From an uncultured Actinomycetes bacterium (GTDB taxonomy: Bacteria; Actinomycetota; Actinomycetes; Nanopelagicales; Nanopelagicaceae), in NCBI GenBank assembly GCA_903821145.1, contig CAIJKC010000005.1, positions 1 through 44,039 on the forward strand: DNA of 44,039 nt, written 5' to 3'. Every line of letters begins with the position of its first letter. The stretch's first letter is position 1. The notes beneath the pieces were generated by a model, which saw only the letters and a list, made by a program, of their open reading frames with translations, made no database searches and was not told the origin of the DNA. The position numbers and the translations under genes are program-made. Shown in pieces: positions 1 to 44,039 of this stretch.

Positions 1-582
1 GGTGAGAAGAAGAGTGACTCCATCATCAACAAGACCTTCGATCACCTTCCACATCTCCATCCGACCTCGTGGATCTAACCCGGTCGTTGGTTCATCGAGG
101 AAGAGCACCTTCGGGCGAATAATCAGTGACGCTGCTAAATCAAGGCGACGGCGCATTCCACCCGAGAAGGTTTTAATCGGACGCTTTGCCGCATCGCTGA
201 GTGAGAATTGTTCAAGGAGCTCTTTCGCTCGGGCGTTGGCTGCCGATGAACTCAGGTGGTAGAGCCGGCCAAACATGACCAAGTTATCCCAGCCAGTGAG
301 CGTCTCATCGACCGCTGCATACTGACCTGAAAGTCCAATGATCTCGCGCACTGCCTTGGGGTTTTTAATAACATCGATGCCGCCAACCTGGGCGTGACCT
401 GAGTCTGGCTTAAGAAGCGTTGCCAAGACTCGAACTGTGGTGGTCTTTCCCGCACCATTTGGGCCGAGCACACTCAAGACAGTGCCCTCTTCCACATCGA
501 GGGAGAGGCCATCAAGGGCTTTTACCGCTCGATCTCCCTTGCCGTAGGTTTTCACGAGATTCTCGGCGATGATGCTCTTCAT
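1..582 (-). CDS. ABC transporter ATP-binding protein (DrrA-like), partial
   Basis: This is the first 194 codons of an ABC ATPase whose C-terminus lies beyond the left edge. Reading from the ATG at 582 there is a Walker A motif GPNGAGKTT near residue 40, a Q-loop around SGQYAAVDE, a signature SGGMRRRLDLA near residue 140 and a Walker B VLFLDEPTTGLDP. The wording of these motifs, especially the SGGMRRRLDLA signature and the following DPRGR, is typical of the DrrA/CcmA class that energises drug, lipid or antibiotic export. No permease is visible; in this class it usually follows the ATPase and would lie outside the window. The gene is divergent from an MFS exporter, which makes a shared export role plausible, but the substrate cannot be read from sequence. 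Confidence 0.93.
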   Translation of the reverse strand, partial: MKSIIAENLVKTYGKGDRAVKALDGLSLDVEEGTVLSVLGPNGAGKTTTVRVLATLLKPDSGHAQVGGIDVIKNPKAVREIIGLSGQYAAVDETLTGWDNLVMFGRLYHLSSSAANARAKELLEQFSLSDAAKRPIKTFSGGMRRRLDLAASLIIRPKVLFLDEPTTGLDPRGRMEMWKVIEGLVDDGVTLLLT

Positions 583-640
583 TTCCACAGTCTAAACCGA
601 GTTAACGCAGGCGCAAGCGAAGGTGGAGTGGTAACCTGCG

Positions 641-654
641 GTTGAAAGTTCAAC
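641..654. repeat. Short perfect inverted repeat between divergent exporters
   Basis: GTTGAAAGTTCAAC is a perfect 6-bp palindrome with a 2-bp centre. It lies in the 156-bp divergent gap, about 60 bp from the ABC ATPase start and 85 bp from the MFS start. A regulator-binding site for either exporter is possible. A site this short can arise by chance. Confidence 0.3.
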
Positions 655-738
655 AATTATCGTCCAGATGGCCCGTTCCTAAGCGCCTCTGCCCGATCTC
701 ATCGCATCTGGAATGACAGGTACTTACGAAGGGTTCTC

Positions 739-2355
739 ATGTCTGCTGAAAAAGCCACTGCTCCAACCGAAAGAGGACAGCTCTCCCACAAGGAGATTAT
801 GTTCGTTCTCTCTGGCCTGATGATGGGCATGCTCCTTGCTGCTCTCGACCAGACGATTGTTTCCACAGCGCTCAAGAAGATCGTTGAAGATTTCAATGGT
901 CTCTCCCACTACACCTGGGTTGTGACGGCATATCTTTTGACGTCGACTGCTTCCACCCCGCTCTACGGAAAGATCTCAGATCTCTACGGTCGCCGCCCGG
1001 TCTTCCAATTTGCCATCGTTACCTTCTTAATCGGTTCCTTTGCAGCAGGTGCTGCAACTTCCATGAACCAACTCATCGCATTCCGTGCCATCCAAGGTCT
1101 TGGCGCAGGTGGCTTGATGGCGCTTACCTTCGTCATCATCGGTGACATTGTTAGCCCGCGCGAGCGTGGAAAGTACCAGGGTTACTTCGGTGGCGTCTGG
1201 GGTCTCTCCTCAGTTGCTGGACCACTCCTCGGTGGCTTCTTCTCAGATCACCATCACATCTTTGGCGTTGCTGGTTGGCGTTGGATCTTCTACATCAACC
1301 TGCCATTTGGTCTAGCCGCACTTGTGATCACTACCGCATCTCTCCACATTCCTAAGGTGGTCAAGAAGCACAAGATCGATTACCTTGGCGCACTTCTTAT
1401 GGTCTTAGCAGTTTCAGCGCTCCTTCTCGGTATCTCGGTATACGGCCCTGAAAATGGCTGGACTGCGACCAAGACGCTCACAGCCTTTGGAGTTGCCTTC
1501 GTTCTTACGCTGGCATTCCTCTTCCAAGAGAGCCGTGCAGCTGAGCCAATCCTGCCGCTTCGCCTCTTTAAGAATCACACATTCTCCACCACATCGATTC
1601 TCGGATTTATCATCGGTGCTGGAATGTTTGGCGCGATCGTCATGCTTCCTCTCTACTTGCAATTGGTAAAGGGAAATAGTGCAACGACTTCTGGGCTGAA
1701 GTTGATTCCATTTATGCTCGGAATCGTCTTCATGTCGATCACCTCAGGAAAGCTGATCTCCAAACACGGCCACTACAAGCGTTTTCCCATTATGGGGCTT
1801 ACCTTGATGACTATTGGTATCTTGGCAATGTCCACCCTCAATGAGACAACCCCATTCTGGCGTCTATCGATCTTTGCAATCTTGATCGGTGCTGGACTTG
1901 GCCTCTCAATGCAGACGATCGTTATTGCTCTCCAGAACTCAGTAGATTTCAAGGATATGGGCGTTGCAACATCTTCGAACACCTTCTTCCGTTCTGTTGG
2001 ATCAACAATCGGTGTCGCCATTTTTGGCTCCATCTATGCCAGCCGTCTGGCTCACTATCTGCCTGTGGCAATTCAAAAGACTGCTGCTGCAGATCCAACC
2101 GCTGTGACACCTGATGTGGTGAAGAGCTTGGGCCACTTGCAGAATAACTCTGCAATTATCAAGACCTTCAAGCCAGTGCTTCAGCAGAATATCCTGCATG
2201 CATTCGTTCAGTCATTCCACGTGGTCTTCCTGGCGGCAGCGCCAGTCACCGCGATTGGTCTGATCTTTGCGCTCATCCTTAAAGAAGCACCACTTCGAAG
2301 TAGCGCCGAGCATCACGCTGCTAAGACTGAGGCTGCTGGGGAAGCAGTCGCCTAA
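739..2355 (+). CDS. MFS drug-export transporter, DHA2 (EmrB/QacA) family, 14 TMS
   Basis: A 538-residue integral membrane antiporter, the usual size for the 14-helix DHA2 family. The N-terminal third carries the family signatures: [18 protein letters not shown] in TM1 (the LDxTIVNVAL-type motif D1) and [15 protein letters not shown] in loop 2-3 (motif A), followed by [15 protein letters not shown]. Members expel hydrophobic drugs and dyes, or in some cases metabolites, using the proton gradient. The start at 739 has a GAAGGG ribosome-binding site about 6 nt upstream. The C-terminus ends in a short cytoplasmic tail rich in Ala, Glu and His. It is followed directly by a second, unrelated-class MFS gene with a one-base overlap at the stop codon if that gene starts at 2355. 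Substrate unknown. Confidence 0.93.
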
Positions 2356-3554
2356 TTAAAATCATAAAAAGCCAGCTGCCGAAAGAGGTCTTTGTTCTTT
2401 CGGCAGTTGGTTTTTTTGTTGCCATCGGTTACGGCCTGATTGTGCCCGCCATCCCACTCTTTGCCAAAACTTTCAATGCCAATGCCACCCAAGTCGGATT
2501 CATCATCTCCAGCTTTGCCTTCGCCAGATTTGGATCTGGCCTCATATCTGGCAAATTCGTGGATGCAATTGGCGAACGACTCACGCTCGGGGTCGGCTTA
2601 TTCATGGTCTCGATCTCCTCTTTGCTCTGTGGCTTCGCTCATTCCTATTGGCAACTCCTTGCCTTTCGTGCTGCTGGTGGGCTGGGATCCTCGATGTTCT
2701 CCGTCTCCGCAAGTGCGCTACTCATGCGTTCAGTCAATGATGCGGGAAGAGCGCAAGCACAATCGATCTATAACTCAGGCTTTCTTATCGGTGGCGTCAT
2801 TGGGCCGGCCTTTGGTGGCGTTTTATCGGCGATCTCGCTGCGAGCACCATTCTTCGTCTATGCCATAACACTCTTAGCGGCATCGGTTACTTCTTTTCTC
2901 TATCTCCATGAAAAACGGCTAGGTCGATCGATCAAAAATGATCAGCAGAGTGCTGATCGTGTACTTCTCCGCGATGCTGTAAGGCTCTACCCCTATCGCA
3001 TCGCACTCATTGTTACTTTCCTATCGAGCTGGATTCTCTTTGGTCTACGTTCTTCTATTCTTCCGCTCTTTGCAACAAGCAAGCTCAACATCTCTACCTC
3101 TCTGCTTGGCTTCGGATTTACCTTCGCAGCAATCGCTCAAGGTTCACTCTTGGTTTTTGCTGGCAAGCTCATTGACATTCGCGGACGAAAGTTTGGATTA
3201 CTCGTCGGGTCGACCTTGGTTTCCGCAGGTATGGCATTCCTAATCTTGGCAACACATCAATGGTCTTACTTTGTCTTGATGATTCTCTTAGGTTTTGGTG
3301 GAGCATTTATGGGAACTGCTCCTGTTTCAGTCGTTGGAGATCTCTTTGGTGGACGTGGTGGACGAGTGATTGCGCTCTACCAAATGGCTGGAGATGCTGG
3401 AATGATTATTTGTCCAGTCGTCGTCGGTTATCTCGTAGATCGCTTCTCCTACCGTGTTGCCTTTGAAGTGTCGGCAGTTCTATTTCTCTATGTCATATTT
3501 CTCGCACTTCGATTGCCTGAAACTCGAAAAGAGATGAGGGATGATTTCTCTTAA
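2355..3554 (+). CDS. MFS transporter, 12-TMS class, with a non-canonical start
   Basis: The reading frame encodes a 12-helix MFS exporter; MFVDAIGERLTLGVGL-like loop sequence (FVDAIGERLT) fits motif A and FRAAGGLGSSMF fits the following helix. The first GTG in frame (2442) would cut TM1 in half. Homology-like sequence clearly continues upstream: LPKEVFVLSAVGFFVAIGYG then LIVPAIPLF is the usual start of actinobacterial relatives. The frame is open back to a TGA at 2328-2330, yet contains no ATG, GTG or TTG before 2442. Candidate starts are ATT at 2355, which overlaps the TAA of the preceding gene (TAATT), with a GGGGAAG about 9 nt upstream, or CTG at 2376. I chose 2355 (399 residues). A mutated start, reinitiation, or a sequencing error are the alternatives. 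Function is export of an unknown substrate. Confidence 0.75.
   Translation: MKIIKSQLPKEVFVLSAVGFFVAIGYGLIVPAIPLFAKTFNANATQVGFIISSFAFARFGSGLISGKFVDAIGERLTLGVGLFMVSISSLLCGFAHSYWQLLAFRAAGGLGSSMFSVSASALLMRSVNDAGRAQAQSIYNSGFLIGGVIGPAFGGVLSAISLRAPFFVYAITLLAASVTSFLYLHEKRLGRSIKNDQQSADRVLLRDAVRLYPYRIALIVTFLSSWILFGLRSSILPLFATSKLNISTSLLGFGFTFAAIAQGSLLVFAGKLIDIRGRKFGLLVGSTLVSAGMAFLILATHQWSYFVLMILLGFGGAFMGTAPVSVVGDLFGGRGGRVIALYQMAGDAGMIICPVVVGYLVDRFSYRVAFEVSAVLFLYVIFLALRLPETRKEMRDDFS
2372..2417 (+). terminator. Intrinsic-terminator-like hairpin inside the 5' codons of the second MFS gene
   Basis: Arms 2372-2386 and 2396-2410 pair over 15 bp (one G-U), with a 9-nt loop, and are followed by seven Ts at 2411-2417. 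This is a textbook rho-independent terminator for the first MFS gene. It lies inside the open frame of the next one, where it encodes part of QLPKEVFVLSAVGFFV. It may act as a terminator or attenuator between the two exporters. Confidence 0.85.
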
Positions 3555-3589
3555 AGGCTGAATGAATGCCGAGAATAGTGAAAGAACAT

Positions 3590-3640
3590 GCGTGAGAGAT
3601 AAGGAGTTTGCTCCGCAGATCACGCTCAAAAGCGCTCACG
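3590..3640 (+). promoter_or_regulatory. Structured leader of the NlpC/P60 gene with two competing pairings
   Basis: GCGTGA (3590-3595) pairs with TCACGC (3620-3625), enclosing a GGAG-TTTG-CTCC hairpin (3603-3614). The same 5' strand, CGTGAG (3591-3596), can instead pair with CTCACG (3635-3640). The two pairings exclude each other, as in a switching leader. The segment up to the start codon also contains GGCTGAAGGCTCTGACAG, loosely like the 3' part of c-di-AMP riboswitches, but I could not fit that aptamer. Confidence 0.4.
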
Positions 3641-3673
3641 TGGTTGAGGCTGAAGGCTCTGACAGGTTAATCT

Positions 3674-4693
3674 ATGGCGATGATCAAGCAGAGATTGGCG
3701 ATCACTAGCGCACTACTCGCCGCAGGACTCTTTCTTGGCTCACTCACACCAGCCTATGCTTCCCCTTCCCTTTCTGATGTTCGAGCACAGATCACACGAT
3801 TGCAAATGGAGGCTGCTGCAGCTGCTGAAGCCGGCCAACAGGCTCAAGTCGAACTTGGACGTTTAACCCGTTCCCTCAATTCCGTGAAACAACAGGACTC
3901 ACAGCAGGCGGCATCATTGACCGCGCTAAAGAAGTCCATCGGCGCCATCGCCAACCAGCAGTATCAAAATAATGGCATCGGCGAAGGTTTATCCCTTCTC
4001 TTCTCTGCAAATCCGACGCTCTATCTTCAAGCTGCAGGCTCGCTCAGCGTTGTCACGACTAAGAAAGTGAAACAACTTGCTCGCTACACCACAGCCGAGC
4101 AACGTTTGCGTGCAACATCGCTCACACTCAATGATCAGCTAGCCCTGGTTGTGGCTGCTAAGGCTAAGTATGCAAAGCAAGAAGCGCTCGCGCAGAACAA
4201 ACTTGCCCAGGCTCAATCACTCTTCGCAAAGTTAACGAAGGAACAGCGCGATGCTTTGGCAAAATTGCAGGCAAATCAAGATAGTGCCGACCAAGCTGCT
4301 TCACTCGCCTTGGCTGGCCTGGGAGCGAAGGTAAGCGGCCGTGCAGGTATTGCTATTCGTTACGCACTTAAGCAGTTAGGCCACAATTATCGTTTCGGCG
4401 CCGCCGGGATCGTCTATTGGGATTGTTCTGGCCTGACGATGCAAGCGTTTAGAGCTGCTGGTGTGGCACTTCCTCACTCGGCTGCTGCCCAATCAAGCTA
4501 TGGAAAGTTTGTTCCACTCAACAAACTACTCCCTGGAGATCTCGTCTTCTTTGGTCGCCCGATATCGCACGTTGGAATCTATTACGGAAATGGGCGGATG
4601 TTAGATGCGCCTCATACTGGCGCACGCGTGCGTATTGAATCATTCTCTTCATACTTTGGCCGCGAAAAGTTTGTAGCTGCTCGCCGCTTTTAA
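3674..4693 (+). CDS. Secreted NlpC/P60 peptidoglycan endopeptidase with coiled-coil N-terminus
   Basis: A 339-residue exported cell-wall hydrolase. Residues 1-30 are a signal peptide (basic start, hydrophobic core, cleavage near AYA-SP). Residues about 35-205 are an Ala/Gln/Lys-rich coiled coil like that of RipA-type and other actinobacterial p60 proteins. Residues about 225-339 are the NlpC/P60 domain: catalytic Cys in YWDCSGLTMQAF, His in ISHVGIYYG, and a third polar position near MLDAPHTGA. These enzymes cleave D-Glu-mDAP bonds in stem peptides and are needed for daughter-cell separation; the coiled coil usually controls access to the active site. No strong ribosome-binding site is seen; a second ATG at 3680 is possible. 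The gene converges on the next one with a 4-nt overlap. Confidence 0.93.
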   Translation: MAMIKQRLAITSALLAAGLFLGSLTPAYASPSLSDVRAQITRLQMEAAAAAEAGQQAQVELGRLTRSLNSVKQQDSQQAASLTALKKSIGAIANQQYQNNGIGEGLSLLFSANPTLYLQAAGSLSVVTTKKVKQLARYTTAEQRLRATSLTLNDQLALVVAAKAKYAKQEALAQNKLAQAQSLFAKLTKEQRDALAKLQANQDSADQAASLALAGLGAKVSGRAGIAIRYALKQLGHNYRFGAAGIVYWDCSGLTMQAFRAAGVALPHSAAAQSSYGKFVPLNKLLPGDLVFFGRPISHVGIYYGNGRMLDAPHTGARVRIESFSSYFGREKFVAARRF

Positions 4694-6150
4694 ACCGAAC
4701 GCCCAGCCTCTTTCACAATATTGCGAAGCATTGTTGGGAAAATCAAGGTGTGGAACGGCGCCACCACTAACCAGTAAAGCTGTCCCCCAAGTCCACGAGG
4801 GGAGAAGAGTGCTTCCTGCACTACCCGTGTCTTCCCATCGACAGTGCTCACTTCAAATTGCAACCAAGCTTTGCCTGGCAGAATCATCTCTGCATACAAC
4901 CGCAATTTTTGGCCAGGAATGAGTTCTTCTACTCGCCAAAAATCGAGCGCATCACCGATATGTAAATGGTCGGGATCTCGTCGACCGCGTCGCAGTCCTA
5001 CACCGCCGAGCATTCGATCCATCAGACCGCGCAGGTACCAAAGATGGCCAGCGCCGTACCATCCATGATCGCCGCCAATTTTTTCAATGGCTTCCCAAAC
5101 AAGTGCAGCCGGTATATCAGTCTCGCGCACTCTCTTGTCGCTGAAAGTCTTCTCTCCTGCCCACTCTGGATCACTCTGGGCCTTGGCCCATGGTGCCGTC
5201 AGGGATTTCGCATCAGACCAGCGAGTTTCGACAGTATTCGCTGAAATCTTTGAGAGTGCTAATTCAATCGCTGTCGCGAGCGGAAGAAGGCCTTCAACAG
5301 GCTTTGGAATGATCGCATCGATGGAGCGTGATGGATCTGCGACAACCTCGCTAATAAGTGAATGCACCAAGGGCCGAGCAATCGAGGTTGGGACGGGGGT
5401 GACCAAGCCAATCCACATGGAAGAGAGCGCAGGTGTGAGAACTGGGACTTTAACAATTACTCGCTTAGGGAGCCCAGAGATCTTGGCAAAGGTCTGCATC
5501 ATCTCTTCATAGGTAAGAACTTCTGGTCCCCCGATATCAAAAATTCCTTTAACAGGCTGTGTGAGTTCAGCTGCATGCTCTAGGTACCAGAGAACATCTC
5601 TAATGGCGATTGGTTGAGTTCGATTGAGCACCCACTTAGGAGTGGTCATTACAGGGAGTCTGTGAGTGAGGTGACGTAGCATCTCAAAACTCGCCGAGCC
5701 CGAGCCGATGATGATTCCCGCACGAATCTCCATCACGGGAACTGAGGTCGAAGCAAGGGAGATACCAGTCTGTTTACGAGATTGCAGGTGCTTGCTGATG
5801 TTTTTATCGTTGGCGATTCCGCCCAGGTAGACAATCTGCTTTACCTTTTGGCGCTGAGCTGCCTCTGCGAAGTTCTGCGCGATGCGAGCTTCGGTCTCAT
5901 CAAAATTCGAGCCGGTGTTGATCGAATGGATGAGGTAGAAAGCAGTATCAATACCCGCAAGTGCCTTATCTAGCTCGTCGGGATGCTCGGCACTGGCCTG
6001 TGCTACCGAAACCTTGGAGAACCATGGCTGACCTGAGATCTTTCTTGGGTCGCGAACCATGACACGCACATCAAAATTCTTGATCAACAACTCTTGGATC
6101 AGGCGACCGCCCACATACCCTGAAGCGCCAGTGACAAGTATCTTCTTCAT
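4690..6150 (-). CDS. NmrA/SDR-type NAD(P)-binding protein fused to DUF2867
   Basis: A 486-residue two-domain protein. The N-terminal half is an atypical short-chain dehydrogenase fold with the dinucleotide loop ILVTGASGYVGGRLI at the start, followed by VMVRDP and QIVYLGGI strands typical of NmrA/NAD(P)-binding subfamilies. The C-terminal part (from about residue 325, with the segment DALDFWRVEELIPGQKLRLY) matches the DUF2867 SRPBCC-like domain. Homologues occur in actinobacteria and cyanobacteria; no reaction is established. The ATG at 6150 lies 2 nt after the ribH stop, so it is the last gene of the FMN-riboswitch-controlled riboflavin transcript. That suggests a flavin-related or redox role, which is inference only. 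Confidence 0.88.
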   Translation of the reverse strand: MKKILVTGASGYVGGRLIQELLIKNFDVRVMVRDPRKISGQPWFSKVSVAQASAEHPDELDKALAGIDTAFYLIHSINTGSNFDETEARIAQNFAEAAQRQKVKQIVYLGGIANDKNISKHLQSRKQTGISLASTSVPVMEIRAGIIIGSGSASFEMLRHLTHRLPVMTTPKWVLNRTQPIAIRDVLWYLEHAAELTQPVKGIFDIGGPEVLTYEEMMQTFAKISGLPKRVIVKVPVLTPALSSMWIGLVTPVPTSIARPLVHSLISEVVADPSRSIDAIIPKPVEGLLPLATAIELALSKISANTVETRWSDAKSLTAPWAKAQSDPEWAGEKTFSDKRVRETDIPAALVWEAIEKIGGDHGWYGAGHLWYLRGLMDRMLGGVGLRRGRRDPDHLHIGDALDFWRVEELIPGQKLRLYAEMILPGKAWLQFEVSTVDGKTRVVQEALFSPRGLGGQLYWLVVAPFHTLIFPTMLRNIVKEAGRSV

Positions 6151-6152
6151 GA

Positions 6153-6611
6153 TTATTTTCCCCCCGAGATGAGCGCTAAGGCTGCGATGCCAGCGTCATA
6201 GCCCTTATCTTCTTTAGCAGTAGCCCCACCGATTCGAGCAAGTGCCTGATCAATATCGTTACACATCAAGACACCAAAGCCAATAGGTTTTGAGCGAGAG
6301 AGCTGCACATCCATGACACCTTGTGTGACACCCTGACAGACATACTCAAAGTGTGGAGTCTCCCCCTTGAGAACCAAGCCAACAATGACTGCAGCATCAA
6401 AGCCCTTATCAAGGGCGTTTTGGGCTGCAAGCGGAAGTTCAAATGATCCTGGAACATAGGAGATCTCATAGGCAACATCATGCTCTGTCATCGCCTTCAC
6501 TGCACCTGCAACGAGAGCAGCACAGATATCGGTATGCCATGAGGCGCTAATGATTGCCACTTGTGATCCCTTGGGAGGGTTCACGACAAATAGTGGGGCG
6601 CTTCCAGCCAT
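6153..6611 (-). CDS. ribH: 6,7-dimethyl-8-ribityllumazine synthase
   Basis: RibH condenses 5-amino-6-ribitylaminouracil with 3,4-dihydroxy-2-butanone 4-phosphate to give lumazine, the penultimate step of riboflavin synthesis. The 152-residue length is normal. Recognisable family segments are VPGSFELPLAAQ, VIVGLVLKGETPHFEYVCQG (substrate and phosphate binding, with the catalytic His in the TPHFEYV segment) and PIGFGVLMCND. The start has an AAGGAGT site 6 nt upstream. It lies 10 nt after ribBA and 2 nt before the NmrA/DUF2867 gene. The protein normally assembles as pentamers or 60-subunit capsids in the cytoplasm. Confidence 0.97.
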   Translation of the reverse strand: MAGSAPLFVVNPPKGSQVAIISASWHTDICAALVAGAVKAMTEHDVAYEISYVPGSFELPLAAQNALDKGFDAAVIVGLVLKGETPHFEYVCQGVTQGVMDVQLSRSKPIGFGVLMCNDIDQALARIGGATAKEDKGYDAGIAALALISGGK

Positions 6612-6621
6612 GGTTGACTCC

Positions 6622-7818
6622 TTAATTTACCTTCAGTGTATGTGACATGCGGTTCTTCTTTGTTAATAGGTACTCACGGTTCTCAGGATGTACCTGAGTA
6701 CCAAGTTCGATGATGCGCACATCAATGCCAGCGGCGAGGAGGGAGTCAGATTTATCTGGATTATTTGAGAGCAAGGTGACATGTGTTATGCCGAGATTCT
6801 CAATAATTTCTACTGCATCATTCCAATCGCGTTCATCTACACCATGACCCAGCGCAAGATTGGCATCAACCGTATCCATACCCGAATCCTGGAGGGTATA
6901 TGCCGCAATCTTCTCTTTCAGTCCGATTCCGCGGCCTTCGTGATCGCGCAGATAGATGATGTATCCGCCCCCTGCTGCCTCAATTGCTGTTGTTGCTGCA
7001 GCTAATTGGTCACCACAGTCACATCGCTTGCTATTGAAGGCATCTCCAGTCAAACACTCAGAGTGCAGGCGTACTACGGCACTTGATTCTGGATTACCGA
7101 AACGAAGGATCGCATGTTCGGCACCGCCTGCTGCAACATGAATAGCGATGCTCCAGTCAGCACTAGTGCGTGGAAGCTCGGCCCACTCGTATGCAACCGG
7201 TGTGCTCGCTATATCCGGCAGACGTGTCTGTGAATATTCGATAAGTTCTTTCATCGTAAAGATCGGAATCTGATGCCTTGTGGCAAATGCCTTCAGATCT
7301 TCACCTCGAGCCATTGAACCATCGTCCATCACGATCTCGCTGATGGCGGTTGCAGGTTGTGCGCCGACTAAGTAAGCCATAACAACGCCAGCCTCAGTGT
7401 GGCCTTGTCGTGATGCAAAGAGCCCTTCATGGGCTATGAGTGGGAAGACATGGCCTGGTCGCATGAAATCAGATGACCGTGCACTGGGATTTGCCAGATG
7501 CTTCACTGTATTGGCGCGCTCTTGCGCGCTGATGCCAGTGGTATTGCCCTGTAGGACATCCACTGAAACTGTGTATGCCGTCCGCTTCTGATCTTGGTTG
7601 CGCTTGACCATCGCAGGCAGATCTAATGAGCGGGCAATGTCGTGAGTGAGGGCGACGCAGATAACACCTGATGTGTAGCGGACCATGAACCCGATCGACT
7701 CTGGCGTTGCCTTGTCGGCGAGCAGCATGAGATCGCCTTCGTTTTCACGAGATTCATCATCGGTAATGATGACGAACTTACCTTTAGCGAACTCTGCTAA
7801 TGCGCTCTCGATATTCAC
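6622..7818 (-). CDS. ribBA: Bifunctional DHBP synthase / GTP cyclohydrolase II
   Basis: A 398-residue fusion supplying both starting branches of riboflavin synthesis. Residues 1-200 are 3,4-dihydroxy-2-butanone-4-phosphate synthase, with the acidic DDESRENEGDLM metal/substrate loop and GHTEAGVVMAYL. Residues 205-398 are GTP cyclohydrolase II: the zinc site is CLTGDAFNSKRCDC and the GTP segment YLRDHEGRGIGLKEKI. Both active sites look intact. The start is GTG at 7818, overlapping the ribE stop by 4 nt (GTGA), so translation is probably coupled to ribE. Regulation is by the FMN riboswitch at the head of the operon. Confidence 0.97.
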   Translation of the reverse strand: MNIESALAEFAKGKFVIITDDESRENEGDLMLLADKATPESIGFMVRYTSGVICVALTHDIARSLDLPAMVKRNQDQKRTAYTVSVDVLQGNTTGISAQERANTVKHLANPSARSSDFMRPGHVFPLIAHEGLFASRQGHTEAGVVMAYLVGAQPATAISEIVMDDGSMARGEDLKAFATRHQIPIFTMKELIEYSQTRLPDIASTPVAYEWAELPRTSADWSIAIHVAAGGAEHAILRFGNPESSAVVRLHSECLTGDAFNSKRCDCGDQLAAATTAIEAAGGGYIIYLRDHEGRGIGLKEKIAAYTLQDSGMDTVDANLALGHGVDERDWNDAVEIIENLGITHVTLLSNNPDKSDSLLAAGIDVRIIELGTQVHPENREYLLTKKNRMSHTLKVN

Positions 7819-8417
7819 TGATCACCACGCTTCATCAAACGTTCTACATACTTTGCCAGAACATCGACTTCCACATTGACCGTGGCTCCGACGGAGAGCA
7901 GGCCCAGGGTGGTCTTGCGTAGCGTCTCTGGGATCAGCCAGACTGAAACTTCATTCTTTGCATCATCGAGCTCGCCCACAGTCAGGGATGTGCCATCAAT
8001 AGAGATCGAGCCCTGAGGTTGTAGATACTTCATGAGGTGTGATGGAAGTTCTACATCGACACGTTGCCACTTCTCCCCTGGCTCTATGCCAGAGATCGTG
8101 CCGATACCATCCACGTGACCCTGCACAATATGTCCACCAAGTCGATCAGAGACTCGAGCGGCGAGTTCAAGATTTACCTGCGACCCAACTTCTAAAGTGC
8201 TGAGAGAAGTTAATTTGAGGGTCTGGACCATGACATCAACATCGAAACTGTCGCCAGAGATTGCCGTAGCTGTCAGGCAAACACCATTCACTGCAATCGA
8301 ATCGCCGACTTTACACTCACCAAGAAGACCTGGAGCGGAGAATGTAAAGAGTGCGCTATCTCTACCTTGTTGCACGGAAAGGACTTTCCCCACTGCTTGA
8401 ATGAGTCCGGTAAACAT
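7815..8417 (-). CDS. ribE: Riboflavin synthase, alpha chain
   Basis: RibE dismutates two lumazine molecules to riboflavin and the RibH substrate. The 200-residue protein shows the family's two tandem lumazine-binding barrels: [12 protein letters not shown] at the N-terminus with SIAVNGVCLTA, and the second repeat with GHIVQGHVDGIG and SISIDGTSLTVGE. Length and both repeats are normal, so it should form the usual trimer. The ATG at 8417 overlaps the ribD stop by one base (TAATG) and its own stop overlaps ribBA by 4 nt, so translation is tightly coupled within the operon. Confidence 0.97.
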   Translation of the reverse strand: MFTGLIQAVGKVLSVQQGRDSALFTFSAPGLLGECKVGDSIAVNGVCLTATAISGDSFDVDVMVQTLKLTSLSTLEVGSQVNLELAARVSDRLGGHIVQGHVDGIGTISGIEPGEKWQRVDVELPSHLMKYLQPQGSISIDGTSLTVGELDDAKNEVSVWLIPETLRKTTLGLLSVGATVNVEVDVLAKYVERLMKRGDQ

Positions 8418-9415
8418 TATGCACCGACTTTCATGTGGGTAAAGATGTCGCTACCAATTTGCCTCGTTGCCAAGATAGTGAGATCTAATCGTTCATCGAG
8501 GGTGCTGATACCCATATCGCCAACAAAACTACGACCAGATCCAAGCAGGGTCGGTGCCTGGAATATCATGAGCTCATCGATCAGCCCAGCCTCAAGCATC
8601 GCTGTTCCTAGTTCACTTCCCGCCTCAACAAAGACTTGCTTCACGCCTTGTGCAAGAAGTTGCTCGATCAGCACATCAAAGTTATGACTTTTCACGTGGA
8701 GCAACCTGGCTCGGTCATCAAGAACCTGTGCGTCAGCTGGAATATCACGCACGCCCATCACAACGCGAAGTGGATTCATGCGATCCTCATCGTCATGAGG
8801 AATAAGTGATGGATTATCTGCAAGCACTGTTCCCGTTCCAACCAGGATGGCGTCGCTATTTCGGCGAAGTAATGAGACGAACTCACGGGAAGGCTCGCTG
8901 GTAATCCACTTGGATGTGCCATCAGATGCTGCAGTCTTTCCGTCAAGGGTGGTTGCAATCTTCCAGATGAAGAGTGGGCGCTTCTTCTCAACGACGCTGA
9001 GCCAAGCTCGATTGAAGAAACGTGAAGCGAGAGTGAGCACACCACCAACCACTTCTATTCCAGCAGTGCGAAGGCGATCAGCACCTCCTGCTGCGATGGG
9101 GTTGGGATCAGCTACCGCGTAGACGACCCGCGATATTCCGGCGTTAATAATCGCCTCAGTGCATGGACCTGTCTTGCCAGTGTGATTACATGGTTCCAAG
9201 GTGACAACGATGGTTGCACCAGCAGGTACCTTGCTCAAGGATTTAATGGCAACGACCTCAGCGTGATCACCACCTGCATGGAAGCCTTCAGCAATCAACT
9301 GGCCATCAGAATCGAGAATGACTGCGCCAACGATGGGATTGGATCCAGTACGGCCTTCACCACGCAGAGCAAGGGAGAGAGCGTGACGCATTGCATCGTC
9401 ATAGTCAGTGCTCAT
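8417..9415 (-). CDS. ribD: Bifunctional diaminohydroxyphosphoribosylaminopyrimidine deaminase / uracil reductase
   Basis: RibD carries out steps two and three of the pathway. Residues 1-145 are the zinc deaminase, with ligands in [10 protein letters not shown] and [13 protein letters not shown]. Residues 150-332 are the NADPH-dependent reductase ([42 protein letters not shown]). I chose the ATG at 9415 (332 residues) because it has a run of seven G 4 nt upstream and begins at the conserved deaminase start; the frame stays open for 23 more codons upstream without family sequence. It is the first gene of the rib operon, behind an FMN riboswitch, a terminator hairpin and a possible site-covering hairpin. 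Confidence 0.96.
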
Positions 9416-9417
9416 AT

Positions 9418-9450
9418 ATCCCCCCCGTTCAGAAAAATCCGGGGTGGGAT
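9418..9450 (-). promoter_or_regulatory. Hairpin able to cover the ribD ribosome-binding site
   Basis: On the minus strand ATCCCACCCC (9450-9441) can pair with GGGGGGGAT (9426-9418), nine base pairs with one bulged A, around a 14-nt loop. The 3' arm is the G7 ribosome-binding site just upstream of the ribD ATG. Pairing would block initiation, giving a translational control point below the terminator. Confidence 0.5.
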
Positions 9451-9489
9451 CGCCAAATATTGGGTGCGCACAGCGCACAGTCAATAGCG

Positions 9490-9511
9490 AAAAAAGGTAC
9501 GTGAGTACCTT
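9490..9511 (-). terminator. Expression-platform terminator of the FMN riboswitch
   Basis: On the minus strand AAGGTAC-TCAC-GTACCTT forms a perfect 7-bp hairpin with a 4-nt loop, running into a six-T stretch (counting the last two stem bases). It begins only 2 nt after the riboswitch P1 stem. Read-through versus termination here is the likely regulatory decision for the rib operon. Confidence 0.88.
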
Positions 9512-9513
9512 GA

Positions 9514-9636
9514 TAGCTCCCTCTCATCCGGACTTTAACCGTCGGTTCTGGAATCTCACCAGATCCACCGTTCGCTGGCTGCCAACGGGTCGCAGACTTT
9601 ACTGCCGGTTCGGAATTACACCGACCCCGGAAACTA
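9514..9636 (-). ncRNA. FMN riboswitch (RFN element)
   Basis: Reading the minus strand from 9636 the conserved RFN blocks appear in order: GGTGTAATTCCGAACCGGC, AGTCTGCGAC, GATCTGGTGAGATTCCAG, CCGACGGTTAAAGTCC and GGATGAGAG. The ends TAGTTTCC (9636-9629) and GGGAGCTA (9521-9514) pair as P1. This aptamer binds FMN and shuts down riboflavin synthesis genes. It sits directly upstream of ribD with a terminator immediately after it, so the operon should be off when FMN is plentiful. Confidence 0.97.
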
Positions 9637-9643
9637 CCTACTA

Positions 9644-9649
9644 AGTATA
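9644..9649 (-). promoter_or_regulatory. Probable -10 box of the rib operon
   Basis: TATACT on the minus strand lies 7 nt before the 5' end of the riboswitch P1 stem, so transcription would begin at or just before the aptamer. The region where a -35 box would fall gives only a weak match. Confidence 0.5.
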
Positions 9650-9741
9650 TCCCTGCATGGATGACCCCCACACCCTGTTTGGGGCCTGACCGCAGTAGGC
9701 CACCTGTTGCAGGTGATTGGTAGGTAGCCCATAATTCCAGC

Positions 9742-10476
9742 ATGACCTACACACTCAGAGACCTCAAAGATCAAGTAATCGTCATCACCGGAGCAACTGC
9801 CGGAATGGGCGCCGCCACAGCCAAAGAGCTTGTCGAGCAGGGCGCAAAGGTTCTCCTCAACGCTCGAAGTGAAGAGCGCCTTCAGGGGATCGTTGCAGAA
9901 CTCGGTGAGGCAAATGCCGCCTATGTCGCAGGCGATTGTTCCGACCCAGAAGTTTCGCGTGCCATCGCAAAAGCTGCTATCGATAAGTTCGGAACCATCG
10001 ATGCTGTAGTTCCTAATGCTGGTATCGGTATGTATGGTTCGATTCTTGATTACAGCGATGATGAAGTTAATCGCATGATGCGCACCAACTACGAAGGAAC
10101 AGTTCACATCATCCGTGCTTGCTTACCTACGATGATTGCCAAGAAGGCAGGCGACATTGTGATCGTCTCATCTGTCGCAGGTTTCCGTGGTGGCGGAGAT
10201 GAATCTATCTACGCTGGCACAAAGCATGCACAGGTTGGCCTTGCAGGTGGACTTGATCGCGAACTTCGCGAAAAGGGTGTTCGGGTTGCACTCGTCTGCC
10301 CAGCAGGAACAGAGACAGAGTTTGCGATCGGCGCTGGTCGCACAGCAGGAACGCCAGTTCTCGCTAGCTTCCTCAGGTCTGAGGATATTGCTTTCCAGAT
10401 CACAACAATCTTGAAGCAACCTCGTTCAGTGCGCACCCATATCTGGACTCTCTGGTCAATTAACCAGCAGTCGTAA
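9742..10476 (+). CDS. Short-chain dehydrogenase/reductase (classical SDR)
   Basis: A 244-residue cytoplasmic oxidoreductase with the complete classical SDR set: cofactor loop TGATAGMG near residue 17, VPNAGIGMYG (NAG motif), catalytic Ser in VIVSSVAGF and the YAGTK active-site Tyr-Lys. NARSEE after strand 2 suggests NADP(H) preference through the Arg. Such proteins are often annotated as general stress or clavulanate-dehydrogenase-like SDRs; the substrate is not predictable. It is transcribed alone, divergent from the rib operon. A CATAAT box at 9730-9735 lies 6 nt before the ATG with no ribosome-binding site, which points to a leaderless mRNA. Confidence 0.93.
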   Translation: MTYTLRDLKDQVIVITGATAGMGAATAKELVEQGAKVLLNARSEERLQGIVAELGEANAAYVAGDCSDPEVSRAIAKAAIDKFGTIDAVVPNAGIGMYGSILDYSDDEVNRMMRTNYEGTVHIIRACLPTMIAKKAGDIVIVSSVAGFRGGGDESIYAGTKHAQVGLAGGLDRELREKGVRVALVCPAGTETEFAIGAGRTAGTPVLASFLRSEDIAFQITTILKQPRSVRTHIWTLWSINQQS

Positions 10477-10514
10477 TGTGTAAATAGCACAACCGGGGTG
10501 CGGCTTAATAAACG

Positions 10515-10587
10515 TGCCCCGGGTCGGACTCGAACCGACACTGAAAGGATTTTAAGTCCTCTACCTCTACCATTGGGTTACCAGGGC
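10515..10587 (-). tRNA. tRNA-Leu(UAA), unusual short-variable-loop form
   Basis: The minus strand folds as a cloverleaf: acceptor GCCCTGG/CCGGGGC with discriminator A73, anticodon stem GAGGA/TCCTT around CTTAAAA (anticodon UAA, reading UUA Leu), and T arm GTCGG-TTCGAGT-CCGAC. The variable region is only five nt (TCAGT), whereas leucine tRNAs normally carry a long variable arm. The D stem is ACC/GGT with an extra base, and no CCA is encoded, unlike the other three tRNAs here. UUA codons are used in this window (for example early in pmt), so a UAA tRNA is needed. The possibility of a decayed gene remains. Confidence 0.8.
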
Positions 10588-10644
10588 TCACGTTATGCAG
10601 ATGTGAAGACCCTAGGTTACACGCTCGCCCAGCTCGCTTCACCG

Positions 10645-10650
10645 TATGAT
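10645..10650 (+). promoter_or_regulatory. -10 box for a leaderless transcript
   Basis: TATGAT ends 6 nt before the ATG at 10657, and no ribosome-binding site is present. This spacing places the transcription start at the start codon. Confidence 0.6.
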
Positions 10651-10656
10651 TGCCTT

Positions 10657-11181
10657 ATGAAGAAGGCCGTAATAGCGCTCATTGCCCTACTCCTCTCTCT
10701 TTCACTTTCACCCATGGCAATTGCCGGCACTGATAAATACGAGAGTCTGCAGACCCAGGTCACCTATCAAATCTTTAAACCGAGCAACACGTTAGGCCTT
10801 AAGGCGCTGAACTTTGAAGTGAGAGCCTGTCGACTCTTTCCCAAGCGCGAGAAGGCTCTGTTAGCTGGATTCGGTGGGATGGATCATGGCATCGCCCTCG
10901 TCGAAACATCTGCTCAATACAACTGCACCGGCGTAGATAACCCACAGTCTCTCGGAACTACCAAGATCAACGGCACCACAGCGCAGGTCGGAATATATTG
11001 CGCAACCAATAACTGCAAGGCTTCCACTTTTTCCCAGCACGGCGGTGAGATCACCTTTGTCACACCTAAAAGTCAAAAACGCGCTTCAACCTATATTCGG
11101 GTTGGGACGCAAGGTGGCTTTACCTTGCAACAACTCATTACCTTCGCAAGTGGATTAAAGCCGGTTCTACCTACTGCTTAA
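10657..11181 (+). CDS. Small secreted protein of unknown function
   Basis: A 174-residue protein that I do not recognise. Residues 1-24 are a clear signal peptide (MKKAVIALIALLLSL, cleavage near AIAG). The mature part has four cysteines (in VRACRLF, YNCTG and YCATNNC), which could form two disulfides outside the cell, and is rich in Thr, Gln and Gly with alternating hydrophobic residues suggesting beta structure. I start it at 10657 rather than at the upstream in-frame codon at 10498, because the upstream part reads through the tRNA-Leu gene and the signal peptide begins exactly here. It converges with the HNH-like secreted protein with a 10-nt gap. Confidence 0.8.
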   Translation: MKKAVIALIALLLSLSLSPMAIAGTDKYESLQTQVTYQIFKPSNTLGLKALNFEVRACRLFPKREKALLAGFGGMDHGIALVETSAQYNCTGVDNPQSLGTTKINGTTAQVGIYCATNNCKASTFSQHGGEITFVTPKSQKRASTYIRVGTQGGFTLQQLITFASGLKPVLPTA

Positions 11182-11191
11182 CTTCGTACGC

Positions 11192-11710
11192 TTACCCCTG
11201 GACGTATCTCTTGTAGGCGAGATACCAATTTGTTGCAATAGCTGATTGTGCCACCTTAAGTGTCACCTGATGTGAGCAGACCAGTAAATGTAATTTATTC
11301 TCCAACTGGTCTTTGAGCCGTGCGCCAGTTGAACCACTCCACGGCTCAGGCCAGAGATTCCTCGGATCTGTTGGATGACCGCCTAGTTCAAGTGGAATCA
11401 GATGGTCTTCCTCAAAAAGTTTCGTATCCGTGCTACCAAATGCGGAATATGGCAAGGTGCGAAGTTGTGATCTCTTGAGCCCTGTCGTATACGACGATGG
11501 TGGTCTGATGGTCTTCGTGAAGCCAATAACGCAGATCGTTGATCCGATATTGCTTTGAGTTACTAAAGGATTTATTGCGCCAGGAGTTACTTTCGCATTC
11601 GGTAGAACAGGTCCTACGGCGCCTGCATGGGCGCCGTTCTGCGCGAATACCATCGAGAGAGTAATGAGGAGTGTTTGGGTGGCTACCAGAGTTCTGCCTC
11701 TGTGCTTCAT
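11192..11710 (-). CDS. Secreted HNH-like nuclease family protein
   Basis: A 172-residue exported protein. The first 30 residues form a signal peptide (cleavage near AHAG). The mature part carries the conserved block EEDHLIPLELGG followed by DPRNLWPEPW, an HNH-like arrangement in which the His of EDH would be the general base and the later Asn the structural residue. The same block, with the preceding NIGSTICVIGFTKTIRPP, recurs in secreted proteins of many soil and water bacteria, usually annotated as hypothetical. DNA or RNA cleavage outside the cell is plausible but unproven. The start overlaps the nnrD stop by 4 nt (ATGA), so it is co-translated with nnrD. Confidence 0.8.
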   Translation of the reverse strand: MKHRGRTLVATQTLLITLSMVFAQNGAHAGAVGPVLPNAKVTPGAINPLVTQSNIGSTICVIGFTKTIRPPSSYTTGLKRSQLRTLPYSAFGSTDTKLFEEDHLIPLELGGHPTDPRNLWPEPWSGSTGARLKDQLENKLHLLVCSHQVTLKVAQSAIATNWYLAYKRYVQG

Positions 11711-12474
11711 GAGATCACCTTGGGCAATTCATTCAAGAGATCAAGGGCTGTCATTGGTCGATACTTCTTCTGTGCTCTCTTGCCCGCAAGGCCGTGAGCT
11801 CTGACTGCTTTCTCCAAGACTGCTAACATCTCGTTTTCACTGCTTGGTTTCCAGCTGGCAAGCATTGAAGCGAGAAAGCCAGCAAGGACATCACCAGTTC
11901 CTGCTGTTGCAAGTTCTGGACCACCCGAATCATCTTCAATTACTGCACCTGTTGGTGAGGCAATGACGGTGCGTGGACCTTTCAGAAGTACATAAACATT
12001 GAGATCTTGTGCAGCCTGCTTCGCAAGCATAACCCGATCTTCAGCGCTCGTTACTGAATACCCAAGTGCCTTGAACTCACCCTCATGAGGAGTGATGACG
12101 GTGAATACTGAACGAGTATCTCGGACGAGCAGAATCGAAGCAGCGTCAAGGACGAGATAGGTAGAGCGTGGCATAGTGAATCTACGAGGCAGTTCAGGTG
12201 CACCAGAACCAATAACCCAGGCATCGGCCTCCAGATTCTTCAACCCTTTTTTGATGACATCTGGGTAGGCCTGCAGGACAAGATCGGTGGGAAGTTCATT
12301 GAGATCAAGATATTGAATGTAGCCAGCCCCGCCCCGTCGCGCTCCCCCAACATTCAAGACCGCTGCACCTGGATACTCGTTACTGCCAGCGATAACAGCG
12401 ACCGTGCCATGTGAGTATTTGTGAGCACGATTATCACGCGGTGCTAGCACTTTGATGCGGCGAGTAATCACCAT
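11707..12474 (-). CDS. nnrD: ADP-dependent NAD(P)H-hydrate dehydratase
   Basis: NnrD repairs damaged NAD(P)H hydrates by dehydration coupled to ADP or ATP hydrolysis. The 255-residue protein is the ribokinase-like YjeF C-terminal domain alone: HGTVAVIAGSNEYPGAAVLN near the start, VITPHEGEFKAL in the middle, and the nucleotide/anion loop ATAGTGDVLAGFLASML near residue 200. The epimerase domain with which it is often fused is absent. Tandem placement with a secreted nuclease-like protein has no obvious metabolic meaning. It starts at the ATG 12474, close to the tRNA-Gly. Confidence 0.93.
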   Translation of the reverse strand: MVITRRIKVLAPRDNRAHKYSHGTVAVIAGSNEYPGAAVLNVGGARRGGAGYIQYLDLNELPTDLVLQAYPDVIKKGLKNLEADAWVIGSGAPELPRRFTMPRSTYLVLDAASILLVRDTRSVFTVITPHEGEFKALGYSVTSAEDRVMLAKQAAQDLNVYVLLKGPRTVIASPTGAVIEDDSGGPELATAGTGDVLAGFLASMLASWKPSSENEMLAVLEKAVRAHGLAGKRAQKKYRPMTALDLLNELPKVIS

Positions 12475-12501
12475 AACAGGCTACTCTGCTTGGACCGACT
12501 G

Positions 12502-12575
12502 TGGAGCGGATGACGGGAATCGAACCCGCACTTTCAGCTTGGGAAGCTAACGTGATACCACTTCACTACATCCGC
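12502..12575 (-). tRNA. tRNA-Gly(CCC)
   Basis: The minus strand folds as a standard cloverleaf: acceptor GCGGATG/CATCCGC, anticodon stem TTAGC/GCTGA with loop TTCCCAA (anticodon CCC, reading GGG), and T arm GCGGG-TTCGATT-CCCGT. Discriminator T73 is followed by an encoded CCA (12504-12502). Confidence 0.95.
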
Positions 12576-12594
12576 ATTCTCGTGCTCGTGAATA

Positions 12595-12891
12595 CTACTT
12601 TGAATTCTTGCCGAGCAACATCCTTACTTGTACTAGCTGATCCTCCTCGATAGCCTCGGCAGCCCGAACAGCATCCTTTACGGGCAAGAGGTAAAGCCCA
12701 TCTTTGGGAAAGAGTGAGGTACTCCAGGTCGTTTTGCCAACGGTCGCGGTCACAGGAATCACTCCCCAGCCATACGAAAGTCCCTTCGCCGCGATTTTGA
12801 TCAGGTCACTCACATCTTGATCAATCTTCACGAAGAAGAAGGGCGCCGGACCCCGCCGCTCAAAGAGTGGGTTTTCAAAGTTAAATTCCAT
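12595..12891 (-). CDS. DUF1905 family protein
   Basis: A 98-residue single-domain protein. FFFVKIDQDVSDLIKIAAKG, GWGVIPVTATVG and FPKDGLYLLPVKDAVR follow the DUF1905 pattern, a small beta-barrel domain of unknown function that is often fused to YdeI-like domains. The stand-alone size is usual for actinobacteria. The ATG at 12891 overlaps the UdgB stop by one base (TGATG); a TTG one codon earlier is less likely. It is the last gene of the long run from mfd, directly before the tRNA-Gly. Confidence 0.88.
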   Translation of the reverse strand: MEFNFENPLFERRGPAPFFFVKIDQDVSDLIKIAAKGLSYGWGVIPVTATVGKTTWSTSLFPKDGLYLLPVKDAVRAAEAIEEDQLVQVRMLLGKNSK

Positions 12892-13598
12892 CAATGAACT
12901 CCAAAGGTCTTCCCCTTCTTGATAACAGAATCAAGCATCTTCTCAGTGAGTTTTCCCGTGAAAGTATTCTGCTGGCTTGGGTGATAACTGCCAAGCACCA
13001 TGCGCTTCACACCATCACTTCCTTTGAAGGTGAAGGAGGCACCGTGACCAAACTTAGGTCGTGGTGTTGGCAGGCTCTCCCCCATCTCGATAAGGGTCGA
13101 GTAGATCTGGGTCCATGCCAAGTTACCCAGTGCGAGAAAGGTTCGAGCTGTTGGCATGAGCAGAGCGATCTCATTGTGGAAGAAGGGGGCGCATGTCTGC
13201 TTCTCTTGGGTGCTTGGTTTGTTATCAGGTGGTGCGCATCTGACCGCGCAAAGAATGCGAGTAGCAAAGAGTTCTTGGCCATCATCTCGTGAGGTACTTG
13301 TTGGGAGTTCTGCTAACCCTGCTTTGTGAAGTGCTCGGTAGAGCCAATCCCCTGATGAATCACCAGTGAATACTCGCCCTGTGCGATTAGCGCCATGAGC
13401 CCCGGGTGCTAAACCTAAAATCACGTAGCGGGCATCAGCTGGACCAAAACCAGGAACCGGCTTTCCCCAGTACTCCTCATTCTCGTATGCCTTGCGTTTA
13501 GTTATAGCGACTTCTTCTCGCCACTGGACCAACCGCGGACAGAGTGTGCACCGAACAATTGCCTTATCCAGCAAGGGAAGAGTTTTAGCGGGGCTCAC
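12891..13598 (-). CDS. udgB: Family 5 uracil-DNA glycosylase (UdgB type)
   Basis: UdgB enzymes remove uracil, hypoxanthine and related lesions from DNA. This protein has the family order: CTLCPRLVQWREEVA (first Cys pair of the 4Fe-4S cluster), KPVPGFG then ILGLAPGAHGANRTGRVFTGD (motif 1, with Ala in place of the catalytic acid of other families, normal for family 5), CAVRCAPPDNKP, LALGNLAW and the C-terminal GSYHPSQQNT with the functional His. I start at GTG 13598 (235 residues), which overlaps ppx by 14 nt and has a GGGG 8 nt upstream; ATG 13622 and a more distant start at 13691 would only add residues without family similarity. Confidence 0.92.
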   Translation of the reverse strand: MSPAKTLPLLDKAIVRCTLCPRLVQWREEVAITKRKAYENEEYWGKPVPGFGPADARYVILGLAPGAHGANRTGRVFTGDSSGDWLYRALHKAGLAELPTSTSRDDGQELFATRILCAVRCAPPDNKPSTQEKQTCAPFFHNEIALLMPTARTFLALGNLAWTQIYSTLIEMGESLPTPRPKFGHGASFTFKGSDGVKRMVLGSYHPSQQNTFTGKLTEKMLDSVIKKGKTFGVH

Positions 13599-14505
13599 TA
13601 GCCAGACCCCAGGCGATGCCATCCAAGATATCTGACTCTGAAGCGACGAATTCGCGTGCTCCGGTAGCGTGCAGGACACGAGAGAGCACAAGGGAGCCTG
13701 CAGTAATCACATCAACCCGGCCAGGGTGCATATAGCCAAGGGCTGAGATTTCATCTCTGCTCATAGATTGGAACATCGCAGCAACATCATGAACTTTTTG
13801 CGCAGGGATTCGAGCCAGATGAATGGAGTAGCGATCATATTCCGATAATCCCAGGGCTGCCGCGGCTACCGTAGTTGCTGTTCCTGCAACACACACAAGT
13901 GTCTTCGCCGACGTGATGGCCACTTCCTCACCAGCTAATGCGATCGCAGCATCGATATCGTGAGTTGCCGCACTGATGGCTTCCCGAGATGGTGGCTGCT
14001 GGCTCAAGTGGCGCTCAGACATTCGAACGCATCCAATATTTACTGATTTGGCAGCGTCAACGTGATCTGTGCCGAGAACAAATTCTGTAGATCCGCCTCC
14101 AATGTCGACGACAAGAAATGGTCCATCACTGGCGTGCAACTCTTGGGTCGCCCCCATAAAGGAGAGAGCCGCTTCCTCTGCACCTGGGATTACATCGAGC
14201 TCTATTCCGAGAATATCTCTTACGCCATCAATAAAGAGCTGACGGTTACTGGCATCTCTCGTCGCACTCGTTGCACAGAAACGAATCTTTTCAACACCCT
14301 TGCTCGCGATTACTCGAGCAAAAGCACTTGTTGCAGTGAGTGTTCGCTCAATTGCTTCTGGATCAAAAGCCTTGTTCTTGTCGACCCCTTGGCCAAGACG
14401 AACAACTTCCATTCGGCGATCTACTTCCTTAAATTGCCCATCATGAATATCGGCAATCAGGAGTCTGATCGAATTTGTTCCACAATCAATCGCTGCTACT
14501 CGCAT
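13585..14505 (-). CDS. ppx: Exopolyphosphatase / pppGpp phosphohydrolase family
   Basis: A 306-residue Ppx/GppA-family phosphatase of the short, two-domain actinobacterial type. The ASKHA phosphate loops are present: VAAIDCGTNSIRLLIADI at the start and VVDIGGGSTEFVLG near residue 130, plus VCVAGTATTVAA near 210. It should release phosphate from polyphosphate or pppGpp in the cytoplasm. The ATG at 14505 has an AGGAGA site 5 nt upstream and overlaps the DUF501 stop by 10 nt. The position after eno-divIC-DUF501 is the standard actinobacterial order. Confidence 0.93.
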   Translation of the reverse strand: MRVAAIDCGTNSIRLLIADIHDGQFKEVDRRMEVVRLGQGVDKNKAFDPEAIERTLTATSAFARVIASKGVEKIRFCATSATRDASNRQLFIDGVRDILGIELDVIPGAEEAALSFMGATQELHASDGPFLVVDIGGGSTEFVLGTDHVDAAKSVNIGCVRMSERHLSQQPPSREAISAATHDIDAAIALAGEEVAITSAKTLVCVAGTATTVAAAALGLSEYDRYSIHLARIPAQKVHDVAAMFQSMSRDEISALGYMHPGRVDVITAGSLVLSRVLHATGAREFVASESDILDGIAWGLASEPR

Positions 14506-14990
14506 GGCTCTCCTGCCCACCATTGAGGGAGAGCTGCTAACGCCTCATCACCGAATGGATTAACCCCCGGGCCAGCGCTGAGAGCGTGCGCAACTAAGGA
14601 ATGTAGGCACTTCACGCGGGTTGGCATTCCCCCAGCTGTAATGCCCTCTACTTCTGGAACATCCATACCTAACTCATTTCGAGCCGCTAAATAGCTCTCG
14701 TGGGCAGCCTGGTATCTGGCTGCAAGATCAGGATCAGTGGAGAGACGACTCTCCATCTCAGCCATCATCCCGGTTGTCTCCAGCGTTGAGATCGCGCCAG
14801 TTAATTTCGGGCAGGTCGCATAATAAAAAGTTGGGAAGGGAGTGCCATCAGAGAGGCGAGGTGGTGTTGCGACAACTGCTGGCTTACCACATGGGCAGCG
14901 CGATGAGATGGCGTGAACATCACGTGGGGTGCGGCCAAGTTGAAGCGCAATTGCGTCGAGGTCAGCCTGCGTTGGTTTCTCAACTGTCAT
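14496..14990 (-). CDS. DUF501 family protein
   Basis: A 164-residue cytoplasmic protein of the DUF501 family, found nearly always beside divIC and ppx in actinobacteria. Conserved pieces are QLGRTPRDVHAISSRCPCGKP, FPTFYYATCPKL (the cysteines could bind a metal), and GGMPTRVKCLHSLVAHALS. No function is established; constant linkage to the DivIC gene and enolase suggests a housekeeping or division-linked role, but this is inference. It starts 3 nt after the divIC stop. Confidence 0.92.
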   Translation of the reverse strand: MTVEKPTQADLDAIALQLGRTPRDVHAISSRCPCGKPAVVATPPRLSDGTPFPTFYYATCPKLTGAISTLETTGMMAEMESRLSTDPDLAARYQAAHESYLAARNELGMDVPEVEGITAGGMPTRVKCLHSLVAHALSAGPGVNPFGDEALAALPQWWAGEPCE

Positions 14991-14993
14991 GGG

Positions 14994-15389
14994 CTAGGGA
15001 TTCACATTTGTGCTTGTAATAGAGGAGATCACTTTGGAGTACCACGGTAATCCGGAGGGAATATCGGTAGAGATAGTTCCTGCAGCCTTGCCAGTATTTG
15101 ATGCAGAGGTTGTTGCACCAATCACAATGTATTGATGCTCTCCCGGGAAGATGTAATGAAGCCTTGATCTGGCTTGTGATGCAACAAATGCTGGGTCATC
15201 CCACTTTGCTAATTCATTTGTGGCAGCTTCTAACGTTGCCTGAGAATCATGCAATTGAACGCGAAGTGCGTTGATCTGTGCTCGTTGGGCGAAGTAGTGC
15301 TCAAGAGGTGGTGCAAGGGTAATAGCGACTACGAAGAGGACGGTTGCAACAGCAAGGTTGCGCCCTGAAACTCCTCGTAGCCACTTCAC
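14994..15389 (-). CDS. divIC: Septum formation initiator FtsB/DivIC family
   Basis: A 131-residue bitopic membrane protein of the divisome. Residues about 10-29 (NLAVATVLFVVAITLAPPLE) are a single membrane helix; residues 32-65 form a coiled coil (QRAQINALRVQLHDSQATLE); then comes the family block WDDPAFVASQARSRLHYIFP, which in FtsB/DivIC binds FtsQ/DivIB. The tail is a short extracytoplasmic Ser/Thr-rich segment. It acts at mid-cell with FtsL and FtsQ, neither of which is in this window. It lies 8 nt after eno, in the conserved eno-divIC-DUF501-ppx order. Confidence 0.94.
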   Translation of the reverse strand: MKWLRGVSGRNLAVATVLFVVAITLAPPLEHYFAQRAQINALRVQLHDSQATLEAATNELAKWDDPAFVASQARSRLHYIFPGEHQYIVIGATTSASNTGKAAGTISTDIPSGLPWYSKVISSITSTNVNP

Positions 15390-15397
15390 AGTCTTAA

Positions 15398-17330
<1,933 letters not shown>

Positions 17331-17338
17331 AGCCCGGT

Positions 17339-17986
17339 TTACTTTGTTTTGACTGCGCCAGAAGTTGTGTCTGCAGGAACAAGGGTTGCTGTCTTCGCAT
17401 CCCACTTGCCATAACGAGGATTGACAGTGATGCCTTCCTTTGCAGCCATCTCAGAGATGGCGACTGTGAGAGCTGCCGTCGAATCGGCTGCACTCACTCC
17501 ACTCTTTTGAATTGCTGTAATAAGGCGCTGTGAGTAGAGGACGCTGGTGAAGTAGAGATCAAGATTCTTGGCGTCGATGTTTGCGCCAACGAGGGCTTTA
17601 GGAAGAGCTGCTGCTCCACCAACTTGCTTGATCGCAACATTCTTCTCAGCAATCGCCTCCGCTGGAGTGACTTTAATTCCGATGGAGTTACCTTCATCAG
17701 CAAGGAGCTGGGAGATTAAGAAAAATTGTGCCTGACTTGCCGCAAGTGCTGAGCCTGTTAACAGGTTCATACCGGTGGTGTCCACGCCTTTTCGAGCCGC
17801 GAGAATATCGGTGACGCTTGATTGAACCTGAGCAATCGATGTGGAGTTCTTACCGACAGTGACCGCGGCAGTCGTACTTGAGCATCCCGCCAAGAAGAGA
17901 AGTGTTGTCAGCGATGCGAGTGCAACGATCTTCTTGCCAAAAGTTATGTGGTTATTTCCCTTTGCAGAATTCACGACTGGCTCCAT
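17339..17986 (-). CDS. SurA_N/PrsA-like lipoprotein chaperone
   Basis: A 215-residue lipoprotein. A type II signal sequence ends in the lipobox LFLAGC near residue 35, so the mature protein is anchored outside the membrane. The region after it (VTVGKNSTSIAQVQSSVTDI, and long helices with QAQFFLISQLLADEGNSIGI) resembles the SurA N-terminal chaperone domain found at this locus in many actinobacteria; no peptidyl-prolyl isomerase domain is present. It probably assists folding of exported proteins. The ATG at 17986 overlaps the mfd TGA by one base (TGATG), so it is translationally coupled to mfd. Confidence 0.82.
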   Translation of the reverse strand: MEPVVNSAKGNNHITFGKKIVALASLTTLLFLAGCSSTTAAVTVGKNSTSIAQVQSSVTDILAARKGVDTTGMNLLTGSALAASQAQFFLISQLLADEGNSIGIKVTPAEAIAEKNVAIKQVGGAAALPKALVGANIDAKNLDLYFTSVLYSQRLITAIQKSGVSAADSTAALTVAISEMAAKEGITVNPRYGKWDAKTATLVPADTTSGAVKTK

Positions 17987-20900
17987 CACTTGAGGATTGC
18001 GTTGAGGACTTCCATAGTCCACGGCAGGATCGAAGTATCCACTACATCCCCATCAGCCTGCCAATTTGGAGCAGCTGAGCGAGCGACCAGGATCGACTGG
18101 GTCGCGCTCTTGATCAGCGATCCCGGATACATGCGAGTCAGGCGTAATTGCAGCGATTCTGGGAGCGTCACAGGGGCTAATTTGAGGAACTTGCCCTGCA
18201 GGACGACCTCAGAAAGCCCTAACTCCTTTGCTCGGACTCGCAGCCTTGCCACATCGATCAAAGTATTAGCAGGCTCTGGCAGCTGCCCAAAGCGATCAAC
18301 AAGCTCTTCAACAATCGCATCAAGATCTGACGCCTGTGCGGCATCAGCCATCCGTCGATAGAGATCTAGTCGCAGCCGCTCAGATGGTAGGTACTCAACA
18401 GGCAGATGAGCAGTAATCGGTAGTTCAACTTTGCACTCTTTCACTCGTGGATTGGCATCAACAAAACCAGTTTTGAAATCCTCAACCGCTTCACCCACCA
18501 TGCGCATATAGAGATCAAATCCAACTTCTGCAATATGGCCAGATTGTTCACCACCAAGGAGATTTCCAGCGCCGCGAATCTCAAGATCCTTGAGTGCTAC
18601 CTGCATCCCAGAACCCAGATCAGTATTGGTGGCGATCGTTGTCAAACGATCATGGGCAATCTCTGTAAGTGGCTTATCTGCCGAGTAAAGGAAGTAGGCA
18701 TAGGCGCGTTCACGGCTTCGACCAACCCGGCCACGTAATTGATGCAACTGTGAGAGACCAAAGATATCGGCACGATCAACAATGAGGGTATTGGCATTTG
18801 GAATATCTATGCCACTTTCAATAATCGTGGTTGAGACCAAGAGATCAAAATCCTTCTCCCAGAATCCAAGGATCACATCTTCGAGTTCGCGCTCCCCCAT
18901 CTGGCCATGAGCGACACGAATGCGTGCTTCCGGCACCAATTTCTTTAATCGTTCGACGACAAAGTCGAGATCATCAACGCGGTTATGAACATAGAAGATC
19001 TGCCCATCACGGAGCAGTTCACGGTGGATCGCAGCGGCGACCTGCTTATCGTCATAGAAACCAACATAGGTAAGGACTGGGTGACGTTCCTCAGGTGGTG
19101 TCGTAATGTTAGACATCTCCCGGATTCCGGTGATCGCCATCTCCAGCGTTCGTGGAATGGGCGTTGCTGACATTGAGAGCACGTCGACATTGGTTCGAGC
19201 CTTCTTCAGCTCCTCTTTGTGCTCAACGCCAAAGCGTTGTTCCTCATCCACGATAATCAGCCCTAAATCCCTGAATTGCACATCTTTTGAGAGCAATCTG
19301 TGGGTGCCGATGACGATATCGATGGAGCCATCAGCAAGGCCCGCGATGATCTCCTTGCCCTCCTTGGCGGTGTTAAACCGAGATAGACCTGCCACCTTTA
19401 CGGGAAAGCCGGTGTAGCGGTTCAAGAAGGTAACAAGGTGCTGTTGAACAAGCAGTGTTGTCGGAACAAGGACTGCGACTTGCTTGCCATCTTGAACGGC
19501 CTTAAAGGCGGCACGGATCGCAATCTCCGTCTTTCCATACCCAACATCGCCACAGACAATGCGATCCATCGGGTGGGATGCCTCCATATCCCGCTTCACT
19601 TCTTCAATCGTTGATAACTGATCTGTCGTCTCAACATAAACAAAGGCATCTTCAAGTTCACGCTGCCATGGCGTATCTGGTGAGAAGGCAAAGCCAGGGG
19701 CAGCCATGCGCGCGGCATAGAGCTGGATCAATTCAGCTGCGATCTGTTTAACAGCTTTTCGAGCCCTCTTCTTAGCATTCTGCCAATCGGCGCCACCAAT
19801 ACGATGAACCGTAGGAGCTTCTCCCCCGACATATCGGGTGACCTGCTCGAGTGAATCAGTTGGAATATAGAGTCGGTCTCCTGGCTGTCCGCGTTTTGAT
19901 GATGCATATTCGATGACCAAATATTCACGCGCGCTCTTACCAACGGTGCGTTGCACCAACTCCACATACCGCCCAACACCATGCTGCTCATGCACAACAT
20001 AGTCACCTGGCTTGAGCTCGATCGGATCAATGGCCTTCTTACGGCGAGATGGCATACGTGCTTGGTCTTTATTGGAGCTGCGTTGCCCAGAAATATCCTT
20101 CTCGGTAATCAATACCGTCTTAGCTGAATCTGCTATGAAACCGTGTTCTATAGGAGAAGCAATGAGGTGAATAACATCGCGAGTCAGTTGTGAGTCGATC
20201 GACTTTTCGATGCGGGTGGGTATATCCGCTTCGATAAAGAGGTTATTGAAGCGTTCGACAATCCCGGGGCCGGCCGCGCTAAAGATCACCAAATAGCCAC
20301 TTTCAAGCCAGCCCTTGAGATCATTTTCGACTGCAACAAGATCATTGCGATAGACCGGCAGAGCGGTGAAATCCGGAGCGCTCTCATCGATATCTGAGGC
20401 GTAGAGATTGAAATACCCCCATCCCAAGCGTGCCCTCTCTGCCCGAGTGGCAAGCTCGGCAAGGGTGAAGTAGCCCCCTGCTTCTAGACCACCAGAGATA
20501 TCGATCGGTGCTTTGCCACCTAACGCTGCATTGGACCATGAGGCATCCAGGAACTCTTTGTTGGTCTCAATCAGATCGATCGCACGTGAAGTGATACGTG
20601 GTTGATCGATGAGAATAATGTGAAACTCTGCTGGCATAAAGCTAATGAGAGATTCCAATTCGGTATTGAGAATACCGATTAAAGACTCCATGCCATCGAC
20701 GCTCATACCTTCAGCGATCTTGCTGCAGATCTCGGTGAGCTGTGGAAACTCTGCTGCCAGATAACGCGCTCTATCTTTCACATCATCGGTGAGGAGTAGT
20801 TCACGGCAAGGGTAGATGGTGAGTTCACCAATCACGGGAGCATACGTTCGCTGATCAGCAACGGTGAAGTAAGCAAGCTCTTCAATCTCATCACCAAAGT

Positions 20901-21456
20901 AATCCACGCGAACTGGGTGTTCCAGATCCGGCGGAAAGAGATCAATGATTCCGCCACGAACGGCAAAATCGCCTCGGCGTTCAACGAGGTCTGTGCGGGT
21001 GTAACCAAGGAAGGAGAGCGAGTTAATCAGCTCTGACATAGATACCGTCTTCTCAACTTCTAAAGTGGGTAGCTTTGCTTCCAAGACGCTGGCAATAATT
21101 GGTTGAATGAGACCTCGAATAGATGTCACGACAACGCGTGGCGGCTTCTTTGAAGCTAGTCGATGTAGCACTTTAAATCTCGCAGCTACCGTATCGTTCT
21201 TAGGACTCAATCGCTCATGCGGCAAGGTCTCCCACGGAGGGAAGAGTTCTATGTGGTCTGCGCCGATATAGGTGGCTAGCTCCTGCGTAAGCTCTTCGGC
21301 ACGGCGAGATGATGGGGTTACCAATAAAAGTGGACGGCTCTGCGAGGTGATTGCTGCGAAGAGCCCTTGGGTCGAGGGGATGCAGATTGTGGACTGGCCC
21401 TGCTGCGAAATCGTTGCAGGCAGTTCAATATGTGAGAAGGCGCGTAACAATGACAT
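17986..21456 (-). CDS. mfd: Transcription-repair coupling factor
   Basis: Mfd removes RNA polymerase stalled at DNA lesions and recruits UvrA. The 1156-residue protein has the full domain set: UvrB-like N-terminus (LLVTPSSRRAEELTQELA, LSFLGYTRTDLVERRGDFA), the polymerase-interacting CarD-like domain (LKPGDYVVHEQHGVGRYVEL), the RecG-like motor with Walker A GDVGYGKTEIAIRAAF, DEEQ box IIVDEEQRFGVEHKE, SATPIPRTL and QLRGRVGRS, and the TRCF C-terminal domain. The start ATG 21456 has GGGAAGA 7 nt upstream. It heads the minus-strand run mfd-lipoprotein-mazG-eno and is divergent from ppc. Confidence 0.97.
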   Translation of the reverse strand: MSLLRAFSHIELPATISQQGQSTICIPSTQGLFAAITSQSRPLLLVTPSSRRAEELTQELATYIGADHIELFPPWETLPHERLSPKNDTVAARFKVLHRLASKKPPRVVVTSIRGLIQPIIASVLEAKLPTLEVEKTVSMSELINSLSFLGYTRTDLVERRGDFAVRGGIIDLFPPDLEHPVRVDYFGDEIEELAYFTVADQRTYAPVIGELTIYPCRELLLTDDVKDRARYLAAEFPQLTEICSKIAEGMSVDGMESLIGILNTELESLISFMPAEFHIILIDQPRITSRAIDLIETNKEFLDASWSNAALGGKAPIDISGGLEAGGYFTLAELATRAERARLGWGYFNLYASDIDESAPDFTALPVYRNDLVAVENDLKGWLESGYLVIFSAAGPGIVERFNNLFIEADIPTRIEKSIDSQLTRDVIHLIASPIEHGFIADSAKTVLITEKDISGQRSSNKDQARMPSRRKKAIDPIELKPGDYVVHEQHGVGRYVELVQRTVGKSAREYLVIEYASSKRGQPGDRLYIPTDSLEQVTRYVGGEAPTVHRIGGADWQNAKKRARKAVKQIAAELIQLYAARMAAPGFAFSPDTPWQRELEDAFVYVETTDQLSTIEEVKRDMEASHPMDRIVCGDVGYGKTEIAIRAAFKAVQDGKQVAVLVPTTLLVQQHLVTFLNRYTGFPVKVAGLSRFNTAKEGKEIIAGLADGSIDIVIGTHRLLSKDVQFRDLGLIIVDEEQRFGVEHKEELKKARTNVDVLSMSATPIPRTLEMAITGIREMSNITTPPEERHPVLTYVGFYDDKQVAAAIHRELLRDGQIFYVHNRVDDLDFVVERLKKLVPEARIRVAHGQMGERELEDVILGFWEKDFDLLVSTTIIESGIDIPNANTLIVDRADIFGLSQLHQLRGRVGRSRERAYAYFLYSADKPLTEIAHDRLTTIATNTDLGSGMQVALKDLEIRGAGNLLGGEQSGHIAEVGFDLYMRMVGEAVEDFKTGFVDANPRVKECKVELPITAHLPVEYLPSERLRLDLYRRMADAAQASDLDAIVEELVDRFGQLPEPANTLIDVARLRVRAKELGLSEVVLQGKFLKLAPVTLPESLQLRLTRMYPGSLIKSATQSILVARSAAPNWQADGDVVDTSILPWTMEVLNAILK

Positions 21457-21524
21457 TAAATCTTCCCGCCCTCTCTCTCGAAACCTCAATCGCTACGCCT
21501 AAAGACGGAGCAGAAAACGCCATT

Positions 21525-21551
21525 ACCCCCCATTCACAAAGAATGGGGGGT
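21525..21551. repeat. Perfect 11-bp inverted repeat between mfd and ppc
   Basis: ACCCCCCATTC and GAATGGGGGGT are exact inverses separated by ACAAA. The element lies 34 bp upstream of the ppc start and about 70 bp upstream of mfd. No T-run follows on the plus strand and only a weak one on the minus strand, so it is not a clear terminator. It would cover the -35 region of a leaderless ppc promoter and is a good operator candidate. Confidence 0.7.
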
Positions 21552-21584
21552 GAGGCACCCTATTAAACCTGTAATGATTAGCCA

Positions 21585-24251
21585 GTGGCAACTGATGATC
21601 TGGAACTGCGCAGTGATGTGCGCCGGCTTGGCGACTTATTGGGCCAAAGCCTGGTTCGCCAAGAGAGCCCAGAATTGCTGGCACTGGTTGAGACAGTCCG
21701 TAAAGCCGTTCGTGAAGGCAATGGAGCCCAGGCCCTGGAAGACCTCACCGATGAAGAAGAGATTCTTCTGGTTCGTGCCTTCAGTACCTATTTCCATTTA
21801 GCAAACGTTGCAGAGCAGGTGCACCGCGCCCGCGAACTCGCAGCTGATCGCCTCACAGGTGGCTCCTGGATCTCACGCGCCGTTGATCGCATTATTGATG
21901 TGCAGAGCGCTACCGAAGAATTCTCTTTCGCCGATGTTCAAGGCTGGGTCAATGATTTTTCCGTTCGGCCAGTATTCACAGCTCACCCAACTGAAGCATC
22001 ACGGAGATCAGTACTGAGCAAACTCGGAACGATCGCGGAACTTCTCGACACACCAGCAACACAGACGCGCGATCGCAGACTTGCTGAGACTGTAGATCTC
22101 TTATGGCAGACAGATGAGCTCCGTCTTGGACGACCAGAGCCACTTGATGAAGCAACAAATGCGCTCTTCTATCTCGATGATCTCTTTGCGAACACCGTTC
22201 CAGAGGTTTTAGATGATCTCGCTCATGAACTAGAACGTATCAACGTTGTTGTTGATCCAACCTCTCGTCCGCTCAGCTTTGGTACCTGGATTGGTGGCGA
22301 CCGTGATGGCAACCCTCACATCACCCCACAAGTCACAAAAGATGCGATCGTTCTTCAAACCGGCCACTTCATTCGAACCATGCTTGGTTCTCTTGATCAG
22401 TTGCGTCAAGCGCTCTCTGTTTCTAGTCGGATCGCCGGAGCAAGTGATGAATTGAAAGCCTCGGTAGAGCGCGATCTCGCACTTCTTCCTGAAATCGAAG
22501 ATCGCTTCCGACGCCAGAATGTTGAAGAGCCATACCGACTCAAAGCGACTGCAATTAGACATCGCTTGATCCTGACCCAGCGTCGTCACTCTGCGGGAGC
22601 GGCTCACACCGCGGGCCGCGATTATGAGGACACTGCCGAACTCCTGGCAGATCTGATGTTGATGCGTACTTCCCTCCTTGCCCACCGTGGTGAACTCATC
22701 GCTACCGGCCTACTAGAACGCGTCATCCGAACCGTTGCCAGCTTTGGCCTCACCCACGCGACGATGGATGTTCGCGAGCACTCCGATGCTCATCACAACG
22801 CGATGTCACAACTCTTTGGAAGTGCCTACGATGACCGCACAGCGCTGATTGCAGCAGAGTTGAAGTCTCCTAATCGTCCAGCCTTCGATCAGTTAGATCC
22901 CCTTGCTCGCAAAACTGTCGATACCTTCGTCGCAATCCGTGAATTGATCGAAAACTTCGGACCAGAGGTAATCGAGACCTACATCATCTCTATGACCAAG
23001 GGTCATGAGGATGTCTTGGCTCCCGTCATCTTGGCCGATATCGCAGGGCTAATTTCATTGACAGGTGAAAAGTTTGCCAAAGTTGGCTTTGCCCCACTTC
23101 TTGAAACTGTCGCAGAACTTCGAGCAGCCGATTCCATTCTTGATGCACTCCTCTCCACTCCTGAGTATCGCGAGCTGGTCCGACTGCGCGGTGACATTCA
23201 AGAGGTAATGCTTGGTTACTCGGATTCAAATAAAGATGCCGGTATCGCGACATCACAATGGGAGATCCATAAGGCCCAGCGCAAACTTCGTGACATTGCC
23301 ATCAAACATGGTGTGACCTTGCGTCTCTTCCATGGTCGTGGTGGCTCCGTTGGCCGCGGCGGCGGGCCAACCTATGACGCCCTCATAGCTCTTCCTTGGG
23401 GCTCTATTGATGGCCAGATCAAGATGACAGAGCAAGGTGAAGTTATCTCTGATAAATACTCACTTCCGGCTCTGGCTCGTGAGAATGTTGAACTCTCTGT
23501 GGCGGCAGCCCTTGAAGCAACTGTTTTAAACCGCGCGCCTCGTCAGAGCTCTGAAGCCCTTGCCCAGTGGAGCAAGACTATGGATCTGATCAGCGAGAGC
23601 TCCTTCAAGCGCTATCGCGCGCTGATCGACCATCCTGATCTTCCTGCTTATTTCTATGCCTCAACTCCCGTTGAGCAACTCGGTGATCTCTTCTTAGGCT
23701 CTCGTCCATCGCGTCGCCCTGATGCTGCTGGCGGCCTTGCAAGTTTGCGTGCGATTCCATGGGTATTTGGTTGGACGCAATCGCGTCAAATCGTTCCAGG
23801 ATGGTTTGGTGTTGGAACAGGACTTAAGGCTGCACGTGAATCTGGCAACGAGGCGACGATGTCGCAGATGCTCAAGGATTGGCACTTCTTCCGCACCTTC
23901 ATCTCCAATGTGGAGATGACACTTGCAAAGACTGACCTTGCTCTCGCCCAACGCTATGTTGATACCTTGGTCGATCCATCTCTTCGCCACTTCCTTGACC
24001 TGATCAAGGAAGAGTATGCACTCACTCAGACTGAGATTCTTTTACTCACTAAGAAGAGTGAATTGCTGGGAGATCAGCCACGTTTGGCTCGCACGCTCGG
24101 GATTCGCGACCAGTACTTGGCACCACTTCACCTCTTGCAGATTCACTTACTCGAGCAAGTCCGCGAGAACCCAGATATCGATCCAACGATCCGACGCGCT
24201 CTGCTACTCACGATCAATGGCGTTGCTGCAGGTCTGAGAAATACGGGTTGA
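21585..24251 (+). CDS. ppc: Phosphoenolpyruvate carboxylase
   Basis: PEP carboxylase fixes bicarbonate onto PEP to make oxaloacetate, the main anaplerotic entry to the TCA cycle. The 888-residue protein has all landmarks: VFTAHPTEASRRSVL with the catalytic His, FGTWIGGDRDGNPHIT, GYSDSNKDAG, the catalytic loop FHGRGGSVGRGGGPT, EQGE and the C-terminal LLTINGVAAGLRNTG. The start is GTG 21585 with no ribosome-binding site and a TAATGA box 7 nt upstream, consistent with a leaderless mRNA. It interrupts the usual pth-mfd adjacency on the opposite strand and converges on pth with a 3-nt gap. Confidence 0.98.
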   Translation: MATDDLELRSDVRRLGDLLGQSLVRQESPELLALVETVRKAVREGNGAQALEDLTDEEEILLVRAFSTYFHLANVAEQVHRARELAADRLTGGSWISRAVDRIIDVQSATEEFSFADVQGWVNDFSVRPVFTAHPTEASRRSVLSKLGTIAELLDTPATQTRDRRLAETVDLLWQTDELRLGRPEPLDEATNALFYLDDLFANTVPEVLDDLAHELERINVVVDPTSRPLSFGTWIGGDRDGNPHITPQVTKDAIVLQTGHFIRTMLGSLDQLRQALSVSSRIAGASDELKASVERDLALLPEIEDRFRRQNVEEPYRLKATAIRHRLILTQRRHSAGAAHTAGRDYEDTAELLADLMLMRTSLLAHRGELIATGLLERVIRTVASFGLTHATMDVREHSDAHHNAMSQLFGSAYDDRTALIAAELKSPNRPAFDQLDPLARKTVDTFVAIRELIENFGPEVIETYIISMTKGHEDVLAPVILADIAGLISLTGEKFAKVGFAPLLETVAELRAADSILDALLSTPEYRELVRLRGDIQEVMLGYSDSNKDAGIATSQWEIHKAQRKLRDIAIKHGVTLRLFHGRGGSVGRGGGPTYDALIALPWGSIDGQIKMTEQGEVISDKYSLPALARENVELSVAAALEATVLNRAPRQSSEALAQWSKTMDLISESSFKRYRALIDHPDLPAYFYASTPVEQLGDLFLGSRPSRRPDAAGGLASLRAIPWVFGWTQSRQIVPGWFGVGTGLKAARESGNEATMSQMLKDWHFFRTFISNVEMTLAKTDLALAQRYVDTLVDPSLRHFLDLIKEEYALTQTEILLLTKKSELLGDQPRLARTLGIRDQYLAPLHLLQIHLLEQVRENPDIDPTIRRALLLTINGVAAGLRNTG

Positions 24252-24254
24252 TTT

Positions 24255-24818
24255 TTACTTATTAAATTCTTGCTGAGCAAAATCCAGGCCCTTTTCAATG
24301 AGCCTTTCTGCAGCGAGTGCCCCGCGAGCAATGAAATCAGGCAGTTCCTTCTTCTCAGGCTGTGAAAATGGCTTTAAGACATAATCTGCGGGGTCTTGAG
24401 GGCCTTGGGGGCGGCCAACTCCCATGCGGATGCGGAAGTAGTCAGGTCCTGCAAAGTGCTTCGTAATATCTTTCAAACCGTTGTGGCCATTATCGCCGCC
24501 AGCAATCTTCACCCGGATAGTGTTGAAGGCGATGTCGAGCTCATCATGTACGACAATGATGTTGCTGCTCGCGACCTTATAGAAATCAGCGAGCGCCTTG
24601 AGAGGCGCACCTGATTCATTCATATAGAGCTTTGATTTAGCCAGTGTGACGGCTACTCCTGCAACGCGAATATCTGCGATATCGCAGCGGGATTTGTGTG
24701 ATGAAAACTTTGAATTGCTGCCAAGGTAATCAATCACCATCTGGCCAACGTTGTGACGAGTGCTTGCATACTGATCGCCGGGGTTTCCTAATCCGAAGAT
24801 TATCCAGCGATCAGCCAT
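24255..24818 (-). CDS. pth: Peptidyl-tRNA hydrolase
   Basis: Pth frees tRNAs from peptidyl-tRNA dropped off the ribosome. At 187 residues it is normal length. IFGLGNPGDQYASTRHNVGQ holds the substrate Asn and catalytic His; LYMNESGAPL, the VVHDELDI segment with the essential Asp, and GGDNGHNGLKDI follow as usual. It lies 19 nt after rplY in the order glmU-prs-rplY-pth, which is conserved in actinobacteria. The start ATG 24818 fits the family N-terminus. Confidence 0.97.
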   Translation of the reverse strand: MADRWIIFGLGNPGDQYASTRHNVGQMVIDYLGSNSKFSSHKSRCDIADIRVAGVAVTLAKSKLYMNESGAPLKALADFYKVASSNIIVVHDELDIAFNTIRVKIAGGDNGHNGLKDITKHFAGPDYFRIRMGVGRPQGPQDPADYVLKPFSQPEKKELPDFIARGALAAERLIEKGLDFAQQEFNK

Positions 24819-24837
24819 GCGAAAGCTTCTTACTTAA

Positions 24838-25443
24838 TTATTCAGCTTTTGGAGCTTCAGCAGGGGCGGCTGCAGCAGGAGCTGCCTCTGCCACTGGCTC
24901 AGCAGCGCTTGAACGCTCTGAGAGGTGAACAACCACAAGTGCTGGGTCAGAGACAAGTGTTGTTCCAGCAGGAAGCACTACATCGCCAGCAGTCTTACTT
25001 GTTCCGGCAGGCATCTCTGTGAGATCCAGGACCAAGAATGCCGGGATAGATGTTGCTTCTGCTTCAATTTCAATAGTGTTGTTCACATGCTCAAGGATTC
25101 CATCCTTGTCGTATGCGCCCTCTGTGTGAACTGGAACTTCAACAGTGACCTTTTCGCCTTTACGAACAACGAGAAGATCAACATGCTCGAAGATTCCAGA
25201 GAGTGGGTTCTTGGAGACTGACTTTGGAAGAACGAGTTCGCTCTTGCCATCAAATGAGACATTGAGAAGAACGTTTGAGGTCTTGAGTGCGACTCCGAGC
25301 TCACGAGCTGGAAGTGAGACGTGCTGTGGCTCTGCGTTGTGGCCATAGATCACTGCTGGAACTAGACCTGCTACACGGTCGCGACGTGATGCACCCTTAC
25401 CAAAGTTGGTGCGCTTGCTCGCGTTGATTGAAATTTCGGCCAC
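24838..25443 (-). CDS. rplY: Ribosomal protein bL25, long Ctc form
   Basis: bL25 binds 5S rRNA in the large subunit. The 201-residue protein is the long CTC/TL5 form: N-terminal L25 domain (KRTNFGKGASRRDRVAGLVPAVIYG, only partly quoted: NFGKGASRRDRVAGLVPAV), then the TL5 beta domain (VTVEVPVHTEGAYDKDGILE) and an Ala/Glu/Pro-rich tail typical of actinobacteria. I start at GTG 25443 because AAGGAG lies 8 nt upstream and the family begins at AEISINASKR; the in-frame start 33 nt earlier lacks a site. It is downstream of prs with a 165-bp gap that should contain its promoter. Confidence 0.96.
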   Translation of the reverse strand: MAEISINASKRTNFGKGASRRDRVAGLVPAVIYGHNAEPQHVSLPARELGVALKTSNVLLNVSFDGKSELVLPKSVSKNPLSGIFEHVDLLVVRKGEKVTVEVPVHTEGAYDKDGILEHVNNTIEIEAEATSIPAFLVLDLTEMPAGTSKTAGDVVLPAGTTLVSDPALVVVHLSERSSAAEPVAEAAPAAAAPAEAPKAE

Positions 25444-25578
25444 TTGAGTTGCTCCTTTATAACGTATGAAATGCACGCCTCAGGAGAGCAACCCGTCGAT
25501 TACGGATAATTACTATCCCTCGCCGTGACGAGCCTGAAGAGTATCCCAGGCGGTCGGGAAAGCCAAAATCAGGCTTCT

Positions 25579-25606
25579 GGGCTGGGTTGGGCTGGGTTGG
25601 GTTGGG
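25579..25606 (+). repeat. G-quadruplex-type repeat just after the prs stop codon
   Basis: Six GGG runs, each separated by two bases (CT or TT), occupy 25579-25606 on the plus strand. The last run ends 2 bp from the prs stop codon on the minus strand. Four runs with 1-7 nt loops satisfy the standard quadruplex rule and six with uniform 2-nt loops exceed it. The prs mRNA carries the C-rich complement. This is unique in the window. Confidence 0.85.
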
Positions 25607-25608
25607 TT

Positions 25609-26589
25609 TTAGCTCAGGCCGTCGAAGAGGCTGGTAACAGAGCCATCCTCGAAGACTTCCCGAATCGCTCGTCCCAAGAGTGGGGCGATCGAGAGGACGG
25701 TGAGGCGATCAAAGCGGGACTCCTCTGGAATTGGCAGAGTATTGGTGACGACTACTTCACTGACGCGACTCGCCTTCAGACGTTCAACCGCCGGGCCTGA
25801 GAGAACAGCATGTGTGGCGGCGACAATGACTTCTGCGGCGCCTTCCTCAAAGAGGGCATCGACAGCCTTGGTAATAGTTCCAGCGGTATCGATCATGTCA
25901 TCAATGACGATGCATGTCTGTCCCTTCACATCACCGACAACTTTGCCAGTCTTGGACTCATTGGGAATGCGAGGATCGCGCATCTTGTGAATAAATGCGA
26001 TCGGGCAACCGCCCATGAGATCTGACCAACGTTCTGCAACACGGACGCGACCTGAGTCTGGTGAAACGATGGTGAGGCGACTGCGATCAACCTTGCGACC
26101 AACGTAATCAGTCAAGAGCGGAAGTGCGAAGAGGTGATCAACGGGGCCATCGAAGAAGCCCTGGATCTGTGAGGTGTGAAGATCAACGACCATCAAGCGA
26201 TCTGCGCCAGCGGTCTTAAAGAGATCTGCCATCAGGCGAGCAGAGATTGGTTCACGTCCGCGATGCTTCTTATCTTGACGGGCATACCCGTAGAACGGTG
26301 CAACAACGGTGATCCGCTTCGCCGATGCGCGCTTAAGGGCATCAACCATGATCAACTGCTCCATAATCTGCTTGTTGACAGGTGCAGCGTGGGATTGAAT
26401 GACGAAGGCATCTGAACCACGGACGCTCTCTTCAAAGCGAACAAAGATTTCACCGTTGGCGAAGTCGTATGCCGATGTTGGCGTAATTGGGATACCGAGC
26501 TCGAGGGCAACTTCATCAGCGAGCTCTGGATAACCGCGACCTGTAAAAATACGTAGGCGCTTCTCAGAGGTGAGACGAAGTTCGCTCAT
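25609..26589 (-). CDS. prs: Ribose-phosphate pyrophosphokinase
   Basis: Prs makes PRPP, the activated ribose for nucleotide, His and Trp synthesis. The 326-residue class I enzyme has the ATP-loop FYGYARQDKKHRGREPIS, the metal/ribose segment VVDLHTSQIQGFFDGPVDHL, the allosteric-flexible region PDSGRVRVAERWSDLMG and the PRPP-binding loop CIVIDDMIDTAGTI. The ATG at 26589 has GGGAG about 6 nt upstream and lies 2 nt after the glmU stop, so the two genes are co-transcribed. A G-tract repeat follows its stop codon. Confidence 0.98.
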   Translation of the reverse strand: MSELRLTSEKRLRIFTGRGYPELADEVALELGIPITPTSAYDFANGEIFVRFEESVRGSDAFVIQSHAAPVNKQIMEQLIMVDALKRASAKRITVVAPFYGYARQDKKHRGREPISARLMADLFKTAGADRLMVVDLHTSQIQGFFDGPVDHLFALPLLTDYVGRKVDRSRLTIVSPDSGRVRVAERWSDLMGGCPIAFIHKMRDPRIPNESKTGKVVGDVKGQTCIVIDDMIDTAGTITKAVDALFEEGAAEVIVAATHAVLSGPAVERLKASRVSEVVVTNTLPIPEESRFDRLTVLSIAPLLGRAIREVFEDGSVTSLFDGLS

Positions 26590-26591
26590 TC

Positions 26592-28019
26592 TTACTCCCG
26601 TTCGGTTGCGCCTGCGCGCTTAGCGGCTTCGGCAGAGGAACTGCCTGCTCTCTTGCGTAGTACCCACCCTAAGACATTGCGCTGCTTTGCGCGTGCAACA
26701 CCGATCGAGCCTGCTGGGACATCTTCTGTAATGATCGATCCAGCGGCAGTGTAAGCGCCATCACCGATCGTGACTGGGGCAACTAACATCGTGTCGCTGC
26801 CGATTCGGACCTCATCGCCCACCACAGTCTGGTGCTTCTCGACCCCGTCATAGTTCACAAAGATCGTGGCTGCCCCGATATTGGTGCCGCTTCCGATCGT
26901 GGCATCGCCCACATAGGAAAGGTGTGGAACCTTAGACCCTTCACCGATCGTGGAATTTTTAATCTCAACATAGGCGCCTGCCTTCGAATTGGCAGCAAGC
27001 TTTGTTCCTGGGCGCAAGAAGGAATATGGCCCAACGTTCGCTTGCGCACCGATCTCAGAATCAGAGCACGTTGATTCAATGACTCGTGCACCTGCTCCGA
27101 CTTTCACATTGGTTAGTGTGGAGCGTGGCCCAATGACTGCACCACTGTCCACTGTGGTGGATCCAGCCAAGACGCACCCTGGGTGAATAACAACATCATG
27201 TGCAATCTTCACACCAACATCGATCCAGGTAGTCGTTGGGTCGATAATCGTGACGCCAGATTTCATGACCTCATCATTGATGCGATCACGCATTATCGCT
27301 GTGCACTCGGCGAGCTGCGAACGATCGTTAATGCCAAGAGTCTCGGTGTAATCATTGGATCGGATAGCGAGCGCAACCTTGCCTGCATCCTTGATCAGAG
27401 CGATCACATCGGTGAGGTAGAGCTCACCCTGCGAGTTATCTTTGGAAATTTTTGCCGCCGCCTCGCGAAGCGCCCCATTATCAAAGAGGTAAACACCGGT
27501 ATTGATCTCACTAATAGCGGCAACTTCTTCGTCAGCATCGCGCTCTTCAACGATACGAGAGATTGCGCCTTCATCATCACGAACGATGCGACCGTAGCCA
27601 AACGGATCTGGCAGGTCAGCGGTGAGCACAGATGCCGCACTCTCGTTTGCATGGTGTACTGCGATGAATTCTTTGAGAGTAGAAGCTGTGAGAAGTGGTG
27701 TATCGCCTGCAAGAACTAAGACAGTACCTGTCGTTGCAGCTCCTGCCAGGGCGAGTTGAACAGCATGACCTGTGCCATTGCGCTCGGCTTGGTAGACGGT
27801 AAGCGCGGCAGGGGCAATCTGAGAGAGGTGGTCTTGAACTGAATCCTTATGGGCCCCGATCACCACACGCAGTTCTTGTGCGCCAAGAGGTTCAACTGCT
27901 GCCAGAACGTGGCCAAGGATTGATCGACCTGCGATTGGATGGAGAACCTTGGAGGTTGAAGATTTCATCCGGGTACCTTCCCCGGCGGCGAGCACGATCA
28001 CAACATCTGGGTTGTTCAC
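26592..28019 (-). CDS. glmU: Bifunctional UDP-GlcNAc pyrophosphorylase / GlcN-1-P acetyltransferase
   Basis: GlmU makes UDP-GlcNAc for peptidoglycan. The 475-residue protein has the uridyltransferase domain (VLAAGEGTRMKSSTSKVLHP at the start, QAERNGTGHAVQLAL, LAGDTPLL) and, from about residue 250, the left-handed beta-helix acetyltransferase with hexapeptide repeats and GAYVEIKNSTIGEGSKVPHL plus the AATIFVNYDGVEKHQT segment. A basic tail follows the helix. The start is GTG 28019 with a strong AGGAGGG site 2-3 nt upstream of it. It leads the glmU-prs-rplY-pth group. Confidence 0.98.
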   Translation of the reverse strand: MNNPDVVIVLAAGEGTRMKSSTSKVLHPIAGRSILGHVLAAVEPLGAQELRVVIGAHKDSVQDHLSQIAPAALTVYQAERNGTGHAVQLALAGAATTGTVLVLAGDTPLLTASTLKEFIAVHHANESAASVLTADLPDPFGYGRIVRDDEGAISRIVEERDADEEVAAISEINTGVYLFDNGALREAAAKISKDNSQGELYLTDVIALIKDAGKVALAIRSNDYTETLGINDRSQLAECTAIMRDRINDEVMKSGVTIIDPTTTWIDVGVKIAHDVVIHPGCVLAGSTTVDSGAVIGPRSTLTNVKVGAGARVIESTCSDSEIGAQANVGPYSFLRPGTKLAANSKAGAYVEIKNSTIGEGSKVPHLSYVGDATIGSGTNIGAATIFVNYDGVEKHQTVVGDEVRIGSDTMLVAPVTIGDGAYTAAGSIITEDVPAGSIGVARAKQRNVLGWVLRKRAGSSSAEAAKRAGATERE

Positions 28020-28096
28020 GGCCCTCCTATCTCTGCATACTCATCATCGTTGCCTGAATGAAGCCTGGATATAGGTGAAGTCTATTTACTGCGGAT

Positions 28097-28171
28097 TGGC
28101 TCCGCCACCAGGTATCGATCCTGGACCCTGGGCTTCAAAGGCCCATGTGCTAGCCACTACACAATGGCGGA
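28097..28171 (-). tRNA. tRNA-Gln(UUG)
   Basis: The minus strand folds with acceptor TCCGCCA/TGGCGGA, anticodon stem TGGGC/GCCCA with loop CTTTGAA (anticodon UUG, reading CAA/CAG) and T arm CCAGG-ATCGATA-CCTGG. Discriminator G73 is followed by an encoded CCA (28099-28097). It sits in the gap between ispE and glmU, as in many actinobacteria. Confidence 0.95.
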
Positions 28172-28232
28172 ACCTGAATTCTCCCCCATAGGCAGCCAGA
28201 ACGCCAAAACACCACGAGTTACTCCGAATCGG

Positions 28233-29153
28233 CTAAAAGCTGCTAATTCTGCGAGCGCCATGCGTTGGCCCGGTGGCTCTGACCACTCCAGCAACGACAC
28301 CACTGGAACTCAAAGCGACCGTCAGATCTAGGGCTCGCTCCTCATCTTCGACTAAGAATGCGACCGTTGGACCAGATCCAGAGACGATGCAGCCAAGTGC
28401 GCCATATTCGTGGCCCACATCAAGTACTAATCGAAGGGCGGGCCGCAGGGAGCAGGCCGCGCTTTGCAGATCATTACTCAGTGACTTTCCCAACTCTTTC
28501 GCATCCCCTGCACGTAGCGCTTGTAGGAGCGCATCATTGGCACTGGGGCGAGAGATCGACATACCTTCCCGAAGGCGATCACACTCGCCATATACCGATG
28601 GTGTTGAAAGCCCAGAGTTTGAGAGTGCCAGGACCCATTGGTAGGAACCCTGTGAAAGTACGGGAGTGAGTTGATCACCATGACCTCGGCCGATTGCAGT
28701 TCCGCCAGCAATTCCAAATGGCACATCACTACCAAGTTCGGATCCAATGCGTTGCATCTCATCACGAGAGAGTCCGAGTTCATAGAGTGCATCAATACCG
28801 ACGATGACGCCTGCAGCATCAGCACTTCCACCAGCCATCCCACCGGCGACTGGAATCTCTTTCGCTAAATGGATATCGATATCACTATCGAGTTGATACT
28901 TGCTCACCATGAGTTGGGCTGCTTTATATGCCAAATTTGTTTCATCCAATGGCACACCAGCCGCCGTAGAGCCCGATGCCCCTAATGCGATCCCACTACC
29001 CTCAACACCAAATTTCACTGTGACATCATCAAAGAGTGAGATCGCTTGAAAGACGGTGACAAGTTCGTGGTAGCCATCCTCATCGAGTGGCCCAACCGAG
29101 AGGCTCAGGTTTACCTTTGCAGGAACCCGAATAACTACACCGCTCTGATTCAT
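28233..29153 (-). CDS. ispE: 4-diphosphocytidyl-2-C-methyl-D-erythritol kinase
   Basis: IspE phosphorylates CDP-ME in the non-mevalonate isoprenoid pathway. The 306-residue GHMP kinase has the N-terminal RVPAKVNLSLSVG, the ATP loop IPVAGGMAGGSADAAG near residue 105, and the C-terminal GALGCIVSGSGPTVAFL. I start at ATG 29153; the frame continues 62 codons upstream into rsmA without family sequence. No ribosome-binding site is seen, and a TAGGCT box lies 7 nt upstream of the ATG, so it may have its own leaderless promoter despite following rsmA by 22 nt. Confidence 0.96.
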   Translation of the reverse strand: MNQSGVVIRVPAKVNLSLSVGPLDEDGYHELVTVFQAISLFDDVTVKFGVEGSGIALGASGSTAAGVPLDETNLAYKAAQLMVSKYQLDSDIDIHLAKEIPVAGGMAGGSADAAGVIVGIDALYELGLSRDEMQRIGSELGSDVPFGIAGGTAIGRGHGDQLTPVLSQGSYQWVLALSNSGLSTPSVYGECDRLREGMSISRPSANDALLQALRAGDAKELGKSLSNDLQSAACSLRPALRLVLDVGHEYGALGCIVSGSGPTVAFLVEDEERALDLTVALSSSGVVAGVVRATGPTHGARRISSF

Positions 29154-29175
29154 GGTCGTTAGCCTATAGTGAAAG

Positions 29176-30015
29176 CTAGCGTGAGAGTTGTGTAGCAATC
29201 TTGATAAAGTCAGGAAGAAGGAGTGCCTCACCGCGTGAGGTTGGATCGACGCCGGCAGCAAGAATGGCATCAGATGCCGCAGCACTTCCCCCAAAGAGCT
29301 CAGAGAGTGCACCCCGTAACATCTTTCGGCGCTGGGCAAAGGCTGCGTCGATCACCATAAAGGTAGCAAGGCGAAGGCTCTCATCCCCTGCCGCCTCATG
29401 TCTGACGAAGCGAACCAGGGATGAGTCAACGTTTGGAACTGGCCAAAAAATTGAACGACCTACTGTTCCAGCAGAAGACATATCGGCCCACCATGTTGCC
29501 TTCACCGATGGTGATCCATAATTCTTGCTGCCAGGTGAGGCAACAAGTCGGTCTGCAACTTCGCTCTGCACCATCACCACACCTGAGCGAAGTGTTGGGA
29601 ACTTCTCCATATAGCGCAGTAGAACCGGAACAGAAATATTATAGGGAAGGTTTGCAACAAGGACTGTTGGTGCAAGCGGCAATGAATCAACCACCATCGC
29701 ATCCTGCGTCACAACCGTTAATCGGTGGGTATCAAATTCATGGCGTTGGACAGTGTGTGGAAGTTCTGCGGCCAATCGTTCATCGATTTCAATAACGATG
29801 ACTTCTTGAGCCACCTCAAGGAGTGCAAGAGTGAGTGAGCCAAGTCCCGGGCCGATTTCAAGTGCGATATCACCCTCATGAACATCGGCGCTCTTCACAA
29901 TCCGCCGACAGGTATTGGCATCGACCACAAAGTTTTGCCCAAGTTTCTTCGTGGGATTGACTCCGATGCGTGATGCGATCTCACGAATCTCGGCTGCGCC
30001 AAGTAACCCTGACAT
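29176..30015 (-). CDS. rsmA: 16S rRNA dimethyladenosine transferase
   Basis: RsmA (KsgA) dimethylates A1518 and A1519 of 16S rRNA during 30S maturation. The 279-residue protein has the N-terminal NPTKKLGQNFVVDAN, SAM loop LEIGPGLGSLT, the acidic VIEIDERLA, and the catalytic NLPYNIS. Length is normal. The ATG at 30015 overlaps the tatD stop by one base (TAATG), so the two are translationally coupled. In many actinobacteria an rpf gene lies between tatD and this gene; here there is no space for it. Confidence 0.97.
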   Translation of the reverse strand: MSGLLGAAEIREIASRIGVNPTKKLGQNFVVDANTCRRIVKSADVHEGDIALEIGPGLGSLTLALLEVAQEVIVIEIDERLAAELPHTVQRHEFDTHRLTVVTQDAMVVDSLPLAPTVLVANLPYNISVPVLLRYMEKFPTLRSGVVMVQSEVADRLVASPGSKNYGSPSVKATWWADMSSAGTVGRSIFWPVPNVDSSLVRFVRHEAAGDESLRLATFMVIDAAFAQRRKMLRGALSELFGGSAAASDAILAAGVDPTSRGEALLLPDFIKIATQLSR

Positions 30016-30872
30016 TAGGCGAAGGATCCAAAGAGACGTTCAGCATTAGCGCTAATACCATCACAGAGTTCATCGAGGTCTTGATCGCGCTCATCAGCAA
30101 TCAATCTCAGGATAGAAGGAATCTGCGCTGGTGTGTTCATCAATCCGCGATGTGGAGTGGGTGTGAGGAAGGGTGAATCAGTTTCAACGAGGAGTTGATC
30201 GAGTGGAACAAGTTTGACCGCCTCGCGAAGCGCCGGTGCATTTTTAAAAGTAACTGTTCCGGCAAACGAGAGGATGTACCCCTTCTCAATGCACTCCCGG
30301 GCCATCTGAGCATCACCTGAATAACAGTGAAAAATAGTGGTTTCCGGCGCACCTTCTTCAGTGAGGGTATCTAGTACTGCTTGGTGGGCATCGCGGTCGT
30401 GAATGATCAGAGCCTTCTGAACTTTCTTAGCCAATGCGATATGGCGACGGAAGGAATACTTCTGTCGCTCTTGCAGCTCAGCTGGGGTACGGAAGAAGTC
30501 CAGCCCGGTCTCTCCTATACCGCGCACGCGTGGATCGGTAGCAAGGGCTTCAATACGCGAAAGGTGGGCCTCAAGGTCATCTACTCGGGGTGCTTCATTG
30601 GGATGCAGAGCGACAGTGGCAAGCACGCGACCTGGGAAGGCATGGGCCATGCGCACTCCCCACTCAGATTGTTCGGCTGAGTAACCAACTTGGACGACAC
30701 GATCAATTCCCACGCTCGCTGCTTCATCGAGAACGGCTTTGACAAGCGGTGAATCTGGTTCAGATTCGGTAACGAGTTCGATATGGGCGTGGACATCCAC
30801 GCATCGGCGATGAAGTTTTTCAGGAAGTGGCGCAGCTTGGCGTTCTTTATCTAAGCCAAAACGATCTGCCAT
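30015..30872 (-). CDS. tatD: TatD-family metal-dependent hydrolase / deoxyribonuclease
   Basis: A 285-residue TIM-barrel hydrolase of the TatD family. Metal ligands are seen in CVDVHAHIEL (HxH), VRGIGETGLDFFR (Glu), ALIIHDRDAH (His), IFHCYSGDAQM (His) and LVETDSPFLTPTPHRG (Asp). Members have 3'-5' exonuclease activity on damaged DNA and RNA; D-aminoacyl-tRNA deacylase activity is known for some. It lies 11 nt after metG and is coupled to rsmA. The order rsmI/metG/tatD/rsmA/ispE is conserved in actinobacteria. Confidence 0.95.
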   Translation of the reverse strand: MADRFGLDKERQAAPLPEKLHRRCVDVHAHIELVTESEPDSPLVKAVLDEAASVGIDRVVQVGYSAEQSEWGVRMAHAFPGRVLATVALHPNEAPRVDDLEAHLSRIEALATDPRVRGIGETGLDFFRTPAELQERQKYSFRRHIALAKKVQKALIIHDRDAHQAVLDTLTEEGAPETTIFHCYSGDAQMARECIEKGYILSFAGTVTFKNAPALREAVKLVPLDQLLVETDSPFLTPTPHRGLMNTPAQIPSILRLIADERDQDLDELCDGISANAERLFGSFA

Positions 30873-30883
30873 TACCCAGTGCC

Positions 30884-32440
30884 TTACTTGGCCGCAGGCT
30901 CTTCAAGGCGAGGGAAGAGAACTGCGCCCTTCGTGACCTTTGTTCCAGGCTTAATCTGTCCCCAGGTTGCAACATCTGAAATCTTCTCGCCGGCGATATC
31001 TCCACTCATTCCGAGGGATGTCCAGAGAGTCTGACAGGTTGCCGGCATTACAGGGTAAAGAAGTACCGCTAATGCACGAATGGAATCTGCAGTGTTATAG
31101 AGAATCTCATTGAGTTCTGTTGTGCGGCTCTCATCCTTTGCCACAATCCATGGCTCTCGTTCAGTCACATAGCCATTGACTCGCTTACAAAATTCCATGA
31201 TGGTATTTATGCCACCCTGGAAATCAAGGGCAACCATCGCTGCATCGGCCTTTGCCACAGTCTCGGCAAGAGCTGCTTCTAGACCCGCATCATGAGCCAC
31301 AGCCGGAATAGCGCCAGCACAGTACTTTTCGATCATGGCGATCAGGCGTGAGGCCAGGTTTCCAAAGTCATTTGCTAGCTCGCTCGTGTAACGGGCAGCC
31401 ATATCCTCCCAAGAGAATGAGCCATCAGAACCAAAGGGAATGGCACGAAGGAAGTAGTAACGGAAGGCGTCCACACCAAAGTGGTCGGTGATGTCAGCTG
31501 GCGCAATTCCAGTCAGTTTGGACTTGGACATTTTTTCTCCACCGACCAGCAACCATCCGTGGGCAAAGACCTTCTTCGGTAATGCAACTCCTGCTGCCAT
31601 CAACATCGCTGGCCAGATAACAGCATGGAAGCGCAAGATATCTTTTCCAACTAAGTGCACATCAGCGGGCCATGTCTTGGCAAACTTCTCTGCGCCTGGA
31701 GTACCTGGTTCATCACCAAGTCCAACAGCGCTCGCATAGTTCAACAACGCATCAAACCAGACATAGATCACTTGCTTGGTATCCCAAGGGACTGGAATAC
31801 CCCAATCAAAGGTAGATCGTGAGATGGAAAGATCCTGCACCTCTCCCTCAAGGAAGGAGATTACTTCGTTACGAGCAGAGGCAGGTTCACATGCTGAAGG
31901 ATCATTCTTGTAGTGCTCAAGTAGTTGTGGGACAAAAGCTGAGAGCCGGAAGAACCAATTCTCCTCGCTGACGATCTCACATGGCTTTGAGTGAATGGGG
32001 CAGAGACCGCCTTCAAGGAGATCACCTGGCAATTTAAATTCTTCACAGCCAATGCAATATGGACCTTCATATTTACCTGAGTAGATATGTCCCTGATCCT
32101 TTAAACCAGATAAGAAGCGTTGCACGCGCTCCATGTGGCGTGGCTCAGTTGTGCGAATGAAATCATCGTTGGCGATGTTGAGAGCTTTCCAGACTGGCTT
32201 CCAGGCATCTTCGACCAGGCGATCACACCAATCTTGCGGGGCAACGCCATTCTTCTCAGCGGTATTGAGCACCTTCTGACCGTGCTCATCCGTCCCTGTA
32301 AGGAACCAGACACCTTCGCCACGTTGGCGGTGCCAGCGGGTTAAAACATCACCAGCAACTGTTGTGTAGGCATGGCCGATATGCGGCGCATCGTTTACAT
32401 AGTAAATCGGCGTCGTTAAATAGAAGGACTTCTCGCTCAC
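30884..32440 (-). CDS. metG: Methionyl-tRNA synthetase
   Basis: MetG charges tRNA-Met. The 518-residue class I enzyme has the HIGH region PIYYVNDAPHIGHAYT, a zinc knuckle with CIGC and CPIHSKPC, the KMSKS loop GGEKMSKSKLTG and a helical anticodon domain. It ends shortly after the anticodon domain, without the C-terminal tRNA-binding (tRBD) extension found in some bacteria; this short form is common in actinobacteria. The start overlaps the rsmI stop by 4 nt. Confidence 0.98.
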   Translation of the reverse strand: MSEKSFYLTTPIYYVNDAPHIGHAYTTVAGDVLTRWHRQRGEGVWFLTGTDEHGQKVLNTAEKNGVAPQDWCDRLVEDAWKPVWKALNIANDDFIRTTEPRHMERVQRFLSGLKDQGHIYSGKYEGPYCIGCEEFKLPGDLLEGGLCPIHSKPCEIVSEENWFFRLSAFVPQLLEHYKNDPSACEPASARNEVISFLEGEVQDLSISRSTFDWGIPVPWDTKQVIYVWFDALLNYASAVGLGDEPGTPGAEKFAKTWPADVHLVGKDILRFHAVIWPAMLMAAGVALPKKVFAHGWLLVGGEKMSKSKLTGIAPADITDHFGVDAFRYYFLRAIPFGSDGSFSWEDMAARYTSELANDFGNLASRLIAMIEKYCAGAIPAVAHDAGLEAALAETVAKADAAMVALDFQGGINTIMEFCKRVNGYVTEREPWIVAKDESRTTELNEILYNTADSIRALAVLLYPVMPATCQTLWTSLGMSGDIAGEKISDVATWGQIKPGTKVTKGAVLFPRLEEPAAK

Positions 32441-33285
32441 TGGCCCATCCTACCCGCGCCTTTGTGGGCAACCATGACATCAAAGACCGCGCGCTTTGCG
32501 ATACCTGTGGCCTTAGCGACTTCAGCAATCGCTTCCTTTCGACTCTCTCCCTGACTCTCGCGAGCTAATACCATCTCGACGAGATCATTGGAGGTGTGGG
32601 TGCGGGAGGATGAATCAAAACCAGCAACAACAAGTGTGATCTCCCCCAAAATTTCTCGACTTTGGGCCCATGCCAGCAAATCACTGAGTGATCCACGTAT
32701 CGTCTCTTCATAGGTCTTTGTCATCTCACGACAAATCGATGCCAATCGATCTTCGCCGAGCACAGAGATCGCATCTACAAGCGACTCTTCTAATCGATGA
32801 GGTGCCTCAAAGAAGATCATGGTGCGCTCTTCTTCTTCCAATTTCTCTAACGCTGTGATTCGAGCACCTGACGTTCTTGGGAGAAATCCTTCAAAGCAGA
32901 AACGGTCGGTGGGCAATCCTGAATAGAGCAGCGCTGTTGTCACCGCACTCGGACCTGGCAGCACACGAATGGGAATATCTCGAGCAATAGCTTCGCGAGT
33001 AAGCCGATACCCAGGATCACTGATTCCCGGCATCCCAGCATCTGTTACGACCAGCAGATCCTTGCCAGATGAAAGGATTTCTAAAAGCGGCTCCAGTCGT
33101 TCATTCTCATTTCCCTCGAAGAAGGAGTAGATCTTCGCCTCATAGGTGATCCCAAGTTCGGCACAGAGCCTGCCAAATCGGCGGGAATCCTCGGCGGCAA
33201 TGAAATCCACCTGCGTGATCGCCTCTTTCAGCCGCGCTGAAGCATCGCCTGGATTGCCCAGAGGGATGGCGGCGAGGATTAACAT
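32437..33285 (-). CDS. rsmI: 16S rRNA 2'-O-ribose C1402 methyltransferase
   Basis: RsmI methylates C1402 in the decoding centre. The 282-residue protein has the tetrapyrrole-methylase fold: LILAAIPLGNPGDASARL at the start, VTDAGMPGISDPGYRL, VLPGPSAVTTALLYSGLPTD, and FFEAPHRLEESL, all RsmI signatures. It is the first gene of the rsmI-metG-tatD-rsmA-ispE run and is divergent from the protein mannosyltransferase gene with a 45-bp gap. Confidence 0.97.
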   Translation of the reverse strand: MLILAAIPLGNPGDASARLKEAITQVDFIAAEDSRRFGRLCAELGITYEAKIYSFFEGNENERLEPLLEILSSGKDLLVVTDAGMPGISDPGYRLTREAIARDIPIRVLPGPSAVTTALLYSGLPTDRFCFEGFLPRTSGARITALEKLEEEERTMIFFEAPHRLEESLVDAISVLGEDRLASICREMTKTYEETIRGSLSDLLAWAQSREILGEITLVVAGFDSSSRTHTSNDLVEMVLARESQGESRKEAIAEVAKATGIAKRAVFDVMVAHKGAGRMGQ

Positions 33286-33330
33286 GCGCCTATTCTCTCA
33301 GGGTTTTCCTGCACCCCTTACGCTTGCCTC

Positions 33331-34638
33331 ATGAAGCAGCTGCTCACAAAATTGAGTGACCCGATCAATGCCACCGCTTTTGCGCTGATCGGATTGGTGA
33401 TGCGCTTATGGCACCTGGGCCAACCAAAGGGCTACATCTTCGATGAGGTCTACTACGCCCAAAATGCTCACTCACTTGCCCAACATGGCGTCGAGATCAC
33501 GTCAAAGGGCCTGCCTGATTTCATCGTCCACCCACCCGTTGGCAAGTGGCTCATCGCCCTTGGAATCAAGGCCTTTGGCTTCAATGAATTTGGCTGGCGC
33601 GTCAGCTCAGCGGTTATCGGATCACTTTCTATCGCATTGATCTATCTCGTCGCAAAGAAATTATTTAATAACGTCCTCGTAAGCTCAACTGCGGCAATAC
33701 TCACCATCGCCGATGGCTTACATCTGGTTCACTCCCGCACAGCTCTCCTTGATATCTTCTTAATGTTCTTTATTCTCTTGGCTTTTTACTTCCTTCTTCA
33801 TTCCAAGCACTGGCTTGCCGGCCTCTCGCTTGGCCTTGCTACTGGTGTTAAGTGGAGCGGGATCTATTACTTCGTCGCGTATTTCTTATTCATTCTCTAC
33901 GCGGATTTCCGGCAATCGCAAGCGATGGAGGAAGAGTCACCTCTCCTCACAACTCTTCGCAAAAAGTTCGCCAAGAGAGTGCTGCAGTATGGGATCATTC
34001 CAGTCTTCACATATCTAGTGAGCTGGTCTGGTTGGTTCCTCACATCAACAGGCTATGACCGCACCTGGTCAAAGAATATTTTCAGAAGTTTCTGGCATTA
34101 CCAATCTGAGATTCTTAACTTCCATAAAAATCTTGTTGAGACACACTCTTATTCAGCAAATCCATGGAGTTGGCTCATCATGGGCCGACCAACCTCATTC
34201 TTCTATGCAACACCAAAAGGTTGCGGAGCCGCGACATGCTCACAGGAGATTCTTGGCCTGGGAACTCCATTTTTATGGTGGAGTGGCCTCATCGCAATTG
34301 TCATCACTTTCGGCTATTGGATTGCGCGTCGTGAATGGCAGAGCGGGTTGCTCCTCTTAAGTCTTGCTGCCGGCTATCTACCGTGGTTCCTCTTTCAAAA
34401 GCGAACGATGTTCTCTTTCTACGCGATCGCCTTTGAGCCTTTCATGATTCTCATTATTTGTTACGTCATCACAAAATACTTAGAAGATGATGCACGCCGT
34501 AAGGTGCGCGAACGAGTGGTTTATGGGTATGTGGCGCTGATTGTGCTCTGCTTTATCTACTTCTCACCACTCTACTTTGGTGAGGTAATCTCCTACGGCA
34601 GTTGGCACTCCCACATGTGGTTGCCATCCTGGATTTAG
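33331..34638 (+). CDS. pmt: Protein O-mannosyltransferase (GT39, PMT family)
   Basis: This multi-pass membrane enzyme transfers mannose from a polyprenyl-phosphate carrier to Ser/Thr of exported proteins. The first loop has the catalytic acidic segment YIFDEVYYAQNAHSLAQHG with FIVHPPVGKWLI, followed by ADGLHLVHSRTALLDIFLMF, both PMT hallmarks; hydrophobic helices fill the rest. At 435 residues it is shorter than the roughly 500 of mycobacterial Pmt. The divergence from rsmI is the usual actinobacterial arrangement. There is no ribosome-binding site; TACGCT lies 6 nt before the ATG, consistent with a leaderless transcript. It converges with the SepX/GlpR gene. Confidence 0.94.
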   Translation: MKQLLTKLSDPINATAFALIGLVMRLWHLGQPKGYIFDEVYYAQNAHSLAQHGVEITSKGLPDFIVHPPVGKWLIALGIKAFGFNEFGWRVSSAVIGSLSIALIYLVAKKLFNNVLVSSTAAILTIADGLHLVHSRTALLDIFLMFFILLAFYFLLHSKHWLAGLSLGLATGVKWSGIYYFVAYFLFILYADFRQSQAMEEESPLLTTLRKKFAKRVLQYGIIPVFTYLVSWSGWFLTSTGYDRTWSKNIFRSFWHYQSEILNFHKNLVETHSYSANPWSWLIMGRPTSFFYATPKGCGAATCSQEILGLGTPFLWWSGLIAIVITFGYWIARREWQSGLLLLSLAAGYLPWFLFQKRTMFSFYAIAFEPFMILIICYVITKYLEDDARRKVRERVVYGYVALIVLCFIYFSPLYFGEVISYGSWHSHMWLPSWI

Positions 34639-34651
34639 CCGACTTGTGGGT

Positions 34652-35407
34652 TTAGATCGCCTCTGAATCAAGTGTGTGTGGCTGAGCCGCTTCTTCAAGG
34701 AGTGTCTGTTCAAAGGATTCGGTGCGCTCTGGAACTTTAAGCTGATTGAGCAACTCTTGTTCTGCGCTCCACTGTCCAGGAACGGTCAGATCAATCACGC
34801 GCTTTGGCGTGATCGCCTTTGGAGCAGTTGCATACGTTGGCCGTGGAAGAGTAATTGGACTCCACCCACTCTCATCCTTAGGAATCACAACGACGCCTGC
34901 TGGGTCATCGCGCACTTCCAAAGGAATCCAATGATCGGCAAGGTTTGCTTGAGGGGCATGTGGATTGAGAGAGATTCGCGCTGCCGGATCGAGTTTGATC
35001 TCTGCAGTCATGATCTTTTCTAGAGTAGAGAGGCGACGTGCCTTCAACTCTGCAGTCACAATTTGTTTACGAACGGTGATGATGAAGATAGCAAAACCTG
35101 AAGCTGGGACTGCAAGAATCGACCAGGCCATCATTCCAAGAGTCGCACCGACGATACTTGCAATGGTGAGGAATGTGATGAAGGTAAAGATCGTACGACG
35201 TTGCGCGAGAAGTTTGCGCTTATCAGAAGGATCCATGAATTCTGGCGAGAAAGAACTTGATCGGTTTGTCTCAGAGATCGAACGGATTGCACTCTTGTAA
35301 CGATCGCCAGCTTTTGGGGATGATTCTTCATGGCGATGGATCCAACGAGGGAGAAAATACGCGCCCCACATCACCAAGATGATGAGGTAGATAATGCTGG
35401 ACGCCAT
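34652..35407 (-). CDS. sepX: SepX/GlpR-like actinobacterial divisome membrane protein
   Basis: A 251-residue membrane protein. Residues about 3-20 (SIIYLIILVMWGAYFLPRWI) are a membrane helix followed by a conserved WxHRHEE-type basic/acidic stretch; two more helices lie near residues 75-118 after KRKLLAQRRTIF. The rest is cytoplasmic with a moderately conserved core (WSPITLPRPTYATAPKAI, RVIDLTVPGQWSAEQ). This N-terminus and the location beside rimJ and a MoeA-like gene match the family named SepX in Streptomyces and GlpR in Corynebacterium, where it is the membrane receptor of the MoeA-like Glp at the septum. Assignment is by architecture and neighbourhood, so the name is provisional. Confidence 0.75.
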   Translation of the reverse strand: MASSIIYLIILVMWGAYFLPRWIHRHEESSPKAGDRYKSAIRSISETNRSSSFSPEFMDPSDKRKLLAQRRTIFTFITFLTIASIVGATLGMMAWSILAVPASGFAIFIITVRKQIVTAELKARRLSTLEKIMTAEIKLDPAARISLNPHAPQANLADHWIPLEVRDDPAGVVVIPKDESGWSPITLPRPTYATAPKAITPKRVIDLTVPGQWSAEQELLNQLKVPERTESFEQTLLEEAAQPHTLDSEAI

Positions 35408-35494
35408 GGAATGAAACTTTAATTGCCCAGCGGGGTTTTAGGGTGGATTTAGGGCAGTTGTAACGATGTGTCCTAATTTTTTTTCATCGAAAAT

Positions 35495-36070
35495 TTATCG
35501 GATATTGGGGTTCTCTCGGACGAAAATCATATGGTCTCGCCAGTCGCCATCGATATGAAGGTAGCGAAGTCGCAGGCCTTCATAAATATATCCAGCCTTC
35601 TCGGCAACCCGTTGGGAGACAGCATTTTCAGGGCGCATTGTGATCTCTAGTCGGTGGAGCAAAAGCTCACTAAACCCGTATTCTGTAAGGGCTATGACGG
35701 CAGCTGTCGTAATTCCACGGTTCGCCACCCGGCTGTCGATCCAGTATCCGATATACCCACCCCGATGGGCGCCAAAGACGATTCCGCCTAAGGTTATTTG
35801 GCCGACAAAACGGTTCTTGCCCTCCTCTTTGATCCAGATTCCGAGGGAGAGGGTGCGAAGGCTCTTGGCATCCATGCGCCCCTGTCTGACCATGGACCAA
35901 TAGCTGGGCAAGGGATCTGCCTCGTCCACATCAGGCCGCGTCGCCTCCCACGGGCTAAGCCACTCTCGATTAAATCCTCTGACCTCCTCCCACGCAGCAC
36001 GGTCGCGATATCGCAATGGGCGAAGTGTGATCTCACCAGCTGATGTCTTTGCTCGAATAATGGGAGACAT
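35495..36070 (-). CDS. rimJ: GNAT acetyltransferase, RimJ-like
   Basis: A 191-residue GNAT protein. ITLRPLRYRDRAAWEEVRGF at the start, then the acetyl-CoA loop in GYWIDSRVANRGITTAAV and EITMRPENAVSQRVAEKAGY are typical of the RimJ/RimL group that acetylates protein N-termini. The exact substrate in actinobacteria is not established. It lies 10 nt after glp and before sepX, in the conserved glp-rimJ-sepX order, so co-expression with division functions is likely. The GHRGGYIG-type segment is intact, suggesting activity. Confidence 0.9.
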   Translation of the reverse strand: MSPIIRAKTSAGEITLRPLRYRDRAAWEEVRGFNREWLSPWEATRPDVDEADPLPSYWSMVRQGRMDAKSLRTLSLGIWIKEEGKNRFVGQITLGGIVFGAHRGGYIGYWIDSRVANRGITTAAVIALTEYGFSELLLHRLEITMRPENAVSQRVAEKAGYIYEGLRLRYLHIDGDWRDHMIFVRENPNIR

Positions 36071-36080
36071 AGTTCTCCAG

Positions 36081-36995
36081 CTATTGGTTTCGCTCGAGAA
36101 CCATCACATCGACAATATCTCCAGCCAGAGCACCTTCGCTATCTGCTGGTAGCGCGATGAGCCCTTGGGCATCAGAGAGAGTGGAGAGCAGCTCTTGCTC
36201 ATCAAGGGCAGTCACCATCAACTGGCTCTCTGAGTGCAGTGACGCCCGGATGAGTGAGGTAAAGCCAACTGGCGATTTCACATCATGGGTTAACTTCGCC
36301 TGCACGATAGAGCGGTGGATATTTGTGGCCCCGAGCATTGTCCTAATCATGGGGCGGACAAATATTTCTGCAGAAATATAAGCGGCTATTGGATCCCCCG
36401 GCAAGGTAATCACAGGCGTCTTATCGGGTCCGATAGTTCCAAAGTTATGCCGCCCAGCATCGACGAGTCTGGGAATGACTGTCTCTATCTCCCCTAGCTC
36501 TTGCAGGGTAGATGTGATGAGATCAAAGGACTCGTCGTGGCTCTCACCACTGATGACAATCAAATCAGCTCGGACGAGTTGGTCTTCAATAATCAAACGC
36601 AATTGTTCGGAGTTCTCCGGGATAGTGTGAACGCGATAGCCGATCGCTCCTGCCTCTTTCACGGCCGTAGTGAGCATCCATGAATTAGTCTCATACTCAT
36701 CTTCGTGATCGCGCAGACGTTGACCCGGTTCAACCAGATCATCCCCGGCAGAGATCACGACAACGCGTGGGTGAGGGCGGGTTGGGAGTCGATTGAGCCC
36801 AATGGATGCAGCCAAGCCGATCTGGGTTGACCGAATCCGCGATCCTGATCGCAGTACTAAGCGTTCACCAGCAAAAATATCTTCAGCCAGCGTCGCACCA
36901 TGGGCATCCAGAAGTGGCATATCAAAAGCCGCTAACGGGCTTGCGATCGCGAGCAGGCTTGCGGCTAATTCATTGACTGCAATCTCACGATCCAT
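36081..36995 (-). CDS. glp: Shortened MoeA-like protein (Glp-type)
   Basis: MoeA normally inserts molybdate into molybdopterin, but corynebacterial Glp is a MoeA-like protein that binds FtsZ and the receptor GlpR. This copy has 304 residues against about 400. The N-terminal LLDAHGATLAEDI runs straight into GERLVLRSGSRIRSTQIGL, so the whole domain II, including the PPFDNSAMDGYA-type segment, is missing. The MoCF domain is kept (PRVVVISAGDDLVEPG, VITLPGDPIAAYISAEIFV), but the GGVSVGDYD-type motif reads SGESHDESFDL and the MxPGxPxGFG motif reads LVDAGRHNFG. Molybdenum insertion is therefore doubtful; a scaffold role with the neighbouring SepX/GlpR is more likely. The ATG has a TAAGGT box 6 nt upstream. 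Confidence 0.85.
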   Translation of the reverse strand: MDREIAVNELAASLLAIASPLAAFDMPLLDAHGATLAEDIFAGERLVLRSGSRIRSTQIGLAASIGLNRLPTRPHPRVVVISAGDDLVEPGQRLRDHEDEYETNSWMLTTAVKEAGAIGYRVHTIPENSEQLRLIIEDQLVRADLIVISGESHDESFDLITSTLQELGEIETVIPRLVDAGRHNFGTIGPDKTPVITLPGDPIAAYISAEIFVRPMIRTMLGATNIHRSIVQAKLTHDVKSPVGFTSLIRASLHSESQLMVTALDEQELLSTLSDAQGLIALPADSEGALAGDIVDVMVLERNQ

Positions 36996-37001
36996 GGTTC
37001 T

Positions 37002-37032
37002 ACCTTACTTTGAGAGGAGCGCCTACTAAGGT
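37002..37032. promoter_or_regulatory. Mirror-image -10 boxes of the divergent glp and 5-FCL genes
   Basis: TAAGGT occurs on the minus strand at 37007-37002, 6 nt before the glp ATG, and on the plus strand at 37027-37032, 6 nt before the 5-FCL ATG. The boxes are identical, and both mRNAs would be leaderless. The whole divergent promoter fits in 43 bp. Confidence 0.6.
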
Positions 37033-37038
37033 ATTGCC

Positions 37039-37605
37039 ATGCGAAAGGCAGATGTGAGCGAGTCAGATAAGTCACTTTTGCGCCGCCACTATCGACATGA
37101 AAGACGTGAGCGTTTTACCCAAGAGTCCTGGATCCACATTCTCGACGCCTCAGAATTCGCCTCTGTCACAAGGGTTGCAAGCTATCTCTCCTACGGTGAT
37201 GAGCCAGCAACTGCTGATATCAATGCCGAACTTATTCGACGCGGTATCCACCTCCTTCTGCCAAGACTGCTGCCAGATAATGATCTGGAGTGGGTTGAGT
37301 GGAATGGAGATGAGAATTCTCTGGCCGCCAATGGAAATGTTCTCGAACCTCATGGTTTTGCCTTCACAGATACTGATGCGATTGATCTTGTCATTGTTCC
37401 CGCTCTCCATATCGATCGATCGGGTAACCGGTTGGGACAAGGCGGTGGATCCTATGATCGCGCACTCAGTCGCTTATCTGCCTGGAAGCTTGCCCTCGTT
37501 CACCATGGCGAGATTACAAGTGAGCCACTTCCCGTAGAAGCTCATGATCAGAAAGTCAACGCTGCTGCCACACCTGATTTAATCGTGAGGTTCGCGGGCA
37601 TTTAA
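37039..37605 (+). CDS. 5-formyltetrahydrofolate cyclo-ligase
   Basis: The enzyme converts 5-formyl-THF to 5,10-methenyl-THF with ATP, returning a storage folate to the active pool. The 188-residue length is normal. VIVPALHIDRSGNRLGQGGG then SYDRAL is the family's substrate and nucleotide loop. In actinobacteria this gene is often followed by galU and glp; here it is divergent from glp and galU is absent. The 3' end overlaps the convergent CopD-CtaG gene by 27 nt. It complements purU further along, which also draws on the formyl-THF pool. Confidence 0.94.
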   Translation: MRKADVSESDKSLLRRHYRHERRERFTQESWIHILDASEFASVTRVASYLSYGDEPATADINAELIRRGIHLLLPRLLPDNDLEWVEWNGDENSLAANGNVLEPHGFAFTDTDAIDLVIVPALHIDRSGNRLGQGGGSYDRALSRLSAWKLALVHHGEITSEPLPVEAHDQKVNAAATPDLIVRFAGI

Positions 37606-39468
37606 CTCCCGCAAGTAGGTGTTGTACTTTGCCAGATCATCATCTTCACCCATTGCTTGTGCACGATCTGCTGCTCGATCAATTCGCTTGGTCTCACGTT
37701 TATCATCGCGAAGCCATTGAATGAATGTGGCAATAAGCGCAAAGAGTATTGGGATCTCACCCATCGCCCAACCAACGGCTCCTCCCGCATGTTGATCAGC
37801 TAATAGATTGATGTTCCAAGGCCGATGCAGAAGTGCGAAGTATCCGCCATCAACTAAGGATGATGTCGAGAGCAAGGTAATGGAAAAGAAGGCGTGAATG
37901 CTCATCGCTGCAAAGAGCACGATGATGCGGACAATATGAGGGATCTTTCGTGGATTTGGATCGACTCCTACGATGACATAGAAGAAGAGATAGCCAGCAA
38001 GCATGAAGTGAAGATCCATCAAAAGATGGCCGCTATGACTTCGCATGAGCGATCCATAGAGCGGTGTGAGATAGAGCCCGAAGAGAGAGCCATCAAAGAT
38101 GAGCAGCGCAGTTACTGGGTTTGTCATCACGATTGCATAGCGTGAGTGGATGACGCTGATTAATGAGCCACGCAATCCACGTTCACTTTCAGTGCGGCCG
38201 GCAGGAAGTGTGCGCAGAGCCAAGGTCATTGGTGCACTCAGGACAAAGCAGATAGGTGCGACCATTCCAAGCACCATATGAGCGATCATGTGATACGAGA
38301 ATGCAAAGTGGGCATACACGCCTAACCCACCTGATGTCGCAAAGTCAGCAAATGAAATACCGAGAGCAAAGGCGACGGTTCGTCCAACTGGCCACCTATC
38401 CCCGCGCCTTGTGAGCACAACGACGCCACGAATATAGAGGGCAGTTGCGAGCAGGAGAATTCCTAGAAAGGTTCCATCTGGAACATAGGCGCTGAATACT
38501 CGCCACACGGTTGGTTGTGGTGGCATTGCAATACCGGTGAGATTCACAACAGGATCAATGGCAGCATTTGCGGTGACGGCTGAAACTGGCGGTTGTGTTG
38601 TTGAAAGCCAAGCACCAATGGCAACGGTGATCACCATGACAAGGGCTTCATTGGTGAGAAGAGCGAAGGTTCTTACTGCGCCATCTGGTCTCACAAGCGT
38701 CTTCCTGTGAGCTGCTCCAAAGGCAATCAAGATCCCCATTAAGATAATTTTGATTCCAACGAGCAACCCATAGAGCGTGGCCCAGCCAGCAAGAAAATTA
38801 AGTCGTGTCCAAGCATTAACGACACCACTGGCAGCAACGATGATCGCAGCCCACAGCGCAATCGAACTAAATCGTGAGATCGAGGCAGCGCGTTCAGCGG
38901 GTGCGATAGCAACTAGACCAATGACTCCGCCTACCCATATGGAGATGAAGAGAACGTGGAAGAGCAATGAACCTATTGCCGCACCATGGTTTCCAGCGCT
39001 GCTGGAGTGGCTTTGGAAGATTGGTGCGATGAGTGCGATGAGTGAAATTGCTACGGCCCAATAGATAGAGCCAACCTTCTTCGCTCTCTGCAACAGTGCA
39101 ATCACGATCAGAGCGCAGCCCGCTTGCACAAGATAATCACGTCCGATCGCTGTCTGGAGCAGGAAGGAGTGCAGGGTGACTGCATCAAAGGCATCAAGGA
39201 GTGAGCCACCGAGCAGATTTGCCAGTTCTGTGAAGGCGCCACCAATCACGGTAACAAGCGTCACGAATGTGGCCAGGTGCGCTAACTTCTTTATCCGAAG
39301 ACTTTCAGAGGTGAGAGCGCCACGCTCTTCTCGAATGAAGAAGGCAATGGCAAAGATTAAACCAAAGGCAGTTAAGGCAGAGAGAAAATAGAGCGCCTTT
39401 GTAATCGCCAGCGCAGCAGTGACCACTGGATTAGAAGAGAAGGTATGAACCTCTGAAAAGAAGTACAC
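37579..39468 (-). CDS. CopD / CtaG copper-handling membrane fusion
   Basis: A 629-residue polytopic membrane protein with about 14 helices. The N-terminal half is CopD/YcnJ-like (SSSAGNHGAAIGSLLFHVLF followed by ISIWVGGVIGLVAI); the C-terminal half is the caa3_CtaG domain (FAFSYHMIAHMVLGMVAPI, GHLLMDLHFMLAGYLFFYVI), which helps deliver copper to cytochrome c oxidase. The His residues of both halves are retained. The C-terminus is charged and cytoplasmic. I start at GTG 39468, 7 nt after the copC-like stop; the longer frame begins inside that gene. Such fusions are typical of actinobacteria. Confidence 0.92.
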   Translation of the reverse strand: MYFFSEVHTFSSNPVVTAALAITKALYFLSALTAFGLIFAIAFFIREERGALTSESLRIKKLAHLATFVTLVTVIGGAFTELANLLGGSLLDAFDAVTLHSFLLQTAIGRDYLVQAGCALIVIALLQRAKKVGSIYWAVAISLIALIAPIFQSHSSSAGNHGAAIGSLLFHVLFISIWVGGVIGLVAIAPAERAASISRFSSIALWAAIIVAASGVVNAWTRLNFLAGWATLYGLLVGIKIILMGILIAFGAAHRKTLVRPDGAVRTFALLTNEALVMVITVAIGAWLSTTQPPVSAVTANAAIDPVVNLTGIAMPPQPTVWRVFSAYVPDGTFLGILLLATALYIRGVVVLTRRGDRWPVGRTVAFALGISFADFATSGGLGVYAHFAFSYHMIAHMVLGMVAPICFVLSAPMTLALRTLPAGRTESERGLRGSLISVIHSRYAIVMTNPVTALLIFDGSLFGLYLTPLYGSLMRSHSGHLLMDLHFMLAGYLFFYVIVGVDPNPRKIPHIVRIIVLFAAMSIHAFFSITLLSTSSLVDGGYFALLHRPWNINLLADQHAGGAVGWAMGEIPILFALIATFIQWLRDDKRETKRIDRAADRAQAMGEDDDLAKYNTYLRELNAREPHD

Positions 39469-39475
39469 AGGCTTT

Positions 39476-40087
39476 CTAGTCCGCCTTCGGTTTCTTCGCG
39501 GTAGATGAGGCGGTTCTGGTGCGAGCCTTACGTTTAGCTGTCTTGCGCTCACGGATCAGCATCCGTGCATACCAGAGCAAGAAGATTCCAACGAAGAGGG
39601 CAAAGACCATCAAAATGATGACAAAGATATCGGCAGTATGCGTTCCCTTATTCACTGGAGCTGTAGATGCACTCTGCGTTGGAGTTGGCGACGCTGATGT
39701 TACTGAAGCAGGTGCATTAAAGAGGAATGTGTAGGAGCCGGTAAGCGGGGCCTCGGTCGCGCTCACAAGAGAATAAGTAACGGTGTAAACACCGGCTGCA
39801 ATAAGTGGTTTTAATCCGATTACGGCAGTCGTGTCATTGATGGTCACCGAGCCATCATCGACCTGAAGACCACGTGGATCCGTTACTGAGATCGTTGAAC
39901 CTTGATCAGAGAGAGCTGTAGTTCCAGTGACGGAGACCGCATTAGGAGCAGTGCCAAGGACTGCGCCAGAGGCAGGTGATGTCGTGGTGAGGGTGTTAGC
40001 GATGGCTGCAGTGGGGCTCACCAGAAGGGTGGCTATGAGCAGCACAACAGTGCTGGAAAGTTTGGCCCTATGCGCGAAGATCTTCAC
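39476..40087 (-). CDS. CopC-domain membrane-anchored protein lacking copper ligands
   Basis: A 203-residue exported protein: signal peptide to about residue 30, one CopC immunoglobulin-like domain (TSPASGAVLGTAPNAVSV, GVYTVTYSLVSATEAPLTGS), a Ser/Thr/Pro linker, a C-terminal helix (IFVIILMVFALFVGIFLLWY) and a basic tail. CopC proteins bind Cu(II) with the N-terminal His of the mature protein and a Asp-x-His near the end. Here the mature N-terminus is ANTLTTTSP and the DGHP-type segment reads TEAP; the CopC domain contains no His at all. Copper binding by the usual site is not possible. It starts at GTG 40087 with GGGAG upstream and precedes CopD-CtaG. Confidence 0.9.
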   Translation of the reverse strand: MKIFAHRAKLSSTVVLLIATLLVSPTAAIANTLTTTSPASGAVLGTAPNAVSVTGTTALSDQGSTISVTDPRGLQVDDGSVTINDTTAVIGLKPLIAAGVYTVTYSLVSATEAPLTGSYTFLFNAPASVTSASPTPTQSASTAPVNKGTHTADIFVIILMVFALFVGIFLLWYARMLIRERKTAKRKARTRTASSTAKKPKAD

Positions 40088-40149
40088 CGCAACTCCCTAT
40101 CCGTGCCCTCGATTAGAAGTAATTCTCTCATCACTTTAGACTCTGGGGT

Positions 40150-40389
40150 ATGCCTACCTACGAATATGCCTGCGTGGCCTGTGGCCACGAGTTCGAGGTA
40201 GTCCAATCCTTCACTGATGAGGCTATCTCAATCTGCCCGCAATGCCAGGGCGAGGTACGTAAGGTCTACAACAATGTAGGGGTGGTCTTCAAAGGTTCTG
40301 GTTTCTATAAGACGGATTCACGGGCAAGTGCTCCGACAGCCACACCGAGCAATCCACCGCAATCTGCGACTAAGCCAATAACGGATTAA
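40150..40389 (+). CDS. FmdB-family zinc-ribbon protein
   Basis: A 79-residue small regulator-like protein with the FmdB pattern: MPTYEYACVACGHEFEVVQS, then CPQCQGEVRKVY, giving a CxxC...CxxC zinc ribbon, then VVFKGSGFYKTDSR and a Ser/Pro/Thr-rich tail. FmdB proteins are of poorly defined function; the name comes from a putative regulator of the formamidase operon. No ribosome-binding site; TAGACT lies 7 nt before the ATG, suggesting a leaderless mRNA. The 3' end overlaps a small opposite-strand ORF by 4 nt. Confidence 0.95.
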   Translation: MPTYEYACVACGHEFEVVQSFTDEAISICPQCQGEVRKVYNNVGVVFKGSGFYKTDSRASAPTATPSNPPQSATKPITD

Positions 40390-40505
40390 CCGTGATGAGG
40401 GGGTTTATCCCCTCGGATCTCCGCATCACGAGAGTTCTCAGCAGCAATCTCTGATGTATCTTTGATCTCATCATCACCCGTTTTATCTGGAATTATCTTC
40501 GCCAC
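40386..40505 (-). CDS. Small acidic ORF of 39 residues, unknown
   Basis: Starting at GTG 40505, 6 nt after an AGG, this frame encodes 39 residues: AKIIPDKTGDDEIKDTSEIA, then a segment ending RDAEIRGDKPPHHG. It is highly charged and has no signal or membrane segment. Support is the ribosome-binding site, a fit with neighbouring codon use and its exact filling of the gap between the fmdB end and the inverted repeat at 40525. I know no homologue. Its 3' codons overlap a folded RNA element, so part of the conservation, if any, could be due to RNA structure. Confidence 0.45.
   Translation of the reverse strand: MAKIIPDKTGDDEIKDTSEIAAENSRDAEIRGDKPPHHG
40391..40430. repeat. Compact three-stem structure after fmdB
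   Basis: CGTGATG (40391-40397) pairs with CATCACG (40424-40430), enclosing hairpin AGGGG/CCCCT (40398-40402 with 40409-40413) and mini-hairpin CGG/CCG (40414-40416 with 40421-40423). Every junction base is paired, forming a tight three-way junction. It could end both convergent transcripts, but there is no T-run. Confidence 0.5.
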
Positions 40506-40524
40506 GTCACACCTGTTCTTCGAT

Positions 40525-40545
40525 GAAGATTCCCTAAGAATCTTC
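40525..40545. repeat. Perfect 8-bp inverted repeat upstream of the MMPL exporter
   Basis: GAAGATTC and GAATCTTC flank CCTAA. The 21-bp palindrome lies 65 bp before the MMPL gene and 20 bp before the small minus-strand ORF. It has the form of a TetR- or MarR-type operator. No regulator gene is adjacent. Confidence 0.6.
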
Positions 40546-40609
40546 CGATATCCTCACTTTACTCCACCTTGATGGCTGACTGCCTGAACTAAAAACGAGA
40601 AGAGACCTC

Positions 40610-42709
40610 ATGTTTGAGAAGATTGGCCACCTGGTCGTTAAGCGCCGTAAATCAGTACTAGCCCTCTTTATTGTTGCCCTCATTGCCTTTGGGGCAATGG
40701 CAGGTTTGGCTATTCCAAGACTCTCATCCGGTGGTTACACCATTCCAAACAGTGATTCCGCAAAAGCCAATGACTACCTCACGAGCACCTTTCATGTTCA
40801 GGGGCCCGCTCTTGTTCTGGAAGTGAAATCTGCATCGCTGATTACAGATCCCGTCGTGACTGCATCAGCTCTCGCGCTAGAGAAGTCGATCTCTGGTGAG
40901 AAGGGTGTGCTTAAAACTCTCTCATACTGGAGCGCCGGCGGAGCGCCGTCCCTTGCAAGCAAGGATCAGCACGCTGCCTATCTCTTTATTTATTCGACTG
41001 AGAGTGATCTCTATAAGACCTCCACCCTCGGCAAGTTAGTTGCTGCAAAGTATGATGGGAATTTCCAAGGGCTGCGTGTGTATGTAAGTGGCCTTGCCGC
41101 CATTAACTCGGCTATCAATGAGAAGATCACGAAAGACCTCGCAGTGGCAGAAGGCATCTCTGTGCCGCTGATCTTCCTCCTTCTTCTCTTCGTTTTCGGT
41201 GGGCTGATTGCAAGTGCAACTCCACTGATAGTTGGTATTGGGGCAATCGTTGGCTCTCTGGGAATTATCTATCTTGTCTCCTTGGCAACAGGAGTCAGCA
41301 TCTTCGCCCTCAATCTGATCACTGGCATGGGGCTCGGCCTTGGAATCGATTACGCCTTACTCATCGTTAATCGCTTCCGCGAAGAACTCCATCACGGTCA
41401 AGATGTTGAGAGTGCTATCGTGAATACGGTAAAGACAGCAGGCAAGACCGTCTTCTACTCTGGCCTCACAGTATTTATCACGCTCGCCTCCCTCACTTTC
41501 TTCCCGATGATGTTCTTAAAATCATTTGGCTATGCAGGTATGAGCGTTGTCGCAGTATCGGTCATAGTGGCGCTATTTCCCTTCCCGGCAATCTTGGCTC
41601 TTCTCGGCCCGCGCATCGATAGCCTTGTTGTTCGCAAGAGTGCAGTTACCCCACGATCAGATGGCCGCTGGGCGCAGACTGCACGCTTTGTTATGCGCAG
41701 ACCGATTGCCGTTGTCGTTCTCTCGCTGACCGTCCTCACTGTGATCGCCGCACCTGTTCGCAACATCGTCTTCTCCCAAGCCGATGCTCGTGTCTTACCG
41801 GCATCCGCACCGGTTGCCATCGCAGAGGCGGCTTCAACGCGTGACTTCCCGGGACAAGAGGGAAATCCGATTGAGTTCATTATTCCAAATGGCACTTTGC
41901 ATGAATCTGAGCTAGCTGCCTACGAAGCGAAGATTGCAGCTGTCAAAGGTGTTGTTCGAGTGGGACCGGAGCAGAGCGCTGGTACATCCATTCATTTCTC
42001 TGCCGTCCATTCAATGGGACCGCGCACCAATGAAGCAGAGGCAATGATTAAAGTAATCCGCACCATCCCCGCACCAGCTGGAACATTGGTCGGTGGAGTT
42101 GCTGCAGATTATGCGGATACTCAAAATGCTATTGCGAAGACTTTGCCGTGGGCATTTGGTTGGATCGGACTTGGCGTCCTGATCCTTCTCTTCCTCTTCA
42201 CTGGATCTGTCATTCTCCCTATCAAGGCGGTGATCCTCAATGTCATCTCGCTGACTGCGATGATGGGAGCCCTCACCTGGATCTTCATTGATGGTCATCT
42301 CGGATGGCTCGTTGGATCATTTACCAACACCCACACGATCGATACCTCCATGGTTATCTTGATCTCGGTTGTGACCTTTGCCCTCTCGATGGACTACGAA
42401 GTCTTCTTGCTCTCTCGCATCAAGGAAGAACATGAAGCAGGCATGAAGAACGTGGATGCTGTCGCCACTGGTCTGCAGCGCTCTGCTCGAATCATTACGG
42501 CAGCAGCTCTCTTACTTGCAATCGCCTTTGCGGCCTTCATGACAAGTGGAGTTACCAATATCAAAACCCTCGGCTTCGGTGTTGCATTCGCCGTTCTGCT
42601 TGATGCAACGATCGTTCGTGGCCTCCTGGTCCCAGCTTTGATGCGCCTCTTCGGTGAGCGCAATTGGTGGGCCCCTGAGTGGATGAAGCGCTTCACGATT
42701 TCACACTAA
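40610..42709 (+). CDS. MMPL family RND transporter
   Basis: A 699-residue transporter of the MmpL/RND type with two repeated halves. Each half has a membrane helix, a periplasmic domain and a five-helix bundle; the proton-relay signatures GIDYALLIVNRFREEL (first half) and SMDYEVFLLSRIKEEHEAG (second half) are intact. Length matches short-loop MMPL exporters of lipids, pigments or drugs. The start ATG 40610 has GAAGAGA upstream. It is preceded by a palindrome that may be an operator. The substrate is unknown; there is no adjacent lipid-synthesis gene to suggest one. Confidence 0.94.
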   Translation: MFEKIGHLVVKRRKSVLALFIVALIAFGAMAGLAIPRLSSGGYTIPNSDSAKANDYLTSTFHVQGPALVLEVKSASLITDPVVTASALALEKSISGEKGVLKTLSYWSAGGAPSLASKDQHAAYLFIYSTESDLYKTSTLGKLVAAKYDGNFQGLRVYVSGLAAINSAINEKITKDLAVAEGISVPLIFLLLLFVFGGLIASATPLIVGIGAIVGSLGIIYLVSLATGVSIFALNLITGMGLGLGIDYALLIVNRFREELHHGQDVESAIVNTVKTAGKTVFYSGLTVFITLASLTFFPMMFLKSFGYAGMSVVAVSVIVALFPFPAILALLGPRIDSLVVRKSAVTPRSDGRWAQTARFVMRRPIAVVVLSLTVLTVIAAPVRNIVFSQADARVLPASAPVAIAEAASTRDFPGQEGNPIEFIIPNGTLHESELAAYEAKIAAVKGVVRVGPEQSAGTSIHFSAVHSMGPRTNEAEAMIKVIRTIPAPAGTLVGGVAADYADTQNAIAKTLPWAFGWIGLGVLILLFLFTGSVILPIKAVILNVISLTAMMGALTWIFIDGHLGWLVGSFTNTHTIDTSMVILISVVTFALSMDYEVFLLSRIKEEHEAGMKNVDAVATGLQRSARIITAAALLLAIAFAAFMTSGVTNIKTLGFGVAFAVLLDATIVRGLLVPALMRLFGERNWWAPEWMKRFTISH

Positions 42710-42734
42710 CGGCCCCACGCTTTAGGCTTTGAGT

Positions 42735-43574
42735 ATGGATCTCATCGTTACTCTGCAATGCCAGGATCAGCCGGGCATTGTTCATGCGATGACCTCTGCG
42801 GTCTTGGCCTGTAAGGGCAACATCATTGAGAATCAACAGTTCACAGATTCAACGACCAACACCTTCGTCATGCGAACTCGTATTGAAACTACGGAAGGGC
42901 TAGAAGCCGCTCGTGTTGCGTTGACTGGTGGACTTAGCCATCTCTCCCCTGTGCTTACCTTCCGTCCAACGCAAGATCGCAAGCGCACCCTCATCATGGC
43001 AACAACTGAGAGCCACTGCCTTCGGGATCTGCTCTACCTTCAAGAACTCAATGAGATGCCTATCGATATCGCTGGCGTTGTCTCCAACCATGAAATCCTC
43101 CGAGCGCTTGTTGAGTCCCACGGCCTGCCATTTATCTATCTCCCAATTGATGCTCTTGGTAAAGAGGTCGCTGAATCCCAGATTCTTACCTTGATTGAAA
43201 AGGAGCAGGTGGAGCTCGTCGTTCTCGCCCGCTATATGCAGATTCTCAGCGAGAAGTTCTGCGCTGCCCTCGATGGTCGAATTATTAATATCCATCATTC
43301 ATTCTTGCCAGGCTTTAAAGGTGCTAAGCCGTATCACCAAGCCCACGAGCGTGGTGTAAAGATCATTGGAGCAACAGCTCACTTTGTGACAGCTCACCTT
43401 GATGAGGGTCCGATCATTACCCAGGATGTTGCTCATGTGACGCACTCTGCGACACCAGAGGACCTGATCGCCATTGGTCGTGATATTGAACGTCGAGTTC
43501 TCTCTCAGGCAGTGAAGTACTTTGCTGAGGACCGCATCTTTATTGTTGGATCTCGAACCGTCATCTTCCAGTAA
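42735..43574 (+). CDS. purU: Formyltetrahydrofolate deformylase
   Basis: PurU hydrolyses 10-formyl-THF to formate and THF, balancing the one-carbon pool and feeding PurT-type purine synthesis. The 279-residue protein has an N-terminal ACT domain (LQCQDQPGIVHAMTSAVLA) and the formyl-transferase-like domain with INIHHSFLPGFKGAKPYHQA and ATAHFVTAHLDEGPII (catalytic Asn, His and Asp). I use ATG 42735, since a TAGGCT box ends 6 nt upstream and the ribosome-binding site is absent, fitting a leaderless mRNA; a TTG two codons earlier is less likely. Confidence 0.96.
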   Translation: MDLIVTLQCQDQPGIVHAMTSAVLACKGNIIENQQFTDSTTNTFVMRTRIETTEGLEAARVALTGGLSHLSPVLTFRPTQDRKRTLIMATTESHCLRDLLYLQELNEMPIDIAGVVSNHEILRALVESHGLPFIYLPIDALGKEVAESQILTLIEKEQVELVVLARYMQILSEKFCAALDGRIINIHHSFLPGFKGAKPYHQAHERGVKIIGATAHFVTAHLDEGPIITQDVAHVTHSATPEDLIAIGRDIERRVLSQAVKYFAEDRIFIVGSRTVIFQ

Positions 43575-43588
43575 CAGATCAAAAGTAT

Positions 43589-43664
43589 TGGTGTCCCAGG
43601 CCGGAGTTGAACCGGCGACCTACCGCTTAGGAGGCGGTTGCTCTATCCACTGAGCTACTGGGAC
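43589..43664 (-). tRNA. tRNA-Arg(CCU)
   Basis: The minus strand folds with acceptor GTCCCAG/CTGGGAC, anticodon stem ACCGC/GCGGT with loop CTCCTAA (anticodon CCU, reading AGG) and T arm GCCGG-TTCAACT-CCGGC. Discriminator A73 is followed by encoded CCA (43591-43589). Confidence 0.95.
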
Positions 43665-43696
43665 GTGTGCTTGCTGCATTACCGATCCAACCCTAA

Positions 43697-43722
43697 CTGA
43701 GAACTTTGGCCAATATTCTCAG
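43697..43722. repeat. 26-bp dyad upstream of the last secreted protein
   Basis: CTGAGAA and TTCTCAG form the outer arms around the perfect palindrome TTGGCCAA, with 2 unmatched bases on each side. The element is symmetric about 43709/43710 and lies between tRNA-Arg and the partial gene at 43861. It is not followed by a T-run of terminator quality, so an operator is more likely. Confidence 0.6.
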
Positions 43723-43860
43723 TCTTTTCACCCCCTCAATTGCGTGGATATCAAGGCCTGGGCAAGGCTGCGGCCGTAGAATTGCACTCATAGCCGTTGA
43801 TGACCTTCGGCTCGATTTACACCCCACTCGCGTCCACAGGTTTTACCAGAGGAGCAATTG

Positions 43861-44039
43861 ATGTCCAGGAACTTTAGAAAATTCGGCCCAGCTCTTGCCG
43901 CGCTAGCACTCGTTGTATCAGGTGCCACCGCCGGGATCTCATCAGCACAAGCAGCTACTACTACCATCAAGCAGGGTGTGAAGTGTTCACCAGCTAAAGC
44001 TGTTAAGACAGTGAGCGGAGTCAAGTACACATGCACAAC
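43861..44039 (+). CDS. Secreted protein, N-terminal fragment (possible solute-binding protein)
   Basis: Only the first 59 complete codons are in the window. The start has an AGAGGAG site 7 nt upstream. Residues 1-31 form a signal peptide (basic MSRNFRKF, hydrophobic LAALALVVSGATAG, cleavage near AQAA). It continues KQGVKCSPAKAVKTVSGVKY and then TCTN, a small Cys-containing motif that I associate with extracellular solute-binding proteins and other exported proteins of freshwater actinobacteria. Function is uncertain; an upstream dyad may control it. Confidence 0.7.
   Translation, partial: MSRNFRKFGPALAALALVVSGATAGISSAQAATTTIKQGVKCSPAKAVKTVSGVKYTCT

Follow-up and report, generated by a model that had tools for sequence, protein, structure and literature searches.

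The window, a stretch of 44,039 nucleotides from an uncultured Actinomycetes bacterium (Nanopelagicaceae), carries a tRNA-Leu(UAA) gene on its minus strand. The Rfam family RF00005 matched the window at 10515-10587 (-) with 59 bits against a gathering score of 29, and ARAGORN called tRNA-Leu(taa) at 10514-10587 (-). With a score above the gathering threshold and a cloverleaf structure, the gene belongs to this family. Its parts, together with two other genes of the same strand, are located as follows.

10515..10587 (-): tRNA-Leu(UAA) gene, 73 nt without CCA (ARAGORN, RF00005, ARAGORN drawing)
10581..10587 (-): acceptor stem 5' strand GCCCUGG, pairing with 10516-10522 (ARAGORN drawing, sequence reading)
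10576..10578 (-): D stem 5' strand ACC (positions 10-12), then C13 A14 A15 (ARAGORN drawing; 10-25 and 11-24 covary in relatives)
10563..10565 (-): D stem 3' strand GGU (positions 23-25), G23 being associated with the short form (sequence comparison)
10552..10554 (-): anticodon UAA (ARAGORN, sequence)
10540..10544 (-): variable region UCAGU, 5 nt, whose U48 goes with A15 in the leucine identity set given in the accessible part of PMC9976931 (sequence)
10515..10515 (-): discriminator A73 (sequence)
10512..10514 (-): A73 is followed by CGU on the RNA strand (CGT in DNA), so that CCA is not encoded (sequence)
8417-9484 (-): RibD-type gene, downstream of an FMN riboswitch
6622-7818 (-): DHBP synthase/GTP cyclohydrolase II gene, downstream of the same riboswitch

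The FMN riboswitch lies at 9512-9638 (-), upstream of these minus-strand riboflavin genes, and matched RF00050 with 103.8 bits. A promoter scan limited to sigma-70-like promoters found none at 10300-10800.

In the tRNA-Leu(UAA), the acceptor stem has 7 bp and the T stem 5 bp, U8 and A9 are present, and the anticodon loop reads CUUAAAA, with a G27-U43 pair closing the anticodon stem. The D loop contains A14 A15, G18G19 and A20a. The D stem is 3 bp long (A10-U25, C11-G24, C12-G23) and leaves C13 and A22 unpaired. The standard 13-22 pair of class I is thus missing, and the D arm is irregular for class I. The variable region of 5 nt falls within the 4-5 nt of class I and short of the class II arm of at least 10 nt, and the anticodon UAA is one for a leucine codon, as expected of a tRNA-Leu isoacceptor. 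The genome's long UAG and GAG tRNAs were likewise drawn by ARAGORN with a 3-bp D stem, and C13/A22 was found in 116/116 short UUR tRNAs (117 read, L153 dropped). Across these 116 tRNAs, which were required to have A14A15 and G23 and are therefore uninformative for pair 12-23, the 10-25 pair was standard in 115 and the 11-24 pair in 116, each with four pair types. This covariation indicates that the D-stem pairing is more than chance. The folding energy of the unmodified window transcript was not unusually stable (z -1.6), a value that is not telling alone. These results confirm that the tRNA-Leu(UAA) gene is real. The first-pass annotation had described a tRNA-Leu(UAA) with a five-base variable region, an irregular D arm and A73, and ARAGORN, RF00005 and the sequence agree with it on every point.

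The same annotation had noted that CCA is not encoded here while the other three tRNAs of the window (Gly, Gln, Arg) encode it, and this was found to be correct from the sequence. Of 39 tRNA sequences read from the window's genome (hereafter G000), a rough acceptor-end test finds an encoded CCA in 17, and the genome has a CCA-adding enzyme of the actinobacterial type (TIGR02692, 740 bits); the absence of CCA is therefore unremarkable. The CAA and GAG leucine tRNAs of G000 are also without an encoded CCA. Once transcribed, the window tRNA would receive its CCA from the CCA-adding enzyme.

We compared the gene with the known determinants of leucine identity. According to the accessible part of PMC9976931, the bacterial identity set consists of A73, A14, A15-U48, G18G19 and A20a, and the long arm is dispensable for leucine identity in E. 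coli. The window gene keeps the full set as given there. Among 161 distinct Leu tRNAs read, A73 was present in 161, A14A15 in 159, U48 in 157 and a GGYAGA D loop in 154. The LeuRS of G000 is a full-length bacterial enzyme of 820 aa, with 1h3n as its best solved match. An ordinary bacterial LeuRS would read the identity set and the elbow, with no need for the long arm, and loss of the arm may also take away a handle for SerRS. We infer that the window tRNA is transcribed, completed with CCA and leucylated by this ordinary LeuRS.

We compared the LeuRS gene, at L316:1480-3942 (G000 contig C49), with L319 and L320. A LeuRS of compact type (about 820-830 aa) was found in the window's family and in family f5, and a longer type in Mycolicibacterium sediminis and a Streptomyces-like genome (964 aa in L319). 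This length split may reflect LeuRS replacement in one lineage. The LeuRS type was also considered as a cause of the short arm and rejected: short UAA tRNAs occur with compact (G000, G001, G016) and longer (G441, G249, G258) LeuRS, and a compact LeuRS also occurs in G203, whose UAA tRNA is long.

The leucine tRNA inventory was taken from G000, a 1.34 Mb draft of 121 contigs that is 98.5% complete. RF00005 gave 38 matches, and ARAGORN was then run on their loci. The results showed one tRNA each for the leucine anticodons UAA (the window gene), CAA, UAG and GAG. The tRNA-Leu(CAA) (contig C34, 35202-35274) is short, with the variable region ACAGU, and the UAG (11 nt) and GAG tRNAs have long arms. 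Among the tRNAs read in this draft there was no tRNA-Pro, tRNA-Lys(UUU) or tRNA-Leu(CAG), which are probably assembly gaps. Because the draft is without some expected tRNAs, we took the inventory again in two contiguous genomes, G001 (a single contig from the same family, 99% complete, 38 tRNA sequences read) and M. sediminis NZ_AP022588.1 (complete genome, 46 tRNA sequences read). In each of them UAA and CAA are represented by a single tRNA apiece, and both of these are short; the GAG and UAG tRNAs are long in both genomes, and CAG is also long in M. sediminis. A second UAA tRNA, including the long-arm copy that the first-pass annotation had asked about, was not found among the tRNAs of G000, nor among those of G001 or M. 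sediminis. The window tRNA is thus probably the cell's only reader of UUA, a status that in G000 leans on the two contiguous genomes, and it may read UUG as well. The earlier argument had been that LeuRS has to accept a class I body if no other tRNA reads UUA. The gene content supports its premise, and the charging step would follow from the identity nucleotides and the enzyme.

Codon use was counted over the window, in the 34 ORFs of 150 aa or longer that a mechanical call gave there. UUA accounted for 120/1352 Leu codons and UUG for 169/1352 (UUR together 289/1352), and UUA was present in 30/34 ORFs. Since the identity nucleotides are kept, the LeuRS is a full-length bacterial enzyme and UUA is common in the window, we consider it very likely that the gene is a functional housekeeping tRNA-Leu in a class-I-like short-arm form, probably the only UUA reader, charged by the ordinary LeuRS.

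The first-pass annotation had offered a regulatory or a misassigned tRNA as alternatives, and we found no support for either. A regulatory tRNA of the bldA kind would act as a rare-codon switch limiting translation of a few UUA-bearing genes. The window gene has the same anticodon as bldA and was found in one copy, but UUA in the window is neither rare nor confined to accessory genes, as the counts above show. The bldA tRNA of Streptomyces is a long UAA form, and the genomes that appear to be Streptomyces (f19/g35) likewise have the long form, so this reading is highly improbable. It is similarly improbable that a class I tRNA of another isotype had its anticodon turned to UAA and is charged with another amino acid. 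The class-I-like body with its 5-nt variable region would fit such an origin; against it, A73, A14A15, U48 and the GGYAGA D loop are common to the long leucine tRNAs, and in two families the acceptor and T arms of long and short UAA tRNAs are identical or almost so. An artefact or chimera of a draft in 121 contigs has a negligible chance, given that a tRNA identical to the window's is present in CAINVP010000035.1 (an uncultured actinobacterium record) and that the short form recurs in contiguous genomes. The preferred reading therefore remains a housekeeping leucine tRNA.

We searched for the short form with sequence patterns. A fixed-length short-arm pattern (UAA or CAA) matched 116/121 family genomes in 17/17 genera; part of this count is chance, as the pattern read backwards matched 28/121, and those family matches that were listed looked mostly tRNA-like by eye. 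The short UAA pattern matched 83/197 class genomes and 33/91 genera, against 1/197 for its reversed control. In a phylum sample, a pattern admitting both lengths matched 132/198 genomes, and short and long forms were both found outside the class. Reversed controls matched 2/128 for UAA and 2/128 for CAA in a class sample, and 8/198 in the phylum sample. The short UAA pattern used on the 197 class genomes fixes loop or D-loop letters, and so do the UAA, CAA and phylum patterns, so that genomes without a match (49/128, 83/128 and 66/198 for the last three, respectively) count as unread and not as negative. A pattern requiring a 6-nt variable region matched 0/151 order genomes and 8/296 class genomes, all 8 being 6-nt forms; it misses the window's own 5-nt gene, and its zeros are no evidence of absence. 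At least 80 matches to the short UAA form came from named genomes, and among the matches listed were Mycobacterium, Mycolicibacterium, Nocardia, Rhodococcus, Gordonia, Dietzia, Williamsia, Corynebacterium, Arthrobacter, Agrococcus, Blastococcus and uncultured actinobacteria. Judged by these pattern matches, the short form is ordinary in the phylum though not universal. The earlier note had named this as a finding that would refute its reading, and to a large extent it is what we found. The gene does depart from the textbook, but the departure is a property of a large part of the phylum and not of this organism.

Several short tRNA-Leu(UAA) copies were seen in one genome or locus (G102 contig C3, L102, G591); in G102, two of three copies fall within a stretch of 1.5 kb. 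An actinobacterial-type short tRNA-Leu(UAA) was also seen in L164 (JAJTWZ010000096.1, labelled a Blastocatellia MAG), which is probably a contaminating contig.

The class sample of 128 genomes served to compare the arm lengths of the two UUR isoacceptors. UAA was read in 79 of them, with 57 short (5-6 nt), 21 long and one of 8 nt (G180), and no genome among those read had both UAA forms. CAA was long in 22 genomes and short in 21. Five matches in which ARAGORN found no tRNA were excluded (for UAA, one of G183 and one of G003; for CAA, the second matches of G000, G028 and G067). In the 29 genomes with both isoacceptors read, 15 had UAA short and CAA long, 8 had both short (including G000), 6 had UAA long and CAA short, and none had both long. 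The 24 long UAA forms read have variable regions of 13-19 nt, and all 8 CUN tRNAs read have a longer arm of 11-18 nt.

The core nucleotides followed the arm. Position 23 was G in every short and C in every long tRNA of the class sample; the patterns leave this position free, and the ARAGORN exclusion test does not consider it as such. In the 161 distinct Leu tRNAs, drawn from pattern matches and chosen loci and thus not giving population frequencies, pair 12-23 was C-G in 116/117 short tRNAs and G-C in 36/36 long UUR and 8/8 CUN tRNAs. Position 9 was A in 108/117 short and G in 44/44 long tRNAs, and position 13 was C in 116/117 short and G in 33/36 long UUR tRNAs. Where the long form has G9, G12-C23 and mostly G13, the short form thus has C12-G23, C13 and mostly A9. 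L153 was the single exception among the short tRNAs, with a normal 3' half and an abnormal 5' half. In the sequences read, the arm state is a mosaic that is set separately for UAA and CAA and is coupled to the core signature. The tRNA-Leu(UAA) at L391:83-161 (G180 contig C44) has an 8-nt variable region with a short-type core and is possibly an intermediate form.

Four families (f47, f54, f56, f85) have both UAA forms in the samples, and we compared the acceptor and T arms of their long and short tRNAs. In f56, two long and two short UAA tRNAs were identical at 32/32 positions in 4 pairs, and in f54 the one long-short pair agreed at 31/32. The pairs of f85 agreed at 24/32 and 22/32, and one pair of f47 (L392 vs L369, hand count) at 27/32. 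Between families, 1121 long-short pairs had a mean agreement of 0.71 and a maximum of 0.97. In two of the four families, arm and core thus seem to have changed while the backbone stayed as it was; the other two give no such indication. Identical backbones may also come from shared adaptation to one LeuRS or from gene transfer. In tree tests, which are weak (48-66 sites, fast search, 2000 RELL replicates vs the 10000 the program asks for), a tree with each anticodon as a clade was rejected both with the D arm (p-AU 0.015) and without it (0.013). A single short clade was not rejected with the D arm (p-AU 0.22) and was rejected without it (0.021, 48 sites).

As part of the favoured explanation, and with the same high confidence in the whole, we conclude that the UAA and CAA isoacceptors have changed between short and long forms more than once in Actinomycetota. 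How they did so can be stated more tentatively. At somewhat below an even chance, the UUR tRNAs would behave as a two-state switch in which each isoacceptor moves alone and repeatedly between class II (long, G9, G12-C23) and class I (5-6 nt, mostly A9, C12-G23, C13), in at least some families on an unchanged acceptor and T-arm backbone. Core and arm would change together, perhaps through gene conversion or a strict structural rule, and independently of the LeuRS type. A less probable but still plausible history, without repeated switching in place, is that one short tRNA-Leu lineage arose once and then displaced long forms, spreading through gene transfer and through duplication with a change between U34 and C34. 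The near-identity within f56 and f54 against the between-family mean speaks against this history, as does the rejection of a single short clade when the D arm is left out. Short UAA and short CAA have C12-G23, C13, mostly A9 and similar variable-region letters in common, as such a lineage would; the rejection of anticodon-wise clades, the tolerance of a single short clade with the D arm, and the long and short UAA tRNAs of f85 and f47, which have no common backbone, are also in its favour.

We compared the window tRNA with known leucine tRNAs. It is like the bacterial class II tRNA-Leu (E. coli type) in UAA, A73, A14, A15-U48, G18G19, A20a, the 3-bp D stem and the unpaired 13 and 22. It is unlike it in having 5 nt, A9, C12-G23 and C13, where the long UAA forms have their longer arm with G9, G12-C23 and mostly G13. 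In the mitochondrial type, the leucine tRNAs of the compartment would all be expected to be short. The window tRNA does not belong to that type, as the CUN tRNAs keep the long arm here; it also differs in being bacterial, with well-paired stems and a conventional bacterial LeuRS. The two are alike in reading UUR without a long arm and in leucine identity via A73 and A14, through which the human mitochondrial tRNA-Leu(UUR) is recognised and charged according to the accessible part of PMC9976931.

The short UAA and CAA tRNAs of M. sediminis were compared with the M. tuberculosis tRNA-Leu set. The accessible part of the source on that set describes some tRNAs with a long variable loop, implying others without, and does not discuss the short ones there. 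A short-variable-loop tRNA-Leu(TAG) in an accessory tRNA cluster is reported in the accessible part of a study of M. mucogenicum and M. neoaurum (PMC6582537). It is similar in being a mycobacterial Leu tRNA with a short variable loop, and unlike the present gene it is, as described there, an additional gene with a different anticodon that accompanies a normal long one, and not a sole housekeeping reader. We found no description of short-armed tRNA-Leu(UAA) or tRNA-Leu(CAA) in actinobacteria in full-text searches of open PMC papers. The short form can be read from genome sequences, and published work implies it, but no account of its spread, mosaic state or coupled core was found in that literature.

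The long-arm rule for bacterial leucine tRNAs is built into methods, and in the accessible part of its description a tRNA-seq pipeline places Leu in type II, with 13-22 nt (PMC6297222). A large part of the phylum breaks this rule for one or both UUR isoacceptors. Within the tRNA set of its lineage the window gene is ordinary, and it is at the same time a true exception to the class II rule that deserves a systematic survey. Long and short tRNA-Leu occur as natural pairs in the phylum, and in some of these pairs the acceptor and T arm are the same. Such pairs are a ready system for testing the role of the arm for LeuRS, for SerRS rejection and on the ribosome, and for testing which nucleotides of the core have to change along with it. 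Short UUR leucine tRNAs may also be misnamed in automatic annotation; in L394 (G516), a short tRNA-Leu(UAA) look-alike was named tRNA-Phe(aaa) by ARAGORN.
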